Shown here in pieces: positions 1-64,000 of a stretch of 64,000 nt of DNA. The notes under the pieces are model-generated. The model was given only the letters and a program-made list of their open reading frames with translations. It did no database searches and had not been told where the DNA came from. Origin of the DNA: Arthrobacter sp. UM1 (GTDB lineage: Bacteria; Actinomycetota; Actinomycetes; Actinomycetales; Micrococcaceae); NCBI RefSeq assembly GCF_020483305.1, contig NZ_JACWAB010000002.1, positions 248,001 to 312,000 of the forward strand, written 5' to 3'. The stretch's first letter is position 1. Each line of letters starts with the position of its first letter. The translations under genes were made by a program, and so were the position numbers.

Positions 1-1
1 T

Positions 2-835
2 CCCGAGGCCCTCGAGGGCCTCGCCGAGGCCGCCCGGACGGGCGGAGGGGGCTCCCTCGCCGGCCTGCGCGTGGGCATCGTCGCCGAGCTCCAGGGCGAG
101 GGCTACCAGGACGGCGTCGAGGAGCGCTTCAAGGAGGCCGTCGAGCTGCTGCGCGGCGCGGGCGCGGAGATCGTGGAGGTCTCCTGCCCCAACTTCGTCC
201 ACGCCCTGAGCGCGTACTACCTCATCATGCCCTCGGAGGCCTCGAGCAACCTCGCCAAGTTCGACGGCGTCCGCTACGGCCAGCGCCGCCTGCCCGAGAA
301 CCCGCCCGTGACCATCGAGCGGGTCATGTCCGCCACCCGCGCCCACGGGTTCGGGCCCGAGGTCAAGCGCCGCATCATCCTCGGCACCTACGCCCTCTCG
401 GCGGGGTACTACGACGCGTACTACGGCTCCGCGCAGAAGGTCCGCACGCTCATCCAGCGGGACTTCGCGGCGGCCTTCGAGAAGGCGGACGTGCTCGTCT
501 CCCCGACGGCGCCCACGGTCGCGTTCGAGCTCGGCTCCAAGCTGGACGACCCGCTCGCCATGTACCTCAACGACGTGGCGACGATCCCCGCCAACATGGC
601 CGGCGTGCCCGGCATCTCCGTCCCGGCCGGCCTCTCCGAGGGCCTGCCCGTCGGCGTCCAGTTCCTGGCGCCGGCCACCGAGGACGCCCGCATGTACCGA
701 GCGGGCGCGGCCCTCGAGAAGCTCCTCGAGGAGAAGTGGGGCGGCCCGCTCCTCGGGAAGATCCAGGACCTGACGGCGGCGCCGGCCGGCTCGGCCGCGG
801 ACGCAGCCTCGAACGACGCAGCAGGAGAGCACTGA
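2..835 (+). CDS. gatA: Asp-tRNA(Asn)/Glu-tRNA(Gln) amidotransferase subunit A, 3' part
   Basis: C-terminal 277 residues of the GatA amidase; the start lies outside the window. GatA releases ammonia from glutamine for GatB, which amidates mischarged Glu-tRNA(Gln) or Asp-tRNA(Asn). The family is about 485-510 residues, so roughly 220 are missing, including the Lys-Ser-Ser catalytic triad, which cannot be checked here. Visible family segments are the [14 protein letters not shown] stretch, the [12 protein letters not shown] loop and the [16 protein letters not shown] strand near the C-terminus. A short Ala/Asp-rich tail follows. The TGA stop overlaps the gatB ATG (ATGA), so the two are translationally coupled. 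Assignment is firm from sequence and partner gene. Confidence 0.95.
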
Positions 836-2334
836 TGACCGACCTTGTCTCATACGAAGAGGCTCTCGGCGCCTACGATCCGGTCCTCGGCTTCGAGGTG
901 CACGTCGAGCTCAACACCAAGACCAAGATGTTCTCGGACGCGCCGAACGAGTTCGGCGACGAGCCCAACACCAACGTCACCCCCGTGGACCTCGGCCTGC
1001 CGGGCGTCCTCCCGGTGGTCAACAAGGCCGCGGTGGAGTCCTCGATCCGCCTGGGCCTCGCCCTGAACTGCCAGATCGCGGAGTCCTGCCGGTTCGCCCG
1101 GAAGAACTACTTCTACCCGGACACGCCGAAGAACTTCCAGACCTCGCAGTACGACGAGCCGATCGCGTTCGACGGCCACCTCGACGTCGAGCTCGAGGAC
1201 GGCACCGTCTTCCGCGTGGAGATCGAGCGCGCCCACATGGAGGAGGACGCGGGCAAGCTGACGCACGTCGGCGGCTCGACCGGCCGCATCCAGGGCGCCG
1301 AGTACTCCCTCGTGGACTACAACCGCGCGGGCGTCCCGCTTGTCGAGATCGTGACCAAGCCGATCGTCGGCGCCGGGGACCGCGCTCCCGAGCTGGCCCG
1401 GGCCTATGTCACGGCCATCCGGGACATCGTCAAGGCGCTCGACGTCTCCGACGGCCGCATGGAGCGGGGCAACGTCCGCTGCGACGCGAACGTCTCGCTC
1501 ATGCCCAAGGGCGCGTCCCAGTTCGGCACGCGCACCGAGACGAAGAACGTGAACTCCACGCGCGCCGTCGAGCACGCCGTCCGCCACGAGATCCAGCGGC
1601 AGGCGGCCGTGCTCAACGCCGGCGGCACCGTGGTCCAGGAGACCCGCCACTGGCACGAGGACACGAAGGCCACCACGTCCGGGCGACCGAAGTCGGACGC
1701 GGACGACTACCGCTACTTCCCGGAGCCGGACCTCGTCCCCGTGGTGACCACGGCCGAGATGGTCGAGGAGCTGCGCGGAACCCTCCCCGAGATGCCGGCG
1801 GTGCGCCGCAAGCGCCTCAAGGAGGAGTGGGGCTACGCGGACAAGGAGTTCCGCGACGTCGTCAACGCGGGCCTGCTCACCGAGATCGAGGAGACCATCG
1901 CGGCCGGGGCCACGCCTGCGGCGGCCCGCAAGTGGTGGATGGGCGAGATCTCCCGCCTGGCCAAGACCAAGGACGTGGAGCCCACGGAGCTCGGCGTGCG
2001 GCCGCAGGACGTCGTCGACCTCGAGGGGCTCATCGGCGAGAAGAAGATCAACGACAAGATCGCCAAGCAGGTCCTCGACTTCATCTCCCAGGGCGAGGGC
2101 ACGGCGGCCGAGATCGTGGACGCCAAGGGGCTCGCCGTCGTCTCGGACGAGGGCGCCATCGGCGAGGCCGTGGACGCTGCAATCGCGGCCAACCCGGACG
2201 TCGTGGAGAAGATCAAGGGCGGCAAGATGCAGGCTGTCGGCGCGCTCATCGGCCCCGTCATGGGCGCCACGAAGGGCCAGGCCGACGCCGGAGCCGTGCG
2301 CGCCATGATCCTGGAGAAGCTCGGCGTCAGCTGA
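835..2334 (+). CDS. gatB: Asp-tRNA(Asn)/Glu-tRNA(Gln) amidotransferase subunit B
   Basis: 499 residues, a full-length GatB. It binds the mischarged tRNA, activates its side-chain carboxylate with ATP and receives ammonia from GatA. The start is the ATG overlapping the gatA stop; translation upstream in this frame is only shadow of gatA. Family motifs are seen in order: [10 protein letters not shown] at the start, [25 protein letters not shown], and the C-terminal YqeY-like tRNA-binding domain over about the last 150 residues, ending in a Gly/Ala-rich [14 protein letters not shown] segment. Having gatAB here implies an indirect route to Gln- and/or Asn-tRNA, as is usual in actinobacteria. A strong hairpin follows the stop codon. 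Confidence 0.97.
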
Positions 2335-2356
2335 GCCGCCGGGGTCCTGCCGGCCC

Positions 2357-2399
2357 AGAGCGCCCGCCCTCGCCCGTCACGGGCGTCGGCGGGCGCTCT
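2357..2399 (+). terminator. Nested hairpin after gatB
   Basis: A perfect 12-bp outer stem (2357-2368 with 2388-2399) encloses an inner CGCCC/GGGCG stem (2371-2375 with 2381-2385). It begins 23 nt after the gatB stop. There is no T-tract, as is common for actinobacterial terminators. Probably ends the gatAB transcript. Confidence 0.7.
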
Positions 2400-2650
2400 G
2401 CGTTCCTGGTGCGCATCCCGGCTGTTTGCTCCCTCTCGGCGCGGCGCGCGCGCATTCCGACGGCGCATGTCGCCGCAGGGGAAGCGCAAAGGATGCGCAT
2501 CCGGTGAGGTGAGGCACAATTGGAGGTGCCACCGCTCAGGTGACGGCCCGAGCCCGCGGGAACCCCGGCGGGACGCGGCGGGACGGTGGACCTGCCCCGG
2601 ATTCGGACGCCTCGCCTGAGCCCTCCCCAGATGAAGGAGCCGCCAGCCCC
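2400..2650 (+). other. Intergenic region upstream of tdh, with a 12-bp palindrome
   Basis: No gene is supported here. A perfect palindrome, GGATGCGCATCC, lies at 2491-2502, about 150 bp before tdh, and a related GGTGCGCATCC word occurs near 2408. A weak -10-like CACAAT follows at about 2515-2520. The palindrome could be a regulator site for the threonine-degradation genes, but nothing in the window identifies a regulator. The AAGGAG Shine-Dalgarno of tdh is at 2634-2639. Confidence 0.3.
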
Positions 2651-3694
2651 ATGCGCGCCTTGTACAAGCCGGACGCGAGCGCCGGATTCGAGATGACCGA
2701 GCGCCCCGAGCCTCAGCCGGGCCCCGACGACGTCAAGATCCGCGTCATGACCACGGGCATCTGCGGCACGGACCTCCACATCCTCGCGTGGGACGCCTGG
2801 GCGCAGGGAGCGGTCAACGCGCCGCTCGTGGCCGGGCACGAGTTCTACGGCGAGGTCGTCGAGGTCGGCTCGGACGTCCGGGACGTCAAGGTCGGGGACC
2901 GGGTCTCCGGCGAGGGGCACATCGTGTGCGGCGTCTGCCGCAACTGCCGTGCGGGCCGCCGTCAGATGTGCATCCGCACGGTCTCCGTGGGCGTGCAGCG
3001 GGACGGCGCCTTCGCGGAGTTCGTCGTCATCCCCGAGACGAACGTCTGGGTCCACCGCGACCCCTCGATCCAGCCGGCCCTCGGCGCGATCTTCGACCCG
3101 CTCGGCAACGCCGTCCACACGGCGCTCAGCTTCCCGCTCGTCGGCGAGGACGTGCTCATCACCGGCGCCGGGCCGATCGGGCTCATGGCGGCCGCCGTCG
3201 TGCGCCACGCCGGCGCGCGCAACGTGGCCATCACGGACGTCTCGAAGCCGCGCCTCGAGCTCGCGGAGCGGGTGGGCGCTGACCTCGCCGTCGACGTCTC
3301 CTCGATGCGCATCCGCGAGGCGCAGGAGCGGCTCGGCATGCTCGAGGGCTTCGACATCGGGCTCGAGATGTCCGGCCACAAGACGGCGCTGCCCGAGATG
3401 ATCGAGAACATGAACCACGGCGGCCGGATCGCGATGCTCGGCCTGCCCGCCACGTCGATCGACATCGACTGGGGCAAGGTCGTCACCCACATGCTCACCC
3501 TCAAGGGCATCTACGGCCGCGAGATGTTCGAGACCTGGTACGCGATGTCCGCGATGCTGTCCTCCGACCCGGTGACGCGCGAGCGCATCGAGTCCGTCAT
3601 CACGCACACCCTCCCGGCGTCCGAGTGGGCGGACGGCTTCGCGCTCGCCGGCGACGGCAAGAGCGGCAAGATCGTCCTCGACTGGACCGTCTGA
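2651..3694 (+). CDS. tdh: L-threonine 3-dehydrogenase
   Basis: 347 residues, a zinc-dependent medium-chain dehydrogenase that oxidises L-threonine to 2-amino-3-ketobutyrate with NAD+. The start is the ATG at 2651, preceded by AAGGAG; the frame is open further upstream but without family similarity. The catalytic set matches E. coli Tdh numbering: C38, T40 and H43 in GICGTDLH, then H63-E64 in AGHEF. The structural zinc is held by C93, C96, C99 and C107. The Rossmann motif GAGPIGLMA lies near residue 175. The next gene, kbl, takes the product onward, so the pair converts threonine to glycine plus acetyl-CoA. Confidence 0.95.
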
Positions 3695-3787
3695 GCCGCC
3701 GCGACCGAATCGACCGTCCGGACCGTCTGAACAGTCGGCCCGGACGCTCCGGACCGAACCCCTGACCCGTACCCCGAAAGGCACACC

Positions 3788-5005
3788 GTGTTCGCATTCA
3801 AGGACGACCTCGCGGCCGAGCTGGCCCAGATCGACGCCGACGGCCTCTACAAGCGCGAGCGGCACATCGACTCCGCCCAGTCCAACCGCATCCAGGCTGG
3901 GCAGCTCGGGCAGGACGCCGTCGAGACCCTCAACTTCTGCGCCAACAACTACCTCGGCCTCGCAGACGACCCCCGCCTCATCGAGGCCGCCAAGCGCGGA
4001 CTCGACGAGCGCGGCTTCGGCATGGCCTCGGTCCGCTTCATCTGCGGCACCCAGGACCGGCACCTCGAGCTGGAGCGGAAGATCTCCGAGTTCCTCGGCA
4101 CCGAGGACACCATCCTCTTCTCCTCCTGCTTCGACGCGAACGGCGGCGTGTTCGAGTCGCTCTTCGGCAAGGAGGACGCGATCGTCTCGGACGCGCTCAA
4201 CCACGCCTCGATCATCGACGGCATCCGCCTCTCCAAGGCCGCACGCTTCCGCTACAAGAACCAGGACATGGAGGACCTCCGCGCCCAGCTCGAGGCCGTG
4301 AAGGAGATGAACGACGGCGCCGGGGCCCGCCGGACGATCATCGTCACGGACGGCGTGTTCTCCATGGACGGCTACCTCGCGCCGCTCGAGCAGATCTGCG
4401 ACCTCGCCGAGGAGTTCGGCGCGCTCGTCATGGTGGACGACTCGCACGCCGTCGGCTTCATGGGCCAGACCGGCGCGGGCACACCGGAGCACGCGGGCGT
4501 CTCCGACCGCGTGGACATCTACACGGGCACGTTCGGCAAGGCGCTCGGCGGCGCGTCCGGCGGCTACGTCTCCGGCCGCGGCGAGATCGTGGCGATGCTC
4601 CGGCAGAAGGCCCGCCCCTACCTGTTCTCCAACTCGGTGGCGCCGGCGATCGTCGAGGCGACGCTCACTGCGCTCGACCTCGTCAAGGAGTCCGGCGAGC
4701 TGCGCGGCCGGCTCTTCGAGAACGCCGCGCTGTTCCGCACGCGCATGGGCGAGGAGGGCTTCGAGCTCCTCGACGGCGAGCACGCGATCATCCCCGTCAT
4801 GTTCGGCGACGCCGCGCTCGCGGCCCGCGTGGCGGACGCGATGCTCGAGCAGGGCGTCTACGTCACCGCCTTCAGCTACCCCGTGGTGCCCAAGGGCGCC
4901 GCCCGCATCCGCGTGCAGCTCTCGGCGGCCCACTCCTCGGAGGACATCGAGCGCGCGGTGGCGGCCTTCGTGGCGGCCCGCAAGAGCGCGACGGCGGGGG
5001 AGTAG
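3788..5005 (+). CDS. kbl: Glycine C-acetyltransferase (2-amino-3-ketobutyrate CoA ligase)
   Basis: 405 residues. A PLP enzyme of the alpha-oxoamine synthase family that cleaves 2-amino-3-ketobutyrate with CoA to give glycine and acetyl-CoA, completing the Tdh pathway. The start is a GTG preceded by GAAAGG. The PLP lysine is K251 in GTFGKALGG. Other family marks are [10 protein letters not shown] near residue 55, the [11 protein letters not shown] segment, and [10 protein letters not shown] with the cofactor-binding Asp and His. It lies 93 bp after tdh in the same direction, so co-transcription is likely. The reading frame is intact and of normal length. Confidence 0.95.
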
Positions 5006-5028
5006 GAAGCAGCCGCCCGTTCGGCGCC

Positions 5029-5103
5029 GGGCGAGTGGTCCCTGTCCGGTGTCGGGCGAGTGGTCCCTGTCCGGTGTCGGGCGGGCGGTTCCCGTTTGGG
5101 GTC
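5029..5103 (+). repeat. 25-bp tandem repeat after kbl
   Basis: Two identical 25-bp units (5029-5053 and 5054-5078) are followed by a degenerate third unit (5079-5103) and a partial fourth beginning GGGCG. It starts 24 bp past the kbl stop and marks the beginning of a repeat-rich intergenic region. No hairpin terminator was seen directly after kbl. Confidence 0.8.
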
Positions 5104-5114
5104 GGGCGCGTGGC

Positions 5115-5480
5115 TCAGAAGGGGAGTGCGCAGGCGAGGACGATGCTCACTGCGGTCAGGCCAACGGGCAGCCCCATCGCCATGCTGCGGGACCGCGAGG
5201 AGGCGCGGAGGGTTCCGGTGGCGAGAACAGGAACGAAGCCGTGTGCCGTCATGCGAAGCGCCCACTCTTGGGGGAGCGCGGAGCCGGCGGTCATGAGGCT
5301 TACGCAGCAGAGAGCCGCTCCCATAGCGGCGTCCGCCGCACTGGGACGCGAGTGCCGGACGTGGGGGAGCAGACGCCCTCGGGCGCAGCCGTGGCGGACC
5401 TTCCTCCCTCGGCGGATTTCGCCGTGCAGGACTGTGGCGACGAGCAACAGCGGTGGAATGGCCCAGAGTCCCTGCGTCAT
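5115..5480 (-). CDS. Hypothetical small membrane protein
   Basis: 121 residues on the minus strand, of no family I recognise. It shows about three hydrophobic segments: the N-terminal WAIPPLLLVATVL, a middle MGAALCCVSLMTAG, and a C-terminal VGLTAVSIVLACALPF ending at the stop. These are joined by Arg-rich loops, the usual pattern of a small inner-membrane protein. The ATG at 5480 has no clear Shine-Dalgarno sequence. It is the only plausible gene between kbl and the CPBP protease and sits in repeat-rich DNA, so it may be degenerate or spurious. The overlapping plus-strand frames look less protein-like. Confidence 0.35.
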   Translation of the reverse strand: MTQGLWAIPPLLLVATVLHGEIRRGRKVRHGCARGRLLPHVRHSRPSAADAAMGAALCCVSLMTAGSALPQEWALRMTAHGFVPVLATGTLRASSRSRSMAMGLPVGLTAVSIVLACALPF

Positions 5481-5647
5481 GGTCGGCGGCTGGCGTCGAG
5501 ACGGCCGTCCGGGCCGATCTCGCGGGCCAGGAGACGGGCGTGGGCTGCAGTCCTGGCGGCGGTCGGCGCAGGGGCATCGGCACTCGTTCCGCCGTGGGCC
5601 GCAGATTCGCGATCGCGGAAAATCAAGGCAGACATGTGTTCAATATA

Positions 5648-5694
5648 CTGCGGGGCTGCGGGGCTGCGGGGCTGCGGGGCTGCGGGGCTGCGGG
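5648..5694 (+). repeat. Octanucleotide tandem repeat CGGGGCTG x5
   Basis: Five perfect copies of CGGGGCTG run from 5651 to 5690, flanked by CTG (5648-5650) and a partial CGGG (5691-5694). An 8-bp unit would shift any reading frame when copies are lost or gained, but no convincing gene crosses it. It could alter spacing or structure of a transcript. Tracts like this are prone to slippage. Confidence 0.9.
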
Positions 5695-5838
5695 CGAGAC
5701 GGTGAGGCGTCGGGCCTACAGCGGGGCGCCTGAGCTCGGCTGTGGAGCGGCCCGTCCGCGCCCTCCAGGGCAGGCTTGCTGACACCCGGTTTTATGCGAG
5801 TCCTTTCGTCCCGCACCCGTTTCTGTGCACAGCAGTCC

Positions 5839-5919
5839 ATTCGCACCCGTTTCTGCTCAAAATCGTGCTCGAAAGCGGGTGTATTTGCCTGAAAGTGGGT
5901 GTGGTGGCGATTCCGGGTG
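5839..5919 (+). repeat. 81-bp direct repeat, copy 1
   Basis: This 81-bp segment recurs at 6107-6187 with 76 of 81 identical positions; all five differences are transitions. The segment is partly self-complementary: GCACCCGTTTC near its start can pair with GAAAGCGGGTG about 20 nt later. The 13-mer GCACCCGTTTCTG inside it occurs four times in the region (5813, 5843, 6051, 6111). The region is poorer in GC than its surroundings and has no coding signal I trust. Confidence 0.85.
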
Positions 5920-5962
5920 TGGGTCACGGCTCGCCTGCGCGTCGGGAGCGGGGCGTGTCTGG

Positions 5963-6016
5963 CTCTGGCGTTGGGACTGCCTCTGGCGTTGGGATCGGTT
6001 CTGGCGCCGTGACCTG
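5963..6016 (+). repeat. 18-bp imperfect tandem repeat
   Basis: Units 5963-5980 and 5981-5998 share the first 13 bases (CTCTGGCGTTGGG). A third, more divergent unit starting TTCTGGCG follows at 5999-6016. It lies between the two 81-bp copies. No gene is supported. Confidence 0.6.
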
Positions 6017-6106
6017 CTCGTTGCGTCGGGCCGAGTCTGCGCCACCAGCTGCACCCGTTTCTGCTCGTCACGGACTATTCACACCCGCTTCCGCTCGCCG
6101 TTGTCG

Positions 6107-6187
6107 ATTCGCACCCGTTTCTGCTCAAAATCGTGCTCGAAAGCGGGTGTATCTGCCTGGAAACGGGTGTGGTGGCGATTTCGGGTG
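6107..6187 (+). repeat. 81-bp direct repeat, copy 2
   Basis: Second copy of the segment at 5839-5919, differing by five transitions. Immediately downstream the sequence passes into a 16-bp tandem array. The two copies are 268 bp apart start to start. No conserved downstream gene explains them as promoters. Confidence 0.85.
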
Positions 6188-6303
6188 CGAGCGGCTTAGG
6201 GTGCGAGCGATTTAAGGTGGGAACGGCTTGGGGTGCAAGCGGCTCAGGGTGCGAGCGGCGCGGTACGGCGTCGTGTGGGCGGCGCGGTGGGGCGTCGTGT
6301 GGG
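6184..6303 (+). repeat. 16-bp x5 array followed by a 24-bp x2 repeat
   Basis: Five diverged 16-bp units, each beginning GGTGCGAGCGG or close to it, start at 6184, 6200, 6216, 6232 and 6248. A 24-bp unit follows twice (6256-6279 and 6280-6303) with two mismatches. Together with the upstream repeats this makes the 5.0-6.3 kb interval almost entirely repeats. No reading frame here looks like a protein. Confidence 0.75.
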
Positions 6304-6368
6304 CGCCTGCCCGCCTCCAGGCCCGCCTCGACGTCGCTCCGCCGCCGCCCGGGAAGATGCGGACGACA

Positions 6369-6374
6369 TAGAGT
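6369..6374 (+). promoter_or_regulatory. -10 box TAGAGT for a leaderless CPBP gene
   Basis: TAGAGT ends 6 nt before the ATG at 6381, the spacing expected if transcription starts at the A of the start codon. No Shine-Dalgarno is present. The same hexamer and spacing precede dnaG. Confidence 0.5.
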
Positions 6375-6380
6375 CGTGGC

Positions 6381-7331
6381 ATGCACACCCACCGCCGGAC
6401 CTCGAGGCGCCGAACCGCTCCGGCCGCGTCGCGCCTGGAGGCCCGGGGAGCCCCGACGTGCCGCCCCGCCACGGCCGAGCCGCGCCCCGCGGCGGTGGCG
6501 CTGCGGTGGGAGATCGGGATCGTCCTGGCGCTCTCGCTCGGCAAGTCCGCCGTCTACTCGCTCCTGGATCTGGCCAATGCGCTCTCCAAGGGAGGCCTCA
6601 AGGGACAGAGCGTCGCCCTCAACGCCCGCGCCTCGGCCGTGCCGCTCATCGACGCCCTGTACCAGCTCGCGGGCATCGTGTTCTCGCTGGCGCCGGTGGC
6701 GCTCGTCGTCTTCCTCCTCTGGCGGGAAGGCCCCAGCCTGAGAGCTGCCTTCGCCAAGCTCGGTCTTCCCGCGGCGCCGTGGGCCGGCGCCTCGGCGGGA
6801 GCCACGACGGCGCCCGCCAAACCCGCAGGCCCGACGGCGCCCGCCCGTCCCGCACACACGACAACACCCGCCCGCCCCGCACGAGCCGCACTCCGTGACC
6901 TGGCCCTCGGAGCCGCGCTGTTCCTCGCCGTCGGCCTGGCCACCCTCGCGCTCTACACGGCGGGCCGGGCCGCGGGCCTCACCGCCCGGATCGAGCCGAG
7001 CGGCCTGAGCAGCGCGCCGTGGAACGCCGCCATCCTGGCCCTCTCCGCCGTCCGGCACGGGATCCTCGAGGAGACCGTCATGCTCGGCTACCTGTTCTGG
7101 CGCGGGCGGCAGCTGGCTTGGGCGCCGTGGGCCGTCGTCGTCGGGAGCGCGGTGCTGCGCAGCCTGTACCACGCGTATCAGGGGTTCGGCCCGATGCTCG
7201 GCAATCTGGCCATGGGAATCCTGTTCGGCGCGCTCTACAGTAAGATCGGGAGGTTAGCTCCCCTGATCATCGCCCATGCTCTCCTCGACCTCACGGCGTT
7301 CCTCGCCGCTGACTGGTTCTCGCGCCTCTGA
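6381..7331 (+). CDS. CPBP-family intramembrane glutamic protease-like protein
   Basis: 316 residues, integral membrane. The C-terminal third carries the CPBP (Abi/CAAX protease-like) motifs: paired glutamates E230-E231 in ILEETVMLGYLF, H264 in RSLYHAYQG, and H299 in IIAHALLDL. The arginine of the classical EExxxR motif is replaced by Gly in LGYLF. The N-terminal half has two hydrophobic segments (about 43-65 and 90-115), then an Ala/Pro/Thr-rich linker (about 133-173). CPBP proteins include prenyl-protein proteases and bacteriocin self-immunity proteins; the substrate here is unknown. The start fits a leaderless transcript. Downstream, 92 bp away, lies the ABC exporter. Confidence 0.8.
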   Translation: MHTHRRTSRRRTAPAASRLEARGAPTCRPATAEPRPAAVALRWEIGIVLALSLGKSAVYSLLDLANALSKGGLKGQSVALNARASAVPLIDALYQLAGIVFSLAPVALVVFLLWREGPSLRAAFAKLGLPAAPWAGASAGATTAPAKPAGPTAPARPAHTTTPARPARAALRDLALGAALFLAVGLATLALYTAGRAAGLTARIEPSGLSSAPWNAAILALSAVRHGILEETVMLGYLFWRGRQLAWAPWAVVVGSAVLRSLYHAYQGFGPMLGNLAMGILFGALYSKIGRLAPLIIAHALLDLTAFLAADWFSRL

Positions 7332-7423
7332 GCCGCCACGGCCCCGCGCGCCCAGTCGGCGGCCAGCGGCCCGGAGTGGGGGAGCGCGGGCTGCGTCACC
7401 CCTGCAGCGAAAGCCACCACCGC

Positions 7424-9160
7424 ATGCTCTTGAAACTCTGGGCGCGCTACATGAGGCCCTACACCGGGCTCGTCATCGGCGTCGTCGTGTTCCAGCTCCT
7501 CTCCACCATCGCCACCCTGTACCTGCCGAGCCTCAACGCGAAGATCATCGACAAGGGCGTGGCGAACGGCGACACCGACTACATCTGGCGCGTCGGCGGG
7601 CTCATGCTCGCGGTCTCCTTCGGCCAGGTCATTGCGGCGGTCATCGCCGTGTACATGGGCTCGAAGGCCGCCATGGCGCTCGGCCGGGACCTGCGCCAGG
7701 CCGTCTTCCGCCAGGTCTCCTCCTTCAGCGCGCGCGAGGTGGGCGACTTCGGCGCGGCCACCCTCATCACCCGCGGCACCAATGACGTCCAGCAGGTCCA
7801 GATGGTCACCCTCATGGGCCTGAACTTCATGGTCATGACGCCCATCATGTGCATCGGCGGCATCGTCATGGCGCTGCGCGAGGACATCTCGCTGTCCTGG
7901 CTCGTGTGGGTCTCGGTGGCGGTGCTGCTCGTCGTCGTGGGCTCGCTCGTGGCCATGCTCATGCCGCTCTTCCGCTCGATGCAGTCCAAGCTCGACGGCA
8001 TCAACGGCGTCCTCCGCGAGCAGATCACGGGCATGCGCGTGGTCCGCGCGTTCACGCGGGAGCCGTTCGAGACGAACCGCTTCGCCGACGCGAACCGGGA
8101 CATCACGAACGTCTCGATGCGGATCGGCAACATCTTCGTCCTCATGTTCCCGATCATCATGATGATCCTCCACCTGGCCACCGCCTCGGTCCTCTGGTTC
8201 GGCGGCCACCGCGTGGACGCGGGGAACATGGAGGTGGGCTCGCTCACCGCGTTCCTCCAGTACCTCCTCCAGATCCTCATGGCGGTCATGATGGGCACCT
8301 TCATGGCGATGATGATCCCTCGCGCCACGATCTCCGCCGACCGCATCGGCGACGTCCTCAAGGTGGTCCCCTCGATGGCGCAGACGCGGGAATCGGCGCT
8401 CGAGGCGGACCGCGCCCGCGGCGTCGTCGAGTTCCAGGACGTCACGTTCGCGTACCCGGGCGCCGAGGCGCCCGTGCTCTCCCACCTCACCTTCACGGCG
8501 GAGCCGGGGACGACGACGGCGATCATCGGCTCCACCGGCGCCGGCAAGACGACGCTGCTCTCGCTCATCCCGCGCCTGCACGACTCGGGCTCGGGCTGCG
8601 TCCTCATCGACGGCGTGCCCGTGGGGGAGATCGGCCGCGAGGACCTCAAGCGGATCGTCTCGATGGTCCCGCAGAAGCCGTATCTCTTCTCCGGAACCAT
8701 CGCCTCGAACCTGCGGTTCGGCAAGCGGGACGCCAGCGACGACGAGCTCTGGCGCGCCCTCGAGACCGCCCAGGGGCGGGACTTCGTCGAGGCGAAGCCG
8801 AAGCAGCTCGAGTCGCCCATCTCGCAGGGCGGCACCAACGTCTCCGGCGGGCAGCGGCAGCGCCTGTGCATCGCGCGCTCGCTCGTCATGCAGCCGAAGG
8901 TGTACCTGTTCGACGACTCGTTCTCGGCGCTCGACGTCGCCACGGACGCGGCCCTGCGCCGCGCCCTCGCGGCGAACACGGGGGACGCAACGGTGATCGT
9001 CGTCGCGCAGCGCGTGGCCTCGATCCGCGAGGCGGACCAGATCCTCGTCCTCGACAAGGGCGAGATCGTGGCGCGCGGCACCCACGAGGAGCTCCTCGAG
9101 TCCAGCACCACGTACCAGGAGATCGTCGAGTCCCAGATGAGCGCGGAGGAGGCGGCATGA
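7424..9160 (+). CDS. Heterodimeric ABC exporter, subunit with degenerate ATP site
   Basis: 578 residues: a six-helix type IV exporter membrane domain (about 1-310) fused to a nucleotide-binding domain. Walker A GSTGAGKTT is at about 369, the signature SGGQRQR at about 474, and Walker B LFDDSFSALD has D498 where the catalytic Glu normally sits. The switch-loop His is replaced by Q529 in VVAQRVAS. That D/Q pair marks the non-catalytic partner of asymmetric exporters such as TM287/288 and BmrCD. The start is the ATG at 7424, where the protein begins MLLKLWARYM. Its stop overlaps the next start (ATGA). Substrate is unknown; the family exports drugs, lipids or peptides. Confidence 0.92.
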   Translation: MLLKLWARYMRPYTGLVIGVVVFQLLSTIATLYLPSLNAKIIDKGVANGDTDYIWRVGGLMLAVSFGQVIAAVIAVYMGSKAAMALGRDLRQAVFRQVSSFSAREVGDFGAATLITRGTNDVQQVQMVTLMGLNFMVMTPIMCIGGIVMALREDISLSWLVWVSVAVLLVVVGSLVAMLMPLFRSMQSKLDGINGVLREQITGMRVVRAFTREPFETNRFADANRDITNVSMRIGNIFVLMFPIIMMILHLATASVLWFGGHRVDAGNMEVGSLTAFLQYLLQILMAVMMGTFMAMMIPRATISADRIGDVLKVVPSMAQTRESALEADRARGVVEFQDVTFAYPGAEAPVLSHLTFTAEPGTTTAIIGSTGAGKTTLLSLIPRLHDSGSGCVLIDGVPVGEIGREDLKRIVSMVPQKPYLFSGTIASNLRFGKRDASDDELWRALETAQGRDFVEAKPKQLESPISQGGTNVSGGQRQRLCIARSLVMQPKVYLFDDSFSALDVATDAALRRALAANTGDATVIVVAQRVASIREADQILVLDKGEIVARGTHEELLESSTTYQEIVESQMSAEEAA

Positions 9161-11277
9161 GCGCCGAGAAGCAGAACCGCGGCGGCGCCGGCAGCCACGC
9201 CGTGAGCCGCGAGGAGGCCGAGCTCGAGGCCGGCCACGAGGCCCGGTCGCCCGGACAGCCGGAGCTCGAGGCCCGCCACGAGCCCGGCCGCGAGGCGGAC
9301 CACGAGGCCGAGGAGTTCACCCCCGGCGAGATGGACGGTGACATGTTCGGCGGAGCCCCCGCCAAGAAGCCGAAGGACTTCTGGCCGAGCGCCAAGAAGC
9401 TCTTCGGCCTCCTCGCCGGGCAGAAGCTCGGGATGGCCCTCGTGACGCTCATGGTCGTGGCGGCGTCGGTGCTCAACGTCGTCGCGCCCCGGATCCTCGG
9501 CCACGCGATGGACGTCATCTTCGCCGGCGTCATGGGCCGGCAGATGGAGGGCAAGGTTCCGCCGGGGGCCACCAAGGAGCAGGTCGTCGAGGGGCTGCGC
9601 GCGCACGGCGAGTCCAAGTTCGCCGACATGCTCTCCGGCATGGACTTCACCCCGGGGCAGGGCATCGACTTCGCGCGCCTCATGCAGCTCATCATGGCCG
9701 TGCTCACCATGTACCTCGTGGCGGCCTTCCTCATGTGGCTCGAGGGGTACATCCTCAACCGCATGGTCATGAAGGCCGTCTACGGGCTGCGCGAGCGGGT
9801 CGAGGCCAAGGTCAACGCCCTGCCGCTCGGCTACTTCGACACGCGCCAGCGCGGCGACGTGCTCTCCCGCGTGACGAACGACGTCGACAACATCCAGCAG
9901 GCCCTCCAGCAGGCCTTCTCCCAGCTGCTCTCCTCGATCATCCAGGTCGTCGGCATCATCGTCATGATGTTCGTGGTCTCCTGGCAGCTCGCGCTCGTGG
10001 CGCTCGTCGCCCTGCCGCTCTCCGGCGTGGTCGCGGGCGTCATCGGCTCGCGCAGCCAGAAGAAGTTCAAGGAGCAGTGGAAGAACACCGGCGCCCTCAA
10101 CGGCCAGATCGAGGAGTCCTTCTCGGGGCACGACCTCGTCAAGGTCTTCGGCCGCGAGGACGAGATGCTCGAGCGCTTCGACGAGCGCAACGAGGCCCTC
10201 TACAAAGCCTCCTTCGGCGCGCAGTTCGTCTCGGGCATGATCATGCCCGTCATGCAGTTCGTCTCCTACCTCAGCTACGTGGCCATCGCCGTCATGGGCG
10301 GGCTGCGGGTGGCGTCCGGCTCGATGACCCTCGGCGACGCCACCGCCTTCATCCAGTACTCCCGCGAGTACACGGAGCCGCTCGGTCAGATCGCGGGCAT
10401 GGCGAACATGCTGCAGTCCGGCGTCGCCTCCGCCGAGCGCACGTTCGAGTTCCTCGAGGCCGAGGAGGAGCCGGAGGAGCCCGAGACCCACGTGCTGCCT
10501 GAGCGCGTGGCCGGCCGCGTCGAGTTCGACCACGTCTCCTTCTCCTACGACCCGGAGAAGCCGCTCATCCGCGATCTCACCTTCACGGCCGAGCCCGGAC
10601 AGACGATCGCGATCGTGGGCCCCACGGGCGCCGGCAAGACCACGCTCGTCAACCTGCTCATGCGGTTCTACGAGATCCGCGGCGGCTCCATCCGGCTCGA
10701 CGGCGTGGACATCCGCGACCTCTCCCGGACCGAGCTGCGCTCCAAGACCGGCATGGTCCTGCAGGACGCGTGGCTGTTCGGCGGCACCATCCGCGAGAAC
10801 ATCCGGTACGGCCGCCTCGACGCGACCGACGAGGAGGTCGTCGAGGCGGCCAAGGCCACCTACGTGGACCGCTTCGTCCGCGCCCTTCCGGACGGCTACG
10901 ACACCGTCATCGACGACGACGGCGGCAACGTCTCCGCCGGCGAGCGGCAGCTCATGACCATCGCCCGAGCCTTCATCGCGAGCCCGTCCCTGCTCATCCT
11001 CGACGAGGCGACGAGCTCCGTGGACACCCGCACCGAGCTGCTCGTGCAGAAGGCCATGGCGGCGCTGCGCAGCGACAGGACGAGCTTCGTCATCGCCCAC
11101 CGCCTCTCCACGATCCGGGACGCGGACGCGATCCTCGTCATGGAGGACGGCGACATCGTCGAGCACGGCAGCCACGAGGAGCTCCTGGCCCGGGAAGGCG
11201 CCTACCACCGCCTCTACATGTCCCAGTTCACCCAGGGCGTGGACATCGACGAGGAGGAGGCCGCGGCGAAGGCCTGA
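9157..11277 (+). CDS. Heterodimeric ABC exporter, catalytic subunit
   Basis: 706 residues. A hydrophilic, Glu/His-rich extension of about 75 residues precedes the six-helix membrane domain, and the ATPase domain occupies about 445-706. Walker A GPTGAGKTT starts near 488, the signature reads VSAGERQ, Walker B LLILDEATSS has the catalytic E617, and the switch-loop H648 lies in VIAHRLST. The consensus Walker B and switch residues complement the degenerate upstream subunit, so the pair should act as one asymmetric exporter. A segment of about 50 residues between the first two helices (VIFAGVMGRQ onward) is longer than usual. The start overlaps the upstream stop. Confidence 0.92.
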   Translation: MSAEKQNRGGAGSHAVSREEAELEAGHEARSPGQPELEARHEPGREADHEAEEFTPGEMDGDMFGGAPAKKPKDFWPSAKKLFGLLAGQKLGMALVTLMVVAASVLNVVAPRILGHAMDVIFAGVMGRQMEGKVPPGATKEQVVEGLRAHGESKFADMLSGMDFTPGQGIDFARLMQLIMAVLTMYLVAAFLMWLEGYILNRMVMKAVYGLRERVEAKVNALPLGYFDTRQRGDVLSRVTNDVDNIQQALQQAFSQLLSSIIQVVGIIVMMFVVSWQLALVALVALPLSGVVAGVIGSRSQKKFKEQWKNTGALNGQIEESFSGHDLVKVFGREDEMLERFDERNEALYKASFGAQFVSGMIMPVMQFVSYLSYVAIAVMGGLRVASGSMTLGDATAFIQYSREYTEPLGQIAGMANMLQSGVASAERTFEFLEAEEEPEEPETHVLPERVAGRVEFDHVSFSYDPEKPLIRDLTFTAEPGQTIAIVGPTGAGKTTLVNLLMRFYEIRGGSIRLDGVDIRDLSRTELRSKTGMVLQDAWLFGGTIRENIRYGRLDATDEEVVEAAKATYVDRFVRALPDGYDTVIDDDGGNVSAGERQLMTIARAFIASPSLLILDEATSSVDTRTELLVQKAMAALRSDRTSFVIAHRLSTIRDADAILVMEDGDIVEHGSHEELLAREGAYHRLYMSQFTQGVDIDEEEAAAKA

Positions 11278-11350
11278 CGGCTTCCCCGGCCCCGGACCCC
11301 GAACCCCCGGACTTCCGCCCTCCCGGTCTCGACTCACCACCCCGACCGGA

Positions 11351-11406
11351 TTTGTGGCGCGTTTCGTGCGACTTCGACCCTGATTTCGCACGAAACGCGC
11401 CACAAA
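11351..11406. repeat. 56-bp palindromic element, copy A
   Basis: Arms 11351-11371 and 11386-11406 are perfectly complementary (21 bp), starting TTTGTGGCGCG, around a 14-nt centre. It lies between the convergent ABC exporter and DUF559 genes, 23 nt past the DUF559 stop. A second 56-bp element with the same outer 19 bases of each arm lies at 12515-12570. It may act as a two-way terminator, but the repeated sequence suggests a repeat family. Confidence 0.9.
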
Positions 11407-11429
11407 CGTGAGGGGGCGAGGGATGGGGT

Positions 11430-12398
11430 TCAGCCCGGCCACCCGCGAGAACGGAGGCCCTCCCGGACTCGGCTGACGGCAGCCGCCCATCCGTTCCGGG
11501 CCATCGCGGCATGGACTTCGATGAGCGACCACCCTGCGGACTCGAACTGAGCCCGCTTCTCGATGTCCAGGGCCGAGCGGCCGGCAGTGAAGTGGTGTCT
11601 GCCCTGGTATTCGACGGCGACGCGCCACTGCGGAAAGGCCAGGTCCGGCGGCGGAAGCGGATGTCCTGACGGCGCGAGCAGCACCGGATTGCATGCGGGC
11701 TCGGGAAGGCCCGCTTCCGTCAGGGCAAGTCGGAGGCGGGTCTCCTGCGGCGAATCCGAGCCCATGCGTGCGAGCCCCACTGCCTCGCGCAGCCTGACCG
11801 AGCCGTGTCTGCCCTTCACCGTGTCCAACCACGCGCCGAGGCCTTCGAGAGAGTCGAAGGGCTCGAACCGGTCTTCATAGGAGATCCGCGGCTGACGGAT
11901 CATCCAGTCCACAGCGCAGACGAGATCTTCCGTCGACCATGTCCTGCCCGTCATCAGCAGCGTGCGGCGCATCGAGGTCACGGGAATCTCGAGGCCCGGC
12001 AGCTCCACCGTGTCGTCGAGGGGGATGTCCGTCCGCCAGACGGTGACCTTGTCTCTGCGGCAGCCGGGCGCCTTCCTGGGGCGCGCCAGATGGATGCGTC
12101 GGAGGTCAGTCCCCGCTGGAAGCGGCATTCCGTGGAGCGCCGCTGCGGTCTCGTGGGCTGCGACGACGCCGGACATGATGCGGCCCAGAGCGTTGAGCTC
12201 TCCGGTGAGCCGAGCGCGCCATGCCGCCACGGGGTCCGGGGGAAGAGCCTGCAGGTCTGAACGCAGCGCCCAGATGCCGCGCGAGAGCCGGTCGCCCCGT
12301 GGCGAGCGCGACTTCATGTCGCCGAGTCCGGCGGCCTTGGCCTCGGCTGCGGTGAAGACGAGCGGGAGGTGAGCGCGATCAGGAGGAGTGGCGGACAT
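11430..12398 (-). CDS. DUF559-type endonuclease-like protein with N-terminal AbiEi-like region
   Basis: 322 residues. The C-terminal ~105 residues fit the DUF559/Vsr-like PD-(D/E)XK nuclease fold: E219 in the SPQETRL helix, D252 in PPDLAFP and E263-Y-Q265 in VAVEYQGRHHF, then a helix with DIEKRAQF and the WSLIEVHA strand. The N-terminal ~200 residues resemble the winged-helix/AbiEi-antitoxin-like regions of many actinobacterial proteins of this type. Biochemical activity of the group is poorly known. There is no partner toxin gene beside it, and no clear Shine-Dalgarno at the ATG. Its striking feature is the 56-bp palindrome on each side (11351-11406, 12515-12570), giving a self-contained ~1.2-kb unit. 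Confidence 0.8.
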   Translation of the reverse strand: MSATPPDRAHLPLVFTAAEAKAAGLGDMKSRSPRGDRLSRGIWALRSDLQALPPDPVAAWRARLTGELNALGRIMSGVVAAHETAAALHGMPLPAGTDLRRIHLARPRKAPGCRRDKVTVWRTDIPLDDTVELPGLEIPVTSMRRTLLMTGRTWSTEDLVCAVDWMIRQPRISYEDRFEPFDSLEGLGAWLDTVKGRHGSVRLREAVGLARMGSDSPQETRLRLALTEAGLPEPACNPVLLAPSGHPLPPPDLAFPQWRVAVEYQGRHHFTAGRSALDIEKRAQFESAGWSLIEVHAAMARNGWAAAVSRVREGLRSRGWPG

Positions 12399-12514
12399 GC
12401 CTTAGGTTCCCACCGCAACGCGTCGCCCCGCGGCGGTTCCCTGCCAAACGTGGACAACTTTCCTCCGCTCCCGCTCCCGCTGCCGCCCCGCCGCCGCCCC
12501 GACTGCCCCCCCGA

Positions 12515-12570
12515 TTTGTGGCGCGTTTCGTGCGAAATCGACGTCGAAATTGCACGAAACGCGCCACAAA
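12515..12570. repeat. 56-bp palindromic element, copy B
   Basis: Outer arms 12515-12533 and 12552-12570 are identical to those of copy A; the centre differs and is itself nearly palindromic (TCGACGTCGA core). It lies 45 nt past the stop of the DipZ-like gene and 117 nt before the DUF559 start. Both copies are exactly 56 bp. Confidence 0.9.
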
Positions 12571-12615
12571 CCGCCGATGGTGGTGGGAGGCGGGGAAGGA
12601 GGGAGCGGACGGACC

Positions 12616-14301
12616 TCACCCGTACGTGAAGCTGTACAGCGTCAGCCCGGGGCTCGGCTTGAGCCGGAGGGTGCCCTGCTTCTGCTCCGCCTCGGACAGG
12701 ATCCGGAGCGCGTCCGGGGCGCCGTGGATGCGGTGCGTCGTCGTGCCGTGGGGGCCCTCCACGGTGAGGGTGCCCTCGCCGCCGACGACCACCTGCACGG
12801 ACTTCGCGGTGTACCCGAGCACGAGCGAGGCGCCGTCGGCCTGCGGGCTGATGGACTCGTCCTCGATCCTCCACGGGCCGCTCAGCGCGTACGAGTCCGC
12901 GTTGACCGAGCTCACAGCGGGGAACGTGCCGGTGCGGTACTCGGCCTCGCCGGAGTAGAGGCGCTGCCGCTTCGAGCCGAGGTAGGTCTCGGGCGTGATG
13001 CCGCGGCTCTGCGGGGTGTCGTCGCGGACGGAGCTGCCCTCGGCCGGGAGCTTCACGCCGGGGTTCGCCTCGCGCAGGAGCTGCCGGATGAGATGCTCGG
13101 TCTCCTCGTAGTTGCCCTCGCCCACGGAGTAGTGGCGCACGGTGCCCTTCGCGTCCGCGAGGTAGTGCGCGGGCCAGTACCGGTTGGAGAACGCGTCCCA
13201 GGTCTGGAACCTGTTGTCCTGGAAGACGGGGTACTGGATGCCCATGCGCTTCACGGCGCCCTGGACGTTGGCGGCCTCGTGCTCGAACGCGTACTCCGGC
13301 GCGTGCACGCCCACGATCTCCAGGCCCGCCGACTTGTACTTCTTGTACCACTCGTTGAGATGCGGGATGGAGCGCTGGCAGTTGATGCAGGAGTACGCCC
13401 AGAAGTCCACGAGCGTCACCTTGCCCTTGAGGGACTCGTTCGTCGGCGCAGAAGCGGCGTTGAAGGTCTGGCCGCCGGGGGTGAGGCGGGGGAGCGGCCC
13501 GCAGTCGTGCAGTCCGGCGCCGCCCTCGGGGCAGTCTTTGAGCTTGCCGTCCGCGCCGCCGCCAGAGCTGAGCGCGCCGCGCACGCTCTCGTCTCCGCCC
13601 ACGGCCTGCTGGAGCCCGTGCGTGTAGTCCGGCAGGGCGCGCTGGAGCTTCGCGGGCGCGTCGAGGAGGAGCCCGACGGCGAGCCCGATGAGCAGCACGC
13701 CCGCCGTGACCCGCACCGCCCGCTGCCGCTTGCGGAAGGCCTTCATCCGCTCGGCGAGCCCGCGCCCGGCGAGGGCGAACGCGAGGAGCGGGATCGCCGT
13801 GCCGATGGCGAACGACGCCGTGAGCACCACGGTCTCCCACCCGATCCGCCCGGTGGCCCCGGCCACGGTGATGGCCGCGAGGACCGGCCCGGCGCAGGGC
13901 ACATAGACCGTGCCGAGCGCGAGGCCCAGCACGAATCCGCCCCGGTCTGAGGAGACGTGCTTGCGGGGCAGCCAGGAGAACGGCTTCTCGAGCCATTCCT
14001 CGAGCTTGGGCACGATCATTCCGAGGCCGACGAGCACGAGCACGGCGATGCCCGCGATCCGCAGCGCGTCCTGCGGCAGTCCGAGCGCGTTGAGCAGGAG
14101 CGATCCGAGCAGCGTCACCACGCTGAAGCTGAGGACGAGTCCCGCCACGATGAGGTACGGGCGCGTCCGGGACGGCTTGCCCTCGGCGCCGTCGCGGGAG
14201 GCCCCGCCGGAGACGAAGAGGACGGGCAGCATCGGCAGGATGCACGGCGAGATGCCGGTGATGAGGCCGCCGAGCAGGCCGATGAGGGCCAGGGACAGCA
14301 T
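12616..14301 (-). CDS. dipZ: DipZ-like cytochrome c biogenesis/thioredoxin fusion protein
   Basis: 561 residues. The N-terminal CcdA-type domain (about 1-215, six hydrophobic segments) has its paired cysteines in ISPCILP (C20) and YVPCAGP (C136). A TlpA/thioredoxin domain outside the membrane carries C305-I-N-C308 in [10 protein letters not shown]-terminal beta-rich domain (about 430-561) resembles the module that ends mycobacterial DipZ. It should carry electrons from the cytoplasm to extracytoplasmic thiols. The ATG has a strong GGAAGGAG upstream. It is divergent from the lipoprotein-sigK-rskA genes; mycobacteria keep dipZ with the SigK-controlled mpt83/mpt70 genes, so shared control is plausible. 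Confidence 0.9.
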
Positions 14302-14506
14302 GAGGGGCTCCTTCCGTCGGGACGCGAACTGCGAGGGGTTCGCAGCCGGACGGCCCACGGATTGCGGCCCCTGAAGAGCCCCAGCTGAGCCCCAGCTGCC
14401 TCCCAGGAACCCCGCCAGGTCAGGCGGCGAGCCCCTCGGCGAGCCCCGCGGCGGGCCACTCCACGACCCGCTCCGCGAGACCAGGCGGCGAACAGCGGAA
14501 AAACTT

Positions 14507-14534
14507 CCAATCCGCCCCGCCGGGCGCGCCGAAC
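14507..14534 (+). promoter_or_regulatory. Candidate SigK-type promoter upstream of the lipoprotein
   Basis: CCAATCC (14507-14513) and CCGAAC (14529-14534) are separated by 15 nt. The reported M. tuberculosis SigK promoter is CCATCC-N17-CCGAAT, so the words are close but the spacer is short. It lies 62 nt before the lipoprotein ATG, fitting autoregulation of lipoprotein-sigK-rskA. The rest of 14302-14596 holds only a small GCGAAC/GTTCGC hairpin in the dipZ leader. Confidence 0.3.
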
Positions 14535-14596
14535 CTCCCGTGAAAGCCAACCGAGGGCGTCCCCGCGGCGCCCGCTGAGCAGGGAAAGGGAGAAGC

Positions 14597-14938
14597 ATGA
14601 CTGTCTCACCCGTCTCGACCACCGCCCGCAAGATCGCTGCCGGAGCCGTCGGCGCGGTCCTCGCCCTCGGCCTCGCGGCATGCGGCGGCCAGGACAAGGG
14701 CTCGGACAAGCCCTCGATGGACAAGAGCCCGTCCATGCAGAAGACGGACGGGGCCATGGAGAAGAGCCCGTCCATGGACAAGTCCCCCTCGATGAAGAAG
14801 TCGGACGGCGCGATGGAGAAGTCGCCGTCCATGGAGAAGAGCGACGGCGCCATGCAGAAGTCGCCGTCGATGGAGAAGTCCGGCGGATCCATGGAAAAAT
14901 CTCCTTCGATGAACAAGAGCACAGGGGCGGGGCAGTAG
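14597..14938 (+). CDS. Met-x-Lys repeat lipoprotein in the SigK locus
   Basis: 113 residues. A signal peptide ends in a lipobox (GLAAC, C29). The mature part is low-complexity: eleven MxK motifs (MDK, MQK, MEK, MKK, MNK) spaced 5-8 residues apart, mostly in the frame SPSMxKS or DGAMxKS. It lacks aromatic residues and any fold I recognise. The pattern recalls the small secreted MXKDX-repeat proteins, but with Ser in place of Asp. Regular methionines could bind copper or act as an oxidisable sink; this is inference. The Shine-Dalgarno is GGGAGAAG. In mycobacteria this slot, next to dipZ and the SigK system, holds the fasciclin lipoprotein MPT83. It probably shares a transcript with sigK. Confidence 0.85.
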
Positions 14939-15000
14939 GCCCCCTCTCGTCCCAGCCCGCCTCCGCCGAGCCCTCGTCGCCGACGGAGGCGGGCCTTGCC

Positions 15001-15531
15001 ATGCTCGCGCACCGCACCGCTCAGGGGGACGAGGAGGCGTTCGCCGGCCTCTACGACGCTCTCTCCCCGCTCGTCTACTCGATCTGCAAGCGCGTCCTCG
15101 TGGACGCGGGCCTCGCGGAGGAGGTGTCCCAGGAGGTGTTCGTGACGCTGTGGCAGCAGGCCGCCCGCTTCGACGCGGAGCGCGGCAGCGTCCGCTCCTG
15201 GGTGGCCGTCATGGCCCATCGCCGGGCCGTGGACCGGGTCCGGGCCTCGCAGTCGGCTCGGGAGCGCGAGGAGCGCGTGGGCCGGGAGGCGCCGACGGTC
15301 TATGAGCACGTCGAGGAGTCCGCCGTCATGGCCGTTGAGGGCGAATCGGTCCTCCGGGCCCTCGGCCGCCTCTCGGATGCGCAGCGCCGCGCCATCGAGC
15401 TGGCCTACTATGGCGGCCTCACGTACTCGGAGGTCGCGGCGGCCACGGGCTCGCCGCTCGGAACAGTCAAGACCAGGATTCGCGACGGCCTCAGCCGCTT
15501 GCGACTCGAGTTGGGAGGAAGCCGTGGATGA
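15001..15531 (+). CDS. sigK: ECF RNA polymerase sigma factor SigK
   Basis: 176 residues. The sigma-70 region 2 spans about 8-75 ([43 protein letters not shown]) and region 4 about 112-168 ([30 protein letters not shown]). The [11 protein letters not shown] and [10 protein letters not shown] words are characteristic of SigK. The first ATG in frame is at 15001, preceded by GGAGG at a wide spacing; the homologous N-terminus of mycobacterial SigK extends slightly further, but no upstream start codon exists after the lipoprotein. It overlaps rskA by 8 bp. The anti-sigma factor and the dipZ context support the name. Confidence 0.9.
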
Positions 15532-16462
15532 CCGACAGCGCGATCTGACGGGCGCCTACGCGCTGGACGCCCTCACCGAGTCCGAGGCCCGCGAGTTCGA
15601 GCGCCACGCCGATCCGGCCGCCCGGGCCGAGGCCCGCGACCTCGCCGAGACCGCCTCCCGCCTCGCCGAGACGGCGCCCCTCGAGTCCCCGCCGGCGCGA
15701 CTGCGCTCGAGCGTCCTCGCCGCGATCCGTGAGACTCCCCAGGAGCGTCCCGCTGAGAACGACGACGACGGCGCGCGCCCCGCCCAGCGCGGAGGCGGAT
15801 CCTCGGCCCTGCCTGCGCCGGAGCGGGAGGCGGCGGTCTCGCCCGTTCCCGCCGGCAGCCCGGTCCGCAGCACCGCCGGCAGTCCGGCGCGCAGCACCGC
15901 GGAGGAGCCCCGGCCCGCTCGCGCCGTTCCCGGCGCGTCCTCCAGGCCGCCTCGGGCCCGGAGGCTGAGGGCCCGTGCGGGCGCCCTCCTTGCGGCGCTC
16001 TGCATCGCCGCGGGCGGCTTCGGCGCCGGAGCGGTCTACGGCGGCAAGACGGCGGAGCGGCAGGCGGCGAGCGCGTCGTCGTCGGCCTCCCCGGGAGCGC
16101 AGGCGGAGGGGAGCTCCGGCGCCATGATGGCCAAGATCGGCGCGTCCGCAGACGCGGCGATGGTCTCGGGGCGGATGGACGGCTCGAACGTCTCGGTGAC
16201 CTACTCGAAGGACCTGGACATGGCGGTGAGCAACAGCATGCTGCCCGCGCCGCCCAAGGGGAAGGTCTACGTCCTCTGGCTCTTCGACGAACAGGGCAAC
16301 GTGACGGCCGTCGGCGAGCTCGGGGCGGCTCCCAACGGGCACACGCCGGCGCTCGGCGAGCTGAAGGGCGGCCTGACGGGCGCCCGCGAGTTCGGCATCA
16401 CCGTGGAGAGGCCCGGCGCGGTCACCCCGAGCTACAAGCCGTTCATGCTCGCGAAGGCGTAG
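15524..16462 (+). CDS. rskA: Anti-sigma-K factor RskA
   Basis: 312 residues. The N-terminal cytoplasmic sigma-binding domain (about 1-75, [19 protein letters not shown]) is followed by a long Pro/Ala/Ser-rich linker (about 80-148), one transmembrane helix (about 150-171), and an extracytoplasmic RskA C-terminal domain (about 200-312) with [13 protein letters not shown] and a [13 protein letters not shown] end. It should hold SigK at the membrane until cleaved on an outside signal. A GTG start with GGGAGGA upstream overlaps the sigK stop, so it is translationally coupled. The linker is unusually long. The regulated-proteolysis protease RseP lies in this window at 44.7 kb. Confidence 0.9.
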
Positions 16463-16506
16463 GCGGCGCGGCCCGGCGCAGTCCGGCACAGCCCGACGGG
16501 CGGGGA

Positions 16507-17160
16507 TCAGATGGTGACGTCGCCCTTCGGCGAGGAGAAGGTCACGGTCAGAAGTCCCGGCGTCCCGTTCGGCGCCAGGAACTCCACGTGGACGCCGTCC
16601 AGCACGCGGTCCACGTCCTCCGGGCTGGAGGCGCCGAGCCATTCCTCGAGCCGCTCGGCGCTGCCGGCGATCTGGAGGGCGGTGACGTCGGCCTGGGGAT
16701 CGAGCGCCTGGGAGGGGTGGAGGTCGTCGGAGCCCTCGTCCCACCGCAGGAGATAGGGGACCTGGGGATCGGCGATGACGCCCTTGATGCCGATCTGCTT
16801 CCAGGAGAGGTCTCGGCCGTCCGGGAAGCGGCGGTGGCCGGGCACGGCGCTGCGCTCGAGGCGCTGCTCGAAGGGCGCGAGGTCGCTCACGGCCACGCAC
16901 CAGCTCATCCAGCCGCCGCCCGCCTCGGAGCGGGCGCGCACCACCTGGCCGAACGGCTGCTTCTCCGCGGCGGGGTGCTCAAGGACCTCCACGACCTCGA
17001 TGTACCGGCGGCCGTGGAGCGGGATGATCTTGTTCCGCGTGCCGAAGCGCGGGTGGACCCCGCCCTTGACGGCGTCCACGCCGAGTCGGGCGGCGATGCG
17101 GTCCGCCGTGGCGTCGAGGCCGTCAGGTTCTGAAGCGTAAGAGACGTGATCCAGGCGCAT
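16507..17160 (-). CDS. VOC-superfamily (glyoxalase-like) protein
   Basis: 217 residues. It begins MRLDHVSYASEPDGLDAT, the typical first strand of a vicinal-oxygen-chelate domain with an N-terminal His (H4), and contains a second half with WKQIGIKGVIADPQ and HVEFLAPNG. It matches the glyoxalase-like_dom group common in Micrococcaceae, whose substrate is unknown. Metal ligands cannot be assigned with confidence. It is convergent with rskA, 44 bp away, and divergent from metX. An AT-rich patch with DtxR/IdeR-like half-sites lies 32-57 nt upstream, so metal-dependent control is possible. Confidence 0.75.
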   Translation of the reverse strand: MRLDHVSYASEPDGLDATADRIAARLGVDAVKGGVHPRFGTRNKIIPLHGRRYIEVVEVLEHPAAEKQPFGQVVRARSEAGGGWMSWCVAVSDLAPFEQRLERSAVPGHRRFPDGRDLSWKQIGIKGVIADPQVPYLLRWDEGSDDLHPSQALDPQADVTALQIAGSAERLEEWLGASSPEDVDRVLDGVHVEFLAPNGTPGLLTVTFSSPKGDVTI

Positions 17161-17191
17161 GCCGCCATCCTTTCACCGAGAGATGTCTCAC

Positions 17192-17217
17192 AGTAATTAG
17201 GCAGACCTAAATTTAGG
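17192..17217 (-). promoter_or_regulatory. AT-rich dyad resembling a DtxR/IdeR iron box
   Basis: TTAGGCAGACCTAA (17197-17210) matches 12 of 14 positions of the right part of the DtxR consensus (TTAGSCTAACCTAA). It overlaps a perfect palindrome CCTAAATTTAGG (17206-17217). Over the full 19-bp box the match is 12 of 19. It stands out as AT-rich and lies in the promoter position of the VOC gene. Confidence 0.35.
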
Positions 17218-17225
17218 AGGCCGAA

Positions 17226-17311
17226 GGTTGGCGCCCGGATCGGGCGGTGCCAACCTGAGCGCTCGACGACGGCAGCGCCCGACGACGGCGGTGCCCGATG
17301 ACGGCGGCGCC
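17226..17311 (+). repeat. Hairpin and 16-bp x3 repeat upstream of the SAM-IV riboswitch
   Basis: A stem of GGTTGGC (17226-17232) with GCCAACC (17249-17255) encloses an inner CCCG/CGGG stem. It is followed by three 16-bp units at 17264, 17280 and 17296, each close to CGACGACGGCGGTGCC. No gene is present. The hairpin may separate the two divergent transcription units. Confidence 0.6.
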
Positions 17312-17389
17312 CGTGGGATGCCACGCCCCGATCGCCATGCGGACTCCGCTTGCGGCGGGCCGGCGGGCTGTCCCACACTGGCTGGGAAT

Positions 17390-17501
17390 GGTCACGAGTG
17401 CCAGCGCGAAGCCCCGGCTTGCTGGCCGGCAACCCTCCCGCCGCGGTGGGGTGCCCCGGGTGAGGACCTGGTCCGCAGCATGAACGCGTGCGGGCAAGCG
17501 C
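17390..17501 (+). promoter_or_regulatory. SAM-IV riboswitch upstream of metX
   Basis: The conserved SAM-IV segments are seen in order: GGTCACGAGTGCCAGCG, AAGCCCCGGCTTGCTG, CCGGCAACCCTCC, GCGGTGGGGTGCCCCGGGTG, the closing GAGGACC, then a 3' hairpin (CCGCA/TGCGG) and GGCAAGCGC. SAM binding should lower metX expression. A further hairpin, GGCCGCG/CGCGGCC (17502-17508 with 17515-17521), sits just before the GGAGG Shine-Dalgarno and may be the expression platform acting on translation. Confidence 0.93.
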
Positions 17502-17540
17502 GGCCGCGGTGAGACGCGGCCCTTCCCGTCGGAGGTCTCG

Positions 17541-18710
17541 ATGAGCCGTCTCGCCCCGTCTCCCTCGTCCCCCTCGTCCGCCCGCGCCCGCGCCGGCGCG
17601 CGTCCGGCCTCGCCGCCTGCCCGTTCGGCGGCCCCGGACCCGGCCGTCGCCCCGTCCGCCTCAGGCCTGCAGTGCGCTGACCTGGGCCCCTTCCTCCTCG
17701 AATCCGGGCGCTGTCTGGCCGATCTCCGCCTCGCCTGGGAGTCGTGGGGGCGGCTCAACGAGCGGGGCGACAACGCCGTGCTCGTCCTCCACGCCCTCAC
17801 CGGCGACACGCACGCCCACGGGACGCCCGAGGATCCGGGCTGGTGGGACGGCCTGATCGGTCCCGGGCGGGCGCTGGACCCGCGCGAGCACTTCATCGTC
17901 TCCATCGGAATGATCGGCGGCTGCGCCGGCAGCTCCGGCCCCTCCTCGCCGGACCCGGCCACGGGTCTGCCCTCCGGTCCCGACTTCCCCCAGCCGAGCA
18001 TCCGGGACTCCGCCCGGGCCGAGCGGCTGCTGCTCGAGCGCCTCGGCGTCACGCGGCTCGCCGCGGTCCTCGGCGGGTCGATGGGCGGCGCCCGCGCACT
18101 CGAGTGGGCGGTGACGAACCCCGATCTCGTGGAGCGCTGCGTCGTCGTCGCCTCCACCGCCGCCTCGACGGCCGAGCAGATCGCCCTCGGGGGCATGCAG
18201 GTGCGGGCTCTGCAGGCGGACCCCGCCTTCCGCGGCGGACGCTACGACCCCGCGCAGCCGCCCGTGACCGGGCTGAGCCTGGCGCGGCAGATCGCCCACC
18301 TGTCCTATCGCAGCGAGGCGGAGCTCGAGGGCCGCTTCTCCCGCTGCCCCCAGGAGTCGGGGGAGTGGGCGGGGCGCTTCGCCGTCGAGTCCTACCTCGA
18401 GCACCAGGGCCGCAAGCTCACCGAGCGCTTCGACGCCAACTCCTACATCCTCCTCACCCGCGCGCTCATGGGGCACGACGTCGGCCGCGCTCGCGGAGGC
18501 GTCCGCGCCGCGCTGTCCCGGGCGGAGGGCGTGCGCTTCCTCATCGCCAGCGTGGACTCGGACCGTCTCTACCTGCCGGCCCAGTCCGAGCGCCTCGCCC
18601 GCGCCCTCGGGGCCCCGCACGTGAGCATCAGCGCTCCCAACGGCCATGACGCCTTCCTCACCCACGCCCACGCGATCGACGACGACGTCCGCCGCCTCCT
18701 GTCCTCCTGA
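17541..18710 (+). CDS. metX: Homoserine O-acetyltransferase (MetX)
   Basis: 389 residues, alpha/beta-hydrolase fold. It acetylates L-homoserine with acetyl-CoA as the first committed step to methionine. The nucleophile is S180 in LGGSMGG; the acid is D341 in VDSDRLY and the base H369 in NGHDAF. The oxyanion and loop motifs HALTGDTHAHG and IGGCAGSSGP are present. The first ~40 residues are a Ser/Ala/Pro/Arg-rich extension not needed for the fold; GGAGG before 17541 supports this start, though an internal start is possible. Control is by the SAM-IV riboswitch directly upstream. No metY or other methionine gene is adjacent. Confidence 0.93.
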   Translation: MSRLAPSPSSPSSARARAGARPASPPARSAAPDPAVAPSASGLQCADLGPFLLESGRCLADLRLAWESWGRLNERGDNAVLVLHALTGDTHAHGTPEDPGWWDGLIGPGRALDPREHFIVSIGMIGGCAGSSGPSSPDPATGLPSGPDFPQPSIRDSARAERLLLERLGVTRLAAVLGGSMGGARALEWAVTNPDLVERCVVVASTAASTAEQIALGGMQVRALQADPAFRGGRYDPAQPPVTGLSLARQIAHLSYRSEAELEGRFSRCPQESGEWAGRFAVESYLEHQGRKLTERFDANSYILLTRALMGHDVGRARGGVRAALSRAEGVRFLIASVDSDRLYLPAQSERLARALGAPHVSISAPNGHDAFLTHAHAIDDDVRRLLSS

Positions 18711-18760
18711 GCCTGCCCTCCTGGGCGTGTCCCCGGAACCTGTCCACCTGAACGTCTCCT

Positions 18761-18828
18761 CCTCATCGTCTGTTGCGAGTTGGAGGAAAGAGCGGGTCCA
18801 TTCCTCCAACTCGCAACAAACGATGAGG
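18761..18828. repeat. 68-bp long palindrome between convergent genes
   Basis: Two 28-nt arms (18761-18788 and 18801-18828) are complementary at 27 positions around a 12-nt loop. The arms are only moderately GC-rich (core TTGCGAGTTGGAGGAA) and have no T-tract. The sequence differs from the 56-bp elements at 11.35 and 12.5 kb but has the same design and the same 3'-end location. Confidence 0.88.
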
Positions 18829-18897
18829 GGGGGGGCCGGGGGCCGGGGGCCGGGGGTGAGGGTGGGTGAGGGATGAGGGTCGGGGGAGAGGGAAGGG
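18825..18897 (+). repeat. G-run tract with quadruplex potential
   Basis: A run of nine or more G is followed by CCGGGGG units and then many GGG runs separated by 2-4 nt (TGAGGG, TGGG, ATGAGGG, TCGGGGG, AGAGGG). More than ten G-tracts of at least three lie within about 70 nt, enough for several G-quadruplexes on the plus strand. It directly follows the palindrome, downstream of metX and of the convergent SGNH gene. Confidence 0.8.
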
Positions 18898-18921
18898 CAG
18901 AGCCCAGCCGAGAACTGCCCC

Positions 18922-19845
18922 CTACCGCTTGCCGACCTCGCCCTCGTGGGACCCCATGGGCATCGAGCCGCCGAACATGGGCGCCGGGGTGGGCCGCTTG
19001 GGCAGGACGCCGTCGCCGGACGACTCGTGCCGCAGGCGCCGCACGACCCACGGGACGAAGTGCTCCCGTGCCCAGCGGATGTCGTCGGCCCGGGCCTCGC
19101 GCCAGCTTGTCGCCGGCACGGGCTCCACGGTCTCGGGGGAGAGGCGGTGCGGGACCTGGAGCGCGTCGAGGGCCATGGCCGCGATCGTCTGGTGCCCGAG
19201 CGGGGAGAAGTGCAGCCGGTCCGCGTCCCACATGCTCTTGTCCTTGAGCTCGTGGAGGTTCCAGAGGTCGCCCACCACGGCGTCGTGGCGCGCGGCGATC
19301 CCGCGGATGTGCTCGTTGAAGACGGCCACGCGGCCGCGCACGCTCCCGAGCACGGGCGTGCTGCCGATGTCGGGCCCCGTGAAGAGGAGGATCGTGGCCC
19401 CCGAGGTCGCGAGGATCGCCACCACCGCGTCCAGCCTCGCCGCGATGACGTCCGGGTCCCCGCCCGGACGGATGACGTCGTTGCCGCCGGCGCAGAGCGT
19501 GATGAGATCCGGGCGCAGCTCGAGCGCGGAGGCCACCTGCTCGTCCCGGATCTGGTCGAGCAGCCGCCCGCGCACGGCGAGGTTCGCGTAGGCGAAGTCC
19601 GGCTGCGACTCCGCGAGGACCTCGGCCACGCGGTCCGCCCACCCCCGGTGGCCGCCGCCCTCGGACGGGTCGCCGATCCCCTCGGTGAACGAGTCCCCGA
19701 GCGAAACCTGCCGGGTCCACGGGTGGGGCGCCGCCGCCGGCACCGAGCCGTCCGCACCGAGCGCGGCGGCAGTCTCCTCGCGCACGGCTGCGTCCTTCTC
19801 AGGCGCGGGGACGGGCCTCTCGGCGTGCTCTTCGGGCTCGGGCAT
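18922..19845 (-). CDS. SGNH/GDSL-family hydrolase
   Basis: 307 residues. Block I is GDSFTEGIGD with the nucleophile Ser, the block II Gly lies in NLAVRGRLLDQ, block III is CAGGNDVIRPGGD, and block V carries the Asp/His pair in WDADRLHFSPLGHQ. These define an SGNH esterase/lipase-like enzyme of unknown substrate. The start at 19845 (MPEPEEH) has GGAAGGGG upstream; an ATG at 19878 is possible but lacks one. No signal peptide is apparent, so it should be cytoplasmic. The C-terminal tail is Pro/Met/Gly-rich. It is convergent with metX and divergent from the esterase gene. Confidence 0.88.
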   Translation of the reverse strand: MPEPEEHAERPVPAPEKDAAVREETAAALGADGSVPAAAPHPWTRQVSLGDSFTEGIGDPSEGGGHRGWADRVAEVLAESQPDFAYANLAVRGRLLDQIRDEQVASALELRPDLITLCAGGNDVIRPGGDPDVIAARLDAVVAILATSGATILLFTGPDIGSTPVLGSVRGRVAVFNEHIRGIAARHDAVVGDLWNLHELKDKSMWDADRLHFSPLGHQTIAAMALDALQVPHRLSPETVEPVPATSWREARADDIRWAREHFVPWVVRRLRHESSGDGVLPKRPTPAPMFGGSMPMGSHEGEVGKR

Positions 19846-19871
19846 TGCGGGACCCCTTCCTGGCGGTTCCG

Positions 19872-19902
19872 TTGACATTCTCGCGAGGCGCTCGACTACG
19901 TT
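19872..19902 (+). promoter_or_regulatory. Promoter of the esterase gene (TTGACA ... TACGTT)
   Basis: A perfect -35 TTGACA (19872-19877), a 19-nt spacer and a TACGTT -10 (19897-19902) end 7 nt before the ATG at 19910. The spacing predicts a transcript that begins at or near the start codon. Confidence 0.55.
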
Positions 19903-19909
19903 GGACTCC

Positions 19910-20554
19910 ATGAGCCACGCCCTTGTCACACGCTACTCGTCGGAGCCCCGCCGGGACGGCTCCGAGCACGCCCTCGTCCTCCTCCACGGCTACGGCAGCC
20001 ACGAGCTGGACCTGCTCTCCCTCGAGTCGATGCTCCCGGAGGACCTGCTCCTCGTCAGCCTGCGCGCCCCCGTCCAGGAGGGCCCGGGCTTCGCGTGGTT
20101 CCCCCTCGCCTTCCAGGAATCCGGCGAGCTCGGCTTCCGCCGCGAGGACGTCCTCAGTGCCGCGGAAGGCATCGAGCGGCACCTCGCCGACGAGCTCCGC
20201 CCCGAGGACTTCGCGAGCGTCTCCGTGCTCGGCTTCTCCCAGGGCATGGCCCTCGCCTCGGTCCTCGCGCAGCGCCGGCGGGTGCCGTGGGCGGCCGTCG
20301 TCGGGCTCTCCGGCTTCTGGGTGCCCGCGGACGAGGACGCCGACGACGACGCTCCCGCCGGACCCGCCCCGCTCTTCTGGGGACGCGGCCTCGAAGACCC
20401 GGTCATCCCGCAGCGCCTCGTGGAGGAGACGGCCGCCGCCCTGGACGGGCGGCCGCACAGCGTGGTCAAGGCCTACGAGGGCCTGCCCCACGCGATCAGC
20501 CCGGAGGAGATGCGCGACGTGAGCGCGTTCCTCAGCGCTGCTCCCGCTCGATGA
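19910..20554 (+). CDS. Carboxylesterase/phospholipase-type alpha/beta hydrolase
   Basis: 214 residues, the size of the bacterial carboxylesterase/phospholipase (DUF676/Abhydrolase_2) group. The oxyanion motif is LLHGYGSHELDLL near residue 24, the nucleophile Ser lies in LGFSQGMALA near 108, the acid is in GLEDPVIP, and the base His is in EGLPHAIS near 198. The substrate is an ester, otherwise unknown. No Shine-Dalgarno is seen; the promoter geometry indicates a leaderless mRNA. Its last 23 bp overlap the convergent S4 gene. Confidence 0.85.
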   Translation: MSHALVTRYSSEPRRDGSEHALVLLHGYGSHELDLLSLESMLPEDLLLVSLRAPVQEGPGFAWFPLAFQESGELGFRREDVLSAAEGIERHLADELRPEDFASVSVLGFSQGMALASVLAQRRRVPWAAVVGLSGFWVPADEDADDDAPAGPAPLFWGRGLEDPVIPQRLVEETAAALDGRPHSVVKAYEGLPHAISPEEMRDVSAFLSAAPAR

Positions 20555-20783
20555 CGACGGCGGACTCGCCGAGCGAGAGCCAGTCGCCCGGCTTCAGCTG
20601 GCGCCCGCGCCGGGTCTCCGGCTCGCCGTTGACGGACACGAGGCCCTCGGAGACCACGGCCTTGGCCTCCACGCCGTCCTCGACGAGGTTCGCGAGCTTG
20701 AGGGCCTGGCCGAGCCGGATCATCTCGTCCCGCAGGGGGAGGGGCTCGGCGTCGGCGGGGGCGGGGACTGGGTTCTCTGCCAT
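20532..20783 (-). CDS. RNA-binding S4 domain protein (YaaA/YbcJ-like)
   Basis: 83 residues, nearly all one S4 RNA-binding domain: IRLGQALKLANLVEDG, then VVSEGLVSVNGEPETRRGRQL and a short end. Such proteins resemble the S4 domains of RsuA, HslR and the small YbcJ/YaaA proteins; their RNA targets are not settled. Its ATG and the ATG of the divergent transporter share one CATG (20781-20784), leaving no intergenic space. The 3' end overlaps the convergent esterase gene by 23 bp, so this gene is embedded between two neighbours. Confidence 0.85.
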   Translation of the reverse strand: MAENPVPAPADAEPLPLRDEMIRLGQALKLANLVEDGVEAKAVVSEGLVSVNGEPETRRGRQLKPGDWLSLGESAVVIEREQR

Positions 20784-21699
20784 GCCTCTATTCTTTCTCA
20801 TCGCGGTCCTCGCCGGGACCCTCATGCCCCTCCAGAGCCGGGCGAACGGCGGACTGGGCCATGCGCTGGGCGATCCGATGGCGGCGGCCGCCGTGAGCTT
20901 CGGCTCAGGGCTCCTCATCCTCGCCGTCGCCGCGCTCGCGGTGCCCTCGATGCGCCGGGGCGTGCAGTCCATCGTCCCGGCGGTCCGCTCGCGACGGATC
21001 CCGTGGTTCTACCTGCTCGCGGGACTCGTGGGCGCGTACACCGTGTTCTCCCAGTCGACGGCGGTGCCCATGACCGGCATCGCGCTCTTCACGGTGGCCA
21101 TCGTGGGCGGACAGACGGTCTCCGGGCTGCTCGTGGACCACTGGGGCCTCGGCCCGGCGGGGCGCTCGCGGATCACGGCGGCCCGCGTCCTCGGCGTCGT
21201 CCTCATGCTCATCGCGGTCGTCCTCTCCATGACGGGCAAGGGCGCGGGCGGCCCGGGCGCGGCCGTGTGGCTGCTCCTGCCCCTGTCCACAGGCTTCCTC
21301 ATGGGCTTCCAGCAGGCAGCCAACGGGCATTCGGCCCGGGCCTACGGCTCGCCCATGGCGGCCACCTTCATGAACTTCCTGGCCGGATTCGCGGCGCTCG
21401 CGCTCGTCTGGCTGGCGATGCACCTCGGGCAGGGGTTCCCGGCCCTGCACGGGCAGTGGTGGATGTTCCTCGGCGGCGCCTGCGGATGCGTGTACATCGG
21501 AGTCAACACGTGGCTCCTCAAGCACCTCGGCGTGCTCGCCACGTCCATGGGCATGATCACGGGCCAGCTCCTCGGATCCCTGCTCCTGGACCTGTTCGCG
21601 CCGCTGCCCGGGGCGCACGTCGGCGCGACCGCCGTCGTCGGCCTCCTCCTGACGTTCGCGGCCATGGCCGTCATGAACATCCGCAGGAAGAAGCGCTAA
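20782..21699 (+). CDS. YdcZ/DUF606-type DMT-superfamily transporter
   Basis: 305 residues with about ten hydrophobic segments forming two halves, each beginning with a similar pattern (VLAGTLMPLQSRANG; LLPLSTGFLMGFQQAANG). That internal repeat and the QSRANG/QQAANG words fit the DUF606/YdcZ family. The transported substrate is unknown. The ATG at 20782 overlaps the start codon of the divergent S4 gene; the N-terminus aligns with the family, so this start is favoured in spite of the overlap. The C-terminus is basic (RRKKR). glyS follows 63 bp later. Confidence 0.85.
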   Translation: MPLFFLIAVLAGTLMPLQSRANGGLGHALGDPMAAAAVSFGSGLLILAVAALAVPSMRRGVQSIVPAVRSRRIPWFYLLAGLVGAYTVFSQSTAVPMTGIALFTVAIVGGQTVSGLLVDHWGLGPAGRSRITAARVLGVVLMLIAVVLSMTGKGAGGPGAAVWLLLPLSTGFLMGFQQAANGHSARAYGSPMAATFMNFLAGFAALALVWLAMHLGQGFPALHGQWWMFLGGACGCVYIGVNTWLLKHLGVLATSMGMITGQLLGSLLLDLFAPLPGAHVGATAVVGLLLTFAAMAVMNIRRKKR

Positions 21700-21762
21700 T
21701 GTTGAAGACTGACGCGCCCGCGGGCGCATGGAGACGTTTCCCCCATCGAAAGGCCTGTCACT

Positions 21763-23145
21763 GTGGCTGAGAAGTCCGCCCTTGATTCCGTGATCTCCCT
21801 CGCCAAGCGGCGGGGGTTCGTGTTCCAGGCAGGCGAGATCTACGGCGGCTCCCGTTCGGCGTGGGACTACGGCCCCCTCGGCGTGGAGCTCAAGGAGAAC
21901 ATCAAGCAGCAGTGGTGGCAGACGTTCGTGCGCTCCCGCTCGGACATGGTGGGCCTGGACTCCAGCATCATCATCCCCACCCCGGTGTGGCACGCCTCGG
22001 GCCATGTCGCCACCTTCACGGACCCGCTCGTCGAGTCCCTCCACACCCACAAGCGCTACCGCGCGGACCACCTGCTCGAGGCGTACGAGGCCAAGCACGG
22101 CCACCCGCCGGAGAACGGCCTCGCGGACATCAACGACCCGGAGACGGGCCAGCCCGGCAACTGGACCGAGCCGCAGAACTTCTCCGGCCTCATGAAGACG
22201 TTCCTCGGCCCGGTGGACAACGAGGAGGGCCTGCACTTCATGCGCCCGGAGACGGCGCAGGGCATCTTCGTCAACTTCAACAACGTGGTCACGGCCGCGC
22301 GCAAGAAGCCGCCGTTCGGCATCGGCCAGATCGGCAAGGCCTTCCGCAACGAGATCACGCCGGGCAACTTCATCTTCCGCACTCGCGAGTTCGAGCAGAT
22401 GGAGATCGAGTACTTCACCGCTCCGGACGAGGCGGACGAGCACTTCAAGCGCTGGGTGGAGGACTGCTACGCCTGGTTCGTCGATCTCGGCATCTCCGAG
22501 GAGAACCTCCGGAAGTTCGACGTCCCGGCGGAGGAGCGCGCGCACTACTCGGCCGGCACCATCGACCTGGAGTACAGGTTCGGCTTCCAGGGCAGCGAGT
22601 GGGGCGAGCTCATGGGCGTCGCCAACCGCACGGACTTCGACCTCTCCAACCACTCCGAGGCGTCCGGCCAGAAGCTGCAGTACTTCGACCAGGCCTCGGG
22701 CGAGCGCTACACGCCGTACGTCATCGAGCCGTCCTTCGGCCTGACCCGCTCCATGATGGCCTTCCTCGTGGAGGCGTACCACGAGGACGAGGCGCCCAAC
22801 ACGAAGGGCGGCGTGGACGTCCGCACCGTGCTGCGCCTGGATCCGCGCCTCGCCCCGGTCAAGGCCGCCGTGCTCCCGCTGTCCAAGAAGCCGGAGCTGC
22901 GCGAGCCGGCCCAGAAGCTCTCGGACGAGCTGCGCCGCCACTGGAACATCGACGTGGACGACTCAGGCGCCATCGGCCGCCGCTACCGCCGCCAGGACGA
23001 GATCGGCACGCCGTTCTGCATCACCGTGGACTTCGACACGCTCGAGGACCAGGCGGTCACCATCCGCGAGCGCGACTCCATGCAGCAGGAGCGCGTCGCC
23101 CTCGACAAGGTGCGCGGCTACCTCGCCGAGCGCCTCATGGGCTGA
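21763..23145 (+). CDS. glyS: Glycine--tRNA ligase (alpha2 type)
   Basis: 460 residues, class II aminoacyl-tRNA synthetase of the homodimeric type. Motif 2 is seen as [26 protein letters not shown] near 190-215, and motif 3 as [13 protein letters not shown] near 325. The C-terminal anticodon-binding domain spans about 365-460 with [17 protein letters not shown]. The start is a GTG with GAAAGG upstream. No T-box leader is visible in the 63-bp gap. It heads a run of same-direction genes: GNAT, dusB, dgt, dnaG. Confidence 0.97.
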
Positions 23146-23149
23146 CCGG

Positions 23150-24235
23150 GTGGCTTTCTCCGTCCGGCCGTGGCGAGAGGGGGACGACCTCGCCCTCCTC
23201 GAGCTCTGGAACGACGCCGAGAACGCCCAAGCGGCGGTGGACCGCGCCCTCCTCCAGGGGGATTCGGACTCGCCGTTCGCCCGGGGCGTCGTGGCGCTCG
23301 ACGACGGCGTTCCCGCCGCCGCCGGATCCCTCGCCGCCTCCCGGATGCACCCCGAGCGGGTGTGGATCCACGTGGAGACCGCTCCCGCCGTGCGGGGGCA
23401 GGGCCTGGCCTCGCAGATCGCGGACCGCCTCCGGGACGAGCTCGCGGACGCCGCGGACCGCGGCCTCGTGCCGTCCGCCTCGATGAAGGCGCGGTACGCG
23501 GTGGAGCCGGGGCCGATCGCGCGGGACGTCGCCGTCCAGGCGGGGGACGCCGAGCTGTCGGCCGCCCTGAACCCGGCCGCAGCGCGCCTTGCGGCGCGGC
23601 TGGGGCTGGAGCCCGTGCAGGAGTCGCGCTCCGTCGTCGTGCGCCCGGGGGCCGTTCCGGTCCCGGACTTCCAGGACCACGCCGCGGGCTCGCGGCACGT
23701 GACGGACCTGGCCACGGGCTCGGTGGAGCTGACGCTCGCGGTCAAGGCGTTCTACGAGGCGGCGCACGCGGAGTGGGACCCGGCCGAGGCGACACCGGGC
23801 GGGATCGCGCAGATGCTTCTCTCGCCGCAGTCGGGCGCCCACGGCGCCCTCGTGGTGCGCAGCGGGCCGCCGTTGCCGGAGGACGCCCCGGCGGGCGCCA
23901 AGGCGGGGAAGATCCGCGCGTTCGCGGTGAGCTACGCTTCCGCCCAGAATCCGGAGGACGCGGAGAACTCGGGGGCGGACGCGGACGCCGCGGACGTCCT
24001 CATCGGCTGGGACCCGGAGCTCTCGGAGGACGAGCAGGTGCGAGCTGTCGCGGACCTGCTGGGCCTCATGGTCGCCGAGCGCCCGATTCGGGTGGAGGCG
24101 GACCGCTCCATGACGCCGCTGCTGCGGGTGCTCGCGGCTCTCGAGGCGGACGGAACCGCCGTGACCACGCACGAGACGCGCATCCTGGCCACCCCTGCAG
24201 CCCGTGATTCTGCCGCGAAGGGAGGCGCTGAATGA
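23150..24235 (+). CDS. GNAT-family N-acetyltransferase
   Basis: 361 residues, longer than a single GNAT domain. The N-terminal half carries the acetyl-CoA motif VRGQGLASQIADRL near residue 82, after the SFSVRP-like first strand and the WIHVETAP strand. The C-terminal half (about 190-361) looks like a second, degenerate GNAT unit (HAEWDPAEATP, IRAFAVSYAS) without a clear CoA loop. Substrate is unknown. The GTG start lies 4 nt after glyS, and the stop overlaps dusB (ATGA), so the gene is translationally coupled on both sides. Confidence 0.8.
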   Translation: MAFSVRPWREGDDLALLELWNDAENAQAAVDRALLQGDSDSPFARGVVALDDGVPAAAGSLAASRMHPERVWIHVETAPAVRGQGLASQIADRLRDELADAADRGLVPSASMKARYAVEPGPIARDVAVQAGDAELSAALNPAAARLAARLGLEPVQESRSVVVRPGAVPVPDFQDHAAGSRHVTDLATGSVELTLAVKAFYEAAHAEWDPAEATPGGIAQMLLSPQSGAHGALVVRSGPPLPEDAPAGAKAGKIRAFAVSYASAQNPEDAENSGADADAADVLIGWDPELSEDEQVRAVADLLGLMVAERPIRVEADRSMTPLLRVLAALEADGTAVTTHETRILATPAARDSAAKGGAE

Positions 24236-25407
24236 GCCTCGAGACCATGCCCGCGAAGCTGGACCTCGATCCGCTCCAGCTCGGGCGCCACACCGTGGAC
24301 ACGCCGGTCATCCTCGCGCCGATGGCGGGCATCACCAACCGCGCATACCGGCGGCTGTGCCGGGAGAACGGCGGCGGCCTGTTCGTGACCGAGATGGTCA
24401 CCTCGCGCGCCCTCGTGGAGCGCTCGCCGGAGTCCATGCGGATCATCCAGCACGACGAGGACGAGCAGCTGCGCTCCGTCCAGCTCTACGGCGTGGACCC
24501 GGTGACGGTGGGCGCTGCGGTGCGCCTGCTCGTCGAGGAGGACCGCGCGGACCACATCGACCTCAACTTCGGCTGCCCCGTCCCCAAGGTGACCCGCAAG
24601 GGCGGGGGAGCGGCGCTGCCGTGGAAGAAGGACCTGTTCCGCGCCATCGTGGAGACGGCCGTCCGCGAGGCCTCGAAGGGGGACGTCCCCCTCACGGTCA
24701 AGATGCGCAAGGGCATCGACGCGGACCACCTGACCTTCCTCGAGGCCGGCCGGATCGCCCGGGACGCGGGCGTGGCCGCGGTGGCCCTCCACGGCCGCAC
24801 GGCCAACCAGTTCTACTCCGGCCAGGCGGACTGGGACGCGATCGCCCGGCTGCGCGAGGCCCTGCCGGACATCCCCGTGCTCGGCAACGGTGACATCTGG
24901 TCCGCGGAGGACGCGGTGGCCATGGTCAACCGCACCGGCGTGGACGGCGTGGTCATCGGCCGGGGCTGTCAAGGGCGCCCCTGGCTGTTCGCCGATCTCC
25001 AGGCGGCGTTCGAGGGCTCGGCGGAGCGCCGCCGGCCCGCTCTCGGCGAGGTGGCCAAGGCCGTCTACCGCCACGGCGAGCTGCTCGTGGAGACGTTCAA
25101 CGGAGACGAGCTGCAGGCCATGCGGGACATCCGCAAGCACATGGCGTGGTACTTCAAGGGCTACGTGGTGGGCTCGGACATCCGGACCCGCCTGGCCACC
25201 GTGCCCACGCTCGAGGAGCTCGCGTCCATCCTCTCCGAGCTGGACCCGGACTCGCCGTACCCCGGCGCGGACGCCGAAGGACCCCGCGGCCGCGCGGGCC
25301 GTCCCAAGCGCACCGCCTTGCCGGACGGCTGGCTGGACTCCCAGGAGCTCACGGGCGTGGGCGCCGAGATGATCAAGGCGGCGGAGGTGGACGTCTCCGG
25401 TGGCTGA
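24232..25407 (+). CDS. dusB: tRNA-dihydrouridine synthase (DusB type)
   Basis: 391 residues. An FMN enzyme that reduces uridine in the tRNA D-loop. The N-terminal TIM barrel begins VILAPMAGITNRAYR; the catalytic Cys is C115 in LNFGCPVPKVTRKGGG; FMN/phosphate loops are KMRKG, LHGRT and GNGDIW, then VVIGRGCQGRPW. A C-terminal helical domain holds the HMAWYFKGY element. The start overlaps the GNAT stop, and its 3' end overlaps dgt by 8 bp, so these genes form one tight operon. Confidence 0.95.
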   Translation: MSLETMPAKLDLDPLQLGRHTVDTPVILAPMAGITNRAYRRLCRENGGGLFVTEMVTSRALVERSPESMRIIQHDEDEQLRSVQLYGVDPVTVGAAVRLLVEEDRADHIDLNFGCPVPKVTRKGGGAALPWKKDLFRAIVETAVREASKGDVPLTVKMRKGIDADHLTFLEAGRIARDAGVAAVALHGRTANQFYSGQADWDAIARLREALPDIPVLGNGDIWSAEDAVAMVNRTGVDGVVIGRGCQGRPWLFADLQAAFEGSAERRRPALGEVAKAVYRHGELLVETFNGDELQAMRDIRKHMAWYFKGYVVGSDIRTRLATVPTLEELASILSELDPDSPYPGADAEGPRGRAGRPKRTALPDGWLDSQELTGVGAEMIKAAEVDVSGG

Positions 25408-26701
25408 GCAGACTGGGCAGGGCAGGCGCACTCCGCTGAGCGGCGAGTACACGGAGCGGGACCGCGAGCGGTGGCTGCCCGAGCCGGCCAAGAGCGCGTA
25501 CCGCACGGACTTCGAGCGGGACCGCGCCCGGGTGCTGCACTCCTCGGCGCTGCGCCGCCTCGGCGCCAAGACCCAGGTGCTCGCGCCCGTCACGGACGAT
25601 TTCATCCGCACCCGCCTCACCCACTCCCTCGAGGTGGCGCAGGTGGGCCGCGAGCTCGGCCGTCTGCTCGGCTGCGACCCGGACATCGTGGACGCCGCGT
25701 GCCTCTCCCACGACCTCGGACACCCTCCGTTCGGCCACAACGGGGAGAAGGCGCTCAACGAGGCCGCCTCCCAGATCGGCGGGTTCGAGGGCAACGCGCA
25801 GACCCTCCGCCTGCTCACCCGGCTCGAGCCGAAGGCCCTCTTCCCAGACGGGCGCCCCGCCGGCCTCAACCTGACGCGCGCGAGCCTCGACGCCGCGTGC
25901 AAGTATCCCTGGCGCGCGGAGGAGGCCCCGCTCAAGGCGGACGGCTCCCGCTCGTCCAAGTTCGGCGCCTACGAGGACGATCTCCCCGTCTTCGCGTGGA
26001 TCCGCGAGGGCGCTCCGGAGCGCCGCGCGTGCCTCGAGGCGCAGGTCATGGACCTCTCGGACGACATCTCCTACTCGGTGCACGACGTCGAGGACGCCAT
26101 CGTCGGCCGCCACCTCCAGCTCAAGTGGATGGACCACCGGGACCAGCGCGCCCGTTTCATCGGCTACACGCAGCAGTGGTACCTGCCCGGCGCGCCGGCC
26201 GAGGAGATCGACGCCGCCCTCCGCCGTCTCGAGGCCCTGCCCGGCTGGGTGCGCTCGTCCAGCGGCTCCCGCCAGGACATGGCGCGCCTGAAGAACATGA
26301 CGAGCGGCCTCATCGGGCGCTTCGCCTCCGCCGCGTTCGAGGCCACCCGGCAGTCCTATGACAGTTCGGCGCTCACGCGGTACCGCGGCAGCGTCGTCGT
26401 GCCCGAGGAGACGCGGCTCGAGATCGCGGTCCTCAAGGGGCTTGCGGCCACGTTCGTCATGGAGAGCGACCTCCGCCAGCCGCTCTACGAGCGGCAGCGC
26501 TCCCTCCTCGCGGAGCTCGTGGAGGAGCTCGTGCGCACCGGGGAGCGCCACCTCGATCCGATGTTCGCCGCGGACTTCGCGGAGGCCGACGACGACGCCG
26601 CCCGCCGCCGCGTGGTCATCGACCAGGTCGCTTCGCTCACGGACCGCAGCGCCCTGGCCCTGCACGAGAGCATCCTGGGCGGGGCTCCGACGTTCCTGTA
26701 G
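25400..26701 (+). CDS. dgt: Deoxyguanosinetriphosphate triphosphohydrolase-like protein
   Basis: 433 residues, HD superfamily. It hydrolyses dNTPs to deoxynucleoside and triphosphate. Metal ligands are H75 in LTHSLEV and H104-D105 in LSHDLGHPPFGHNGE; the third element is MDLSDDISYSVHD. The LGAKTQV and RTRLTHS segments are typical of the type 2 subfamily. The GTG start is 8 bp inside dusB. The gene ends 77 bp before dnaG, which has its own promoter. Members of this family balance dNTP pools. Confidence 0.93.
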   Translation: MAEQTGQGRRTPLSGEYTERDRERWLPEPAKSAYRTDFERDRARVLHSSALRRLGAKTQVLAPVTDDFIRTRLTHSLEVAQVGRELGRLLGCDPDIVDAACLSHDLGHPPFGHNGEKALNEAASQIGGFEGNAQTLRLLTRLEPKALFPDGRPAGLNLTRASLDAACKYPWRAEEAPLKADGSRSSKFGAYEDDLPVFAWIREGAPERRACLEAQVMDLSDDISYSVHDVEDAIVGRHLQLKWMDHRDQRARFIGYTQQWYLPGAPAEEIDAALRRLEALPGWVRSSSGSRQDMARLKNMTSGLIGRFASAAFEATRQSYDSSALTRYRGSVVVPEETRLEIAVLKGLAATFVMESDLRQPLYERQRSLLAELVEELVRTGERHLDPMFAADFAEADDDAARRRVVIDQVASLTDRSALALHESILGGAPTFL

Positions 26702-26766
26702 AGGGGTGCCGGAAGGCCTTGTCCACATTCGGCGTTCGCGCCGGGTGGACGGCCTCCACTGGGCGA

Positions 26767-26772
26767 TAGAGT
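26767..26772 (+). promoter_or_regulatory. -10 box TAGAGT for leaderless dnaG
   Basis: TAGAGT followed by 6 nt and then the GTG start at 26779. No Shine-Dalgarno is present. This is identical in hexamer and spacing to the box before the CPBP gene at 6381. Confidence 0.5.
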
Positions 26773-26778
26773 GAATCT

Positions 26779-28641
26779 GTGGCTGGGCTGATCAAACGCG
26801 AGGTGATCGACGCGGTCCGCGACCGCGCGGACATCCGGAGCGTCGTGGAGGGGTACGTGACCCTGCGCTCGTCCGGTGTCGGCTCGTTCAAGGGCCTCTG
26901 CCCCTTCCATGACGAGCGGACGCCCTCCTTCTACATCCGCACGTCCACGAACACGTACCACTGCTTCGGCTGCGGAGAGGGCGGAGACGTCATCTCCTTC
27001 GTCCAGAAGCAGGACCACTCCACGTTCGCGGAGACCGTGGAGAAGCTCGCCGCCATGCTCGGCATCACCGTGGAGTACGAGGACGGAGGGACGGGCGCCA
27101 AGCCGGAGGAGCTGGGCCGGCGCCGTCGCCTCCTGGACGCCCACAAGCTCGCGGAGGAGTGGTTCCGCCGCCAGCTCGGGTCGGAGGAGGCGGCCACGGC
27201 GCGCTCCTTCCTCGCGGAACGCGGCTTCAGCCGAGAGGCGGCCGAGCGCTTCGGCTGCGGCTACGCTCCGAAGGGCTGGGACGGGCTCCTCAAGCACCTG
27301 ACCTCCAAGGGCTACACGCGAGAGGAGCTTCTCGAAGGCGGCCTTCTCAGCCAGGGCCAGCGCGGCTCCTATGACCGCTTCCGGGGGCGCCTCATCTGGC
27401 CCATCCGGGACCTGACGGGCGCCACGATCGGCTTCGGGGCCCGCAAGCTCTTCGAGGACGACCAAGGCCCCAAGTACCTCAACACCCCGGAGACGCCGCT
27501 CTACAAGAAGTCGCAGGTGCTCTACGGGATCGACCTGGCCAAGAAGGCCATCGCCCAGCAGCGGCAGATCGTCGTCGTCGAGGGCTACACGGACGTCATG
27601 GCGGCGCAGCTCGCCGGCGTGGACACGGCCGTGGCCACCTGCGGCACGGCGTTCGGCGCGGACCACATCAAGATCGCGCGGCGGCTTCTGCGGGATGACG
27701 GCACGGGCGGCTCCGTGGTGTTCACGTTCGACGGGGACGCGGCGGGCCAGAAGGCCGCCCTGAGGGCGTTCGAGGAGGACCAGAAGTTCGTGGCCCAGAC
27801 GTACGTGGTCGTGGAGCCGAACGGCCTGGACCCCTGCGACGTCCGCCTCAAGCACGGGGACGAGGCCGTGCGGAAGCTGCTTGAGAGCAAGCGGCCGCTC
27901 TTCGAGTTCGCCATCCGCTCCACGATCAAGGGCTTTGACGTCAGCACGGCCGAAGGCCGCGTGGGGGCCCTGCGGCAGGCCGCGGAGATCGTCGCGGGCA
28001 TCAGGGACGCCACCCTGCGCCCCGAGTACTCGCGCCAGCTCTCGCAGTGGCTCGGGATGGACCTGGGCTCCGTGGAGCAGGCGGTGGCCCGAGCCGGCCG
28101 CTCGGGCGGACCCGCATCGCAGCCCTCCCGGGAGAGCCGAGACCGGGGGAGCGGCGAGCAGGCCCCGCCCGTGCGGCTGGACCTCCGGGATCCCGTGGTC
28201 CGCCTGGAGAGGGACGTCATGGTGGTGGCCCTGCAGATGCCCCAGCTGCTGGACCGCACCCGCTGGGCGCCGTTCACTCGGCTGCGCCTCTACACGCCGG
28301 CGCTCGCGGCCGTGCACACCGGCATTCTGGCGGCGGCCCGCAATCAGACGCCCTTGCCCCGCTGGGTGGCCGGCGTGGCGGAGCACGTCTCCCGCGAGCT
28401 GCTGCCGCTGGTCTACGAGCTCTCGGCCGTGCCCATCCCGGCCCGGGATGACGAGGGGGCGCTGCGCTACGGCTCCGAGGTGCTCGCCCGGATCTCGGAG
28501 ATGAACATCACCCGCCGCAAAGCGGACCTCGTCAGCGAGCTCTCGCGCCTGGACCCGGAATCCGAGCACGAGCGCTCCAGCCAGATCTCCCGCGAGCTCA
28601 TCGACCTGGAGCAGCAGCGCCGGGCTCTGCGGCGGGACTGA
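26779..28641 (+). CDS. dnaG: DNA primase
   Basis: 620 residues. It makes RNA primers for DNA replication. The N-terminal zinc ribbon is C41-P-F-H44 with C62-F-G-C65. The catalytic core follows, with the TOPRIM motif VVVEGYTDVMAAQ near 265 and the metal-binding TFDGDAAGQKA near 316. A C-terminal helical domain that should contact DnaB covers about 480-620, after a Ser/Arg/Gly-rich linker. The GTG start fits a leaderless mRNA. The last 44 bp overlap the convergent dctA-like gene. Confidence 0.97.
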   Translation: MAGLIKREVIDAVRDRADIRSVVEGYVTLRSSGVGSFKGLCPFHDERTPSFYIRTSTNTYHCFGCGEGGDVISFVQKQDHSTFAETVEKLAAMLGITVEYEDGGTGAKPEELGRRRRLLDAHKLAEEWFRRQLGSEEAATARSFLAERGFSREAAERFGCGYAPKGWDGLLKHLTSKGYTREELLEGGLLSQGQRGSYDRFRGRLIWPIRDLTGATIGFGARKLFEDDQGPKYLNTPETPLYKKSQVLYGIDLAKKAIAQQRQIVVVEGYTDVMAAQLAGVDTAVATCGTAFGADHIKIARRLLRDDGTGGSVVFTFDGDAAGQKAALRAFEEDQKFVAQTYVVVEPNGLDPCDVRLKHGDEAVRKLLESKRPLFEFAIRSTIKGFDVSTAEGRVGALRQAAEIVAGIRDATLRPEYSRQLSQWLGMDLGSVEQAVARAGRSGGPASQPSRESRDRGSGEQAPPVRLDLRDPVVRLERDVMVVALQMPQLLDRTRWAPFTRLRLYTPALAAVHTGILAAARNQTPLPRWVAGVAEHVSRELLPLVYELSAVPIPARDDEGALRYGSEVLARISEMNITRRKADLVSELSRLDPESEHERSSQISRELIDLEQQRRALRRD

Positions 28642-30010
28642 CCGCGGCGTCGCCGTTCGTTGCCATGGGGCTGACCGGGAAGCCGATCCCGCCGTGGACG
28701 TCTCCGTCCAGGCTCGACTGGTCGAACGGGATCCGCCCGCTGAGCACGTCCTCGACCCGTCCGAAGTCCACGGTGCGGGTCCACCGGCCGACCACGAGCG
28801 TGGCCACGGCGTTGCCCGCGAAGTTCGTGAGGGCGCGCGCCTCGGACATGAAGCGGTCGATGCCCACGATGATGCCCACGCCGGAGACGAGCTGCGGCGC
28901 GTGGGACTGGAGGCCGGCCGCGAGCGTGGCGAGGCCTGCGCCGGTCACGCCCGCCGCGCCCTTCGAGGCGATGATCATGAAGACGATGAGCCCGAGCTGC
29001 TGGCCGAGGTCCATCGGCTGCCCCAGCGCGTTCGCCACGAAGATAGAGGCCATCGTCAGGTAGATCGCCGTGCCGTCGAGGTTGAAGGAGTAGCCCGTCG
29101 GCACCACGACGCCCACGGTGGACTTGTCCACGCCGAGGTGCTGCATCTTGGCCATGAGGTTCGGCAGGGCGGACTCAGACGAGGACGTGGCGACGATGAG
29201 CAGGAACTCCCGGCCCAGGAACTTGAGCAGGCGGAAGACGCTGACGCCCGTCACGGCCTTGAGCACCAGTCCGAGCACCACGACCACGAACAGGATGCAC
29301 GTGATGTAGAAGCCCACCATGAGAGTGAGCAGGGACAGGACGGCCTTGAGCCCCGTGCTCGCGACGACGCCGGCCATCGCGCCGAACGCGCCGATCGGAG
29401 CCAGCCACAGGATCATCGTGAGGATCTTGAAGACGGCCTTCTGGAGCACGGCGATCGCGTCGAGCGCCGGCTGGCCCTTCTGCCCCATCTGCTGGAGGGC
29501 GAAGCCGACGAGCAGCGCCACGAGCAGCGTCTGGAGGACCTTGCCCTCCGTCAGCGCGGAGAAGAGGCTCGTCGGGATGAGCGAGGAGAAGAAGTCCCAG
29601 CCGCCGCCGGCGTGCTCCGCCTGAGAGGCGTACTTGTCCACCGCTCCCGCGGGCGCGTGCAGTCCCGTTCCCGGGTGGATGAGATTGCCGACGACGACGC
29701 CGATGCCGAGGGCGAACGTCGACATGACGAGGAAGTACGTCAGCGCGATGCCGCCCGCCTTGCCCACCGTCGAGGCGCTGCGCAGAGAGCCGATGCCGAG
29801 GACGATGGTGCAGAAGATGACCGGGCTGATCATCATCTTGATGAGGTCCACGAAGAGGTCGCCGAGGTGCTTGAGCTCCTTGCCGAGGGGCGGGAAGAAG
29901 AAGCCGACGGCGATGCCCGCGAGGACGCCGATGATGACGCCGATGTAGAGCCAGTGGGTGCGGTCCTTGCGGGCCTTTGGCGGGGCAGGGGCAAGGGGAG
30001 TGGCACTCAC
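28598..30010 (-). CDS. Dicarboxylate/amino-acid:cation symporter (DctA/GltP family)
   Basis: 470 residues, DAACS family. Helices 1-6 begin WLYIGVIIGVLAGIAVG; the core motifs are KMMISPVIFCTIVLGI, the serine-rich loop TSSSESALP, VVPTGYSFNLDGTAIY, and the end motif SVGIIVGIDRFMSEARALTNFAGN. These give uptake of C4-dicarboxylates or glutamate/aspartate with protons or sodium; the sequence alone does not settle which. DctA-like features favour dicarboxylates. A GTG start has GAGGA upstream. The final 44 bp overlap the end of dnaG on the other strand. Confidence 0.92.
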   Translation of the reverse strand: MSATPLAPAPPKARKDRTHWLYIGVIIGVLAGIAVGFFFPPLGKELKHLGDLFVDLIKMMISPVIFCTIVLGIGSLRSASTVGKAGGIALTYFLVMSTFALGIGVVVGNLIHPGTGLHAPAGAVDKYASQAEHAGGGWDFFSSLIPTSLFSALTEGKVLQTLLVALLVGFALQQMGQKGQPALDAIAVLQKAVFKILTMILWLAPIGAFGAMAGVVASTGLKAVLSLLTLMVGFYITCILFVVVVLGLVLKAVTGVSVFRLLKFLGREFLLIVATSSSESALPNLMAKMQHLGVDKSTVGVVVPTGYSFNLDGTAIYLTMASIFVANALGQPMDLGQQLGLIVFMIIASKGAAGVTGAGLATLAAGLQSHAPQLVSGVGIIVGIDRFMSEARALTNFAGNAVATLVVGRWTRTVDFGRVEDVLSGRIPFDQSSLDGDVHGGIGFPVSPMATNGDAAVSPAAEPGAAAPGR

Positions 30011-30145
30011 GGCGATCGCATCCTCGAGATCAGAGTCAGGGCAGAGGTGTGACGGCGGTCAAGTGACGCCGACCTCACCAAGGTACACGAGGGAGTCCGG
30101 CAGACGTGCACTGGGGGCAGGGCGGCCCCGCCTCCGCCAACGAGA

Positions 30146-30180
30146 AGAGGCCCCGCGATCTCTTCGATCGCGAGGCCTCT
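30146..30180 (-). terminator. Intrinsic terminator of tRNA-Asn
   Basis: On the minus strand, a 15-bp stem (30166-30180 with 30146-30160, one G-U pair) with a 5-nt loop is followed by TCTTCTCGTT. It begins 6 nt after the tRNA 3' end. Confidence 0.8.
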
Positions 30181-30186
30181 CAAGAG

Positions 30187-30259
30187 CTCCCCCGACTGGA
30201 CTCGAACCAGTAACCCTTCGATTAACAGTCGAATGCTCTGCCAATTGAGCTACGGGGGA
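30187..30259 (-). tRNA. tRNA-Asn (GTT)
   Basis: 73 nt on the minus strand. Acceptor TCCCCCG/CGGGGGA with discriminator G, D-arm TAGCTCAATTGGCAGAGCA, anticodon stem TTCGA/TCGAA with loop CTGTTAA (anticodon GTT), and T-arm TTACTGGTTCGAGTCCAGT. The 3' CCA is not encoded. A terminator hairpin follows. Confidence 0.97.
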
Positions 30260-30457
30260 AAGCAACGGATAAGACTCTACACGAGGCGCTCGCGCTGTCC
30301 AAATCGGCGACGCCCCCGATGGCGGCCCTCGGCAGGCGCCGGCTCGGCGGCCCCGCGGCCTCTCCGAGACAAAACAAAGGTGCCCGTGACAAAATCGTCC
30401 GGTTGCCGACGTCACAGTGTCGGGCAGCACCGCGTAGAGAACGACCCGAGGACGAGC

Positions 30458-31876
30458 GTGAACCAGCAGGACATCCACCCGGACGCCAAGCAGCACCGGG
30501 GCAGAATCATCGCCGTGACCGTCTCCGCAGCTCTGGGAGGGCTGCTCTTCGGCTTCGACACCGCCGTGATCAACGGCGCCGTCGACGCCATCAAGGGCGA
30601 GTTCGGAGTAGGGGAGGGGGAGCTCGGGTTCACCGTGGCCATCACCCTCATCGGCTGCGCTCTCGGCGCCTGGTTCACCGGGTCCCTCGCCGACCGCTTC
30701 GGCCGTCGCAAGGTCATGGCCGTGGCGGCCCTGCTCTTCGTCGTCCAGTCGGTGGGCTCCGGTCTCGCCTTCGCGGCCTACGACCTCATGCTCTGGCGTC
30801 TCATCGGCGGCCTCGCCATCGGCGCCGCCTCCGTCATCGCCCCGGCCTACATCTCGGAGATCGCGCCTGCGAAGTACCGCGGCGCCCTCGCCTCCCTCCA
30901 GCAGCTTGCCATCACGGTCGGCATCTTCCTCTCCCTCCTCAACGACGCCGGCCTGGCCAAGCTCGCCGGCGGCGCGGCGGGGGAGCTGTGGCTCGGCATG
31001 CCGGCCTGGCGCTGGATGCTCCTCGTCGGCGTGGTCCCGGCGCTCGTCTACGGCATCCTCTCGTGGGGCATCCCCGAGTCGCCCCAGTTCCTCGTGGGCC
31101 GCCGCCGCGACGACGAGGCCGCCCACGTCCTGCGCACCGTCACCGGCATCCGCGACACGGACAAGAAGATCGAGGACATCCGCCGCACCATCGTCATGGA
31201 GCGCCGCCACACGCTCGGCGACCTCAAGGGCAGCGCGCTCGGCCTCAACCCCCTTCTCTGGGTGGGCCTCGGCATGGCGGCCCTGCAGCAGTTCGTCGGC
31301 ATCAACGCGATCTTCTACTACTCCACGACCCTCTGGAAGTCGGTCGGCTTCTCCGAGCAGGACTCCTTCGTCACCTCCGTCATCACGGCGGTCATCAACG
31401 TCCTCATGACGTTCGTCGCCATCGGCCTCGTGGACAAGGTGGGCCGCCGCCTGCTCCTGCTCATCGGCTCGGTCGGGATGTTCGTCGGCCTCGTCATGGC
31501 CTCCGTCTCCTTCGCGCATGCGACGACGGCGGGCGGCGAGCTCAGCCTCCCCGCTCCCTACGGCCCCATCGCCCTTGTCGGTGCCAACCTGTTCGTCATC
31601 TTCTTCGCCTCCACGTGGGGCCCGGTCATGTGGGTGGCCCTCGGCGAGATCTTCCCGAACCGCATCCGCACCCGCGCCCTCGGCGTCTCCACGAGCGCGA
31701 ACTGGGTGGCCAACTTCCTCGTGACTCTGCTCGTCCCGGTCATCACGGCCAGCCTGGGCACGAGCTTCCTCTATGGGATGTTCGCCTTCTTCGCCGCCGT
31801 CTCCTTCGTCTTCGTCCTCCGCTTCTTCCCCGAGTTCTCGGGCCGGGAGCTGGAAGATCACGGGGCTGACGCTTAG
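30458..31876 (+). CDS. Sugar-porter MFS transporter
   Basis: 472 residues, 12 membrane segments, sugar porter family of the MFS. Family motifs: LLFGFDTAVINGA in helix 1, DRFGRRKVM between helices 2 and 3, GGLAIGAASVIAPAYISEIAPAK interrupted by R at the fourth helix, PESPQFLV after helix 6, QQFVGINAIFYYS in helix 7, DKVGRRLLL, and EIFPNRIRTRA. It probably imports a monosaccharide with protons; the sugar is not identifiable. The GTG start at 30458 has GAGGA upstream. A near-palindrome, GCCGAC-N8-GTCGGGC, lies about 45 nt before the start and could be an operator. No sugar kinase is adjacent. Confidence 0.9.
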   Translation: MNQQDIHPDAKQHRGRIIAVTVSAALGGLLFGFDTAVINGAVDAIKGEFGVGEGELGFTVAITLIGCALGAWFTGSLADRFGRRKVMAVAALLFVVQSVGSGLAFAAYDLMLWRLIGGLAIGAASVIAPAYISEIAPAKYRGALASLQQLAITVGIFLSLLNDAGLAKLAGGAAGELWLGMPAWRWMLLVGVVPALVYGILSWGIPESPQFLVGRRRDDEAAHVLRTVTGIRDTDKKIEDIRRTIVMERRHTLGDLKGSALGLNPLLWVGLGMAALQQFVGINAIFYYSTTLWKSVGFSEQDSFVTSVITAVINVLMTFVAIGLVDKVGRRLLLLIGSVGMFVGLVMASVSFAHATTAGGELSLPAPYGPIALVGANLFVIFFASTWGPVMWVALGEIFPNRIRTRALGVSTSANWVANFLVTLLVPVITASLGTSFLYGMFAFFAAVSFVFVLRFFPEFSGRELEDHGADA

Positions 31877-32023
31877 GCTGAGGGCAGAGGCGCGCCCGTG
31901 CGGCGCACCTGGGACAAATACATGATGGAATAGTCAGGTGCCTCTATCGCTGTGATCAGGATTTCCTGAAATCGGCACCGGGAGGCTTATCCCCCGCTTA
32001 TGTGAATCTACGAAAGGCTAGCG

Positions 32024-33070
32024 ATGACTACGGCGACCAGAAATGCCGAGTCTGGCTCTCACGCTGCGTCGAGCTCGCGCCGGTCCGCCCTTGATCTCGG
32101 GAAGACCCTGCTCAAGCTCGCTCCGCGCCAGATCCAGGATGAGGTCCAGATTGCCCTCCTCGAGCTGAAGAAGAAGGGCATCGGCGTCGGCGTCGCTGCC
32201 GGTCTCTTCGGTGCTGCCCTCGTGTTCGTGACGTTCATGGTCACGTCCCTCATCGTCGCGATGATCGCCGGCATCGCGGGCGTCGGCCACATGGCCATCG
32301 TCGCGCTCTTCGTCGCCCTCGGCTTCCTCGTCATCGCGGCGATCCTCGCGCTGATCGGCCTCGGCCGCCTCAAGAAGAGCCTTCCCCTCAAGCCGAACCG
32401 CGCCATCCACGGCCTGCGCCACGATCTCGGCGTGCTCAAGGACGGCCGCCGCTTCGACGAGCGCTCGCTCCTCGACACGCGCACCAAGGAGCAGCGCGAG
32501 GCGGACGCCAAGCGCGCCGCCGAGGAGAAGCAGGCCAAGGCCCGCCAGGAGAAGATCGACAAGGGCATCGACCCGGACGCCAAGCCGCTCACCCTCGAGC
32601 AGCTCATCAGCATCACCTCGCAGCGCCGTGCGAACCTCGCCGAGACTCGCGACGACTTCGTCGAGGACGTCCCCGGCCTCAAGAAGGCCGTCGACGGCGA
32701 TGGCGCCTCCGGTCGAGGCACGTCCGCTCCGCGCCGCGGCGCGCAGGGCGGCCCGTCCAAGGCGGACGAGCTCCGCGCCACCGCGAGCCGGAAGCTGGAG
32801 ACGGCCAAGGTCGTCGCCGCCTCCCGCTTCGAGCAGGCCAAGGCCGTGGCCGAGGAGAAGCGCCAGGCGTTCGCCGAGCGCAAGCCGGCGTCCGCCGTCG
32901 GCGTCCACGGCGAGACCGGCCGCGCCGGCTCCCCGGAGCGCGCGGGCGCTGTCGAGGGCGGCTCGATGGCCGATCGCCTCAAGGAGCGCAAGGGCGCCGT
33001 CGCCACCGCAGGCGCGTCGCTGAGCGCGTTCGCGATCCTCGCGAACAAGCTCTCCAACCGCTCCAAGTAG
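32024..33070 (+). CDS. Holin-X/DUF3618-like membrane protein
   Basis: 348 residues. The N-terminal part (about 1-130) fits the actinobacterial Holin-X (phage holin superfamily III, YqjE-like) pattern: an amphipathic QDEVQIALLELKKKG stretch, then two long hydrophobic segments (about 52-85 and 92-115). Despite the name, such proteins are chromosomal and not lytic. The middle is Lys/Glu/Ala-rich coiled coil (about 148-190). A RRANLAETRDDFVEDVPG segment (about 204-222) resembles DUF3618. The C-terminus has further Ala/Lys-rich helices. The ATG has GAAAGG upstream. Function is unknown; a membrane-stress or envelope role is only a guess. A strong terminator follows. Confidence 0.7.
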   Translation: MTTATRNAESGSHAASSSRRSALDLGKTLLKLAPRQIQDEVQIALLELKKKGIGVGVAAGLFGAALVFVTFMVTSLIVAMIAGIAGVGHMAIVALFVALGFLVIAAILALIGLGRLKKSLPLKPNRAIHGLRHDLGVLKDGRRFDERSLLDTRTKEQREADAKRAAEEKQAKARQEKIDKGIDPDAKPLTLEQLISITSQRRANLAETRDDFVEDVPGLKKAVDGDGASGRGTSAPRRGAQGGPSKADELRATASRKLETAKVVAASRFEQAKAVAEEKRQAFAERKPASAVGVHGETGRAGSPERAGAVEGGSMADRLKERKGAVATAGASLSAFAILANKLSNRSK

Positions 33071-33101
33071 CACCCGGCGCCGCACGGCGCTGACGTCCCC
33101 G

Positions 33102-33141
33102 GAAGGAGGGCGGCCCGACGACGGTCGGGCCGCCCTCCTTC
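33102..33141 (+). terminator. Strong hairpin terminator
   Basis: An 18-bp perfect stem (33102-33119 with 33124-33141) with a GACG loop, 31 nt past the holin-like gene, followed by the pyrimidine-rich TCTGTCTCC. Confidence 0.9.
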
Positions 33142-33214
33142 TCTGTCTCCGTCTTCTGTGCGCCCGGATTCTGTGCGTCACGGCGATGTCAGGAGTTCTC
33201 CAGACAGCCCGGCC

Positions 33215-33220
33215 TAGAAT
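33215..33220 (+). promoter_or_regulatory. -10 box TAGAAT upstream of the DMT transporter
   Basis: TAGAAT lies 38 nt before the GTG at 33259. It follows the strong terminator, so a new promoter is needed here. The implied leader is about 30 nt and contains GGAAACGG as a weak ribosome site. Confidence 0.4.
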
Positions 33221-33258
33221 GAGAACTGCTCTCTTTTCCCCGTCGGAAACGGTCTCAC

Positions 33259-34188
33259 GTGAACACAGCCCTCGCGATCAGCTTCGCGCTCGCGTCCGCC
33301 GTGTGCCTTGCCTGGGGAGCGGAGCGGCAAGGAGGCGCCGTACGCCGGGACCACGGCCAGGAAGGCCTCGGAGCGCGCGGCATGCTCGCTCTGCTGCGTC
33401 ACCCGCGGTGGCTCTTCGGACTGGTGCTCATGGGGCTCGGCACGGTGCTCAACGTCGTCGCTCTGGCCTTGGCGCCCATCACGGTCGTCCAGCCGATCGG
33501 AGCGCTCGCCCTCGTCATCACCACCCTGCTCGGCGCGAGCGCCAGCAGGACCCGGATCTCGCGGAGGCTCGGCCTCTCCGTCCTCGCGTGCCTCGTCGGC
33601 AGCTTCGGATTCGTGCTCCTGGGCGTGAAGGTCCGCAATGACGCTGTGGCGGTCACCGAAGGCCAGACGCGGGTCGTCATGATCCTGACCGCCGCCGCCA
33701 TCGTGGGCCTCGGGGCCGTGTCGGCGGCGCTGCGCCGCCGCATTCCCGCCTTCGGCTATGTCATCGGAGCGGGCGTTCTCTACGGACTCGTGGCGGTCCA
33801 GGTGAAGCTCATCGCCTCGAGCCTGATGCTCCTTCCGCATCGCAGCGCCCAGTCGATCTGGGAGTGGGCGCTCAACGAGGTGCCGTGGCTCGTGGTGCTC
33901 GGCGTCGTCGCCGCCGCCGTGCTGGGCGGCTGGTTCGTTCAGCAGGCGTACTCCTCAGGGCCGCCGGACCTCGTCATCGCGGGGCTGACGGTCATCGACC
34001 CGTTCGTGGGAGTCGCCGTGGGCATCGCCGTGCTCAACGAGCTCAAGCCGGGCTTTCCGCCGCTCATCGGCGTGGCCATGGGCCTCTCCGCGGCGCTTGC
34101 TATGGTGGGAGTCTTGGCGCTGGCGCGTTTCCATCCCGATGCCCAGAGGTCCCCCGCCGGAGATCCTGAACTCCTCAAGCAACCGTGA
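33259..34188 (+). CDS. DMT-superfamily transporter (NIPA/EamA-like)
   Basis: 309 residues with nine or ten hydrophobic segments. The VLNVVALALAPITVVQPIGALALVIT stretch, here spanning helices 3-4, and the SSGPPDLVIAGLTVIDPFVGV loop near the end resemble NIPA-type magnesium-transporter-like and EamA proteins. Substrate is unknown. It is directly upstream of a glycosyltransferase, and its stop codon overlaps an alternative GTG start of that gene. A role in lipid-linked precursor movement is conceivable from the pairing but is inference only. The GTG start has only a weak ribosome site. Confidence 0.75.
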   Translation: MNTALAISFALASAVCLAWGAERQGGAVRRDHGQEGLGARGMLALLRHPRWLFGLVLMGLGTVLNVVALALAPITVVQPIGALALVITTLLGASASRTRISRRLGLSVLACLVGSFGFVLLGVKVRNDAVAVTEGQTRVVMILTAAAIVGLGAVSAALRRRIPAFGYVIGAGVLYGLVAVQVKLIASSLMLLPHRSAQSIWEWALNEVPWLVVLGVVAAAVLGGWFVQQAYSSGPPDLVIAGLTVIDPFVGVAVGIAVLNELKPGFPPLIGVAMGLSAALAMVGVLALARFHPDAQRSPAGDPELLKQP

Positions 34189-34202
34189 TTGAAGGACACC
34201 AC

Positions 34203-35462
34203 GTGCCGCTCGACCCGACCACCTCCGCACCCTCCGCCGGCCGCACCGAAGGCCGGCCGCTCAAGATCCTCATCGCCGCGGAGACCTACCCTCCGAACAT
34301 CAACGGGGCGGCGCAGTTCTGCTACCGCCTCGCCAAGGGGATGACGGCGCGGGGGCACGAGGTCCGGGTCGTCACTCCGCGGGCTTCGTCCGGCCCGCCC
34401 ACCATCGAGCACCGCCCGGAGGCCTCGGTCTACAGCGTTCGCTCGCACGCCGCGGTCACCTTCCCGGACTTCCGGATCAGCATGTGGTGGGACGCCAAGC
34501 GCGGCGTCGAGGCGCTTCTGGACGAGTTCCAGCCGGACGTGGTGCACTCTCAGTCCCAGTACTTCGTCTGCGAGATGGCGGTGCGCGAGGCGCGCAAGCG
34601 CGGCATCCGCGTGGTGACCACCAATCACACGATGCCGGAGAACCTCTACCCGCACTTCCCGTTCCCGCAGTGGCTCAAGGAGGTCAGCGGGTGGATCCTC
34701 TGGCGCCACGCGCAGTGGATCCTCGGCAAGGCGGACGTCCTCACCGTGCCCACGCCGCTTGCGGCCGAGACGCACGAGCGCCTCACGGCCCTGCGCGGAA
34801 TCCTCCCCGTGTCCAACGGGATCGAGACGGCCGACTACGCCGCCAGGCCAGGGGACGCCGCCCCGCACACCGGACCGCGCGAGGTGCTCTTCACGGGCCG
34901 TCTCGCGGGGGAGAAGAACATCGACCAGCTCATCGCGGCCTTCGAGGCCCTCGAGCACCAGGACTGCCGCCTCGTCATCGCCGGAACGGGCGAGCTTGAA
35001 GAGCAGCTCCACGCCCGTGCCGCGGAGTCTCCGGCCGCAGACCGGATCGAGTTCCTCGGCTACGTCTCGGAGGAGGAGCTGCGCAAGGCGTACCGCCGTG
35101 CCGCCGTCTTCGTCATGCCCGGCACAGCCGAGCTGCAGTCCCTGGCGACGCTCGAGGCCATGAGCGCCTCGACGCCGATCCTCGCCGCCAACGCCATGGC
35201 CCTCCCGCACCTTGTGGACGAGGGGCGCAACGGCCATCTCTTCGAGCCGGGCAGCGCAGAGGACCTGCGGGTCAAGCTGGACGGCCTGCTCGCTCTCTCG
35301 GACGAGGAGCTGGACGTCATGGGCGCACGGAGCCTCGAGATGGCCGGGGAGCACGCGCTCAAGGCCACGCTGGACACCTTCGAGGCGCTGTACCGAGGCG
35401 CTGAGGTGGCCGTGGACGGCACCGGCTTCGCGAGCCTGCGCTCCGCTCCATCCGGGGAGTGA
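34203..35462 (+). CDS. GT4-family glycosyltransferase
   Basis: 419 residues, GT-B fold. The N-terminal domain begins KILIAAETYPPNINGAAQFCYRLAKGM; NHTMPENLYPH and HAQWILGKADVLTVPT follow. The donor-binding C-terminal half has LFTGRLAGEKNIDQLI, EFLGYVSEEEL and the E-x7-E motif region PGTAELQSLATLEAMS. It resembles actinobacterial mannosyl/glucosyltransferases (PimB/MgtA-like), so GDP-mannose or UDP-glucose is a likely donor; the acceptor is unknown. The GTG at 34203 has GAAGGA six nt upstream and is preferred over the GTG at 34185 overlapping the preceding stop. Confidence 0.88.
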   Translation: MPLDPTTSAPSAGRTEGRPLKILIAAETYPPNINGAAQFCYRLAKGMTARGHEVRVVTPRASSGPPTIEHRPEASVYSVRSHAAVTFPDFRISMWWDAKRGVEALLDEFQPDVVHSQSQYFVCEMAVREARKRGIRVVTTNHTMPENLYPHFPFPQWLKEVSGWILWRHAQWILGKADVLTVPTPLAAETHERLTALRGILPVSNGIETADYAARPGDAAPHTGPREVLFTGRLAGEKNIDQLIAAFEALEHQDCRLVIAGTGELEEQLHARAAESPAADRIEFLGYVSEEELRKAYRRAAVFVMPGTAELQSLATLEAMSASTPILAANAMALPHLVDEGRNGHLFEPGSAEDLRVKLDGLLALSDEELDVMGARSLEMAGEHALKATLDTFEALYRGAEVAVDGTGFASLRSAPSGE

Positions 35463-35568
35463 CCGGCGGGCCGCGGCCTGAGGACGGCGGCCTGTGGGCC
35501 GGGTTTGAGGGCTGCGACAAGAGCGCGTACGCCGGAATCAACACCATGGCCGTGCCCGCCGATCCATC

Positions 35569-35610
35569 GTTTATCCACCTTTTATTCGGTGATATTTGGA
35601 CGATATAGAC
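35569..35610. other. AT-rich patch in the GT4-acd intergenic region
   Basis: About 40 bp of unusually AT-rich DNA containing TTATCCACC (35571-35579), one base from a DnaA box, and a TGATATTTGGACGATATAG run. It lies 3' of tRNA(CAU) on the minus strand and after a + strand gene, so it is not in an obvious promoter position. A small GGATGC/GCATCC hairpin follows at about 35626-35641. The rest of 35463-35985 holds the tRNA and the acd promoter. Confidence 0.4.
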
Positions 35611-35661
35611 ACCCGGCGGGGGAGCGGATGCCGCTGCATCCCCGGAAACTCGCGGATTCTG

Positions 35662-35735
35662 TAGGGCGTGCGGGGCTTGAACCCGCGACCAAGGGATTAT
35701 GAGTCCCCTGCTCTGACCAACTGAGCTAACGCCCC
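35662..35735 (-). tRNA. tRNA with CAU anticodon, probably tRNA-Ile2
   Basis: 74 nt on the minus strand: acceptor GGGGCGT/ACGCCCT (first pair G-U), discriminator A, D-arm TAGCTCAGTTGGTCAGAGCA, anticodon arm GGGGACTCATAATCCCT with anticodon CAT, and T-arm GCGGGTTCAAGCCCCGC. The body (GAGCA, CTTGGTCGC, GTTCAAG) is closer to E. coli tRNA-Ile2, whose C34 is changed to lysidine, than to elongator tRNA-Met. CCA is not encoded. Confidence 0.9.
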
Positions 35736-35920
35736 CTCGGCCCGTTTGTCAGCGGATCATGTCAGCGGATCAGCGTGACGTCCGGGCCTCCGCCCCATCC
35801 TAGCGGGGAGCCTGCGTCCGCGGCCGGACTCTGCCTGTCTCTGGATCATCTCTCCGAGTTCTCTCTCCGGCTCTGTGGCTCTGGCCGTTCTGTGCTGAGA
35901 CCTCCTTCCGTACCGGGCGG

Positions 35921-35926
35921 TAGTAT
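35921..35926 (+). promoter_or_regulatory. -10 box TAGTAT upstream of the acyl-CoA dehydrogenase
   Basis: TAGTAT lies 60 nt before the ATG at 35986, giving a leader of about 50 nt. A weak TTCTGTG element precedes it. Confidence 0.4.
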
Positions 35927-35985
35927 CGTGGCAACCGTGTTCCGGCTCACATCTGTGAGGGCCGACCTCTGACGAAAGGCATGCC

Positions 35986-37170
35986 ATGACCTCTCTTGAC
36001 GCTTCCGCCCTCCCGTACGCGGACGGCGACTTCTACGCGTTCGAGAACCTGCTCCAGGGCGAGGAGCGGGACGAGCTCCTGCGCATCCGGGCCTGGCTCG
36101 AGGAGAACGTGCGGCCCGTGGCCGTGCAGCACTGGGTGGACGCGACGTTCCCGCATGAGCTGGTGCAGAAGGTCGCGGAGCTCGACGTCATCTCCTCGGT
36201 GCGCCGCAAGGGCCGCTCGAACCTCTTCGCGGGCCTCGTCCATGCGGAGTTCACCCGAGTGGACGCCTCCTTCGCCACGTTCATGGGCGTGCACGACGGC
36301 CTCTTCACCGGCACCATCGAGGCCCTCGCGTCCGAGGAGCAGAAGGCCGAGTGGCTGCCGGACATCTACTCCTTCCGGAAGATCGGCGCGTTCGGCCTCA
36401 CCGAGCCGGAGGACGGCTCGGATGTGGCCGGCGGCATCACGACGACGGCGCGCCGCGACGGCGACGACTGGGTCATCAACGGCGCCAAGCGCTGGATCGG
36501 CAACGCCACGTGGAGCGATTGGGTGGTGGTCTTCGCCAAGGACGAGGCCGACGGCCAGGTCAAGGCCTTCCTCGTGGACACCGCCGCCGATGGCTACTCG
36601 GCGGAGAAGATCGAGAACAAGATCTCGCTGAGGACCGTGCAGAACGCCCACATCACCCTCAAGGACGTGCGGGTGCCGGAGTCTCGCCGCCTGGCGCACT
36701 GCAACTCCTTCAAGGACGTCAACAAGGTCCTCAAGGTCACGCGGCTCGCCGTCGCCTGGCAGGCCGTGGGCGTCCAGAAGGCCGCCTTCGACCTCGCGCG
36801 CGCCTACGCCGTGGAGCGGAAGCAGTTCGGCCGTCCGATCGCCTCCTTCCAGATGATCCAGGAGCAGCTCGTGGAGATGCTCGGCAACGTCACGGCCTCG
36901 ACCGCGATGATGGTCCGCCTCTCGCAGCTCGAGGACGCCGGCGAGGCCAAGGACGAGCAGTCCGCTCTGGCCAAGGCCTACGCCACGGCGAGGATGAGGG
37001 AGACCGTGGCCAACGGGCGCTCGATCTTCGGCGGCAACGGGATCGTGGCGGACTACGAGATCGCCAAGGTCTTCGCGGACGCCGAGTCCATCTACACCTT
37101 CGAGGGCACCCACGAGGTGAACACGCTCGTGGCCGGCCGCGCGGTCACCGGCATCTCCGCCATCGTCTGA
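35986..37170 (+). CDS. Acyl-CoA dehydrogenase (glutaryl-CoA dehydrogenase-like)
   Basis: 394 residues, a complete FAD acyl-CoA dehydrogenase. The N-terminal helical domain is followed by the beta domain with FGLTEPEDGSDVAGG (FAD and substrate binding) and VINGAKRWIGNATWSDW. The C-terminal domain holds RKQFGRPIASFQMIQ, NGRSIFGGNGI and the catalytic Glu in IYTFEGTHEVN. The position of this Glu and the GNA/TWSDW loop match glutaryl-CoA dehydrogenases, which act in lysine and tryptophan breakdown. No gene of that pathway adjoins, so the substrate is inferred. GAAAGG precedes the ATG. Confidence 0.88.
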   Translation: MTSLDASALPYADGDFYAFENLLQGEERDELLRIRAWLEENVRPVAVQHWVDATFPHELVQKVAELDVISSVRRKGRSNLFAGLVHAEFTRVDASFATFMGVHDGLFTGTIEALASEEQKAEWLPDIYSFRKIGAFGLTEPEDGSDVAGGITTTARRDGDDWVINGAKRWIGNATWSDWVVVFAKDEADGQVKAFLVDTAADGYSAEKIENKISLRTVQNAHITLKDVRVPESRRLAHCNSFKDVNKVLKVTRLAVAWQAVGVQKAAFDLARAYAVERKQFGRPIASFQMIQEQLVEMLGNVTASTAMMVRLSQLEDAGEAKDEQSALAKAYATARMRETVANGRSIFGGNGIVADYEIAKVFADAESIYTFEGTHEVNTLVAGRAVTGISAIV

Positions 37171-37191
37171 CCGGCTGGGGCCGAAGACGCC

Positions 37192-37743
37192 TCAGCCGAG
37201 CGGCAGAAGCACGGAGGGGCGACTGTCCAGCCCGAGGAAGGCCAGCGGGTCCGCATAGGCGCCCTCGACCCGCACGCCCCAGTGCAGATAGCCCTCCGCG
37301 CAGTGGGTGGCGCCCGCGACCGTTCCGAGCTCCTGTCCGCGCTCCACGTGCTCTCCGCGCGGGAGCCCGGTGCTGACGGGCTCGAAAGAGGACCGGACGC
37401 CCTCTCCGTGGTCCACCACGATCACGCCCCGCCCGGCCACCGTCCCGGCGAAGGCGACGGTGCCCGGAGCGGGGGAGAGGACCGCCGTCCCTTGGGCGGC
37501 CGCGAGGTCCGCGCCGCGGTGGCCGCTGAGCCACCGCTGAGGCGGCGGGCGGAACGGACGGAGGACCCTCGGGCGGGGAGAGAGCGGCCAGGTCCAACGG
37601 CTCTCCTCGGCTCGCGGACTCGGGCTCCTCTCGCCTGCCTGGGCCGGCGGGCCCTCCAACGGCCTCCCCGGGAGCGCGGCGAGCGGCAGGCCCGCCACGG
37701 TGAGCAGGAGAGCGTGGAGGAGCAGTGCGCGGAACAGGTTCAT
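37192..37743 (-). CDS. Secreted M23-family peptidase
   Basis: 183 residues. A signal peptide (MNLFRALLLHALLLTVAGL) is followed by a Pro/Arg-rich spacer and an M23 domain (about 55-175). Zinc ligands are H75 and D79 in GHRGADLAA and H154 in LHWGVRV. The first His of the usual HxH motif is Tyr152, as in the CLHWG-type subgroup of actinobacteria, so activity on peptidoglycan peptides is likely but not certain. The start at 37743 gives the best signal peptide. It is convergent with acd, 21 bp away, and upstream of rpsB on the opposite strand. Confidence 0.85.
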   Translation of the reverse strand: MNLFRALLLHALLLTVAGLPLAALPGRPLEGPPAQAGERSPSPRAEESRWTWPLSPRPRVLRPFRPPPQRWLSGHRGADLAAAQGTAVLSPAPGTVAFAGTVAGRGVIVVDHGEGVRSSFEPVSTGLPRGEHVERGQELGTVAGATHCAEGYLHWGVRVEGAYADPLAFLGLDSRPSVLLPLG

Positions 37744-37848
37744 GGCTTCGATTCTGTGCCGGAGAGGCCGGGGCATGTGCCCGCTTCCGTCCGAATGTGG
37801 ACAACGTTCTGGGGCGGGCTGCCGCGCCCCTAGGCGCCCCGCGCCGTG

Positions 37849-37854
37849 TATGAT
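37849..37854 (+). promoter_or_regulatory. -10 box TATGAT of the rpsB-tsf operon
   Basis: The best -10 element in the region between the M23 gene and rpsB. Transcription from about 37861 would give a leader of about 230 nt. No good -35 is seen, as is common in actinobacteria. Confidence 0.5.
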
Positions 37855-37860
37855 GGTGCC

Positions 37861-38091
37861 TGCAGTGTGCCTTGTGCGCGCTGACTTCGCGTGGTGCTGC
37901 TTTTCACCTCTCTGATTCCCTGCAGGCTTCGGTCCGGCTGACGCCGGTGTGCCGGCAGGGCGCCTGACAGGCGGCGCGCCACCAGGGCCTCCCTCGCCGA
38001 GGGCGGCATGAACCGAGAAGAACTATGGACAAGGGCCCGCATGCCCCTCTACAGGCGCGGGGTCCTACCCTTGTCCGGAAGGAGTGACGAC
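37861..38091 (+). promoter_or_regulatory. Long rpsB leader
   Basis: About 230 nt without a convincing gene. It contains GCCGGTGTGCCGGC, CGCCTGACAGGCG and CCTCGCCGAGG, each able to form a hairpin, then the GGAAGGAG Shine-Dalgarno of rpsB. Ribosomal-protein operons are often autoregulated through such leaders, and S2 leaders are known in other bacteria; whether this one binds S2 is unknown. A short reading frame at 38008 continues in frame into rpsB but lacks S2 similarity. Confidence 0.4.
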
Positions 38092-38907
38092 ATGCCCGTC
38101 GTTACCATGCGTCAGATGCTCGACTCCGGCGTCCACTTCGGACACCAGACCCGCCGGTGGAACCCGAAGATGAAGCGCTTCATCTTCACCGAGCGCAACG
38201 GCATCTACATCATCGACCTCCAGCAGTCGCTGTCCTACGTCGACCGCGCGTACGACTTCGTCAAGCAGACCGTCGCGCACGGCGGCACGATCCTCTTCGT
38301 GGGCACCAAGAAGCAGGCCCAGGAGGCCATCGCGGAGCAGGCCAACCGCGTCGGCCAGCCGTACGTGAACCACCGCTGGCTCGGCGGCATGCTCACCAAC
38401 TTCCAGACGGTCTCCAAGCGCGTTGCCCGCATGAAGGAGCTCGAGGAGATCGACTTCGAGGACGTCGCCGGCTCCGGCCACACGAAGAAGGAGCTCCTCC
38501 TCCTCAAGCGCGAGCTCACCAAGCTCCAGTCGAACCTCGGCGGCATCCGCAACCTCTCCAAGTCCCCCTCCGCCATCTGGGTTGTGGACACCAAGAAGGA
38601 GCACCTCGCGGTCGACGAGGCCAAGAAGCTCGGCATCCCGGTGGTCGCCATCCTCGACACGAACTGCGACCCGGACGAGGTCTCCTACCCGATCCCGGGC
38701 AACGACGACTCGATCCGCTCCGTCAACCTCCTCACGCGCGTCATCGCCGACGCCGTCGCGGACGGCCTCATGGCCCGCAACGGCGGCTCGAAGGACGCCG
38801 CCGAGGAGCCCATGGCCGAGTGGGAGCGCGAGCTCCTCGAGCAGGGCCAGTCGGAGAAGTCCGAGACCGCCGAGGCCCCGGCCGCGGCTGCCGACGACGC
38901 CAAGTAA
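38092..38907 (+). CDS. rpsB: 30S ribosomal protein S2
   Basis: 271 residues. S2 joins the 30S subunit late and is needed for S1 binding. Family motifs: [54 protein letters not shown], and the [18 protein letters not shown] loop. The final ~35 residues are an acidic Ala/Glu-rich tail. The ATG at 38092 has a strong GGAAGGAG upstream. It forms an operon with tsf, 41 bp later, the order found in most bacteria. Confidence 0.98.
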
Positions 38908-38948
38908 GCCCACCTTCTCCACGATCACCAGAGACAAGAAGGGTTCTG

Positions 38949-39785
<837 letters not shown>

Positions 39786-39791
39786 CCCCGT

Positions 39792-39866
39792 CGGCGGGCT
39801 CGGCGCACGCTGAGCCCGCCGATCAGGTGTGATCGAGGCCGGCCGCCCTTCGGGGTGGCCGGCCTC
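39792..39866 (+). terminator. Tandem hairpins after tsf
   Basis: First hairpin: a 10-bp stem 39792-39801 with 39812-39821. Second: a 14-bp stem 39835-39848 with 39853-39866 (one G-U) and a TTCG tetraloop, followed by TTCTGTCC. The second is a convincing intrinsic terminator. Confidence 0.9.
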
Positions 39867-39876
39867 TTCTGTCCGC

Positions 39877-39882
39877 TAGAGT
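39877..39882 (+). promoter_or_regulatory. -10 box TAGAGT of the pyrH operon
   Basis: TAGAGT directly follows the tsf terminator and lies 82 nt before the pyrH start, giving a leader of about 75 nt. Confidence 0.45.
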
Positions 39883-39964
39883 TGTGACACGGCACCGAAT
39901 TCCAGGGCGCTGCTCTCGAGCACGTCGCGTTGAGCGCCGCCCGCTGACTTGAGGAGAACGTTCC

Positions 39965-40690
39965 GTGGTGAATCCCCAGACGACCAAGCACCGCCGCCGA
40001 GTGCTGCTGAAGCTCTCCGGCGAGGTCTTCGGAGCAGGGAAGCTGGGTGTGGACACGGCCACGATCCGCGGGATCGCGGAGCAGATCGCGCGCACGGTCG
40101 GCGAGGTCGAGGTCGCCGTCGTCGTCGGCGGCGGAAACTTCTTCCGGGGCGCCGAGCTCAGCCAGAACGGCATGGACCGCTCCCGCGCGGACTACATGGG
40201 CATGCTGGGCACCGTCATGAACTGCCTGGCCCTCCAGGACTTCCTCGAGCAGGCGGGCGTGGACACGCGCGTGCAGTCGGCCATCACGATGGGACAGGTG
40301 GCGGAGGCCTACATTCCCCGCCGCGCGATCCGGCACCTGGAGAAGGGCCGCGTGGTCATCTTCGGCGCGGGCGCCGGACTCCCGTACTTCTCCACGGACA
40401 CCGTGGCCGCGCAGCGCGCCCTCGAGGTGCACGCGGACGAGGTCCTCATGGCCAAGAGCGGCGTGGACGGCGTCTACACGGCGGACCCGCACAAGGACGC
40501 GAACGCCGAGCGCCTGGACCACCTGACCTACAGCGAGGCGTTCCAGCGGGACATCCGCGTCATGGACCAGACCGCCTTCGCCCTGTGCAAGGACAACGCC
40601 CTCGCCATGCGCGTCTTCGGCATGGAGGGGGAGGGGAACGTCACCAAGGCGATCCTCGGCGAGAACATCGGAACCTCCGTCACGGCCTGA
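39965..40690 (+). CDS. pyrH: Uridylate kinase
   Basis: 241 residues, amino acid kinase fold. It phosphorylates UMP to UDP. Motifs: [11 protein letters not shown] at the start, [11 protein letters not shown] for nucleotide binding, [17 protein letters not shown], and the metal/phosphate loop [14 protein letters not shown]. Two successive GTG codons (39965, 39968) are possible starts; GAGGAGA lies 8 nt before the first. It precedes frr by 72 bp, and the usual order pyrH-frr-cdsA is kept. Confidence 0.97.
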
Positions 40691-40762
40691 CGGCCTCCAC
40701 CCGAACCACCTTCGCCGCCCGCAGCGCGGACGGCTCCGAGCATTCCAGTTGAGGAGAGCACC

Positions 40763-41326
40763 ATGATCGCGGAAACCCTGAAGAACGCAGAAGAGATGAT
40801 GGACCGATCCATCGAGGCCGCCCGCGAGGACTTCGCGAGCGTCCGCACCGGCCGTGCCAACCCGGGCCTCTACAGCAAGGTCCTCGTGGACTACTACGGC
40901 GCGCCGACGCCGCTGCAGCAGCTCGCGCAGTTCGCCACCCCGGACGCCCGGACCCTGCTCATCACGCCGTTCGACGTCTCGGCGCTGCGCTCCATCGAGA
41001 AGGCCCTCTCCGACTCGGAGATCGGCGCCAACCCGTCCAATGACGGCAAGGTCATCCGCGTCGTCATGCCGGAGCTCACGGAGGAGCGCCGCAAGGAGTA
41101 CGTGAAGCTCGTCCGCGGCAAGGCGGAGGACGCCCGCGTCTCCGTGCGCAACGCGCGCCGCAAGGCCAAGGAGGCCGTGGACAAGATGGTCAAGGACAAG
41201 GACTCCGAGGTGTCCGAGGACGAGGGCGCCCGCGCGGAGAAGGAGCTGGACGCCAAGACCAAGCTCCACATCGAGAAGATCGACGAGATGCTGAAGTCCA
41301 AGGAGTCCGAGCTCCTCTCCGTCTGA
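40763..41326 (+). CDS. frr: Ribosome recycling factor
   Basis: 187 residues. With EF-G it splits post-termination ribosomes. The three-helix bundle is recognisable from FASVRTGRANPGLYSKV, YYGAPTPLQQLAQFATPD, SDSEIGANPSNDGKVIRV and LTEERRKEYVKL. GAGGAG precedes the ATG. Full length, no anomaly. Confidence 0.98.
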   Translation: MIAETLKNAEEMMDRSIEAAREDFASVRTGRANPGLYSKVLVDYYGAPTPLQQLAQFATPDARTLLITPFDVSALRSIEKALSDSEIGANPSNDGKVIRVVMPELTEERRKEYVKLVRGKAEDARVSVRNARRKAKEAVDKMVKDKDSEVSEDEGARAEKELDAKTKLHIEKIDEMLKSKESELLSV

Positions 41327-41386
41327 CCGGCTGAGGCCGGCCGGACACCGCCCACCGTCCATCTTCACGAGGGAGCGCCCGCCAGC

Positions 41387-42238
41387 ATGACCGCTGTCCA
41401 CGTCCCCGCGCCGGCGCCGAAGAACTCGCGCGCGGGCCGAGACCTGCCGGCCGCGATCAGCGTCGGCGTCGGCCTCGGCGCAGTCGTGCTCGTCGGCGTC
41501 GTCTGGTTCGAGCCGCTCTTCGTGGCCACGTGCACGGCGTTCGCCGTCCTGGGCGTCTGGGAGGTGTGCCGGGCGCTGCGCCTCTCGAGGATCCGCGTCC
41601 CTCAGGCCCCGCTCTTCGCGGCGGCCGCGGTCATGCCCACCGCCGCATACCTGGGCGGCGAGCAGGTGCTCACGTTCGCGCTGGTGGTGACGGCGGTCGC
41701 CGTCGTCGTCTTCAGAGCCTTCGAGCCCGGCGAGGCGCCCTTCCGGGGCGTGCTCGCCGGGCTCTTCGTGCTCATGTGGGTGCCGTTCTTCATCTCGTTC
41801 GCGCTGCTGCTCGTGCACCTGCCGGAGGGGAAGTTCCGGCTGCTCGTCCTGCTCATCCTCGTGGTCTCGAACGACACGTTCGGCTACATCTTCGGCGTGC
41901 TCTTCGGCAAGCACCCGATGGCGCCCACGGTGAGCCCCAAGAAGTCCTGGGAGGGCATGGCCGGCTCGGTGCTCGGCTCCGCCGTGGTCGGCATGGTCTG
42001 CGGCGTGGTGTTCCTCGGGGCGCCGTGGTGGTTCGGCGTCATTCTCGCGTTCGCCGTCGTCGTCGCCGCCACCGCCGGCGACCTGGCCGAGTCGATGGTC
42101 AAACGGGAGCTCGGCATCAAGGACATGTCGAGCATGCTGCCCGGGCACGGCGGCGTCATGGACCGGCTGGACTCGATGGTGTTCGGCGTGGTCGTGGCCT
42201 ACGCCGTCTCGCTCGTCTTCCTCCTGACGGCGGCGTGA
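41387..42238 (+). CDS. cdsA: Phosphatidate cytidylyltransferase
   Basis: 283 residues with about eight membrane segments. It makes CDP-diacylglycerol, the precursor of acidic and inositol phospholipids. The family signature is present: VSPKKSWEG, then near the C-terminus GDLAESMVKRELGIKDMSS and PGHGGVMDRLDS with the metal-binding acidic residues. The TGA overlaps the next gene's ATG (TGATG), so they are translationally coupled. Confidence 0.96.
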   Translation: MTAVHVPAPAPKNSRAGRDLPAAISVGVGLGAVVLVGVVWFEPLFVATCTAFAVLGVWEVCRALRLSRIRVPQAPLFAAAAVMPTAAYLGGEQVLTFALVVTAVAVVVFRAFEPGEAPFRGVLAGLFVLMWVPFFISFALLLVHLPEGKFRLLVLLILVVSNDTFGYIFGVLFGKHPMAPTVSPKKSWEGMAGSVLGSAVVGMVCGVVFLGAPWWFGVILAFAVVVAATAGDLAESMVKRELGIKDMSSMLPGHGGVMDRLDSMVFGVVVAYAVSLVFLLTAA

Positions 42239-42915
42239 TGGCAGAGCGGGCTGCAGCAGAGCAGGGCGCGGGAGGCGCCAGGCGGTTCACCCGTCCGTCC
42301 GCCAGGGCGTTCACCCGGCCGTCCGCGGGAGTGCAGCGCTCCGGAGCGGAGGCTCCCTTCCGCAGCGTTCCCGCCGACCGCCCCGGATACTCGCCGCGTG
42401 ACGTGGTCCGCTATGTCGCCGGGGAGGGCCCCGCCTGCTTCGCGGCGGTCCGCGGGGGATACGACCCCGCCGAAGTGGATGCGCTCGTCGACCGGCGCGA
42501 GGACCGCCTGGCCCTCGAGGACGCGCGCGCCCGTCGCGAGGAGATCGGGCCTCAGACTCACGACGACGAGCTGGCCGAGGACATCGGCGCCCTGCTTTCA
42601 CGGGCCAAGCGGGACCGGGGGAGCCGCTTCCGCCCGCCCTCGCGCCGCCGGGCGCAGGGATACCAGGCCGAGGCCGTGGACAGGCTCTGCGAGGAGATCC
42701 TGGCCTTCTTCGAGGACCCGGACGCCCCGGAGGCCCTCACCGCCTCCGAGGTCCGGCGCAGGGCGCTTCCGCAGGCCGAGGGGCGCGAGGCCGGCCTGCC
42801 GGGCTACGAGGAGTGCCAGGTGGACGCGTTCCTCGAGGACGCCGCACGGCTCATCGCCGTGACGGCGGGATGGGACAAGGAGAGGCCTAGGCGTCCTCGC
42901 CGAGCTCGAGGATGA
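42238..42915 (+). CDS. DivIVA-motif protein downstream of cdsA
   Basis: 225 residues. It contains three short repeats of the DivIVA-domain pattern: FAAVRGGYDPAEVDALVD (about 80-97), GYQAEAVDRLCEEILAFF (about 141-158) and GYEECQVDAFLEDAA (about 189-203), separated by Arg-rich loops; two similar FTRPSA words lie near the N-terminus. Such proteins are regularly coupled to cdsA in Micrococcales. The coiled coil of true DivIVA/Wag31 is lacking, so a scaffold role is uncertain. The start overlaps the cdsA stop; the last 29 bp overlap the convergent GNAT gene. Confidence 0.75.
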   Translation: MAERAAAEQGAGGARRFTRPSARAFTRPSAGVQRSGAEAPFRSVPADRPGYSPRDVVRYVAGEGPACFAAVRGGYDPAEVDALVDRREDRLALEDARARREEIGPQTHDDELAEDIGALLSRAKRDRGSRFRPPSRRRAQGYQAEAVDRLCEEILAFFEDPDAPEALTASEVRRRALPQAEGREAGLPGYEECQVDAFLEDAARLIAVTAGWDKERPRRPRRARG

Positions 42916-43372
42916 CCTCCCGGACCACTTCGCCGCGGGAGGTGGCGAAGGAGCGCTCCTCGCCCATCTCGGTGAAGCCCCGGCCGGTGAGGATGCGCAC
43001 GGCTGCCTCGTTGTCTGCCACGGCGCGGGCGCGCAGGGGGCGCTCCGGGAAGTCCTGGAGGAACTTCTCGACGGCGGCGGTGGTGATCCCGCGGCCCCAA
43101 AACTCCTTGCCGAGCCAGTAGCTGAGGCTGCGCACGTCGTCCTCGATGAAGCTGAGGATGTGGCCGGCCACGCTGCCGTCCACCTCGATGGTGCGGGCCA
43201 CGATCGAGTCCTCGTTGAGGATGTACTGCCAGTGCTGGTCGAAGACCCCGCGGTCGAAGGGATCCTTGGCGCCGAAGGCGGCCATGTGGTTCGCGTCCTG
43301 GTCCTGCTGGTGGACGAAGAAGCTGTCGAGGTCGGACGCCTCGACCGGACGCAAGCGAAGCGAGAAAGTCAT
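42887..43372 (-). CDS. GNAT-family N-acetyltransferase (RimJ/RimL-like)
   Basis: 161 residues, a single GNAT domain of the Acetyltransf_3 type: LRLRPVEASDLDSFFVHQQD at the start, GHILSFIEDDVRSLSYWLG, the CoA-binding WGRGITTAAVEKFL, and RAVADNEAAVRILTGRGFTEMG. It probably acetylates a protein N-terminus or a small amine. The ATG at 43372 is preceded by TAGTGT at 7 nt, matching a leaderless promoter. It is divergent from dxr, and its 3' end overlaps the DivIVA-motif gene. Confidence 0.88.
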   Translation of the reverse strand: MTFSLRLRPVEASDLDSFFVHQQDQDANHMAAFGAKDPFDRGVFDQHWQYILNEDSIVARTIEVDGSVAGHILSFIEDDVRSLSYWLGKEFWGRGITTAAVEKFLQDFPERPLRARAVADNEAAVRILTGRGFTEMGEERSFATSRGEVVREVILELGEDA

Positions 43373-43379
43373 GTAGACC

Positions 43380-43385
43380 ACACTA
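43380..43385 (-). promoter_or_regulatory. -10 box TAGTGT for the leaderless GNAT gene
   Basis: On the minus strand TAGTGT is followed by 7 nt and then the ATG at 43372. No Shine-Dalgarno is present. Confidence 0.45.
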
Positions 43386-43457
43386 GTCCACCCCTCGAGA
43401 CGCGGCTCACGTCCGCTTCCCCCGGCGCGCTCCTCGCGGGCGTCCAGGCTCATCCCG

Positions 43458-43463
43458 GATAAT
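43458..43463 (+). promoter_or_regulatory. -10 box GATAAT for leaderless dxr
   Basis: GATAAT, then 6 nt, then the GTG at 43470. With the GNAT box 73 bp away this makes a pair of divergent promoters, both apparently leaderless. Confidence 0.5.
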
Positions 43464-43469
43464 GGCCGG

Positions 43470-44690
43470 GTGACTTCCTCCTCCGCCTTCGCACCCCTGC
43501 CTCCGGGTCGCCTGCGCAGCGTCGCGCTGCTCGGCTCCACCGGGTCGATCGGCACCCAGGCGCTGGACATCGTGCGGCGCAGCCCGGACGCGTTCCGCGT
43601 GGACGTCCTGGCCGCCGGCGGGTCCCAGCCGGAGCTGCTCGCGGACCAGATCGCGGAGTTCCGGCCGCAGCGCGTCGCGGTGGCCAGCGGCTCCGCGGAC
43701 GCGCTCCGCGGGCTGCTCGCGGAACGCGGCGTGCGGGAGGCGCCCCAGATCGAGACCGGCGAGGACGCGGTGGCGTCCGCCGCGGGGTCGGGCGCGGACG
43801 TGGTGCTCAACGGCATGACCGGCTCGCGCGGGCTGCGGCCTACCCTGGCGGCGCTCGAGGCGGGGTCCATGCTGGCGCTCGCCAACAAGGAGTCGCTCAT
43901 CGTCGGCGGCCGCATCGTGAAGGAGGCCGCGGCAGAGGGCCAGATCGTCCCCGTGGACTCGGAGCACTCGGCCATCGCCCAGGCCCTGCGCTCGGGCGCG
44001 CCGGAGGAGGTGGAGCGCCTCATCGTCACCGCGTCCGGCGGGCCCTTCCGGGGGATGAGCGCGGCCGAGCTCCGGAGCGTCACCCCGGAGCAGGCCCTCG
44101 CGCACCCCACGTGGGACATGGGCCGCGTGGTCACCACCAACTCCGCCTCCATGGTCAACAAGGCGCTCGAGGTCATCGAGGCCCACTATCTCTTCGACGT
44201 CCCGCTCGAGCGGATCGACGTCGCCGTCCATCCGCAGTCCATGGTCCACTCGATGGTGGAGTTCATCGACGGCTCCACGATCGCCCAGGTGAGCCCGCCG
44301 GACATGCGCCTGCCGATCGCGCTCGGCCTCGCGTGGCCGGCCCGCGTCCGCGGCGCGGCGCGTCCCGCGGAGTTCGCCGCTCCGAGCCGCTGGGACTTCG
44401 AGCCGCTGGACGAGGACGTCTTCCCCGCGGTCCGCATCGCCAAGGAGGCCTGCGCCGCCTCCGGCACCCACCTCGCCGTCTTCAACGCGGCCAACGAGGA
44501 GGCCGTGGACGCCTTCCACGAGCGCCGCATCGCGTTCCCGGAGATCCTCGACGTGGTCAGAGCGGCCCTGGACCGCCACGAGGGCATCGCCGCCCCGAGC
44601 CTCGAGGACGTCCTCGCGGCCGAGGAGAAGGCCCGCGCCTTCGCCCGAGCCCGGATCGGCGGCTCCGCAGAGGCAGGGGAGGTGCGCTAG
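43470..44690 (+). CDS. dxr: 1-deoxy-D-xylulose 5-phosphate reductoisomerase
   Basis: 406 residues. The second step of the MEP isoprenoid pathway, giving MEP from DXP with NADPH. NADPH binding is by G22-STGSIG28; the metal and substrate motifs are ANKESLIVGG, VPVDSEHSA, TASGGPFR, HPTWDMG and NSASMVNKALEVIEA. The GTG start fits a leaderless mRNA. The TAG overlaps the rseP GTG by one base. With ispG at 46.1 kb, two MEP-pathway genes flank the protease gene, the order conserved in actinobacteria. Confidence 0.97.
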   Translation: MTSSSAFAPLPPGRLRSVALLGSTGSIGTQALDIVRRSPDAFRVDVLAAGGSQPELLADQIAEFRPQRVAVASGSADALRGLLAERGVREAPQIETGEDAVASAAGSGADVVLNGMTGSRGLRPTLAALEAGSMLALANKESLIVGGRIVKEAAAEGQIVPVDSEHSAIAQALRSGAPEEVERLIVTASGGPFRGMSAAELRSVTPEQALAHPTWDMGRVVTTNSASMVNKALEVIEAHYLFDVPLERIDVAVHPQSMVHSMVEFIDGSTIAQVSPPDMRLPIALGLAWPARVRGAARPAEFAAPSRWDFEPLDEDVFPAVRIAKEACAASGTHLAVFNAANEEAVDAFHERRIAFPEILDVVRAALDRHEGIAAPSLEDVLAAEEKARAFARARIGGSAEAGEVR

Positions 44691-46033
44691 TGGGCGTCGC
44701 TCTCTTCGTCCTCGGCGTCGTCCTCATCGCGCTCGGCGTCTTCGTCTCGGTGGTGCTCCACGAGTTCGGCCACTTCATCCCGGCCAAGCTCTTCGGCGCC
44801 CGCATCCCGCAGTTCTTCTTCGGCGCGGGCCGCACCCTGTGGTCCTTCCGGCGGGGCGAGACCGAGTTCGGCATCAAGGCGATCCCGCTCATGGGCTACG
44901 TCCAGATCGTCGGCATGGTCCCGCCGCGTCCCGAGGACCCGGACGGCACGGTCCCCGCCGCCACCACCTCCCTCTTCGGCCGCATGGTCGAGGACACGCG
45001 CGCCGGGGACCTCGAGCACGTCCGCCCCGGCGAGGAGCACCGCCTCTTCTACCGGATGGCGGTGTGGAAGCGCGTCGTCGTCATGCTCGGCGGGCCGCTC
45101 GTCAACCTCGTGCTCGGCCTCCTGCTCATCAGCACCGTCGTCATGGGGTTCGGCACCGCGAAGCCGACGACGACGGTCGGCTACGTCTCCCAGTGCGTCA
45201 AGACCGGCGAGGCGGCCCAGGGGAGCGCCCGGCAGGAGTGCACCGCGAAGGACGCCAAGACCCCGGCCCTCCAGGCCGGCCTCAAGGCGGGGGACCGGAT
45301 CGTCTCCTTCGACGGGCACGCGGCAGGGGACTGGGCGTCCGCGCAGCAGTCCATCCGCGACGCGGCGGGCCGCACGGTGCCGATCGTCGTCGAGCGGGAC
45401 GGGAAGCGGCTGAGCCTCTCGGTCACGCCCATCCGCACCCAGCGGCCCGAGGCGGACGCCCTCGGCAAGCCGGCCACGGACGCGAGCGGCAAGGTGAAGA
45501 CGAGCGAGGTCGGATTCATCGGCGTGGCGCCCGTGCAGGAGGTCACCCCGGGCACGTTCGGGGAGGCGCTCAGCCTCACCGGCCAGAACATCACCTCGGT
45601 GGCCAACGTGGTCCTCCACCTGCCGCAGCGGCTCTACCAGGTGGGCAAGGTCACGCTCGGCCTCGAGGAGAGGGACCCGAACGGTCCCATGAGCGTCGTC
45701 GGCGTCGGGCGGATCGGCGGCGAGATCACCGCGGACTCGGAGATCCCCTGGAAGTCGAAGATCGCCTCGGTGCTGCTCATCCTCGGCAGCCTCAACATCG
45801 CGCTGTTCGTCTTCAACCTCATCCCGCTCACCCCGCTGGACGGCGGCAACATCGCCGCGGCCCTGTGGGACGGCGTCCGCCGTCTCTGGGCCCGGCTGCG
45901 CGGGAAGGCGGAGCCCCGTCCCTTCGACACCGCCCGCCTCGCGCCCCTGTCCGTCGCCGTGTTCGGGGTCTTCGGACTCATGAGCATCCTGCTCATCTAC
46001 GCGGACCTCTTCCATCCGGTCTCGCTGAGATGA
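44690..46033 (+). CDS. rseP: Site-2 metalloprotease (RseP/Rip1 family)
   Basis: 447 residues, membrane zinc protease M50B. H24-E25-F26-G27-H28 in helix 1 is the catalytic motif; the third zinc ligand Asp is in LTPLDGGNI near residue 384. A PDZ domain lies between (about 195-270, with ALQAGLKAGDRIVSFDGH), and three or four membrane segments are visible. It cleaves membrane-embedded proteins such as anti-sigma factors; RskA is a family-level candidate substrate, based on work with mycobacterial Rip1. The GTG start overlaps the dxr stop. Confidence 0.95.
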   Translation: MGVALFVLGVVLIALGVFVSVVLHEFGHFIPAKLFGARIPQFFFGAGRTLWSFRRGETEFGIKAIPLMGYVQIVGMVPPRPEDPDGTVPAATTSLFGRMVEDTRAGDLEHVRPGEEHRLFYRMAVWKRVVVMLGGPLVNLVLGLLLISTVVMGFGTAKPTTTVGYVSQCVKTGEAAQGSARQECTAKDAKTPALQAGLKAGDRIVSFDGHAAGDWASAQQSIRDAAGRTVPIVVERDGKRLSLSVTPIRTQRPEADALGKPATDASGKVKTSEVGFIGVAPVQEVTPGTFGEALSLTGQNITSVANVVLHLPQRLYQVGKVTLGLEERDPNGPMSVVGVGRIGGEITADSEIPWKSKIASVLLILGSLNIALFVFNLIPLTPLDGGNIAAALWDGVRRLWARLRGKAEPRPFDTARLAPLSVAVFGVFGLMSILLIYADLFHPVSLR

Positions 46034-46076
46034 CCCGCGGGGCTCCGCTCCCTGTCAGCGCCCAGCGCGCCGGACT

Positions 46077-46082
46077 ACTGTA
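46077..46082 (+). promoter_or_regulatory. -10 box TACTGT upstream of ispG
   Basis: TACTGT lies 38 nt before the ispG ATG, implying a leader of about 30 nt with a TTCAGGAGAA ribosome site. Confidence 0.4.
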
Positions 46083-46120
46083 GAACCCATACGACCAATC
46101 CCCTTCAGGAGAATCGCCAC

Positions 46121-47275
46121 ATGACCTCGGTCAACCTCGGAATGCCCTCCGCTCCGCCTCCCACCCTCTCGCCGCGCCGCAAGACCCGGCAGATCCGGGT
46201 CGGCAGCGTGGGCGTCGGCAGCGAGTCTCCCGTGAGCGTCCAGTCCATGACGACGACGGCGACGACGGACATCAACGGCACTCTGCAGCAGATCGCCGAG
46301 CTCACGGCGGCCGGGTGCGACATCGTCCGCGTGGCCTGCCCCTCGCAGGATGACGCGGAGGCGCTGCCCGTCATCGCCAAGAAGTCCCAGATCCCGGTCA
46401 TCGCGGACATCCACTTCCAGCCGAAGTACGTCTTCCAGGCCATCGACGCGGGCTGCGCGGGCGTGCGCGTCAACCCGGGCAACATCCGGAAGTTCGACGA
46501 CCAGGTCAAGGAGATCTCCAAGGCGGCCAAGGACGCCGGGGTCTCCATCCGCATCGGCGTCAACGCCGGCTCGCTGGACAAGCGGATCATGGAGAAGTAC
46601 GGGAAGGCCACCCCCGAGGCCCTCGTGGAGTCCGCGGTGTGGGAGGCCTCGCTCTTCGAGGAGCACGACTTCCACGACTTCAAGATCTCGGTCAAGCACA
46701 ACGATCCTGTGGTCATGGTCCGGGCCTACGAGCTCCTCGCGGAGCGGGGGGACTGGCCCCTGCACCTCGGCGTCACAGAGGCTGGCCCGGCCTTCCAGGG
46801 CACCATCAAGTCCGCCACGGCCTTCGGCGCGCTCCTCTCCCGGGGCATCGGGGACACCATCCGCGTCTCCCTCTCCGCCCCGCCCGCGGAGGAGGTCAAG
46901 GTCGGCCTCCAGATCCTGCAGTCGCTCAACCTGCGCGAGCGCAAGCTCGAGATCGTCTCCTGCCCCTCCTGCGGCCGCGCCCAGGTGGACGTCTACAAGC
47001 TCGCGGACGAGGTGACCGCCGGCCTCGAGGGCATGGAGGTCCCGCTCCGCGTGGCCGTCATGGGCTGCGTGGTCAACGGCCCGGGCGAGGCGCGCGAGGC
47101 TGACCTCGGCGTGGCCTCCGGCAACGGCAAGGGCCAGATCTTCGTCAAGGGCGAGGTCATCAAGACCGTCCCCGAGGACCAGATCGTGGAGACGCTCATC
47201 GACGAGGCCATGCGCATCGCCGAGGAGATGGGCGAGGACGTCGAGGCCGGCAGCCCCAGCGTCTCGGTCTCCTAG
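46121..47275 (+). CDS. ispG: 4-hydroxy-3-methylbut-2-enyl diphosphate synthase (flavodoxin)
   Basis: 384 residues. It converts ME-cPP to HMBPP in the MEP pathway, using a [4Fe-4S] cluster. Cluster ligands are C281 and C284 in SCPSCGR and C316 in [10 protein letters not shown], with the fourth-ligand Glu after it. The TIM-barrel half begins with [12 protein letters not shown] and has VRVNPGN and [15 protein letters not shown] precedes the ATG. The gene lies 87 bp after rseP. Confidence 0.97.
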
Positions 47276-47282
47276 GTCCGGC

Positions 47283-48212
47283 GTGCCGTTCCCCCGTCCG
47301 GCCCGGACCGCCCGAGTGCGCGAGCTGGGACGGGAGGACACGGCCCTGCTCAGCTCCTATCTGGACCGCCACGCCGTGAGCGCGGCCTTTCTCCGGGACC
47401 GTCTCGAGGCCGCGGGCCACGCCGGCCGCACCGCGCAGGACGCCCGGTTCTACGGCCTCATCACCGGCGCCCGCGGACAGGAGGAGCTGGGCGGCGTGGC
47501 CTTCATGGGGGTCAACCTGTTTCCGCACGGCCCCTGGGACGAGGTGCGCGGAGCGGCCCGGCTGCTCGTGGACCGGCTCTACCGGGAGAGCTCCCTTCGC
47601 CCGGCCTCGGTGTACGGTCCGGCTCGGCCTGTGCTCGCGGTGGCGGAGCAGCTGCAGATCCACGGCGTCACCCCCGTGGAGACGCGCGCCCATCAGCCGC
47701 TCATGGTCCTGACCCGGGAGCGGTTCGAGGAGACGGCCGTCTCCTGGGAGGAGCCGCTGCCCGAGCTGGGTCTGGCCCGCCCGGAGAACGCAGACGAGAT
47801 CCTGCGGGCGAGCATCGCGATGTTCACCGAGGAGGTGGGCCACTCGCCCGTGGAGCCGTCCGTCAGGGGAGGACGCAGGTACGTCCCCGACGCCCGCGCC
47901 TACCAGGCCCGCGTGGACCAGCTCATGGCGCTCGGCCGGACCTACGCGAGGATCGAGCACGGCGAGGTCCTCTTCAAGGCGGAGCTCTCCTCCCTGTCAC
48001 GCCAGACGGCCGCGGTTCAGGGCGTCTGGCTCAACCCCCGGATGAGGGGGCGGGGGCTCTCCGCCCCGTACATGCGGGCGCTCGCCGGGCAGGTCCTCCA
48101 GCGGAGCGAGTCCGTCTCCCTCTACGTCAACGGGTACAACTACCGGGCTCTCGCGGCCTACGCCCGAGCCGGGTTCGAGCAGGCGGGGACCTACGCCACC
48201 GTCATGCTCTGA
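47283..48212 (+). CDS. GNAT acetyltransferase with DUF4081-type N-terminal domain
   Basis: 309 residues. The N-terminal half (LLSSYLDRHAVSAAFLRDRLEAAG ... PASVYGPARPVLAV, with long runs broken here) fits DUF4081, and the C-terminal half is a GNAT domain with GVWLNPRMRGRGLSAPYM and YVNGYNYRALAAYARAGF. This two-domain protein is a regular neighbour of ispG in actinobacteria; its substrate is unknown. The GTG start lies 7 bp after ispG, so it is in the same operon. Confidence 0.85.
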   Translation: MPFPRPARTARVRELGREDTALLSSYLDRHAVSAAFLRDRLEAAGHAGRTAQDARFYGLITGARGQEELGGVAFMGVNLFPHGPWDEVRGAARLLVDRLYRESSLRPASVYGPARPVLAVAEQLQIHGVTPVETRAHQPLMVLTRERFEETAVSWEEPLPELGLARPENADEILRASIAMFTEEVGHSPVEPSVRGGRRYVPDARAYQARVDQLMALGRTYARIEHGEVLFKAELSSLSRQTAAVQGVWLNPRMRGRGLSAPYMRALAGQVLQRSESVSLYVNGYNYRALAAYARAGFEQAGTYATVML

Positions 48213-48252
48213 GGGGCCGGGCCGGACTCCCGGGGGAGCCCCGGACTCTTGC

Positions 48253-48258
48253 TAGATT
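48253..48258 (+). promoter_or_regulatory. -10 box TAGATT upstream of proS
   Basis: TAGATT lies 70 nt before the chosen proS start, with a leader of about 63 nt. No T-box structure is visible. Confidence 0.4.
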
Positions 48259-48327
48259 GGAGGGACGCGCGAGCCGCCGCACAGCTCCGGCCCGCCCAGC
48301 ACGTCCGTCCGAGCAAAGGTGTTGCCC

Positions 48328-50130
48328 GTGGTCCTCAAGATGTCCAGCCTCTTCCTCCGCACGCTCCGCGAGGACCCGGTTGACGCCGAGGTCATGAGCC
48401 ACAAGCTCCTCGTCCGCGCCGGATACATCCGCCGCGCTGCTCCGGGCATCTACTCGTGGCTGCCGCTCGGCCTCGCCGTCCTCGGCAAGGTGGAGCGGAT
48501 CGTCCGCGAGGAGATGAACGCGATGGGCGGCCAGGAGGTCCACTTCCCGGCCCTGCTGCCGCGCGAGCCGTACGAGGCCACCGGCCGCTGGGAGGAGTAC
48601 GGGGAGAACCTCTTCCGGCTCAAGGACCGCAAGGACGCGGACTACCTGCTCGCCCCCACGCACGAGGAGATGTTCACGCTTCTCGTCAAGGACCTCTACT
48701 CGTCCTACAAGGACCTCCCGGTCACGCTCTACCAGATCCAGACCAAGTACCGGGACGAGGCGCGTCCCCGGGCGGGCCTGCTCCGCGGCCGCGAGTTCAT
48801 CATGAAGGACTCCTACTCGTTCGACACGACGGACGAGGGCCTCGACGCCTCCTACGCCAAGCACCGGGAGGCGTACCTCAAGATCTTCGAGCGCCTGGGC
48901 CTCGAGGTCATCCCGGTGTTCGCCACGGCCGGCGCCATGGGCGGCTCGAAGTCGGAGGAGTTCCTCCACCCGTCCGAGGTCGGCGAGGACACGTTCGTCC
49001 GCTCCGCCGGCGGCTACGCGGCCAACGTCGAGGCCGTGACCACCGTGGTTCCGGAGAAGAAGGACTTCTCCAGCGCCCCGCCCGCCCAGGTGGTGGACAC
49101 CCCGGACTCGCCGACGATCTCCACGCTCGTGGACTTCGTCAACGACGAGTACCCGCAGGCCGCACGCGAATGGACCGCCGCGGACACCCTCAAGAACGTG
49201 GTCCTCGCCGTCACGGGCCCGGACGGAGAGCGCCAGCTCGTCGTCGTCGGCATCCCGGGGGACCGGGAGGCGGACCTCAAGCGCATCGAGGCCGGCATCG
49301 GAGCCGTGCTCGGGCTGGCCGGCGAGCCGGACGTCGAGCCGGCCACGGACGCGGACCTCGCCAAGCACCCGCTCCTCGTCAAGGGCTACATCGGCCCGGG
49401 CGAGTCCCTCGACGCGCCGGTGCTCGGCAGCAAGGGCAGCACGGGCATCCCGTACTTCCTCGACCCCCGCGTCGTGGAGGGCACCACGTGGGTGACGGGC
49501 GCCAACGCCAAGCAGAGGCACGTGCTCGGGCTCGTGGCGGGACGCGACTTCCAGGCCGACGGCTTCGTGGAGTGCGCCCAGGTCCTCGCGGGGGACGAGG
49601 CGCCGGACGGTTCCGGGCCGCTCGAGATCGCCCGCGGCATGGAGATGGGCCACATCTTCCAGCTCGGCCGCAAGTACGCCGAGTCGCTCGGGCTCAAGGT
49701 ACTGGACGAGAACGGCAAGCTCGTGACGGTGACCATGGGCTCCTACGGCATCGGCGTGACCCGCGCGCTCGCGGCCATCGCCGAGCAGAGCCATGACGAG
49801 CACGGCCTCGTCTGGCCCGCTCAGGTGGCGCCCGCCGAGGTGCACGTCGTCGCCGCCGGCAAGCAGGCCGAGATCCTCGAGGGGGCGGACGCGCTCGCCG
49901 CCGATCTCGAGGGCGCAGGGCTCGAGGTCCTGCTCGACGATCGGCCCAAGGTCTCGCCCGGCGTGAAGTTCGGCGACGCCGAGCTCATCGGCGTTCCGGT
50001 CATCGTGGTCGTGGGCCGCGCCTTCAAGGACGGCCGGGTCGAGGTCAAGGACCGCCGCAGCGGTGAGCGGACCGAGGTGGAGCTCGCCCAGGTCGCAGAC
50101 GCCGTGCGGGACCTCCTCCGCAAGGCCTGA
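48328..50130 (+). CDS. proS: Proline--tRNA ligase (bacterial type with inserted domain)
   Basis: 600 residues, class II synthetase. The N-terminal catalytic part holds [24 protein letters not shown] (motif 1 area), [19 protein letters not shown] (motif 2) and [15 protein letters not shown] (motif 3). The editing domain (INS, YbaK-like) is inserted at about 225-395. The anticodon-binding domain ends the protein. The GTG at 48328 is chosen because AAAGGTG stands 7 nt upstream and the family begins MVL-x-MS; a GTG at 48319 and an ATG at 48340 are also possible. Confidence 0.97.
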
Positions 50131-50133
50131 CCC

Positions 50134-50937
50134 GTGGAGGCGTTCCTGGGGGCTGGGCTCTTCGGGGACGTCTCGCCGTGGCTGCTCGCCCTCGTCTTCG
50201 CGGCCGGACTGGCTGCGGGGTGGGTGGACGCCGTTGTCGGCGGCGGAGGGCTCATCCAGCTGCCCGTGGTGCTCATGCTGCCCGGGCTCAGCCCGCTCCA
50301 GGCGGTGGCGACCAACAAGGTGGGCAGCGTCTTCGGCACCACCGTGAGCGCAGCCACCTATGCGCGGCGGGTGAGGCCCGATCCGCGCCAGATGGCCCTC
50401 CTCGGGACGGGGGCGCTCGCCGGGGCCGTCCTGGGCGCGCTCGTTGCGAGCTCGCTGCCGAAGCAGCTCTTCACCCCGATTGTCATCGCGGCCCTCGCCG
50501 CCGTCCTGCTCGTGACGGTGCTCAAGCCCTCCCTCGGGCAGGTCGAGGCGCTGCGGCACAGCCATCGGGGCCGGACGGCGAGGGGACTCGCCATCGCGCT
50601 CGGGATCGGCTTCTACGACGGCGTGCTGGGGCCCGGCACGGGCTCCTTCTTCGTCATGGCCCTCGTCGGCTGGCTGGGCTTCTCCTTCCTCAACGCGAGC
50701 GCCCGCGCCAAGATCCTCAACTGGGCCACCAATGTCGGGGCGCTGCTGCTCTTCATCCCCACCGGCGCCGTGCACTGGGGGATCGGGCTGACGCTTGCGG
50801 CCGGGAACATGATCGGCGCCCGGATCGGGGCGAGGACGGCGCTCGCGCGGGGATCGGGCTTTGTGCGGATCGTCATGATCGTCGTCGTCTCCGCCCTGCT
50901 CGTGAGCCTGACCCTCCAGTACGCGCGCGGCGGCTGA
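50134..50937 (+). CDS. TauE/SafE-family (TSUP) permease
   Basis: 267 residues with about eight membrane segments. TSUP motifs: AAGWVDAVVGGGGLIQLP in helix 1-2, NKVGSVFGT, and the second-half repeat GIGFYDGVLGPGTGSFF. Members export sulfite, sulfonates or related organic anions; the substrate here is not known. The GTG start is 3 bp after proS with no gap for a promoter, so the two are co-transcribed. It is convergent with the PRC-barrel gene, with a shared terminator. Confidence 0.9.
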   Translation: MEAFLGAGLFGDVSPWLLALVFAAGLAAGWVDAVVGGGGLIQLPVVLMLPGLSPLQAVATNKVGSVFGTTVSAATYARRVRPDPRQMALLGTGALAGAVLGALVASSLPKQLFTPIVIAALAAVLLVTVLKPSLGQVEALRHSHRGRTARGLAIALGIGFYDGVLGPGTGSFFVMALVGWLGFSFLNASARAKILNWATNVGALLLFIPTGAVHWGIGLTLAAGNMIGARIGARTALARGSGFVRIVMIVVVSALLVSLTLQYARGG

Positions 50938-50996
50938 ACGGCGCTGCCCCGGATCGGTGCAGCCGCAGAGGCACTGCCCCGGGTCCGCGCAGAGAA

Positions 50997-51029
50997 GAGG
51001 CCCCGCACCCTGTCGGGGTGCGGGGCCTC
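50997..51029. terminator. Bidirectional terminator between convergent genes
   Basis: A 14-bp perfect stem (50997-51010 with 51016-51029) and a 5-nt loop lie between the TSUP permease and the PRC-barrel gene. Confidence 0.8.
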
Positions 51030-51060
51030 AACGCTGCCAGGGCCGTCCGGCCGTCAGGTC

Positions 51061-52341
51061 TTAGCGCTTCTCCTTGAAGTTCTGGACCTCCTGGCGGGCG
51101 AACGACTTCAGGCGGCCCCAGAAGCCGGTCGCGTAGTTCTTGTAGTCCTCGGCCACGGGAGCGAGGCGCTCCTTGGCCTCGGCGACCTTGGCCTGAGCCG
51201 TGGCCTTGGCCTGCTCCGTCTTGTCCTGGGCGACGGCCTTGGCCTGCTCGGCCTTCTCCTGAGCCGCGGCCTTGGTCTGCTCGGCCTTGTGCTGGGCCGT
51301 GACCTTGGCGTCCTGGGCCTTCTCGTTGGCCCGCTGGCCAGCGGTCGGGGCGGGCTGGACGCCTGCAGCGCTCGGGCTGTGGTCGGCCTTCTGCTCGGCG
51401 TTGTGGTCCGCGACGAGCGGGCCGCCGGCCTCCGCGCCTGCGGTGCGGCCGGCAGCGGACTGGCCCGTGCCCTCGTGGCGGCCTGCGGCGGCGATGCCCG
51501 CGCCCGCAGCTCCAGCACCGGCGACGCCGGCGCCTGCCGCGGCCCCGGAGGCGCCGCTCTGGCGCTCGCCCGAGCCGAGTCCGGACTGACGGTCCTGGTC
51601 GGCGAGGAAGCCGCTCTCCGTCGTCGGACGCGCCTCAGCCTTGTTCGTGGCCGGGGCGCCGGTGACGTGGGAGTCGCCGGAGCTCGGGGCGCGGTGGCCC
51701 ACTTCGTCCGGGGTGAGGTCCGCGTCGCGGGCCTGCATCGGCGCGGCTCCGGCGGCCTCGCGGCCGGCCAGCGTGTCGTCGGCGCCCGGGCGGCGGCCCT
51801 GGCCGCCCACGCTCGGGGTGCCCTCGGAGGCGCCCTTCGCTCCGCCGGCACCGGCTGCGGCACCGGTTCCGAGAGCGGCGCCCTTGCCGAGGCTGGAGCC
51901 GCCGTCCGAGGTGGCGGACAGGCCTGCGGCGTCATGCGGGTGATCCGCGGTCCGGGCGGCGTCCTGGCCGTCCCGAGCCTCGCCCACGCCGTTCGCGCGG
52001 CCGGACTTGCCGGCCTCGGAGCCCTTCTTGCCGCGCACGCCCGCGTAGTAGCTGCGGAGCTTCTCCTCTTCCTCAGCGGTGAGGGACTTGTCGTTCGTCA
52101 TCGTTGGGGAGTTCGTGATGGAGTCCGTCGAGTACGGGGCGTGGATGGACTCGCCCTCGACGCGGACGTCGTCCAGGGGGATGAAGACCTCGCGGTTGCG
52201 AGCGCCCTTGGTGACCACCGTCACCCAGGTGGCATCGCCGGTGTTGTCGTTGGCGAAGACCTGCTGGACGTCGTCGACCTTCTTGCCGTCGATGTCGAAC
52301 ACGGTCTTCGTGAACAGGGACTTCGCATCAATCTTGGACAC
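51061..52341 (-). CDS. PRC-barrel protein with long Ala/Gly-rich and coiled-coil tail
   Basis: 426 residues. The N-terminal ~110 residues form a PRC-barrel-like domain (FDIDGKKVDDVQQVFANDNTG interrupted here, WVTVVTKG, VFIPLDDVRVEGESI, YYAGVRG). The middle (~115-330) is a disordered Gly/Ala/Ser/Asp-rich stretch. The end (~340-426) repeats KAEQxKAxAQxK in an 11-residue period, like LEA or apolipoprotein-type amphipathic helices. Micrococcaceae stress proteins often begin with such PRC domains. Function is unknown; desiccation or membrane stress is a guess. The GTG start has AAGGAGAG upstream. Its repeats make length variation between strains likely. Confidence 0.75.
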   Translation of the reverse strand: MSKIDAKSLFTKTVFDIDGKKVDDVQQVFANDNTGDATWVTVVTKGARNREVFIPLDDVRVEGESIHAPYSTDSITNSPTMTNDKSLTAEEEEKLRSYYAGVRGKKGSEAGKSGRANGVGEARDGQDAARTADHPHDAAGLSATSDGGSSLGKGAALGTGAAAGAGGAKGASEGTPSVGGQGRRPGADDTLAGREAAGAAPMQARDADLTPDEVGHRAPSSGDSHVTGAPATNKAEARPTTESGFLADQDRQSGLGSGERQSGASGAAAGAGVAGAGAAGAGIAAAGRHEGTGQSAAGRTAGAEAGGPLVADHNAEQKADHSPSAAGVQPAPTAGQRANEKAQDAKVTAQHKAEQTKAAAQEKAEQAKAVAQDKTEQAKATAQAKVAEAKERLAPVAEDYKNYATGFWGRLKSFARQEVQNFKEKR

Positions 52342-52507
52342 TGGGGGACACTCTCCTTGATGTGCGATCAGCGCGTTCGGAGGGGTTCCGAGGCGCAGAG
52401 ACCGCGATGTATGTCGCTTTAGTCGAAGGCTTGCTTCATCTCTTGTCTACCGTGTCCCCACCGCAGAAACAAGGCGTTCCGCGGGGCTTCAGGCCGTTAG
52501 GTTGCCG

Positions 52508-53413
52508 TCACTGCGCTTGGAATTCCCTGACAGCGGCGAGCGCTGCCTTCACCAGCTTCTCCGGCGCCGGGGACGGCCAGTCTGCGGCGGAGGCCACGAG
52601 CGCCCGCACGGCATCGTCGGAGGCCTTCGCGGCCGCGGCGGCGTCCGCCGCGCCCCCGGGCGGGCGGGCCAGATCCGCCGGAGGCGTCCCCGGGTTCGCC
52701 GCTCGGACGGCGCGGGCTGCGGCGCCCCAGGCGGTCCGCTGCTCCTCGGCAGACTCCTTCGGCCCTCCTGCGCCCTGGCCGTCTGCTCCCTGGGCGGCGA
52801 CGACGGTCCAGGCCGCCGCGGCCGTGTCCGCAGCGCGGGCCGCCGCCGCGAAGGAGGAGGCGCTCCGGGCCTGGTCCGCCGCGCTGAGAGGGCGGTCTGC
52901 CGTGAGCCCAGCCAAACGGGCCGCGTCCCGGTTCGGCCGCTCCAGCGCCGAGAGCACGAGGAGCCACTGCCAGGCCCGACCCCTGGCCTCCGCGTGTCCG
53001 GCGGACTCGCGCAGCACCTGCGCGGCGCCGTCGGCGGCCGAGCGCTGGGCGGCGGTCGGGCTCGGAGTCGCGGGCTGGTCCTCGGCCGCCCCGGACTGCG
53101 GCGAGGGCTGGGGGACGCCCAGAGCCCGGGCGAGCCGGTCCGCCTTGGACTTGAGGGCGGGATCCTCGTGCTCCAGACGCGTCAGCACTGCGTGCAGCTC
53201 GCGTGCGGCCCGCTCGCTCGCCGACTCGCTCTGGTCCTCCGCGCGGTGCCGCGCCGTCGTCTCCGTGGTCCACCACGCCCCTCCGGTGGCGAGGGCGAAG
53301 GGCAGGGCGGCCGCTCCCACGAGCACGGCTCGCCGCGGCGGACGGCGGTCCGTGCGCGCCGCGGCGGCTCCCGAGGGGCGGGGGCGACGGCGTTCAGAGG
53401 TCATGCCGCTCAT
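52508..53413 (-). CDS. Hypothetical Ala-rich exported or membrane-anchored protein
   Basis: 301 residues from the ATG at 53413; an ATG at 53404 is equally possible and neither has a good ribosome site. An Arg-rich start is followed by one hydrophobic segment (RRAVLVGAAALPFALATGG), which could be a Tat-type signal or an anchor. The rest is helical and Ala-rich (RAARELHAVLTRLEHED, AQVLRESAGHAEARGRAW, ending VKAALAAVREFQAQ). Genes at this site next to rimP in relatives are often DUF4439 ferritin-like proteins; I cannot confirm that domain here, and metal ligands are not evident. It is divergent from rimP. Confidence 0.65.
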   Translation of the reverse strand: MSGMTSERRRPRPSGAAAARTDRRPPRRAVLVGAAALPFALATGGAWWTTETTARHRAEDQSESASERAARELHAVLTRLEHEDPALKSKADRLARALGVPQPSPQSGAAEDQPATPSPTAAQRSAADGAAQVLRESAGHAEARGRAWQWLLVLSALERPNRDAARLAGLTADRPLSAADQARSASSFAAAARAADTAAAAWTVVAAQGADGQGAGGPKESAEEQRTAWGAAARAVRAANPGTPPADLARPPGGAADAAAAAKASDDAVRALVASAADWPSPAPEKLVKAALAAVREFQAQ

Positions 53414-53523
53414 TGTCCCATGGCGTTTTCCCAGGGGCCGGGGCCGTCCGGCCGGCGCGGCCTGGTGCGGGCCGGGCCGCTCAGCCGAGGGCGGATGCAC
53501 AGGACGGCACAAGGTGAGGTGGG

Positions 53524-53529
53524 TACTCT
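53524..53529 (+). promoter_or_regulatory. -10 box TACTCT of the rimP-nusA-infB operon
   Basis: TACTCT lies 60 nt before the rimP GTG. A leader of about 54 nt with GGAGG as ribosome site is implied. Confidence 0.4.
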
Positions 53530-53589
53530 TGGGTACGTGCACCAGCCGGCGAGCGCTGCCGGACGCGAACAACTGAATGGAGGCGAACA

Positions 53590-54183
53590 GTGCCGAACGC
53601 CGACGAGTCCGCAGGAGACCTGATCGTCATCGGGGCTGCTGAAGACGAGCGAACCCTCACGCCCGCTGAGGAGGCCGTCGCCGAGGCTGTTCGCTCCGCC
53701 GTCCAGGACGGCGGGGCCGTTCTCGAGGACGTCGTGGTCCGAGACTCAGGACCGCACCGGAGCGTCCAGATCCTCATCGAGCGCGCCCAGTCCACCGGGA
53801 CAGCTCTGGACCTGGACGCCATTGCAGAGATCTCGCAGCCGGTCTCCGCGGCGCTGGACGCCTCGGACGCCATGGGGGAGGAGCCGTACGAGCTGGAGGT
53901 CTCCACGCCCGGAGCGTCCCGCCCCCTGACCCGCCGCCGCCATCTCGAGCGGAACATCGGCCGCTGGCTCACCGTGAAGCGCCACGGCAAGGAGTCCGCG
54001 AAGGGCCGCCTGCTCGAGCTCGGAGAGGACTCTCTCACGCTGCAGGGCGAGCTCCCCGCCAAGAAGGGGGTCACGCCGAAGCCGGCGGACCCTGTCTCCA
54101 TTCCGTTCACAGACATCGCGCAGGCCCGAGTCGACGTCGAGCTCTCGGCCCGTGACGCCCGCACCGAGGCTGAGGAGGCCTGA
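53590..54183 (+). CDS. rimP: Ribosome maturation factor RimP
   Basis: 197 residues. It helps assemble the 30S subunit. The N-terminal domain holds [42 protein letters not shown] and [14 protein letters not shown]; the C-terminal SH3-like domain begins with [15 protein letters not shown] ~20-residue N-terminal extension precedes the family region. The GTG has GGAGG upstream. nusA starts one base after its stop, the standard rimP-nusA-ylxR-infB order. Confidence 0.96.
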
Positions 54184-54184
54184 C

Positions 54185-55171
54185 ATGGACATCGACATGA
54201 GCGCTCTGCGCATGCTCGAGACGGAGCGGGACATCCCGCTCGAGAAGATCATCCCGGCGATCGAGCAGGCCGTCCTCATGGCCTACCAGAAGTCGCCCGG
54301 CGCCATCTCGCGCTCGCGCGCCGAGCTGGACCGCTCGAGCGGCAAGGTCACCATCTGGGCCCCGGAGGTCGAGGAGGACGGGACCGTCATCGGGGAGTTC
54401 GACGACACCCCGAACGGCTTCGGCCGGATCGCCGCCTCGACGGCGCGGCAGGTCATCCAGCAGCGTCTGCGGGACGCGGAGGACGACAACATCCTCGGCT
54501 CCTTCAAGGACAAGGAGGGGGAGATCCTCTCCGGCATCATCCAGCAGGGCCGGGACCCGCGTGTGGTGCTCGTGGACCTCGGGACCCTCGAGGCCGCTCT
54601 GCCGCCGAGCGAGCAGGCGCCGGGGGAGAAGTACGAGCACGGGCGCCGTCTGCGCTCCTTCGTGGTCCGCGTGGAGCGGGGCTTCAAGGGGCCGCAGGTG
54701 ACCCTTTCCCGGACTCACCCCGGGCTCGTCAAGAAGCTCTTCGAGCTCGAGGTCCCCGAGATCCTCGCCGGCCATGTGGAGATCGTCGCCCTGGCCCGCG
54801 AGGCCGGCCACCGCTCCAAGATCGCCGTGGCGGCCACGGCGCCCGGCATCAACGCCAAGGGCGCGTGCATCGGCGAGATGGGCACGCGCGTTCGGGCTGT
54901 GACCAACGAGCTCAACGACGAGAAGATCGACATCGTCGACTTCGACAAAGACCCCCGGACCTTCATCGCGAACGCCCTCAGCCCCTCCAAGGTGACGAGT
55001 GTCACCGTGCTCGACGAGGGGCTCAAGGCCGCCCGCGTCGTCGTCCCGGACAACCAGCTCTCCCTCGCCATCGGCAAGGAGGGGCAGAACGCCCGCCTCG
55101 CGGCGAAGCTGACCGGCTGGCGGATCGACATCAAGCCGGAGTCCAAGGCCGCGCCCGCCCAGGAGGGCTGA
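54185..55171 (+). CDS. nusA: Transcription termination/antitermination factor NusA
   Basis: 328 residues, the short actinobacterial form without the acidic C-terminal repeats of E. coli NusA. The N-terminal RNA-polymerase-binding domain begins [20 protein letters not shown], continued through about 105. S1 (about 115-185; [22 protein letters not shown]), KH1 ([18 protein letters not shown]) and KH2 ([37 protein letters not shown]) follow in order. It modulates pausing, termination and antitermination. It follows rimP directly. Confidence 0.97.
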
Positions 55172-55246
55172 GCCCTCCGGTGCGTCGGGACAGGCCCCGG
55201 ACGCCCCTCTGGCGTGCGCGGCGGCCGTCTCGCGTTAGGATGAAGG

Positions 55247-55594
55247 GTGACCCTTTCTCGCGGCGGCAGTGTGAGCCCGGGCCCGGAAGCCGAGGCTTCC
55301 GTCCGGACACAGCGCAGCACGCCGCAGAGAACCTGCATCGGGTGCCGCTCGGTCTCTGACCGCTCGGCCCTGGTGCGCCTGGCGCTCGAACAGCACGGTG
55401 ACGTGCCGAGCGTCGTCGTCGACCCTCGCGCGGCGCTCCCCGGCCGGGGAGCGTGGATCCACCGGGATCCCGCGTGCGTCTCGGCGGCACTGAAGCGGAA
55501 GGCCGCTCACCGAGCTTTCCGTCGGGGCGTTGACGACGCCCCGTTGTCGGAGTGGCTTTCCACCTTGACGAACATGTCCGTGAATCCAGCATGA
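55247..55594 (+). CDS. ylxR: YlxR family RNA-binding protein (DUF448)
   Basis: 115 residues. The DUF448 core is clear: QRTCIGCRSVSDRSALVRLAL from about residue 27 with the C30/C33 pair, then VVDPRAALPGRGAWIHRD and a basic AALKRKAAHRAFRRG helix. YlxR proteins bind RNA or the RNase P complex, and roles in transcription have been reported. The GTG at 55247 is preceded by TAGGAT at 5 nt, so an extra leaderless promoter may exist within the operon; the 76-bp gap to nusA leaves room for it. Confidence 0.9.
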   Translation: MTLSRGGSVSPGPEAEASVRTQRSTPQRTCIGCRSVSDRSALVRLALEQHGDVPSVVVDPRAALPGRGAWIHRDPACVSAALKRKAAHRAFRRGVDDAPLSEWLSTLTNMSVNPA

Positions 55595-55761
55595 AAGCGG
55601 GTCTGACTCCAATGGACACCCGATGAGCAACAAGCGATGAGTGCTTCACGATGAAGTTCACATTCTGCGCTTTCAACTGCTGCGTCACGCCTCGTCTCGG
55701 GGCGGTGAACAGCGAAGACTAACGGCCCGAACCTGTCCGGCTCGGGCCAGACAGGAGAAGA
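55595..55761 (+). other. ylxR-infB gap
   Basis: 167 bp of lower GC content and no gene seen. A hairpin of GGCCCGA with TCGGGCC (about 55727-55749) lies just before the infB ribosome site AGGAGAAG and might affect infB translation. Several ATGA words occur near 55623-55660 without a credible frame. Confidence 0.35.
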
Positions 55762-58749
55762 GTGGCTAAGGTCCGCGTTCACGAGCTCGCGAAAGAGCTC
55801 AACATCACCTCGAAAGAGGCTCTCGACAAATTGAAGGAGATGGGCGAGTTCGTCCGCTCCGCATCCTCCACGGTGGAGCCCCCCGTGGTGAAGAAGCTCC
55901 GCGGCGCGTACGCGGACAAGGGCGGCGCCGCCAAGCCCGCTGAGTCCGCCGCGCCGAAGCAGGGCGGCTCTGCCCAGTCCGGCTCCGCGCAGTCCGGCTC
56001 CCAGCCGAGCGCGGCCAAGGCGGGGGAGTCCTCCGCCAAGCCGGGCGCGGGCAAGCAGTCCGCAGGCGCCGCCAAGAAGCCGGCCGCCTCGTCCGCCGGC
56101 GCACCCACGCCCGGTCCCAAGCCGGGGCAGGCCACGCCGGCCACGGCCGGCAAGGCCGCACCCGCGTCCGCGCAGAAGGCCTCTGACCCTGCTGCGAGCG
56201 CTCCGGCCGCGTCGGAGAAGCCCGCGCCTCAGGCACCGGCTCAGTCCTCGGCGCCCAAGCCCTCCCAGCAGGGGCAGGGCGCGCGCCCCACGCCCGGCCG
56301 TGCGCCGAGCCCGGGCCCCCGTCCGGGCAACAACCCGTTCGGTGTGGGACAGGGCTCCCGCTCGCCCCGCCCCGGCGCCCAGCAGGGCCAGGGCAGCCGC
56401 AGCGGCGGTCCGCGCCCCGGTGCACCGCGTCCGGGCAACAACCCGTTCGCCACGAGCCAGGGCATGCCGCGTCCGGCAGGCCGCGACGGCCAGGCTGGCC
56501 AGGGCGGTCCGCGTCCGGGCGCACCCCGTCCTCCGCGGGACGGCCGCACGGCCGCACCGCGGCCCGGCCAGGCCGGTCAGGGCGGTCCCCGTCCGGGCGC
56601 GCCCCGCACCGGCGCACCGCGTCCGGGCCAGGCCGGTCAGGGCGGCCCCCGTCCCGGCGCACCGCGCCCGAACCCGAACATGATGCCCAAGAGCGTCGAG
56701 CGTCCCGCACCGTCCGGCGGCGGCCGTCCTGGCCGTCCCGGCGGCGGTCCCGGCCGTCCGGGCGGTCCCGGCGGCGGCTTCCGTCCGGGCGGCGGCGGCC
56801 GAGGCCGCGGCGGCACGGCCGGAGCCTTCGGCAAGGGCGGTCCGAGCCGCGGCAAGCAGCGCAAGTCGAAGCGGGCCAAGCGGCAGGAGCTGGAGCAGAT
56901 GAGCGCTCCGTCGCTCGGCGGCGTGAGCGTCCCGCGCGGCAACGGCGAGACGGTCATCCGCCTGCGCCGCGGCTCCTCGGCCACGGACTTCGCGGAGAAG
57001 ATCAACGCCAACCCGGCGGCGCTCGTCACTGTGCTCTTCCACCTCGGCGAGATGGCCACGGCCACGCAGTCGCTGGACGAGGCCACGTTCGAGGTCCTCG
57101 GCGAGGAGCTCGGCTACAAGATCGAGGTCGTCTCGCCGGAGGACGAGGAGCGCGAGCTCTTCGAGTCCTTCGACATCAACCTCGAGGACGAGCTCGAGGC
57201 CGAGTCTGACGAGGACCGTCTCCCGCGGCCCCCGGTGGTCACGGTCATGGGCCACGTGGACCACGGCAAGACCCGCCTCCTCGACGCGATCCGCAAGTCC
57301 AACGTCATCGAGGGCGAGCACGGAGGCATCACCCAGCACATCGGCGCCTACCAGGTGCGGCATGAGCACGAGGGCGACGACCGCCAGATCACCTTCATCG
57401 ACACCCCGGGCCACGAGGCCTTCACGGCCATGCGCGCCCGCGGCGCCAAGGTGACGGACATCGCGGTCCTCGTGGTCGCGGCCGACGACGGCGTCATGCC
57501 CCAGACGGTCGAGGCGCTCAACCACGCCCAGGCCGCCGAGGTGCCGATCGTCGTCGCCGTCAACAAGGTGGACAAGGACGGGGCCAACCCGGACAAGATC
57601 AAGGGCCAGCTCACCGAGTACGGCCTGGTGCCGGAGGAGTACGGCGGCGACACGATGTTCGTCGAGGTCTCCGCGCTCCAGAACCAGGGCATCGACGAGC
57701 TCCTCGAGGCGGTCCTCCTCACGGCGGACGCCGCGCTCGAGCTCACGGCCAACCCGGACAAGGACGCCCGAGGCATCGCGATCGAGGCGAACCTGGACAA
57801 GGGCCGCGGCTCCGTCGCCACGGTGCTGGTCCAGTCGGGCACGCTCGCCATCGGCGACGCGATCGTCGCGGGCGTGGCCCACGGCAAGGTCCGCGCGATG
57901 TTCGACGAGAACGGCGAGAAGGTCAAGAAGGCCGGACCGTCGCGTCCCGTCCAGGTGCTCGGCCTCTCCACGGTCCCGCGGGCCGGCGACACGTTCATCG
58001 TCACCGACGACGAGCGCACCGCCCGCCAGATCGCCGAGAAGCGCGAGGCCGCGGACCGTGCGGCGCTCCTGGCGAAGCGCCGCAAGCGCGTCAGCCTCGA
58101 GGACCTGGACCAGGCTGTGGCCGAGGGCAAGATCGACACCCTCAACCTCATCCTCAAGGGCGACGTCTCCGGTGCCGTCGAGGCGCTCGAGGACTCGCTC
58201 CTCAAGATCGAGGTGGACGACTCGGTCCAGCTGCGCGTCATCCACCGCGGCGTCGGCGCCATCACGCAGAACGACGTGAACCTGGCGACGGTGGACAACG
58301 CGATCATCATCGGCTTCAACGTGCGCCCGGCAGAGCGCGTCCAGGAGCTGGCGGACAAGGAGGGCGTGGACATGCGCTACTACTCCGTCATCTACCAGGC
58401 GCTCGACGAGATCGAGGCGGCCCTCAAGGGCATGCTCAAGCCGGAGTACGAGGAGGTCCAGCTCGGCACGGCGGAGATCCGCGAGGTCTTCCGCTCCTCG
58501 AAGTTCGGCAACATCGCCGGCTCGATCGTCCGCGACGGCATCATCCGCCGCAACGCCAAGGCCCGCCTCGTGCGGGACGGCAGCGTGGTCGGAGAGGGCC
58601 TCGCCATCGAGTCGCTGCGCCGCTTCAAGGACGACGCGACCGAGGTCCGCGAGGGCTACGAGTGCGGTATCGGGCTCGGATCCTTCAACGACATCAAGGA
58701 AGGCGACATCATCGAGACGTTCGAGATGCGCGAGAAGCCCCGCGACTAG
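55762..58749 (+). CDS. infB: Translation initiation factor IF-2
   Basis: 995 residues. It places fMet-tRNA on the ribosome in a GTP-dependent way. The N-terminal IF2N module ([19 protein letters not shown]) is followed by ~350 residues of low-complexity Ala/Lys/Pro, then repeated [13 protein letters not shown] units (about 180-310), and a Lys/Arg-rich segment with the second IF2N. The G domain has GHVDHGKT (about 497), DTPGHEAF (547) and NKVDK (601). Domains II-IV end the protein. The GTG start has GGAGAAG upstream. The repeats lie only in the variable region. Confidence 0.97.
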
Positions 58750-58763
58750 CATTCGCGGAGCGC

Positions 58764-58796
58764 ACGGCCCGGCCAGCATCCCGCTGGCCGGGCCGT
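58764..58796 (+). terminator. Hairpin terminator after infB
   Basis: A perfect 14-bp stem (58764-58777 with 58783-58796) with a 5-nt loop begins 14 nt past the infB stop. It separates the infB and rbfA transcripts. Confidence 0.85.
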
Positions 58797-58798
58797 CC

Positions 58799-58804
58799 TA
58801 GACT
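58799..58804 (+). promoter_or_regulatory. -10 box TAGACT of the rbfA-truB operon
   Basis: TAGACT lies just after the terminator and 55 nt before the rbfA ATG. A leader of about 50 nt with GGAGG as ribosome site is implied. Confidence 0.45.
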
Positions 58805-58859
58805 TAAGGGCGGGCCGTCCGGGTGAGGGCGGCCCCCACCACGCCGACCGGAGGTTCCC

Positions 58860-59303
58860 ATGGCAGATCCCGCACGCGCAGCCAAGCTCGCCGACCGCAT
58901 CAAGTCCGTTGTCGCGCGGGCTCTCGAGACGCGCATCAAGGACGAGCGCCTCGGCTTCGTGACCATCACCGACGCGCGGGTCACCAACGACCTCCAGCAC
59001 GCCACCGTCTACTACACGGTCTTCGGGGACGAGGAGGCCAAGGCGAACTCCGTGGCCGCCCTCGAGGCCAACCGCGGACGGCTCCGCAAGGCCATCGGGG
59101 ACAACATCCGCATGCGCCTCACGCCGACGCTGACGCTCGTGGCGGACGAGGTCCCGGAGAACGCCCAGCAGGTGGAGGACCTGCTCCGCGCCGCCCGCGA
59201 GCGGGACGCGGAGGTCGCCAAGCTCGCCGAGGGCGCCCAGTACGCCGGCGGGGAGAACCCGTACGCAGCGGACGAGGACGACGAGGAGGACGCCTCCAAG
59301 TGA
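58860..59303 (+). CDS. rbfA: Ribosome-binding factor A
   Basis: 147 residues. A 30S maturation factor with a KH-like fold: KLADRIKSVVARALETRIKDERL is split here as seen, then FVTITDARVTNDLQHATVYYTVFG and RMRLTPTLTLVADE. The C-terminal ~25 residues are an acidic tail (DEDDEEDASK). CGGAGG precedes the ATG. The stop overlaps the truB GTG (GTGA). Confidence 0.96.
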   Translation: MADPARAAKLADRIKSVVARALETRIKDERLGFVTITDARVTNDLQHATVYYTVFGDEEAKANSVAALEANRGRLRKAIGDNIRMRLTPTLTLVADEVPENAQQVEDLLRAARERDAEVAKLAEGAQYAGGENPYAADEDDEEDASK

Positions 59304-60271
59304 CGCCTCGCCCCTCACACGGCGGCCATCCGCGCGGGGGAGCTGCTCCCGCGGCGAACGGCCTCGTCGTCGTCGACAAGCCCCAGGGCATGACGAGCCA
59401 CGACGTCGTGGCCCGGGTGCGCCGCCTCGCGGGCACCCGGAAGGTAGGTCACGCGGGGACGCTGGACCCGATGGCCACCGGCGTGCTCATCGTGGGCGTC
59501 AACAAGGCGACGCGACTGCTCACGTTCATCGTGGGCACGAGCAAGGAGTACACCGCCACGATGCGCCTCGGCGAGACGACGGTGACGGACGACGCGGAGT
59601 CGGAGGTCGTCGAGCGGAGGATCGCCGCGGCCGTGACCCGGGAATCCTTCGAGGAGGCCGCTCGGCGCTTCCGCGGCGAGATCATGCAGATCCCGTCCGC
59701 CGTGAGCGCCATCAAGGTCAAGGGCCAGCGAGCGTATGACATGGTCCGCAAGGGCGAGAACGTGGAGCTCGAGCCGCGGCCCGTCACGGTGTTCTCGCTC
59801 GACGTCCTCGACTTCCGCCGCGCCCCGGACGGCAAGACCATCGACGTGGACGTCCGCGTCCGCTGCTCCTCCGGCACGTACATCCGCGCCCTCGCGCGGG
59901 ATCTCGGCGAGACGCTCGACGTCGGCGCGCACCTCACCGCCCTGCGCCGCACCGAGGTGGGCCCCTACACGCTCGAGCACGCCTCGAGCCTGGACGAGCT
60001 CGCCGAGGACTTCCGAGTCCTCGATCTCGACGAGGCCGCAGCGGCCCTGCTCCCGAACCGCGAGCTGACGGCCGAGGAGGCCGTGGAGGTCGGGTTCGGA
60101 CGGAAGATCGCCTCCTCCGGATGGGACGGCCCGACGGCGGCCGTGGACCCCGAGGGCCGTGTCGTGGCGATCGTCGAGGACCGCGGGGACACGGTGAAGT
60201 CGCTCGTCGTGTTCCGCCCCGGCGAGGAGATGCAGGCGGCCGCCGAGAGCGGGAAGGCGGGCGGCGCCTGA
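59300..60271 (+). CDS. truB: tRNA pseudouridine(55) synthase
   Basis: 323 residues. It forms pseudouridine 55 in the T-loop. The catalytic Asp is D56 in HAGTLDPMATGVL; other motifs are VVVDKPQGMTSHDVV, YTATMRLGETT, IPSAVSAIKVKGQRAYDM and GTYIRALARDLG. A C-terminal PUA-like part holds GFGRKIASSGWDG. The GTG start overlaps the rbfA stop. In most relatives ribF follows truB; here two membrane proteins follow instead, joined by a stop/start overlap. Confidence 0.96.
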   Translation: MTPRPSHGGHPRGGAAPAANGLVVVDKPQGMTSHDVVARVRRLAGTRKVGHAGTLDPMATGVLIVGVNKATRLLTFIVGTSKEYTATMRLGETTVTDDAESEVVERRIAAAVTRESFEEAARRFRGEIMQIPSAVSAIKVKGQRAYDMVRKGENVELEPRPVTVFSLDVLDFRRAPDGKTIDVDVRVRCSSGTYIRALARDLGETLDVGAHLTALRRTEVGPYTLEHASSLDELAEDFRVLDLDEAAAALLPNRELTAEEAVEVGFGRKIASSGWDGPTAAVDPEGRVVAIVEDRGDTVKSLVVFRPGEEMQAAAESGKAGGA

Positions 60272-60645
60272 TGTGGGACTGGAACTTCTGGGTGGTCTTC
60301 GCGGCGGGCGCTGTCTGCACCGTGGCGGGCGTCTGGTTCGCGCTGAAGAACCACGGGCCGAATGACGTCACGATGGGCGGGGCGGGCCTCGTCCTCCTGG
60401 CGACGCTCGTCTACGCCGTGGCGGCCGTGGTGCGCCCCGCTGCGGGCGACCACCCGCAGGGCAGCGTCCCCGAGCTCTGGGCGTACATGCTCACGGCGCT
60501 TGTGCTGCCGGTGGGCGGCGTGTGGTGGGCGCTCGTGGAGCGTACCCGCTGGTCCAACCTCGTCCTCGCGGCCGTGGGGCTCGTGGGCATCGTCATGGCA
60601 GGCCGCATGAACCAGATCTGGTACGGAGGAGGGCTCGGCGGATGA
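60271..60645 (+). CDS. Small four-helix membrane protein
   Basis: 124 residues with four hydrophobic segments (about 5-25, 36-56, 70-90 and 98-115) and short polar ends. I do not recognise a family. Its start shares the A of the truB stop, and its stop overlaps the next start (ATGA), so it is translationally coupled on both sides and expressed with rbfA-truB. Its role is unknown. Confidence 0.8.
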   Translation: MWDWNFWVVFAAGAVCTVAGVWFALKNHGPNDVTMGGAGLVLLATLVYAVAAVVRPAAGDHPQGSVPELWAYMLTALVLPVGGVWWALVERTRWSNLVLAAVGLVGIVMAGRMNQIWYGGGLGG

Positions 60646-61097
60646 GCCGGAGCGAGAAGCGGGCGGACAGGTTGGATCGGACGAACCGGCGAGATGCCGC
60701 CGCTGAAAACGGCGGGCACGGCCCCGGTCGCCTGCTCGTGGCGGTCTATGCCGTGTTCGCCATCGCGGCCACAGCCCGAGGCCTCTTCCAGATCCTGACC
60801 AAGTTCGGCGAGGCCCCGCTCGCGTACGTCCTCAGCCTCGTCGCGGGGCTCGTGTACATCGTGGTCACGGTTGCGCTCGCCCGCCGCGGCGAGCGGTGGC
60901 GGAAGATCGCGACGGCGGCCCTCGTGGTGGAACTCCTCGGCGTGCTCGTGATCGGCACGTTCAGCCTCCTGGCGCCCGGCGACTTCCCGCACGACACCGT
61001 GTGGTCCGTCTACGGGCGCGGCTACCTCTTCATCCCGCTCGTCCTGCCGGTGCTGGGCCTGTGGTGGGTGCGGCGCCAGGCTGCTGACGGCAGCTGA
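60642..61097 (+). CDS. Four-helix integral membrane protein of the truB operon
   Basis: 151 residues. An Arg/Lys/Asp-rich cytoplasmic start of about 28 residues is followed by four membrane segments: LLVAVYAVFAIAATARGLFQ, AYVLSLVAGLVYIVVTVALA, IATAALVVELLGVLVIGTFS and GYLFIPLVLPVLGLWWV. Proteins of this layout are conserved next to truB/ribF in actinobacteria and are annotated only as integral membrane proteins. GGAGGAGGG lies upstream of the ATG, inside the preceding gene. Confidence 0.82.
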   Translation: MSRSEKRADRLDRTNRRDAAAENGGHGPGRLLVAVYAVFAIAATARGLFQILTKFGEAPLAYVLSLVAGLVYIVVTVALARRGERWRKIATAALVVELLGVLVIGTFSLLAPGDFPHDTVWSVYGRGYLFIPLVLPVLGLWWVRRQAADGS

Positions 61098-61205
61098 GAC
61101 GAAGATGCAGGCGGACAACGCCTGTGATAGGAATGAGGCCACCCACCGGCTGACCGTCAGCAGCTGATCCCCTTCGACATCCGCTTCAAGGCGAAGGAGG
61201 GGCAC

Positions 61206-61268
61206 GTGACAGTGACGCCCGCAGGAGACGTCCGGTCAGCTCGGAAGACGGCGAGCCGGACGTGCTGA
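61206..61268 (+). CDS. 20-codon reading frame overlapping the permease start
   Basis: A GTG at 61206 with a strong AAGGAGGGG 5 nt upstream opens a 20-residue frame that is Arg/Thr-rich and ends in Cys. Its TGA (61266-61268) lies just inside the next gene, whose GTG is at 61262 in another frame. The permease has no ribosome site of its own, so this frame probably serves to couple translation. It could also be a real small peptide, but it has no signal or hydrophobic segment and does not resemble a lactococcin 972 precursor. Confidence 0.45.
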   Translation: MTVTPAGDVRSARKTASRTC

Positions 61269-63214
61269 AAACAGCTCTGCGCGTCATCGCGGCACTGGTC
61301 GGTCTGCTGTGCTGCCTCTTCTCGTTCCTGTCTGTGCGCGCGGCGGACGAGGCGTTTCCAGCGCAGTCTCAGGGCAGGTTCTCGTTCAAGGTCGGTGCCG
61401 CGCAGCTGAGCAAGGACGAGCTCGTCGCCGGTTTGGATGCCTTCGCCCGAGACCAGGGCGTCGACATCATCAAAGAGGTCCCGAACCCGGAGAACTTCCA
61501 TGCGGGAAAGGACCTCGTTCTCTTCGGCAGCCGCCCGGACTATCTCGGGACCGAGGTGCCGTATACCGACCCGTGGACTCACGGCACGTGGAGGGGGCCG
61601 GACCAGCTGGGCTCTGCCAGCCTCGACGGGACCTTCCTGATCCGCGGGGACCGGCTTCCCTTTGCGGAGCTCAGAGACTGGGCGGCGGCGCGCCACCTCG
61701 AGGTGGACTTCACCGCGGAGAAGAGCGCGGCACTCGTGCTCCAGATGGCGCTCGTGAGCACGGGGGCGTGGGTTCCGGCTCTGACGAGCGGGGCGCTCCT
61801 CCTCGCCTTGGCTCTCATGTGGTCCTGCGCCCGATCGACTGACCGCAGGTGTCGTCTCCAGCTGGGCGTGCGAAGCGCCTCCGTCCTCGCCACGGAGACA
61901 GTCTCACTTCTCAAGGCGGTCGCCCCGCCTCTCGTGGCCGGGACGGCGCTCGGCCTCTTCTGCGCTGTGCCAGCGGCAGGGGAGCCCTGGCTGTGGGGCT
62001 ACGCCCTGCTCTCCATGGGGGCGGCCGCTGCCCTCGGCGTGCTCGTCGTGGCGGCATACATCCTGGTGGCGGCCGCGTCCTGGCCGTCCGTGAAGCAGCT
62101 GACGTCCCGGCGGCCGTCCATCGCCGGACATCGGTTTGCCGCCCAGGCCGTCGCGTGGGCCTCCCTGTTCCTTGTGGTGACCTCGCTCCCGGCGGTGGGG
62201 CATTCCACTGTCCGGGCCTTCGAAGCTTCACGGGACCTGGCCCAGTGGAGCAGATTCGGCGACTTCGCTTCGGTGCGCGTGCGGGGCTCCCTGGAAAACG
62301 CCGCTGTGACGGACCCGGCCCTGGCCCGAGTCGCCCGGGAGCATGAGCGGGAGGGCGGCCTGTTCTTCAGCCAGGTGGTGGATCCTGAACAGCTGCCCCC
62401 GCTCGGGGCGAGCGGGTTCGACGCCGTCGTCATCGTCAACCGGGCCTACGCAGAGCAGGCCGGGGTGCGGGGAGGGGGCCGCCTTGTGCCTGTTGAAGAC
62501 ACCCGGATCGGGCCGTCTCTCAAGGCTGAACTCGAGGCCGTGACGGAGCTGTGGCTCCGTCCGGTGGGCTACGGCGAAAAGCCAGGCTGGCCGTTCTCCC
62601 TCGTCACGGCGGAGGCGGGCGCGTTCACGGTCATCGAGCACCAGGACAAGCCGCTCCGCCGCCTGGAGAAACCGCTGATCCTCGTGACAGACGCCGCAGC
62701 GGAGGCCTTCAAAGACGGCCACCTGGTCTCCCTCATGACAACCGGAAACGTCCTCTTCGGTCCGAGCGAGCAGCTCAGCCGGCGAGTGGCGGCGAGCGAG
62801 GCCGCCCCGATCGTCCTCTCCGTGGACCGGGTGGCGGACACCGCTCTGGCGGAGAGCCGCAGACACGCACAGACAGCGTGGATGAACGTCATCGGCCTGC
62901 TGCTCGCCCTCGTCGCGCTCGTCTTCTCGGCAGGGATCTCGGCGTGGACCTGCGCGGCCGTTCGAGCGCAGCGGATCGCCGCCCAGCGTCGCGCCGGCTG
63001 GGCGTGGGCGAAGATCCTGGCCAGGCGCGTTGTGGGGGAGTCCGCCGTCGCGGTGATCCTCTCCGCGGGCGTGGCGCTCGCCGGGCTCGCCTTCTCCGGC
63101 ACGTCGGGCCTGTGGGCGCTCGGAGCGGTGCCGCTCTTCGTCCTCGTCAGCGGCGCATCGCTGTTCGCTGCCTCTCGCGCCGTCTTCGAGGGCTCAGCTC
63201 GGAGGCGGTCGTGA
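61262..63214 (+). CDS. Bacteriocin-associated (lactococcin-972-group-like) membrane permease
   Basis: 650 residues. Layout: an N-terminal membrane segment (about 7-28), a ~130-residue outside domain, membrane segments near 158-182, 212-236, 245-272 and 290-312, a second outside domain (~315-535), then three segments (about 542-570, 598-620, 622-645). This double-domain, seven- or eight-helix shape and length match the bacteriocin-associated integral membrane proteins that pair with the lactococcin 972 ABC ATPase; motifs are too weak for certainty. It would be the permease for the ATPase 83 bp downstream. No bacteriocin gene is seen in the window. The start has no ribosome site except through the short upstream frame. 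Confidence 0.65.
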   Translation: MLKTALRVIAALVGLLCCLFSFLSVRAADEAFPAQSQGRFSFKVGAAQLSKDELVAGLDAFARDQGVDIIKEVPNPENFHAGKDLVLFGSRPDYLGTEVPYTDPWTHGTWRGPDQLGSASLDGTFLIRGDRLPFAELRDWAAARHLEVDFTAEKSAALVLQMALVSTGAWVPALTSGALLLALALMWSCARSTDRRCRLQLGVRSASVLATETVSLLKAVAPPLVAGTALGLFCAVPAAGEPWLWGYALLSMGAAAALGVLVVAAYILVAAASWPSVKQLTSRRPSIAGHRFAAQAVAWASLFLVVTSLPAVGHSTVRAFEASRDLAQWSRFGDFASVRVRGSLENAAVTDPALARVAREHEREGGLFFSQVVDPEQLPPLGASGFDAVVIVNRAYAEQAGVRGGGRLVPVEDTRIGPSLKAELEAVTELWLRPVGYGEKPGWPFSLVTAEAGAFTVIEHQDKPLRRLEKPLILVTDAAAEAFKDGHLVSLMTTGNVLFGPSEQLSRRVAASEAAPIVLSVDRVADTALAESRRHAQTAWMNVIGLLLALVALVFSAGISAWTCAAVRAQRIAAQRRAGWAWAKILARRVVGESAVAVILSAGVALAGLAFSGTSGLWALGAVPLFVLVSGASLFAASRAVFEGSARRRS

Positions 63215-63297
63215 GCCGCACGCCGGAGGGCGGCCCCCGCATCCACGCCACCACACCCAGGCGGGCTTCCGCCTCGCGCAGAAATCGGAGTCACACC

Positions 63298-63945
63298 ATG
63301 AGCACGGGAACAGCCGTCGTCGCCCGAGACGTCTCCATCACGGTCGCCGGGCGCGCCATCATCACCGGAGTGAGCGCGGAGCTCGCGCCGGGCCGGTCGC
63401 TTGCCCTCGTTGGTGCGAGCGGCGCCGGGAAGACCACTCTCCTCAACGCCCTCGGCCTCCTGCAGCCCGTCAGCGGCGGGAGCATCACCGTGGGCGATGC
63501 GCCGGCCCACCGTTGGAAGGACGGGCAGAGGAGGAGGTTCTGGCGGGACCACATGGCGTTCATCGCCCAGGACTACGGGCTTGTGGAGGACGAGACCGTG
63601 GCGTACAACGTCGCCCTCCACGCCCTCTCCGTGTGGCGCGGCGCCGCGCCACACCGGGCGGGAGTGCGCGCGGCGCTCGCGGCCGTGGGCCTGGAGGGCC
63701 GGGAGAAGGACCGGGTCTCGACGCTGAGCGGCGGCGAGCGGCAGCGCGTGGGCATCGCCCGGGCGGTCTTCAAACGGGGAGACGTCATCCTGGCCGACGA
63801 GCCCACGGCCTCCCTGGACGAGGACAACCGCGAGGCCATCGCCGGACTGCTCTTCGAGCGGGTCAGGGAGGGGGCTGCGCTCGCCATCGCCACGCATGAT
63901 CTGGACCTGGCCGCGCGCTGCGACTCCGTCCTGGAGCTCTCGTGA
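63298..63945 (+). CDS. ABC transporter ATPase (lactococcin 972 export-like)
   Basis: 215 residues, a compact ATPase of the MacB/LolD-like or L-ocin-972 type. Walker A GASGAGKTT starts near 39 (K45); the Q-loop is in FIAQDYGLVEDET; the signature is LSGGERQRVGIARA (about 143); Walker B is ILADEPTASLD with E168; the switch His is H200 in IATHDLD. The Q-loop phrase DYGLVEDETVAYNV resembles that group. CGGAG precedes the ATG. It should energise the permease upstream. All catalytic residues are present. Confidence 0.88.
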   Translation: MSTGTAVVARDVSITVAGRAIITGVSAELAPGRSLALVGASGAGKTTLLNALGLLQPVSGGSITVGDAPAHRWKDGQRRRFWRDHMAFIAQDYGLVEDETVAYNVALHALSVWRGAAPHRAGVRAALAAVGLEGREKDRVSTLSGGERQRVGIARAVFKRGDVILADEPTASLDEDNREAIAGLLFERVREGAALAIATHDLDLAARCDSVLELS

Positions 63946-63978
63946 CGAGTGCGCCGGGCTGCTGACCGCAGGCCTCTC

Positions 63979-64000
63979 TAGACTGGGAGGCATGAGCCGC
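63979..64000 (+). CDS. Start of the next gene, cut by the window end, with a -10 box
   Basis: TAGACT (63979-63984), 7 nt, then ATG at 63992 and two more codons (Ser, Arg). The spacing repeats the leaderless pattern seen at other genes here. Only three codons are visible, so the product is unknown; ribF is a candidate by position in relatives but cannot be tested from this window. Confidence 0.35.

Follow-up and report, generated by a model that had tools for sequence, protein, structure and literature searches.

The SigK island and its lipoprotein

In the window, the whole analysed stretch of 64,000 nucleotides from Arthrobacter sp. UM1, a short lipoprotein gene lies between dipZ and a divergent sigK-rskA pair, in the order dipZ (minus strand), lipoprotein, sigK and rskA (all plus strand). 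The features of the island are as follows.

12616–14301, minus strand: dipZ, with a CcdA/DsbD-type membrane domain (Cys20, Cys136), an extracytoplasmic thioredoxin domain (CINC) and a Thioredoxin_10 domain, assigned from Pfam, PDB and the list of cysteines
14338–14364, minus strand: SigK-type promoter motif CAATCC-N-CGAAC of dipZ, ending 37 nt before the ATG
14507–14534, plus strand: SigK-type promoter motif CCAATCC-N-CGAAC of lipoprotein-sigK-rskA, ending 63 nt before the ATG
14597–14938, plus strand: Met-x-Lys repeat lipoprotein of 113 aa, an ORF with ATG start
14597–14680, plus strand: signal peptide up to the lipobox LAA/C, residues 1–28, read from the sequence
14681–14935, plus strand: mature part, 85 aa from the lipid-carrying Cys29, with 11 MxK motifs by residue count
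15001–15531, plus strand: sigK, ECF sigma factor (NCBIfam SigK, 7.6e-65; PDB 4nqw, 7.7e-39)
15524–16462, plus strand: rskA, membrane anti-sigma factor (Pfam RskA_C, PF10099, 50.1 bits, cutoff 29.4)

The lipoprotein ORF comprises 113 codons with a GC3 of 0.90 and is preceded by the purine-rich, RBS-like sequence GGGAAAGGGAG. The lipobox LGLAA/C, read by eye, places the lipid anchor on Cys29 and identifies the product as a bacterial lipoprotein. Eleven of the 85 mature residues are methionines, and all eleven stand within an MxK motif. The repeat S-P-S-M-x-K follows the lipobox with a Met-to-Met spacing of 6, 7, 6, 6, 7, 6, 7, 6, 7 and 6 residues. In 20,000 shuffles of the mature residues the MxK motif occurred 1.8 times on average and at most 7 times. 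Synonymous codons vary between the units (serine as AGC, TCC, TCG or TCT; proline as CCG, CCC or CCT), thus the motif is maintained at the protein level and does not stem from a fresh DNA duplication. Shuffling and codon variation together rule out a chance origin of the repeat, and the lipoprotein with a mature part of eleven MxK motifs, as it was first described, is real. The gene is present in one copy in the 2.39-Mb genome. Searches of the protein against Pfam and NCBIfam gave nothing above cutoff. The MXKDX pentapeptide repeat proteins (TIGR02953) are likewise short and secreted and consist of M-x-K repeats, whereas the window protein has S-P-S-M-x-K units spaced by 6–7 residues behind a lipobox. 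It was absent among the matches to the TIGR02953 model up to an E-value of 10, and a relative scored 7.5 bits against a curated cutoff of 41; judged by this model, membership in the family is ruled out.

The neighbouring genes were assigned with solved structures and family models. DipZ has the CcdA-type membrane domain, the CxxC thioredoxin domain and the Thioredoxin_10 domain that characterize this protein, and matches the solved DipZ structures PDB 5cyy (4e-84) and 2hyx. The sigma factor has the Sigma70 regions 2 and 4; its best family is NCBIfam PRK09646 SigK with 218.2 bits, just under the cutoff of 226, and its best PDB match is M. tuberculosis SigK (4nqw). The GTG start of rskA overlaps the end of sigK, and the encoded protein combines an RskA_C ectodomain, of which 5 % is methionine, with one transmembrane segment. 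Neither a Sigma-70 promoter nor a terminator was found between the lipoprotein gene and sigK. The redox sensitivity of mycobacterial SigK, which the preliminary description had carried over to this locus, finds no support here: the DRVRC and QRQC motifs of the M. tuberculosis protein align to DRVRA and QRRA, so that alanine stands in place of both cysteines, and the only cysteine of this SigK lies in region 2. The Cys133/Cys183 pair is not universal in the family; it is conserved in 94 % of ECF18 and only 56 % of ECF19 (PMC7509140).

SigK-type promoters and the candidate regulon

The motif was assigned to SigK by our comparison of related actinobacterial SigK loci, in which CCAATCC-N-CTCCGAA(C/T) precedes FAS1 lipoproteins, dipZ, sigK and a few other genes. 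The mycobacterial SigK promoter is reportedly of the CCATCC/CGAAT type. The pattern CAATCC-N14-17-CGAAY has exactly two sites in the 2.39-Mb genome, one before the lipoprotein and one before dipZ; a reversed control pattern had none in the whole genome. The natural reading of these sites is a tiny regulon that would consist of dipZ and lipoprotein-sigK-rskA. The lipoprotein is very probably regulated by SigK, and it is apparently switched on together with DipZ by the SigK/RskA stress switch. Its link to SigK now rests on the promoter motif as well as on position.

In other Actinomycetota, a SigK-type motif was also observed before a membrane-anchored molybdopterin oxidoreductase of the PF00174 family (L014 at 9069, L023 at 6354, L035 at 2489, L045 at 6368 and L049 at 6346). 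This enzyme has membrane segments and belongs to the superfamily of MsrP.

The fasciclin slot and recurrence of Met-rich lipoproteins

Two Sinomonas loci (L002, L004) show the same gene order. Their lipoproteins agree with the window protein in slot, orientation, promoter, lipobox and Met-rich tail, but have a fasciclin (FAS1) domain of some 140 aa behind the tail. A FAS1 lipoprotein occupies this slot in Sinomonas and other Micrococcaceae; the fasciclin domain (PF02469) was found neither in the window lipoprotein nor anywhere else in the genome. The view of a Met-x-Lys lipoprotein in place of a fasciclin lipoprotein is borne out by the shared slot. Dissimilarities to the mycobacterial SigK regulon (mpt83, mpt70, dipZ, mpt53), which likewise has dipZ and a lipoprotein under SigK/RskA, are the Met-repeat lipoprotein without a fasciclin domain, the lack of the SigK redox cysteines, and the arrangement of sigK-rskA, dipZ and lipoprotein in one cluster. 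Two genomes of the same genus contained neither a close sigK nor the lipoprotein. Thus the locus is patchy, and the nearest comparison is at the level of the family Micrococcaceae (f1), several loci of which are identical to Sinomonas, Glutamicibacter and Arthrobacter loci.

A profile built from four such lipoproteins detected relatives across the order, strongest in a second family (f3) and weaker but clear in a third (f9). The f3 loci resemble those of Actinomyces and Schaalia (L048, L069, L080, L081), a likeness that gives a tentative family assignment. When dipZ loci of f3 and sigK loci of f9 were surveyed, roughly half of the 25 in f3 and the majority of the 30 read in f9 had a short, stand-alone Met-rich lipoprotein, which the motif usually preceded. 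A set of 42 distinct lipoproteins, the window protein included, was selected by an upstream motif, a methionine content of at least 8 % and a length below 140 aa. They average 16 % methionine, mostly 5–7 residues apart. Motif and methionine content were selection criteria, hence both traits are selected ones and the finding is that the slot is filled in three families. A stand-alone Met-rich lipoprotein in the SigK regulon thus recurs in at least three families (f1, f3 and f9). The preliminary description knew of no report of this arrangement; this holds within the literature searched, but the arrangement is not unique, as it is widespread in f3 and f9. A position far from sigK in relatives had been named as evidence against a functional link. 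Such a position was found in two genomes (L119, L122), yet the motif accompanies the gene there. Around these relocated copies no msr gene was recognised by eye, and a tie to msr genes by neighbourhood was rejected.

Five Actinomyces-like loci (L058, L065, L157, L158, L160) have a Met-poor, disordered lipoprotein of the GGDQQGG type beside dipZ, without a SigK motif. In two of the five genomes, a Met-rich lipoprotein preceded by the motif is encoded at another site. Judged from these sequences, methionine richness tracks the promoter motif and not the location.

Met-rich tails were also present on the FAS1 lipoproteins with a SigK motif. The 39 residues that follow the lipid cysteine (residues 2–40) contain 8.4 % methionine, compared with 1.5 % in 33 other lipoproteins, a background called automatically from the fetched loci that includes some doubtful ORFs. 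Three or more methionines occurred in this tail in 29 of 42 SigK-motif FAS1 lipoproteins and in 1 of the 33 others (Fisher p 1.7e-9). A 400-kb genome sample served as background only; a ranking of its ORFs by methionine density was uninformative, as antisense frames dominated. The Met-rich tail seems to be the element common to the lipoproteins of the putative regulon, and in the window it makes up the whole protein.

The RskA ectodomains of f9 (L173–L202) mostly contain 8–14 % methionine, compared with 1–3 % in most FAS1 lineages, and may represent a Met-based sensor.

A possible methionine sink in the cell envelope

We cautiously favour the interpretation that the lipoprotein is a core output of the SigK/RskA switch for envelope stress and acts as a sink whose methionines are sacrificed to oxidants in the envelope, with DipZ as supplier of electrons. 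An oxidant in the envelope would lead to the loss of RskA, as suggested by work on mycobacteria, and SigK would then transcribe dipZ and lipoprotein-sigK-rskA from the two matching divergent promoters. The lipoprotein would form a membrane-tethered disordered tail exposing eleven methionines, one per 6–7 residues, which would be oxidised instead of those of other envelope proteins. Candidate oxidants are of the hypochlorous acid type or other methionine-directed compounds. DipZ may pass electrons through the membrane to repair thiols and possibly also to regenerate the sink.

The closest precedents are MrpX/YedYZ with SigF/NrsF in Azospira suillum and BcrX/BcrQP with BcrS/AbcS in Brucella, which resemble the window locus in that an ECF sigma/anti-sigma pair lies beside a small secreted, Met-rich and Lys-containing repeat peptide. 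According to the published reports, the ECF-controlled MrpX and BcrX are sacrificial hypochlorite scavengers recycled by an MsrPQ/YedYZ-type reductase (PMC8315932, PMC4623255). Both systems would share a role in envelope redox defence with the one proposed here. The sigma factors of these two systems come from a different ECF group, which in Brucella is ECF16, and have MsrPQ as partner; the peptide is periplasmic and of the MXKDX family, whereas the window locus has SigK/RskA, a lipid-anchored peptide and DipZ in place of MsrPQ. That this locus, too, places a secreted, Met-rich peptide under the control of an ECF sigma/anti-sigma pair is judged from sequence and promoter motif only. The lipoprotein plausibly works like MrpX and BcrX, tethered to the membrane. 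A dedicated envelope methionine sulfoxide reductase was not found in a genome search covering PF00174, MsrA and MsrB: the genome has no PF00174 gene, and its one MsrA and one MsrB show no signal peptide and look cytoplasmic. Thus a cycle like that of MrpX and Msr is incomplete and recycling is unproven. The motif before the PF00174 molybdo-enzyme of other Actinomycetota would fit a recycling of the sink, but this gene is missing here. In support of the sink stand the two-site motif, the replacement in the slot, the recurrence in three families, a methionine spacing kept across large differences in net charge, the Met-rich tails on FAS1 lipoproteins and, in f9, on a thioredoxin domain, the motif before PF00174 enzymes of other Actinomycetota and the precedent of MrpX and BcrX; it is weakened by the failure to find an exported Msr, by the Met-poor lipoproteins beside dipZ in five loci and by the fact that no msr gene was recognised near the relocated copies.

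Alternatively, the lipoprotein could be a signal buffer: oxidised together with a Met-rich RskA ectodomain, it would adjust the stress switch by Met-based sensing more than it would shield the envelope. The median methionine content of the RskA ectodomain was 11.3 % at loci with a stand-alone Met-rich lipoprotein versus 2.5 % at loci with FAS1, while the cytoplasmic part had 1.5–1.9 % in both groups. The methionine contents of lipoprotein and ectodomain correlated with a raw rho of 0.65, driven mainly by f9; after phylogenetic contrasts the association was not significant (r 0.09, p 0.43; p 0.046 in the rank version), and coupled evolution of the two was rejected as a finding. We regard the signal buffer as unlikely, and Met-based sensing by RskA is only a lead. 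A passive spacer or an electrostatic, wall-embedded lipoprotein, in which the disordered tail matters and the methionines are incidental, would agree with the Met-poor low-complexity proteins beside dipZ, but these copies are without the SigK motif. In the motif-bearing set, moreover, the net charge ranges from +2 in the window protein to −44 in f9 while the methionine spacing is kept, so the methionines are conserved and not a charged motif. Such a spacer is quite unlikely.

The preliminary description had noted that regularly spaced methionines are common in copper-binding and oxidation-sensitive proteins and had considered a thiol/copper stress circuit plausible. Copper systems include Met-rich envelope proteins, and copper damages the thiols kept by DipZ-type proteins; spaced methionines might then bind Cu(I) or silver at the surface, with SigK as a metal-stress circuit. 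However, the mature peptide has no histidine, no cysteine other than the anchor, and no MxM, MxxM or HxM, and neither motif site of the genome precedes a metal-transport gene. The 42 lipoproteins contain no cysteine besides the anchor, one MxM and no MxxM; MM pairs and some histidines are present in those of f9. A copper-binding protein with typical Met motifs is rejected, and we judge chelation of copper or silver in general improbable. That the protein is a relic, a leftover tail of a FAS1 lipoprotein decaying or expanding neutrally, is very improbable in spite of the shared slot, the similar lipobox region and the Met-rich tails of FAS1 relatives, given the intact RBS, lipobox and promoter, a motif kept despite synonymous drift between units, and parallel stand-alone forms in many species.

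As to the signal of SigK and the reason for its control of MPT83/MPT70 and DipZ, the shared Met-rich tail, together with the replacement of the fasciclin protein by the tail alone in three families, points to methionine oxidation in the envelope. If the sink proposed for the window lipoprotein is true, ECF-controlled sacrificial methionine peptides would extend from Proteobacteria to Gram-positive bacteria. A broader and doubtful generalization would see the actinobacterial SigK/RskA as a methionine-oxidation switch, in which a Met-rich RskA ectodomain would sense methionine-directed oxidants and the core output would be sacrificial Met-rich tails (stand-alone, FAS1-linked or thioredoxin-linked) recharged by electrons from DipZ/CcdA.

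Further genes with a SigK-type motif were observed in the compared loci. In two f9 loci, a gene beside a CcdA-like gene encodes a lipoprotein that joins a Met-rich tail to a thioredoxin domain (L225, 8278–9042; L226, 7788–8444), and the CcdA-like gene of L226 has its own SigK-type motif at 6617. The motif also precedes small membrane proteins near sigK-rskA (L037 at 3501, L088 at 2849, L099 at 2961 and others); the protein of L037 is a DUF4383 protein, and the others look alike.
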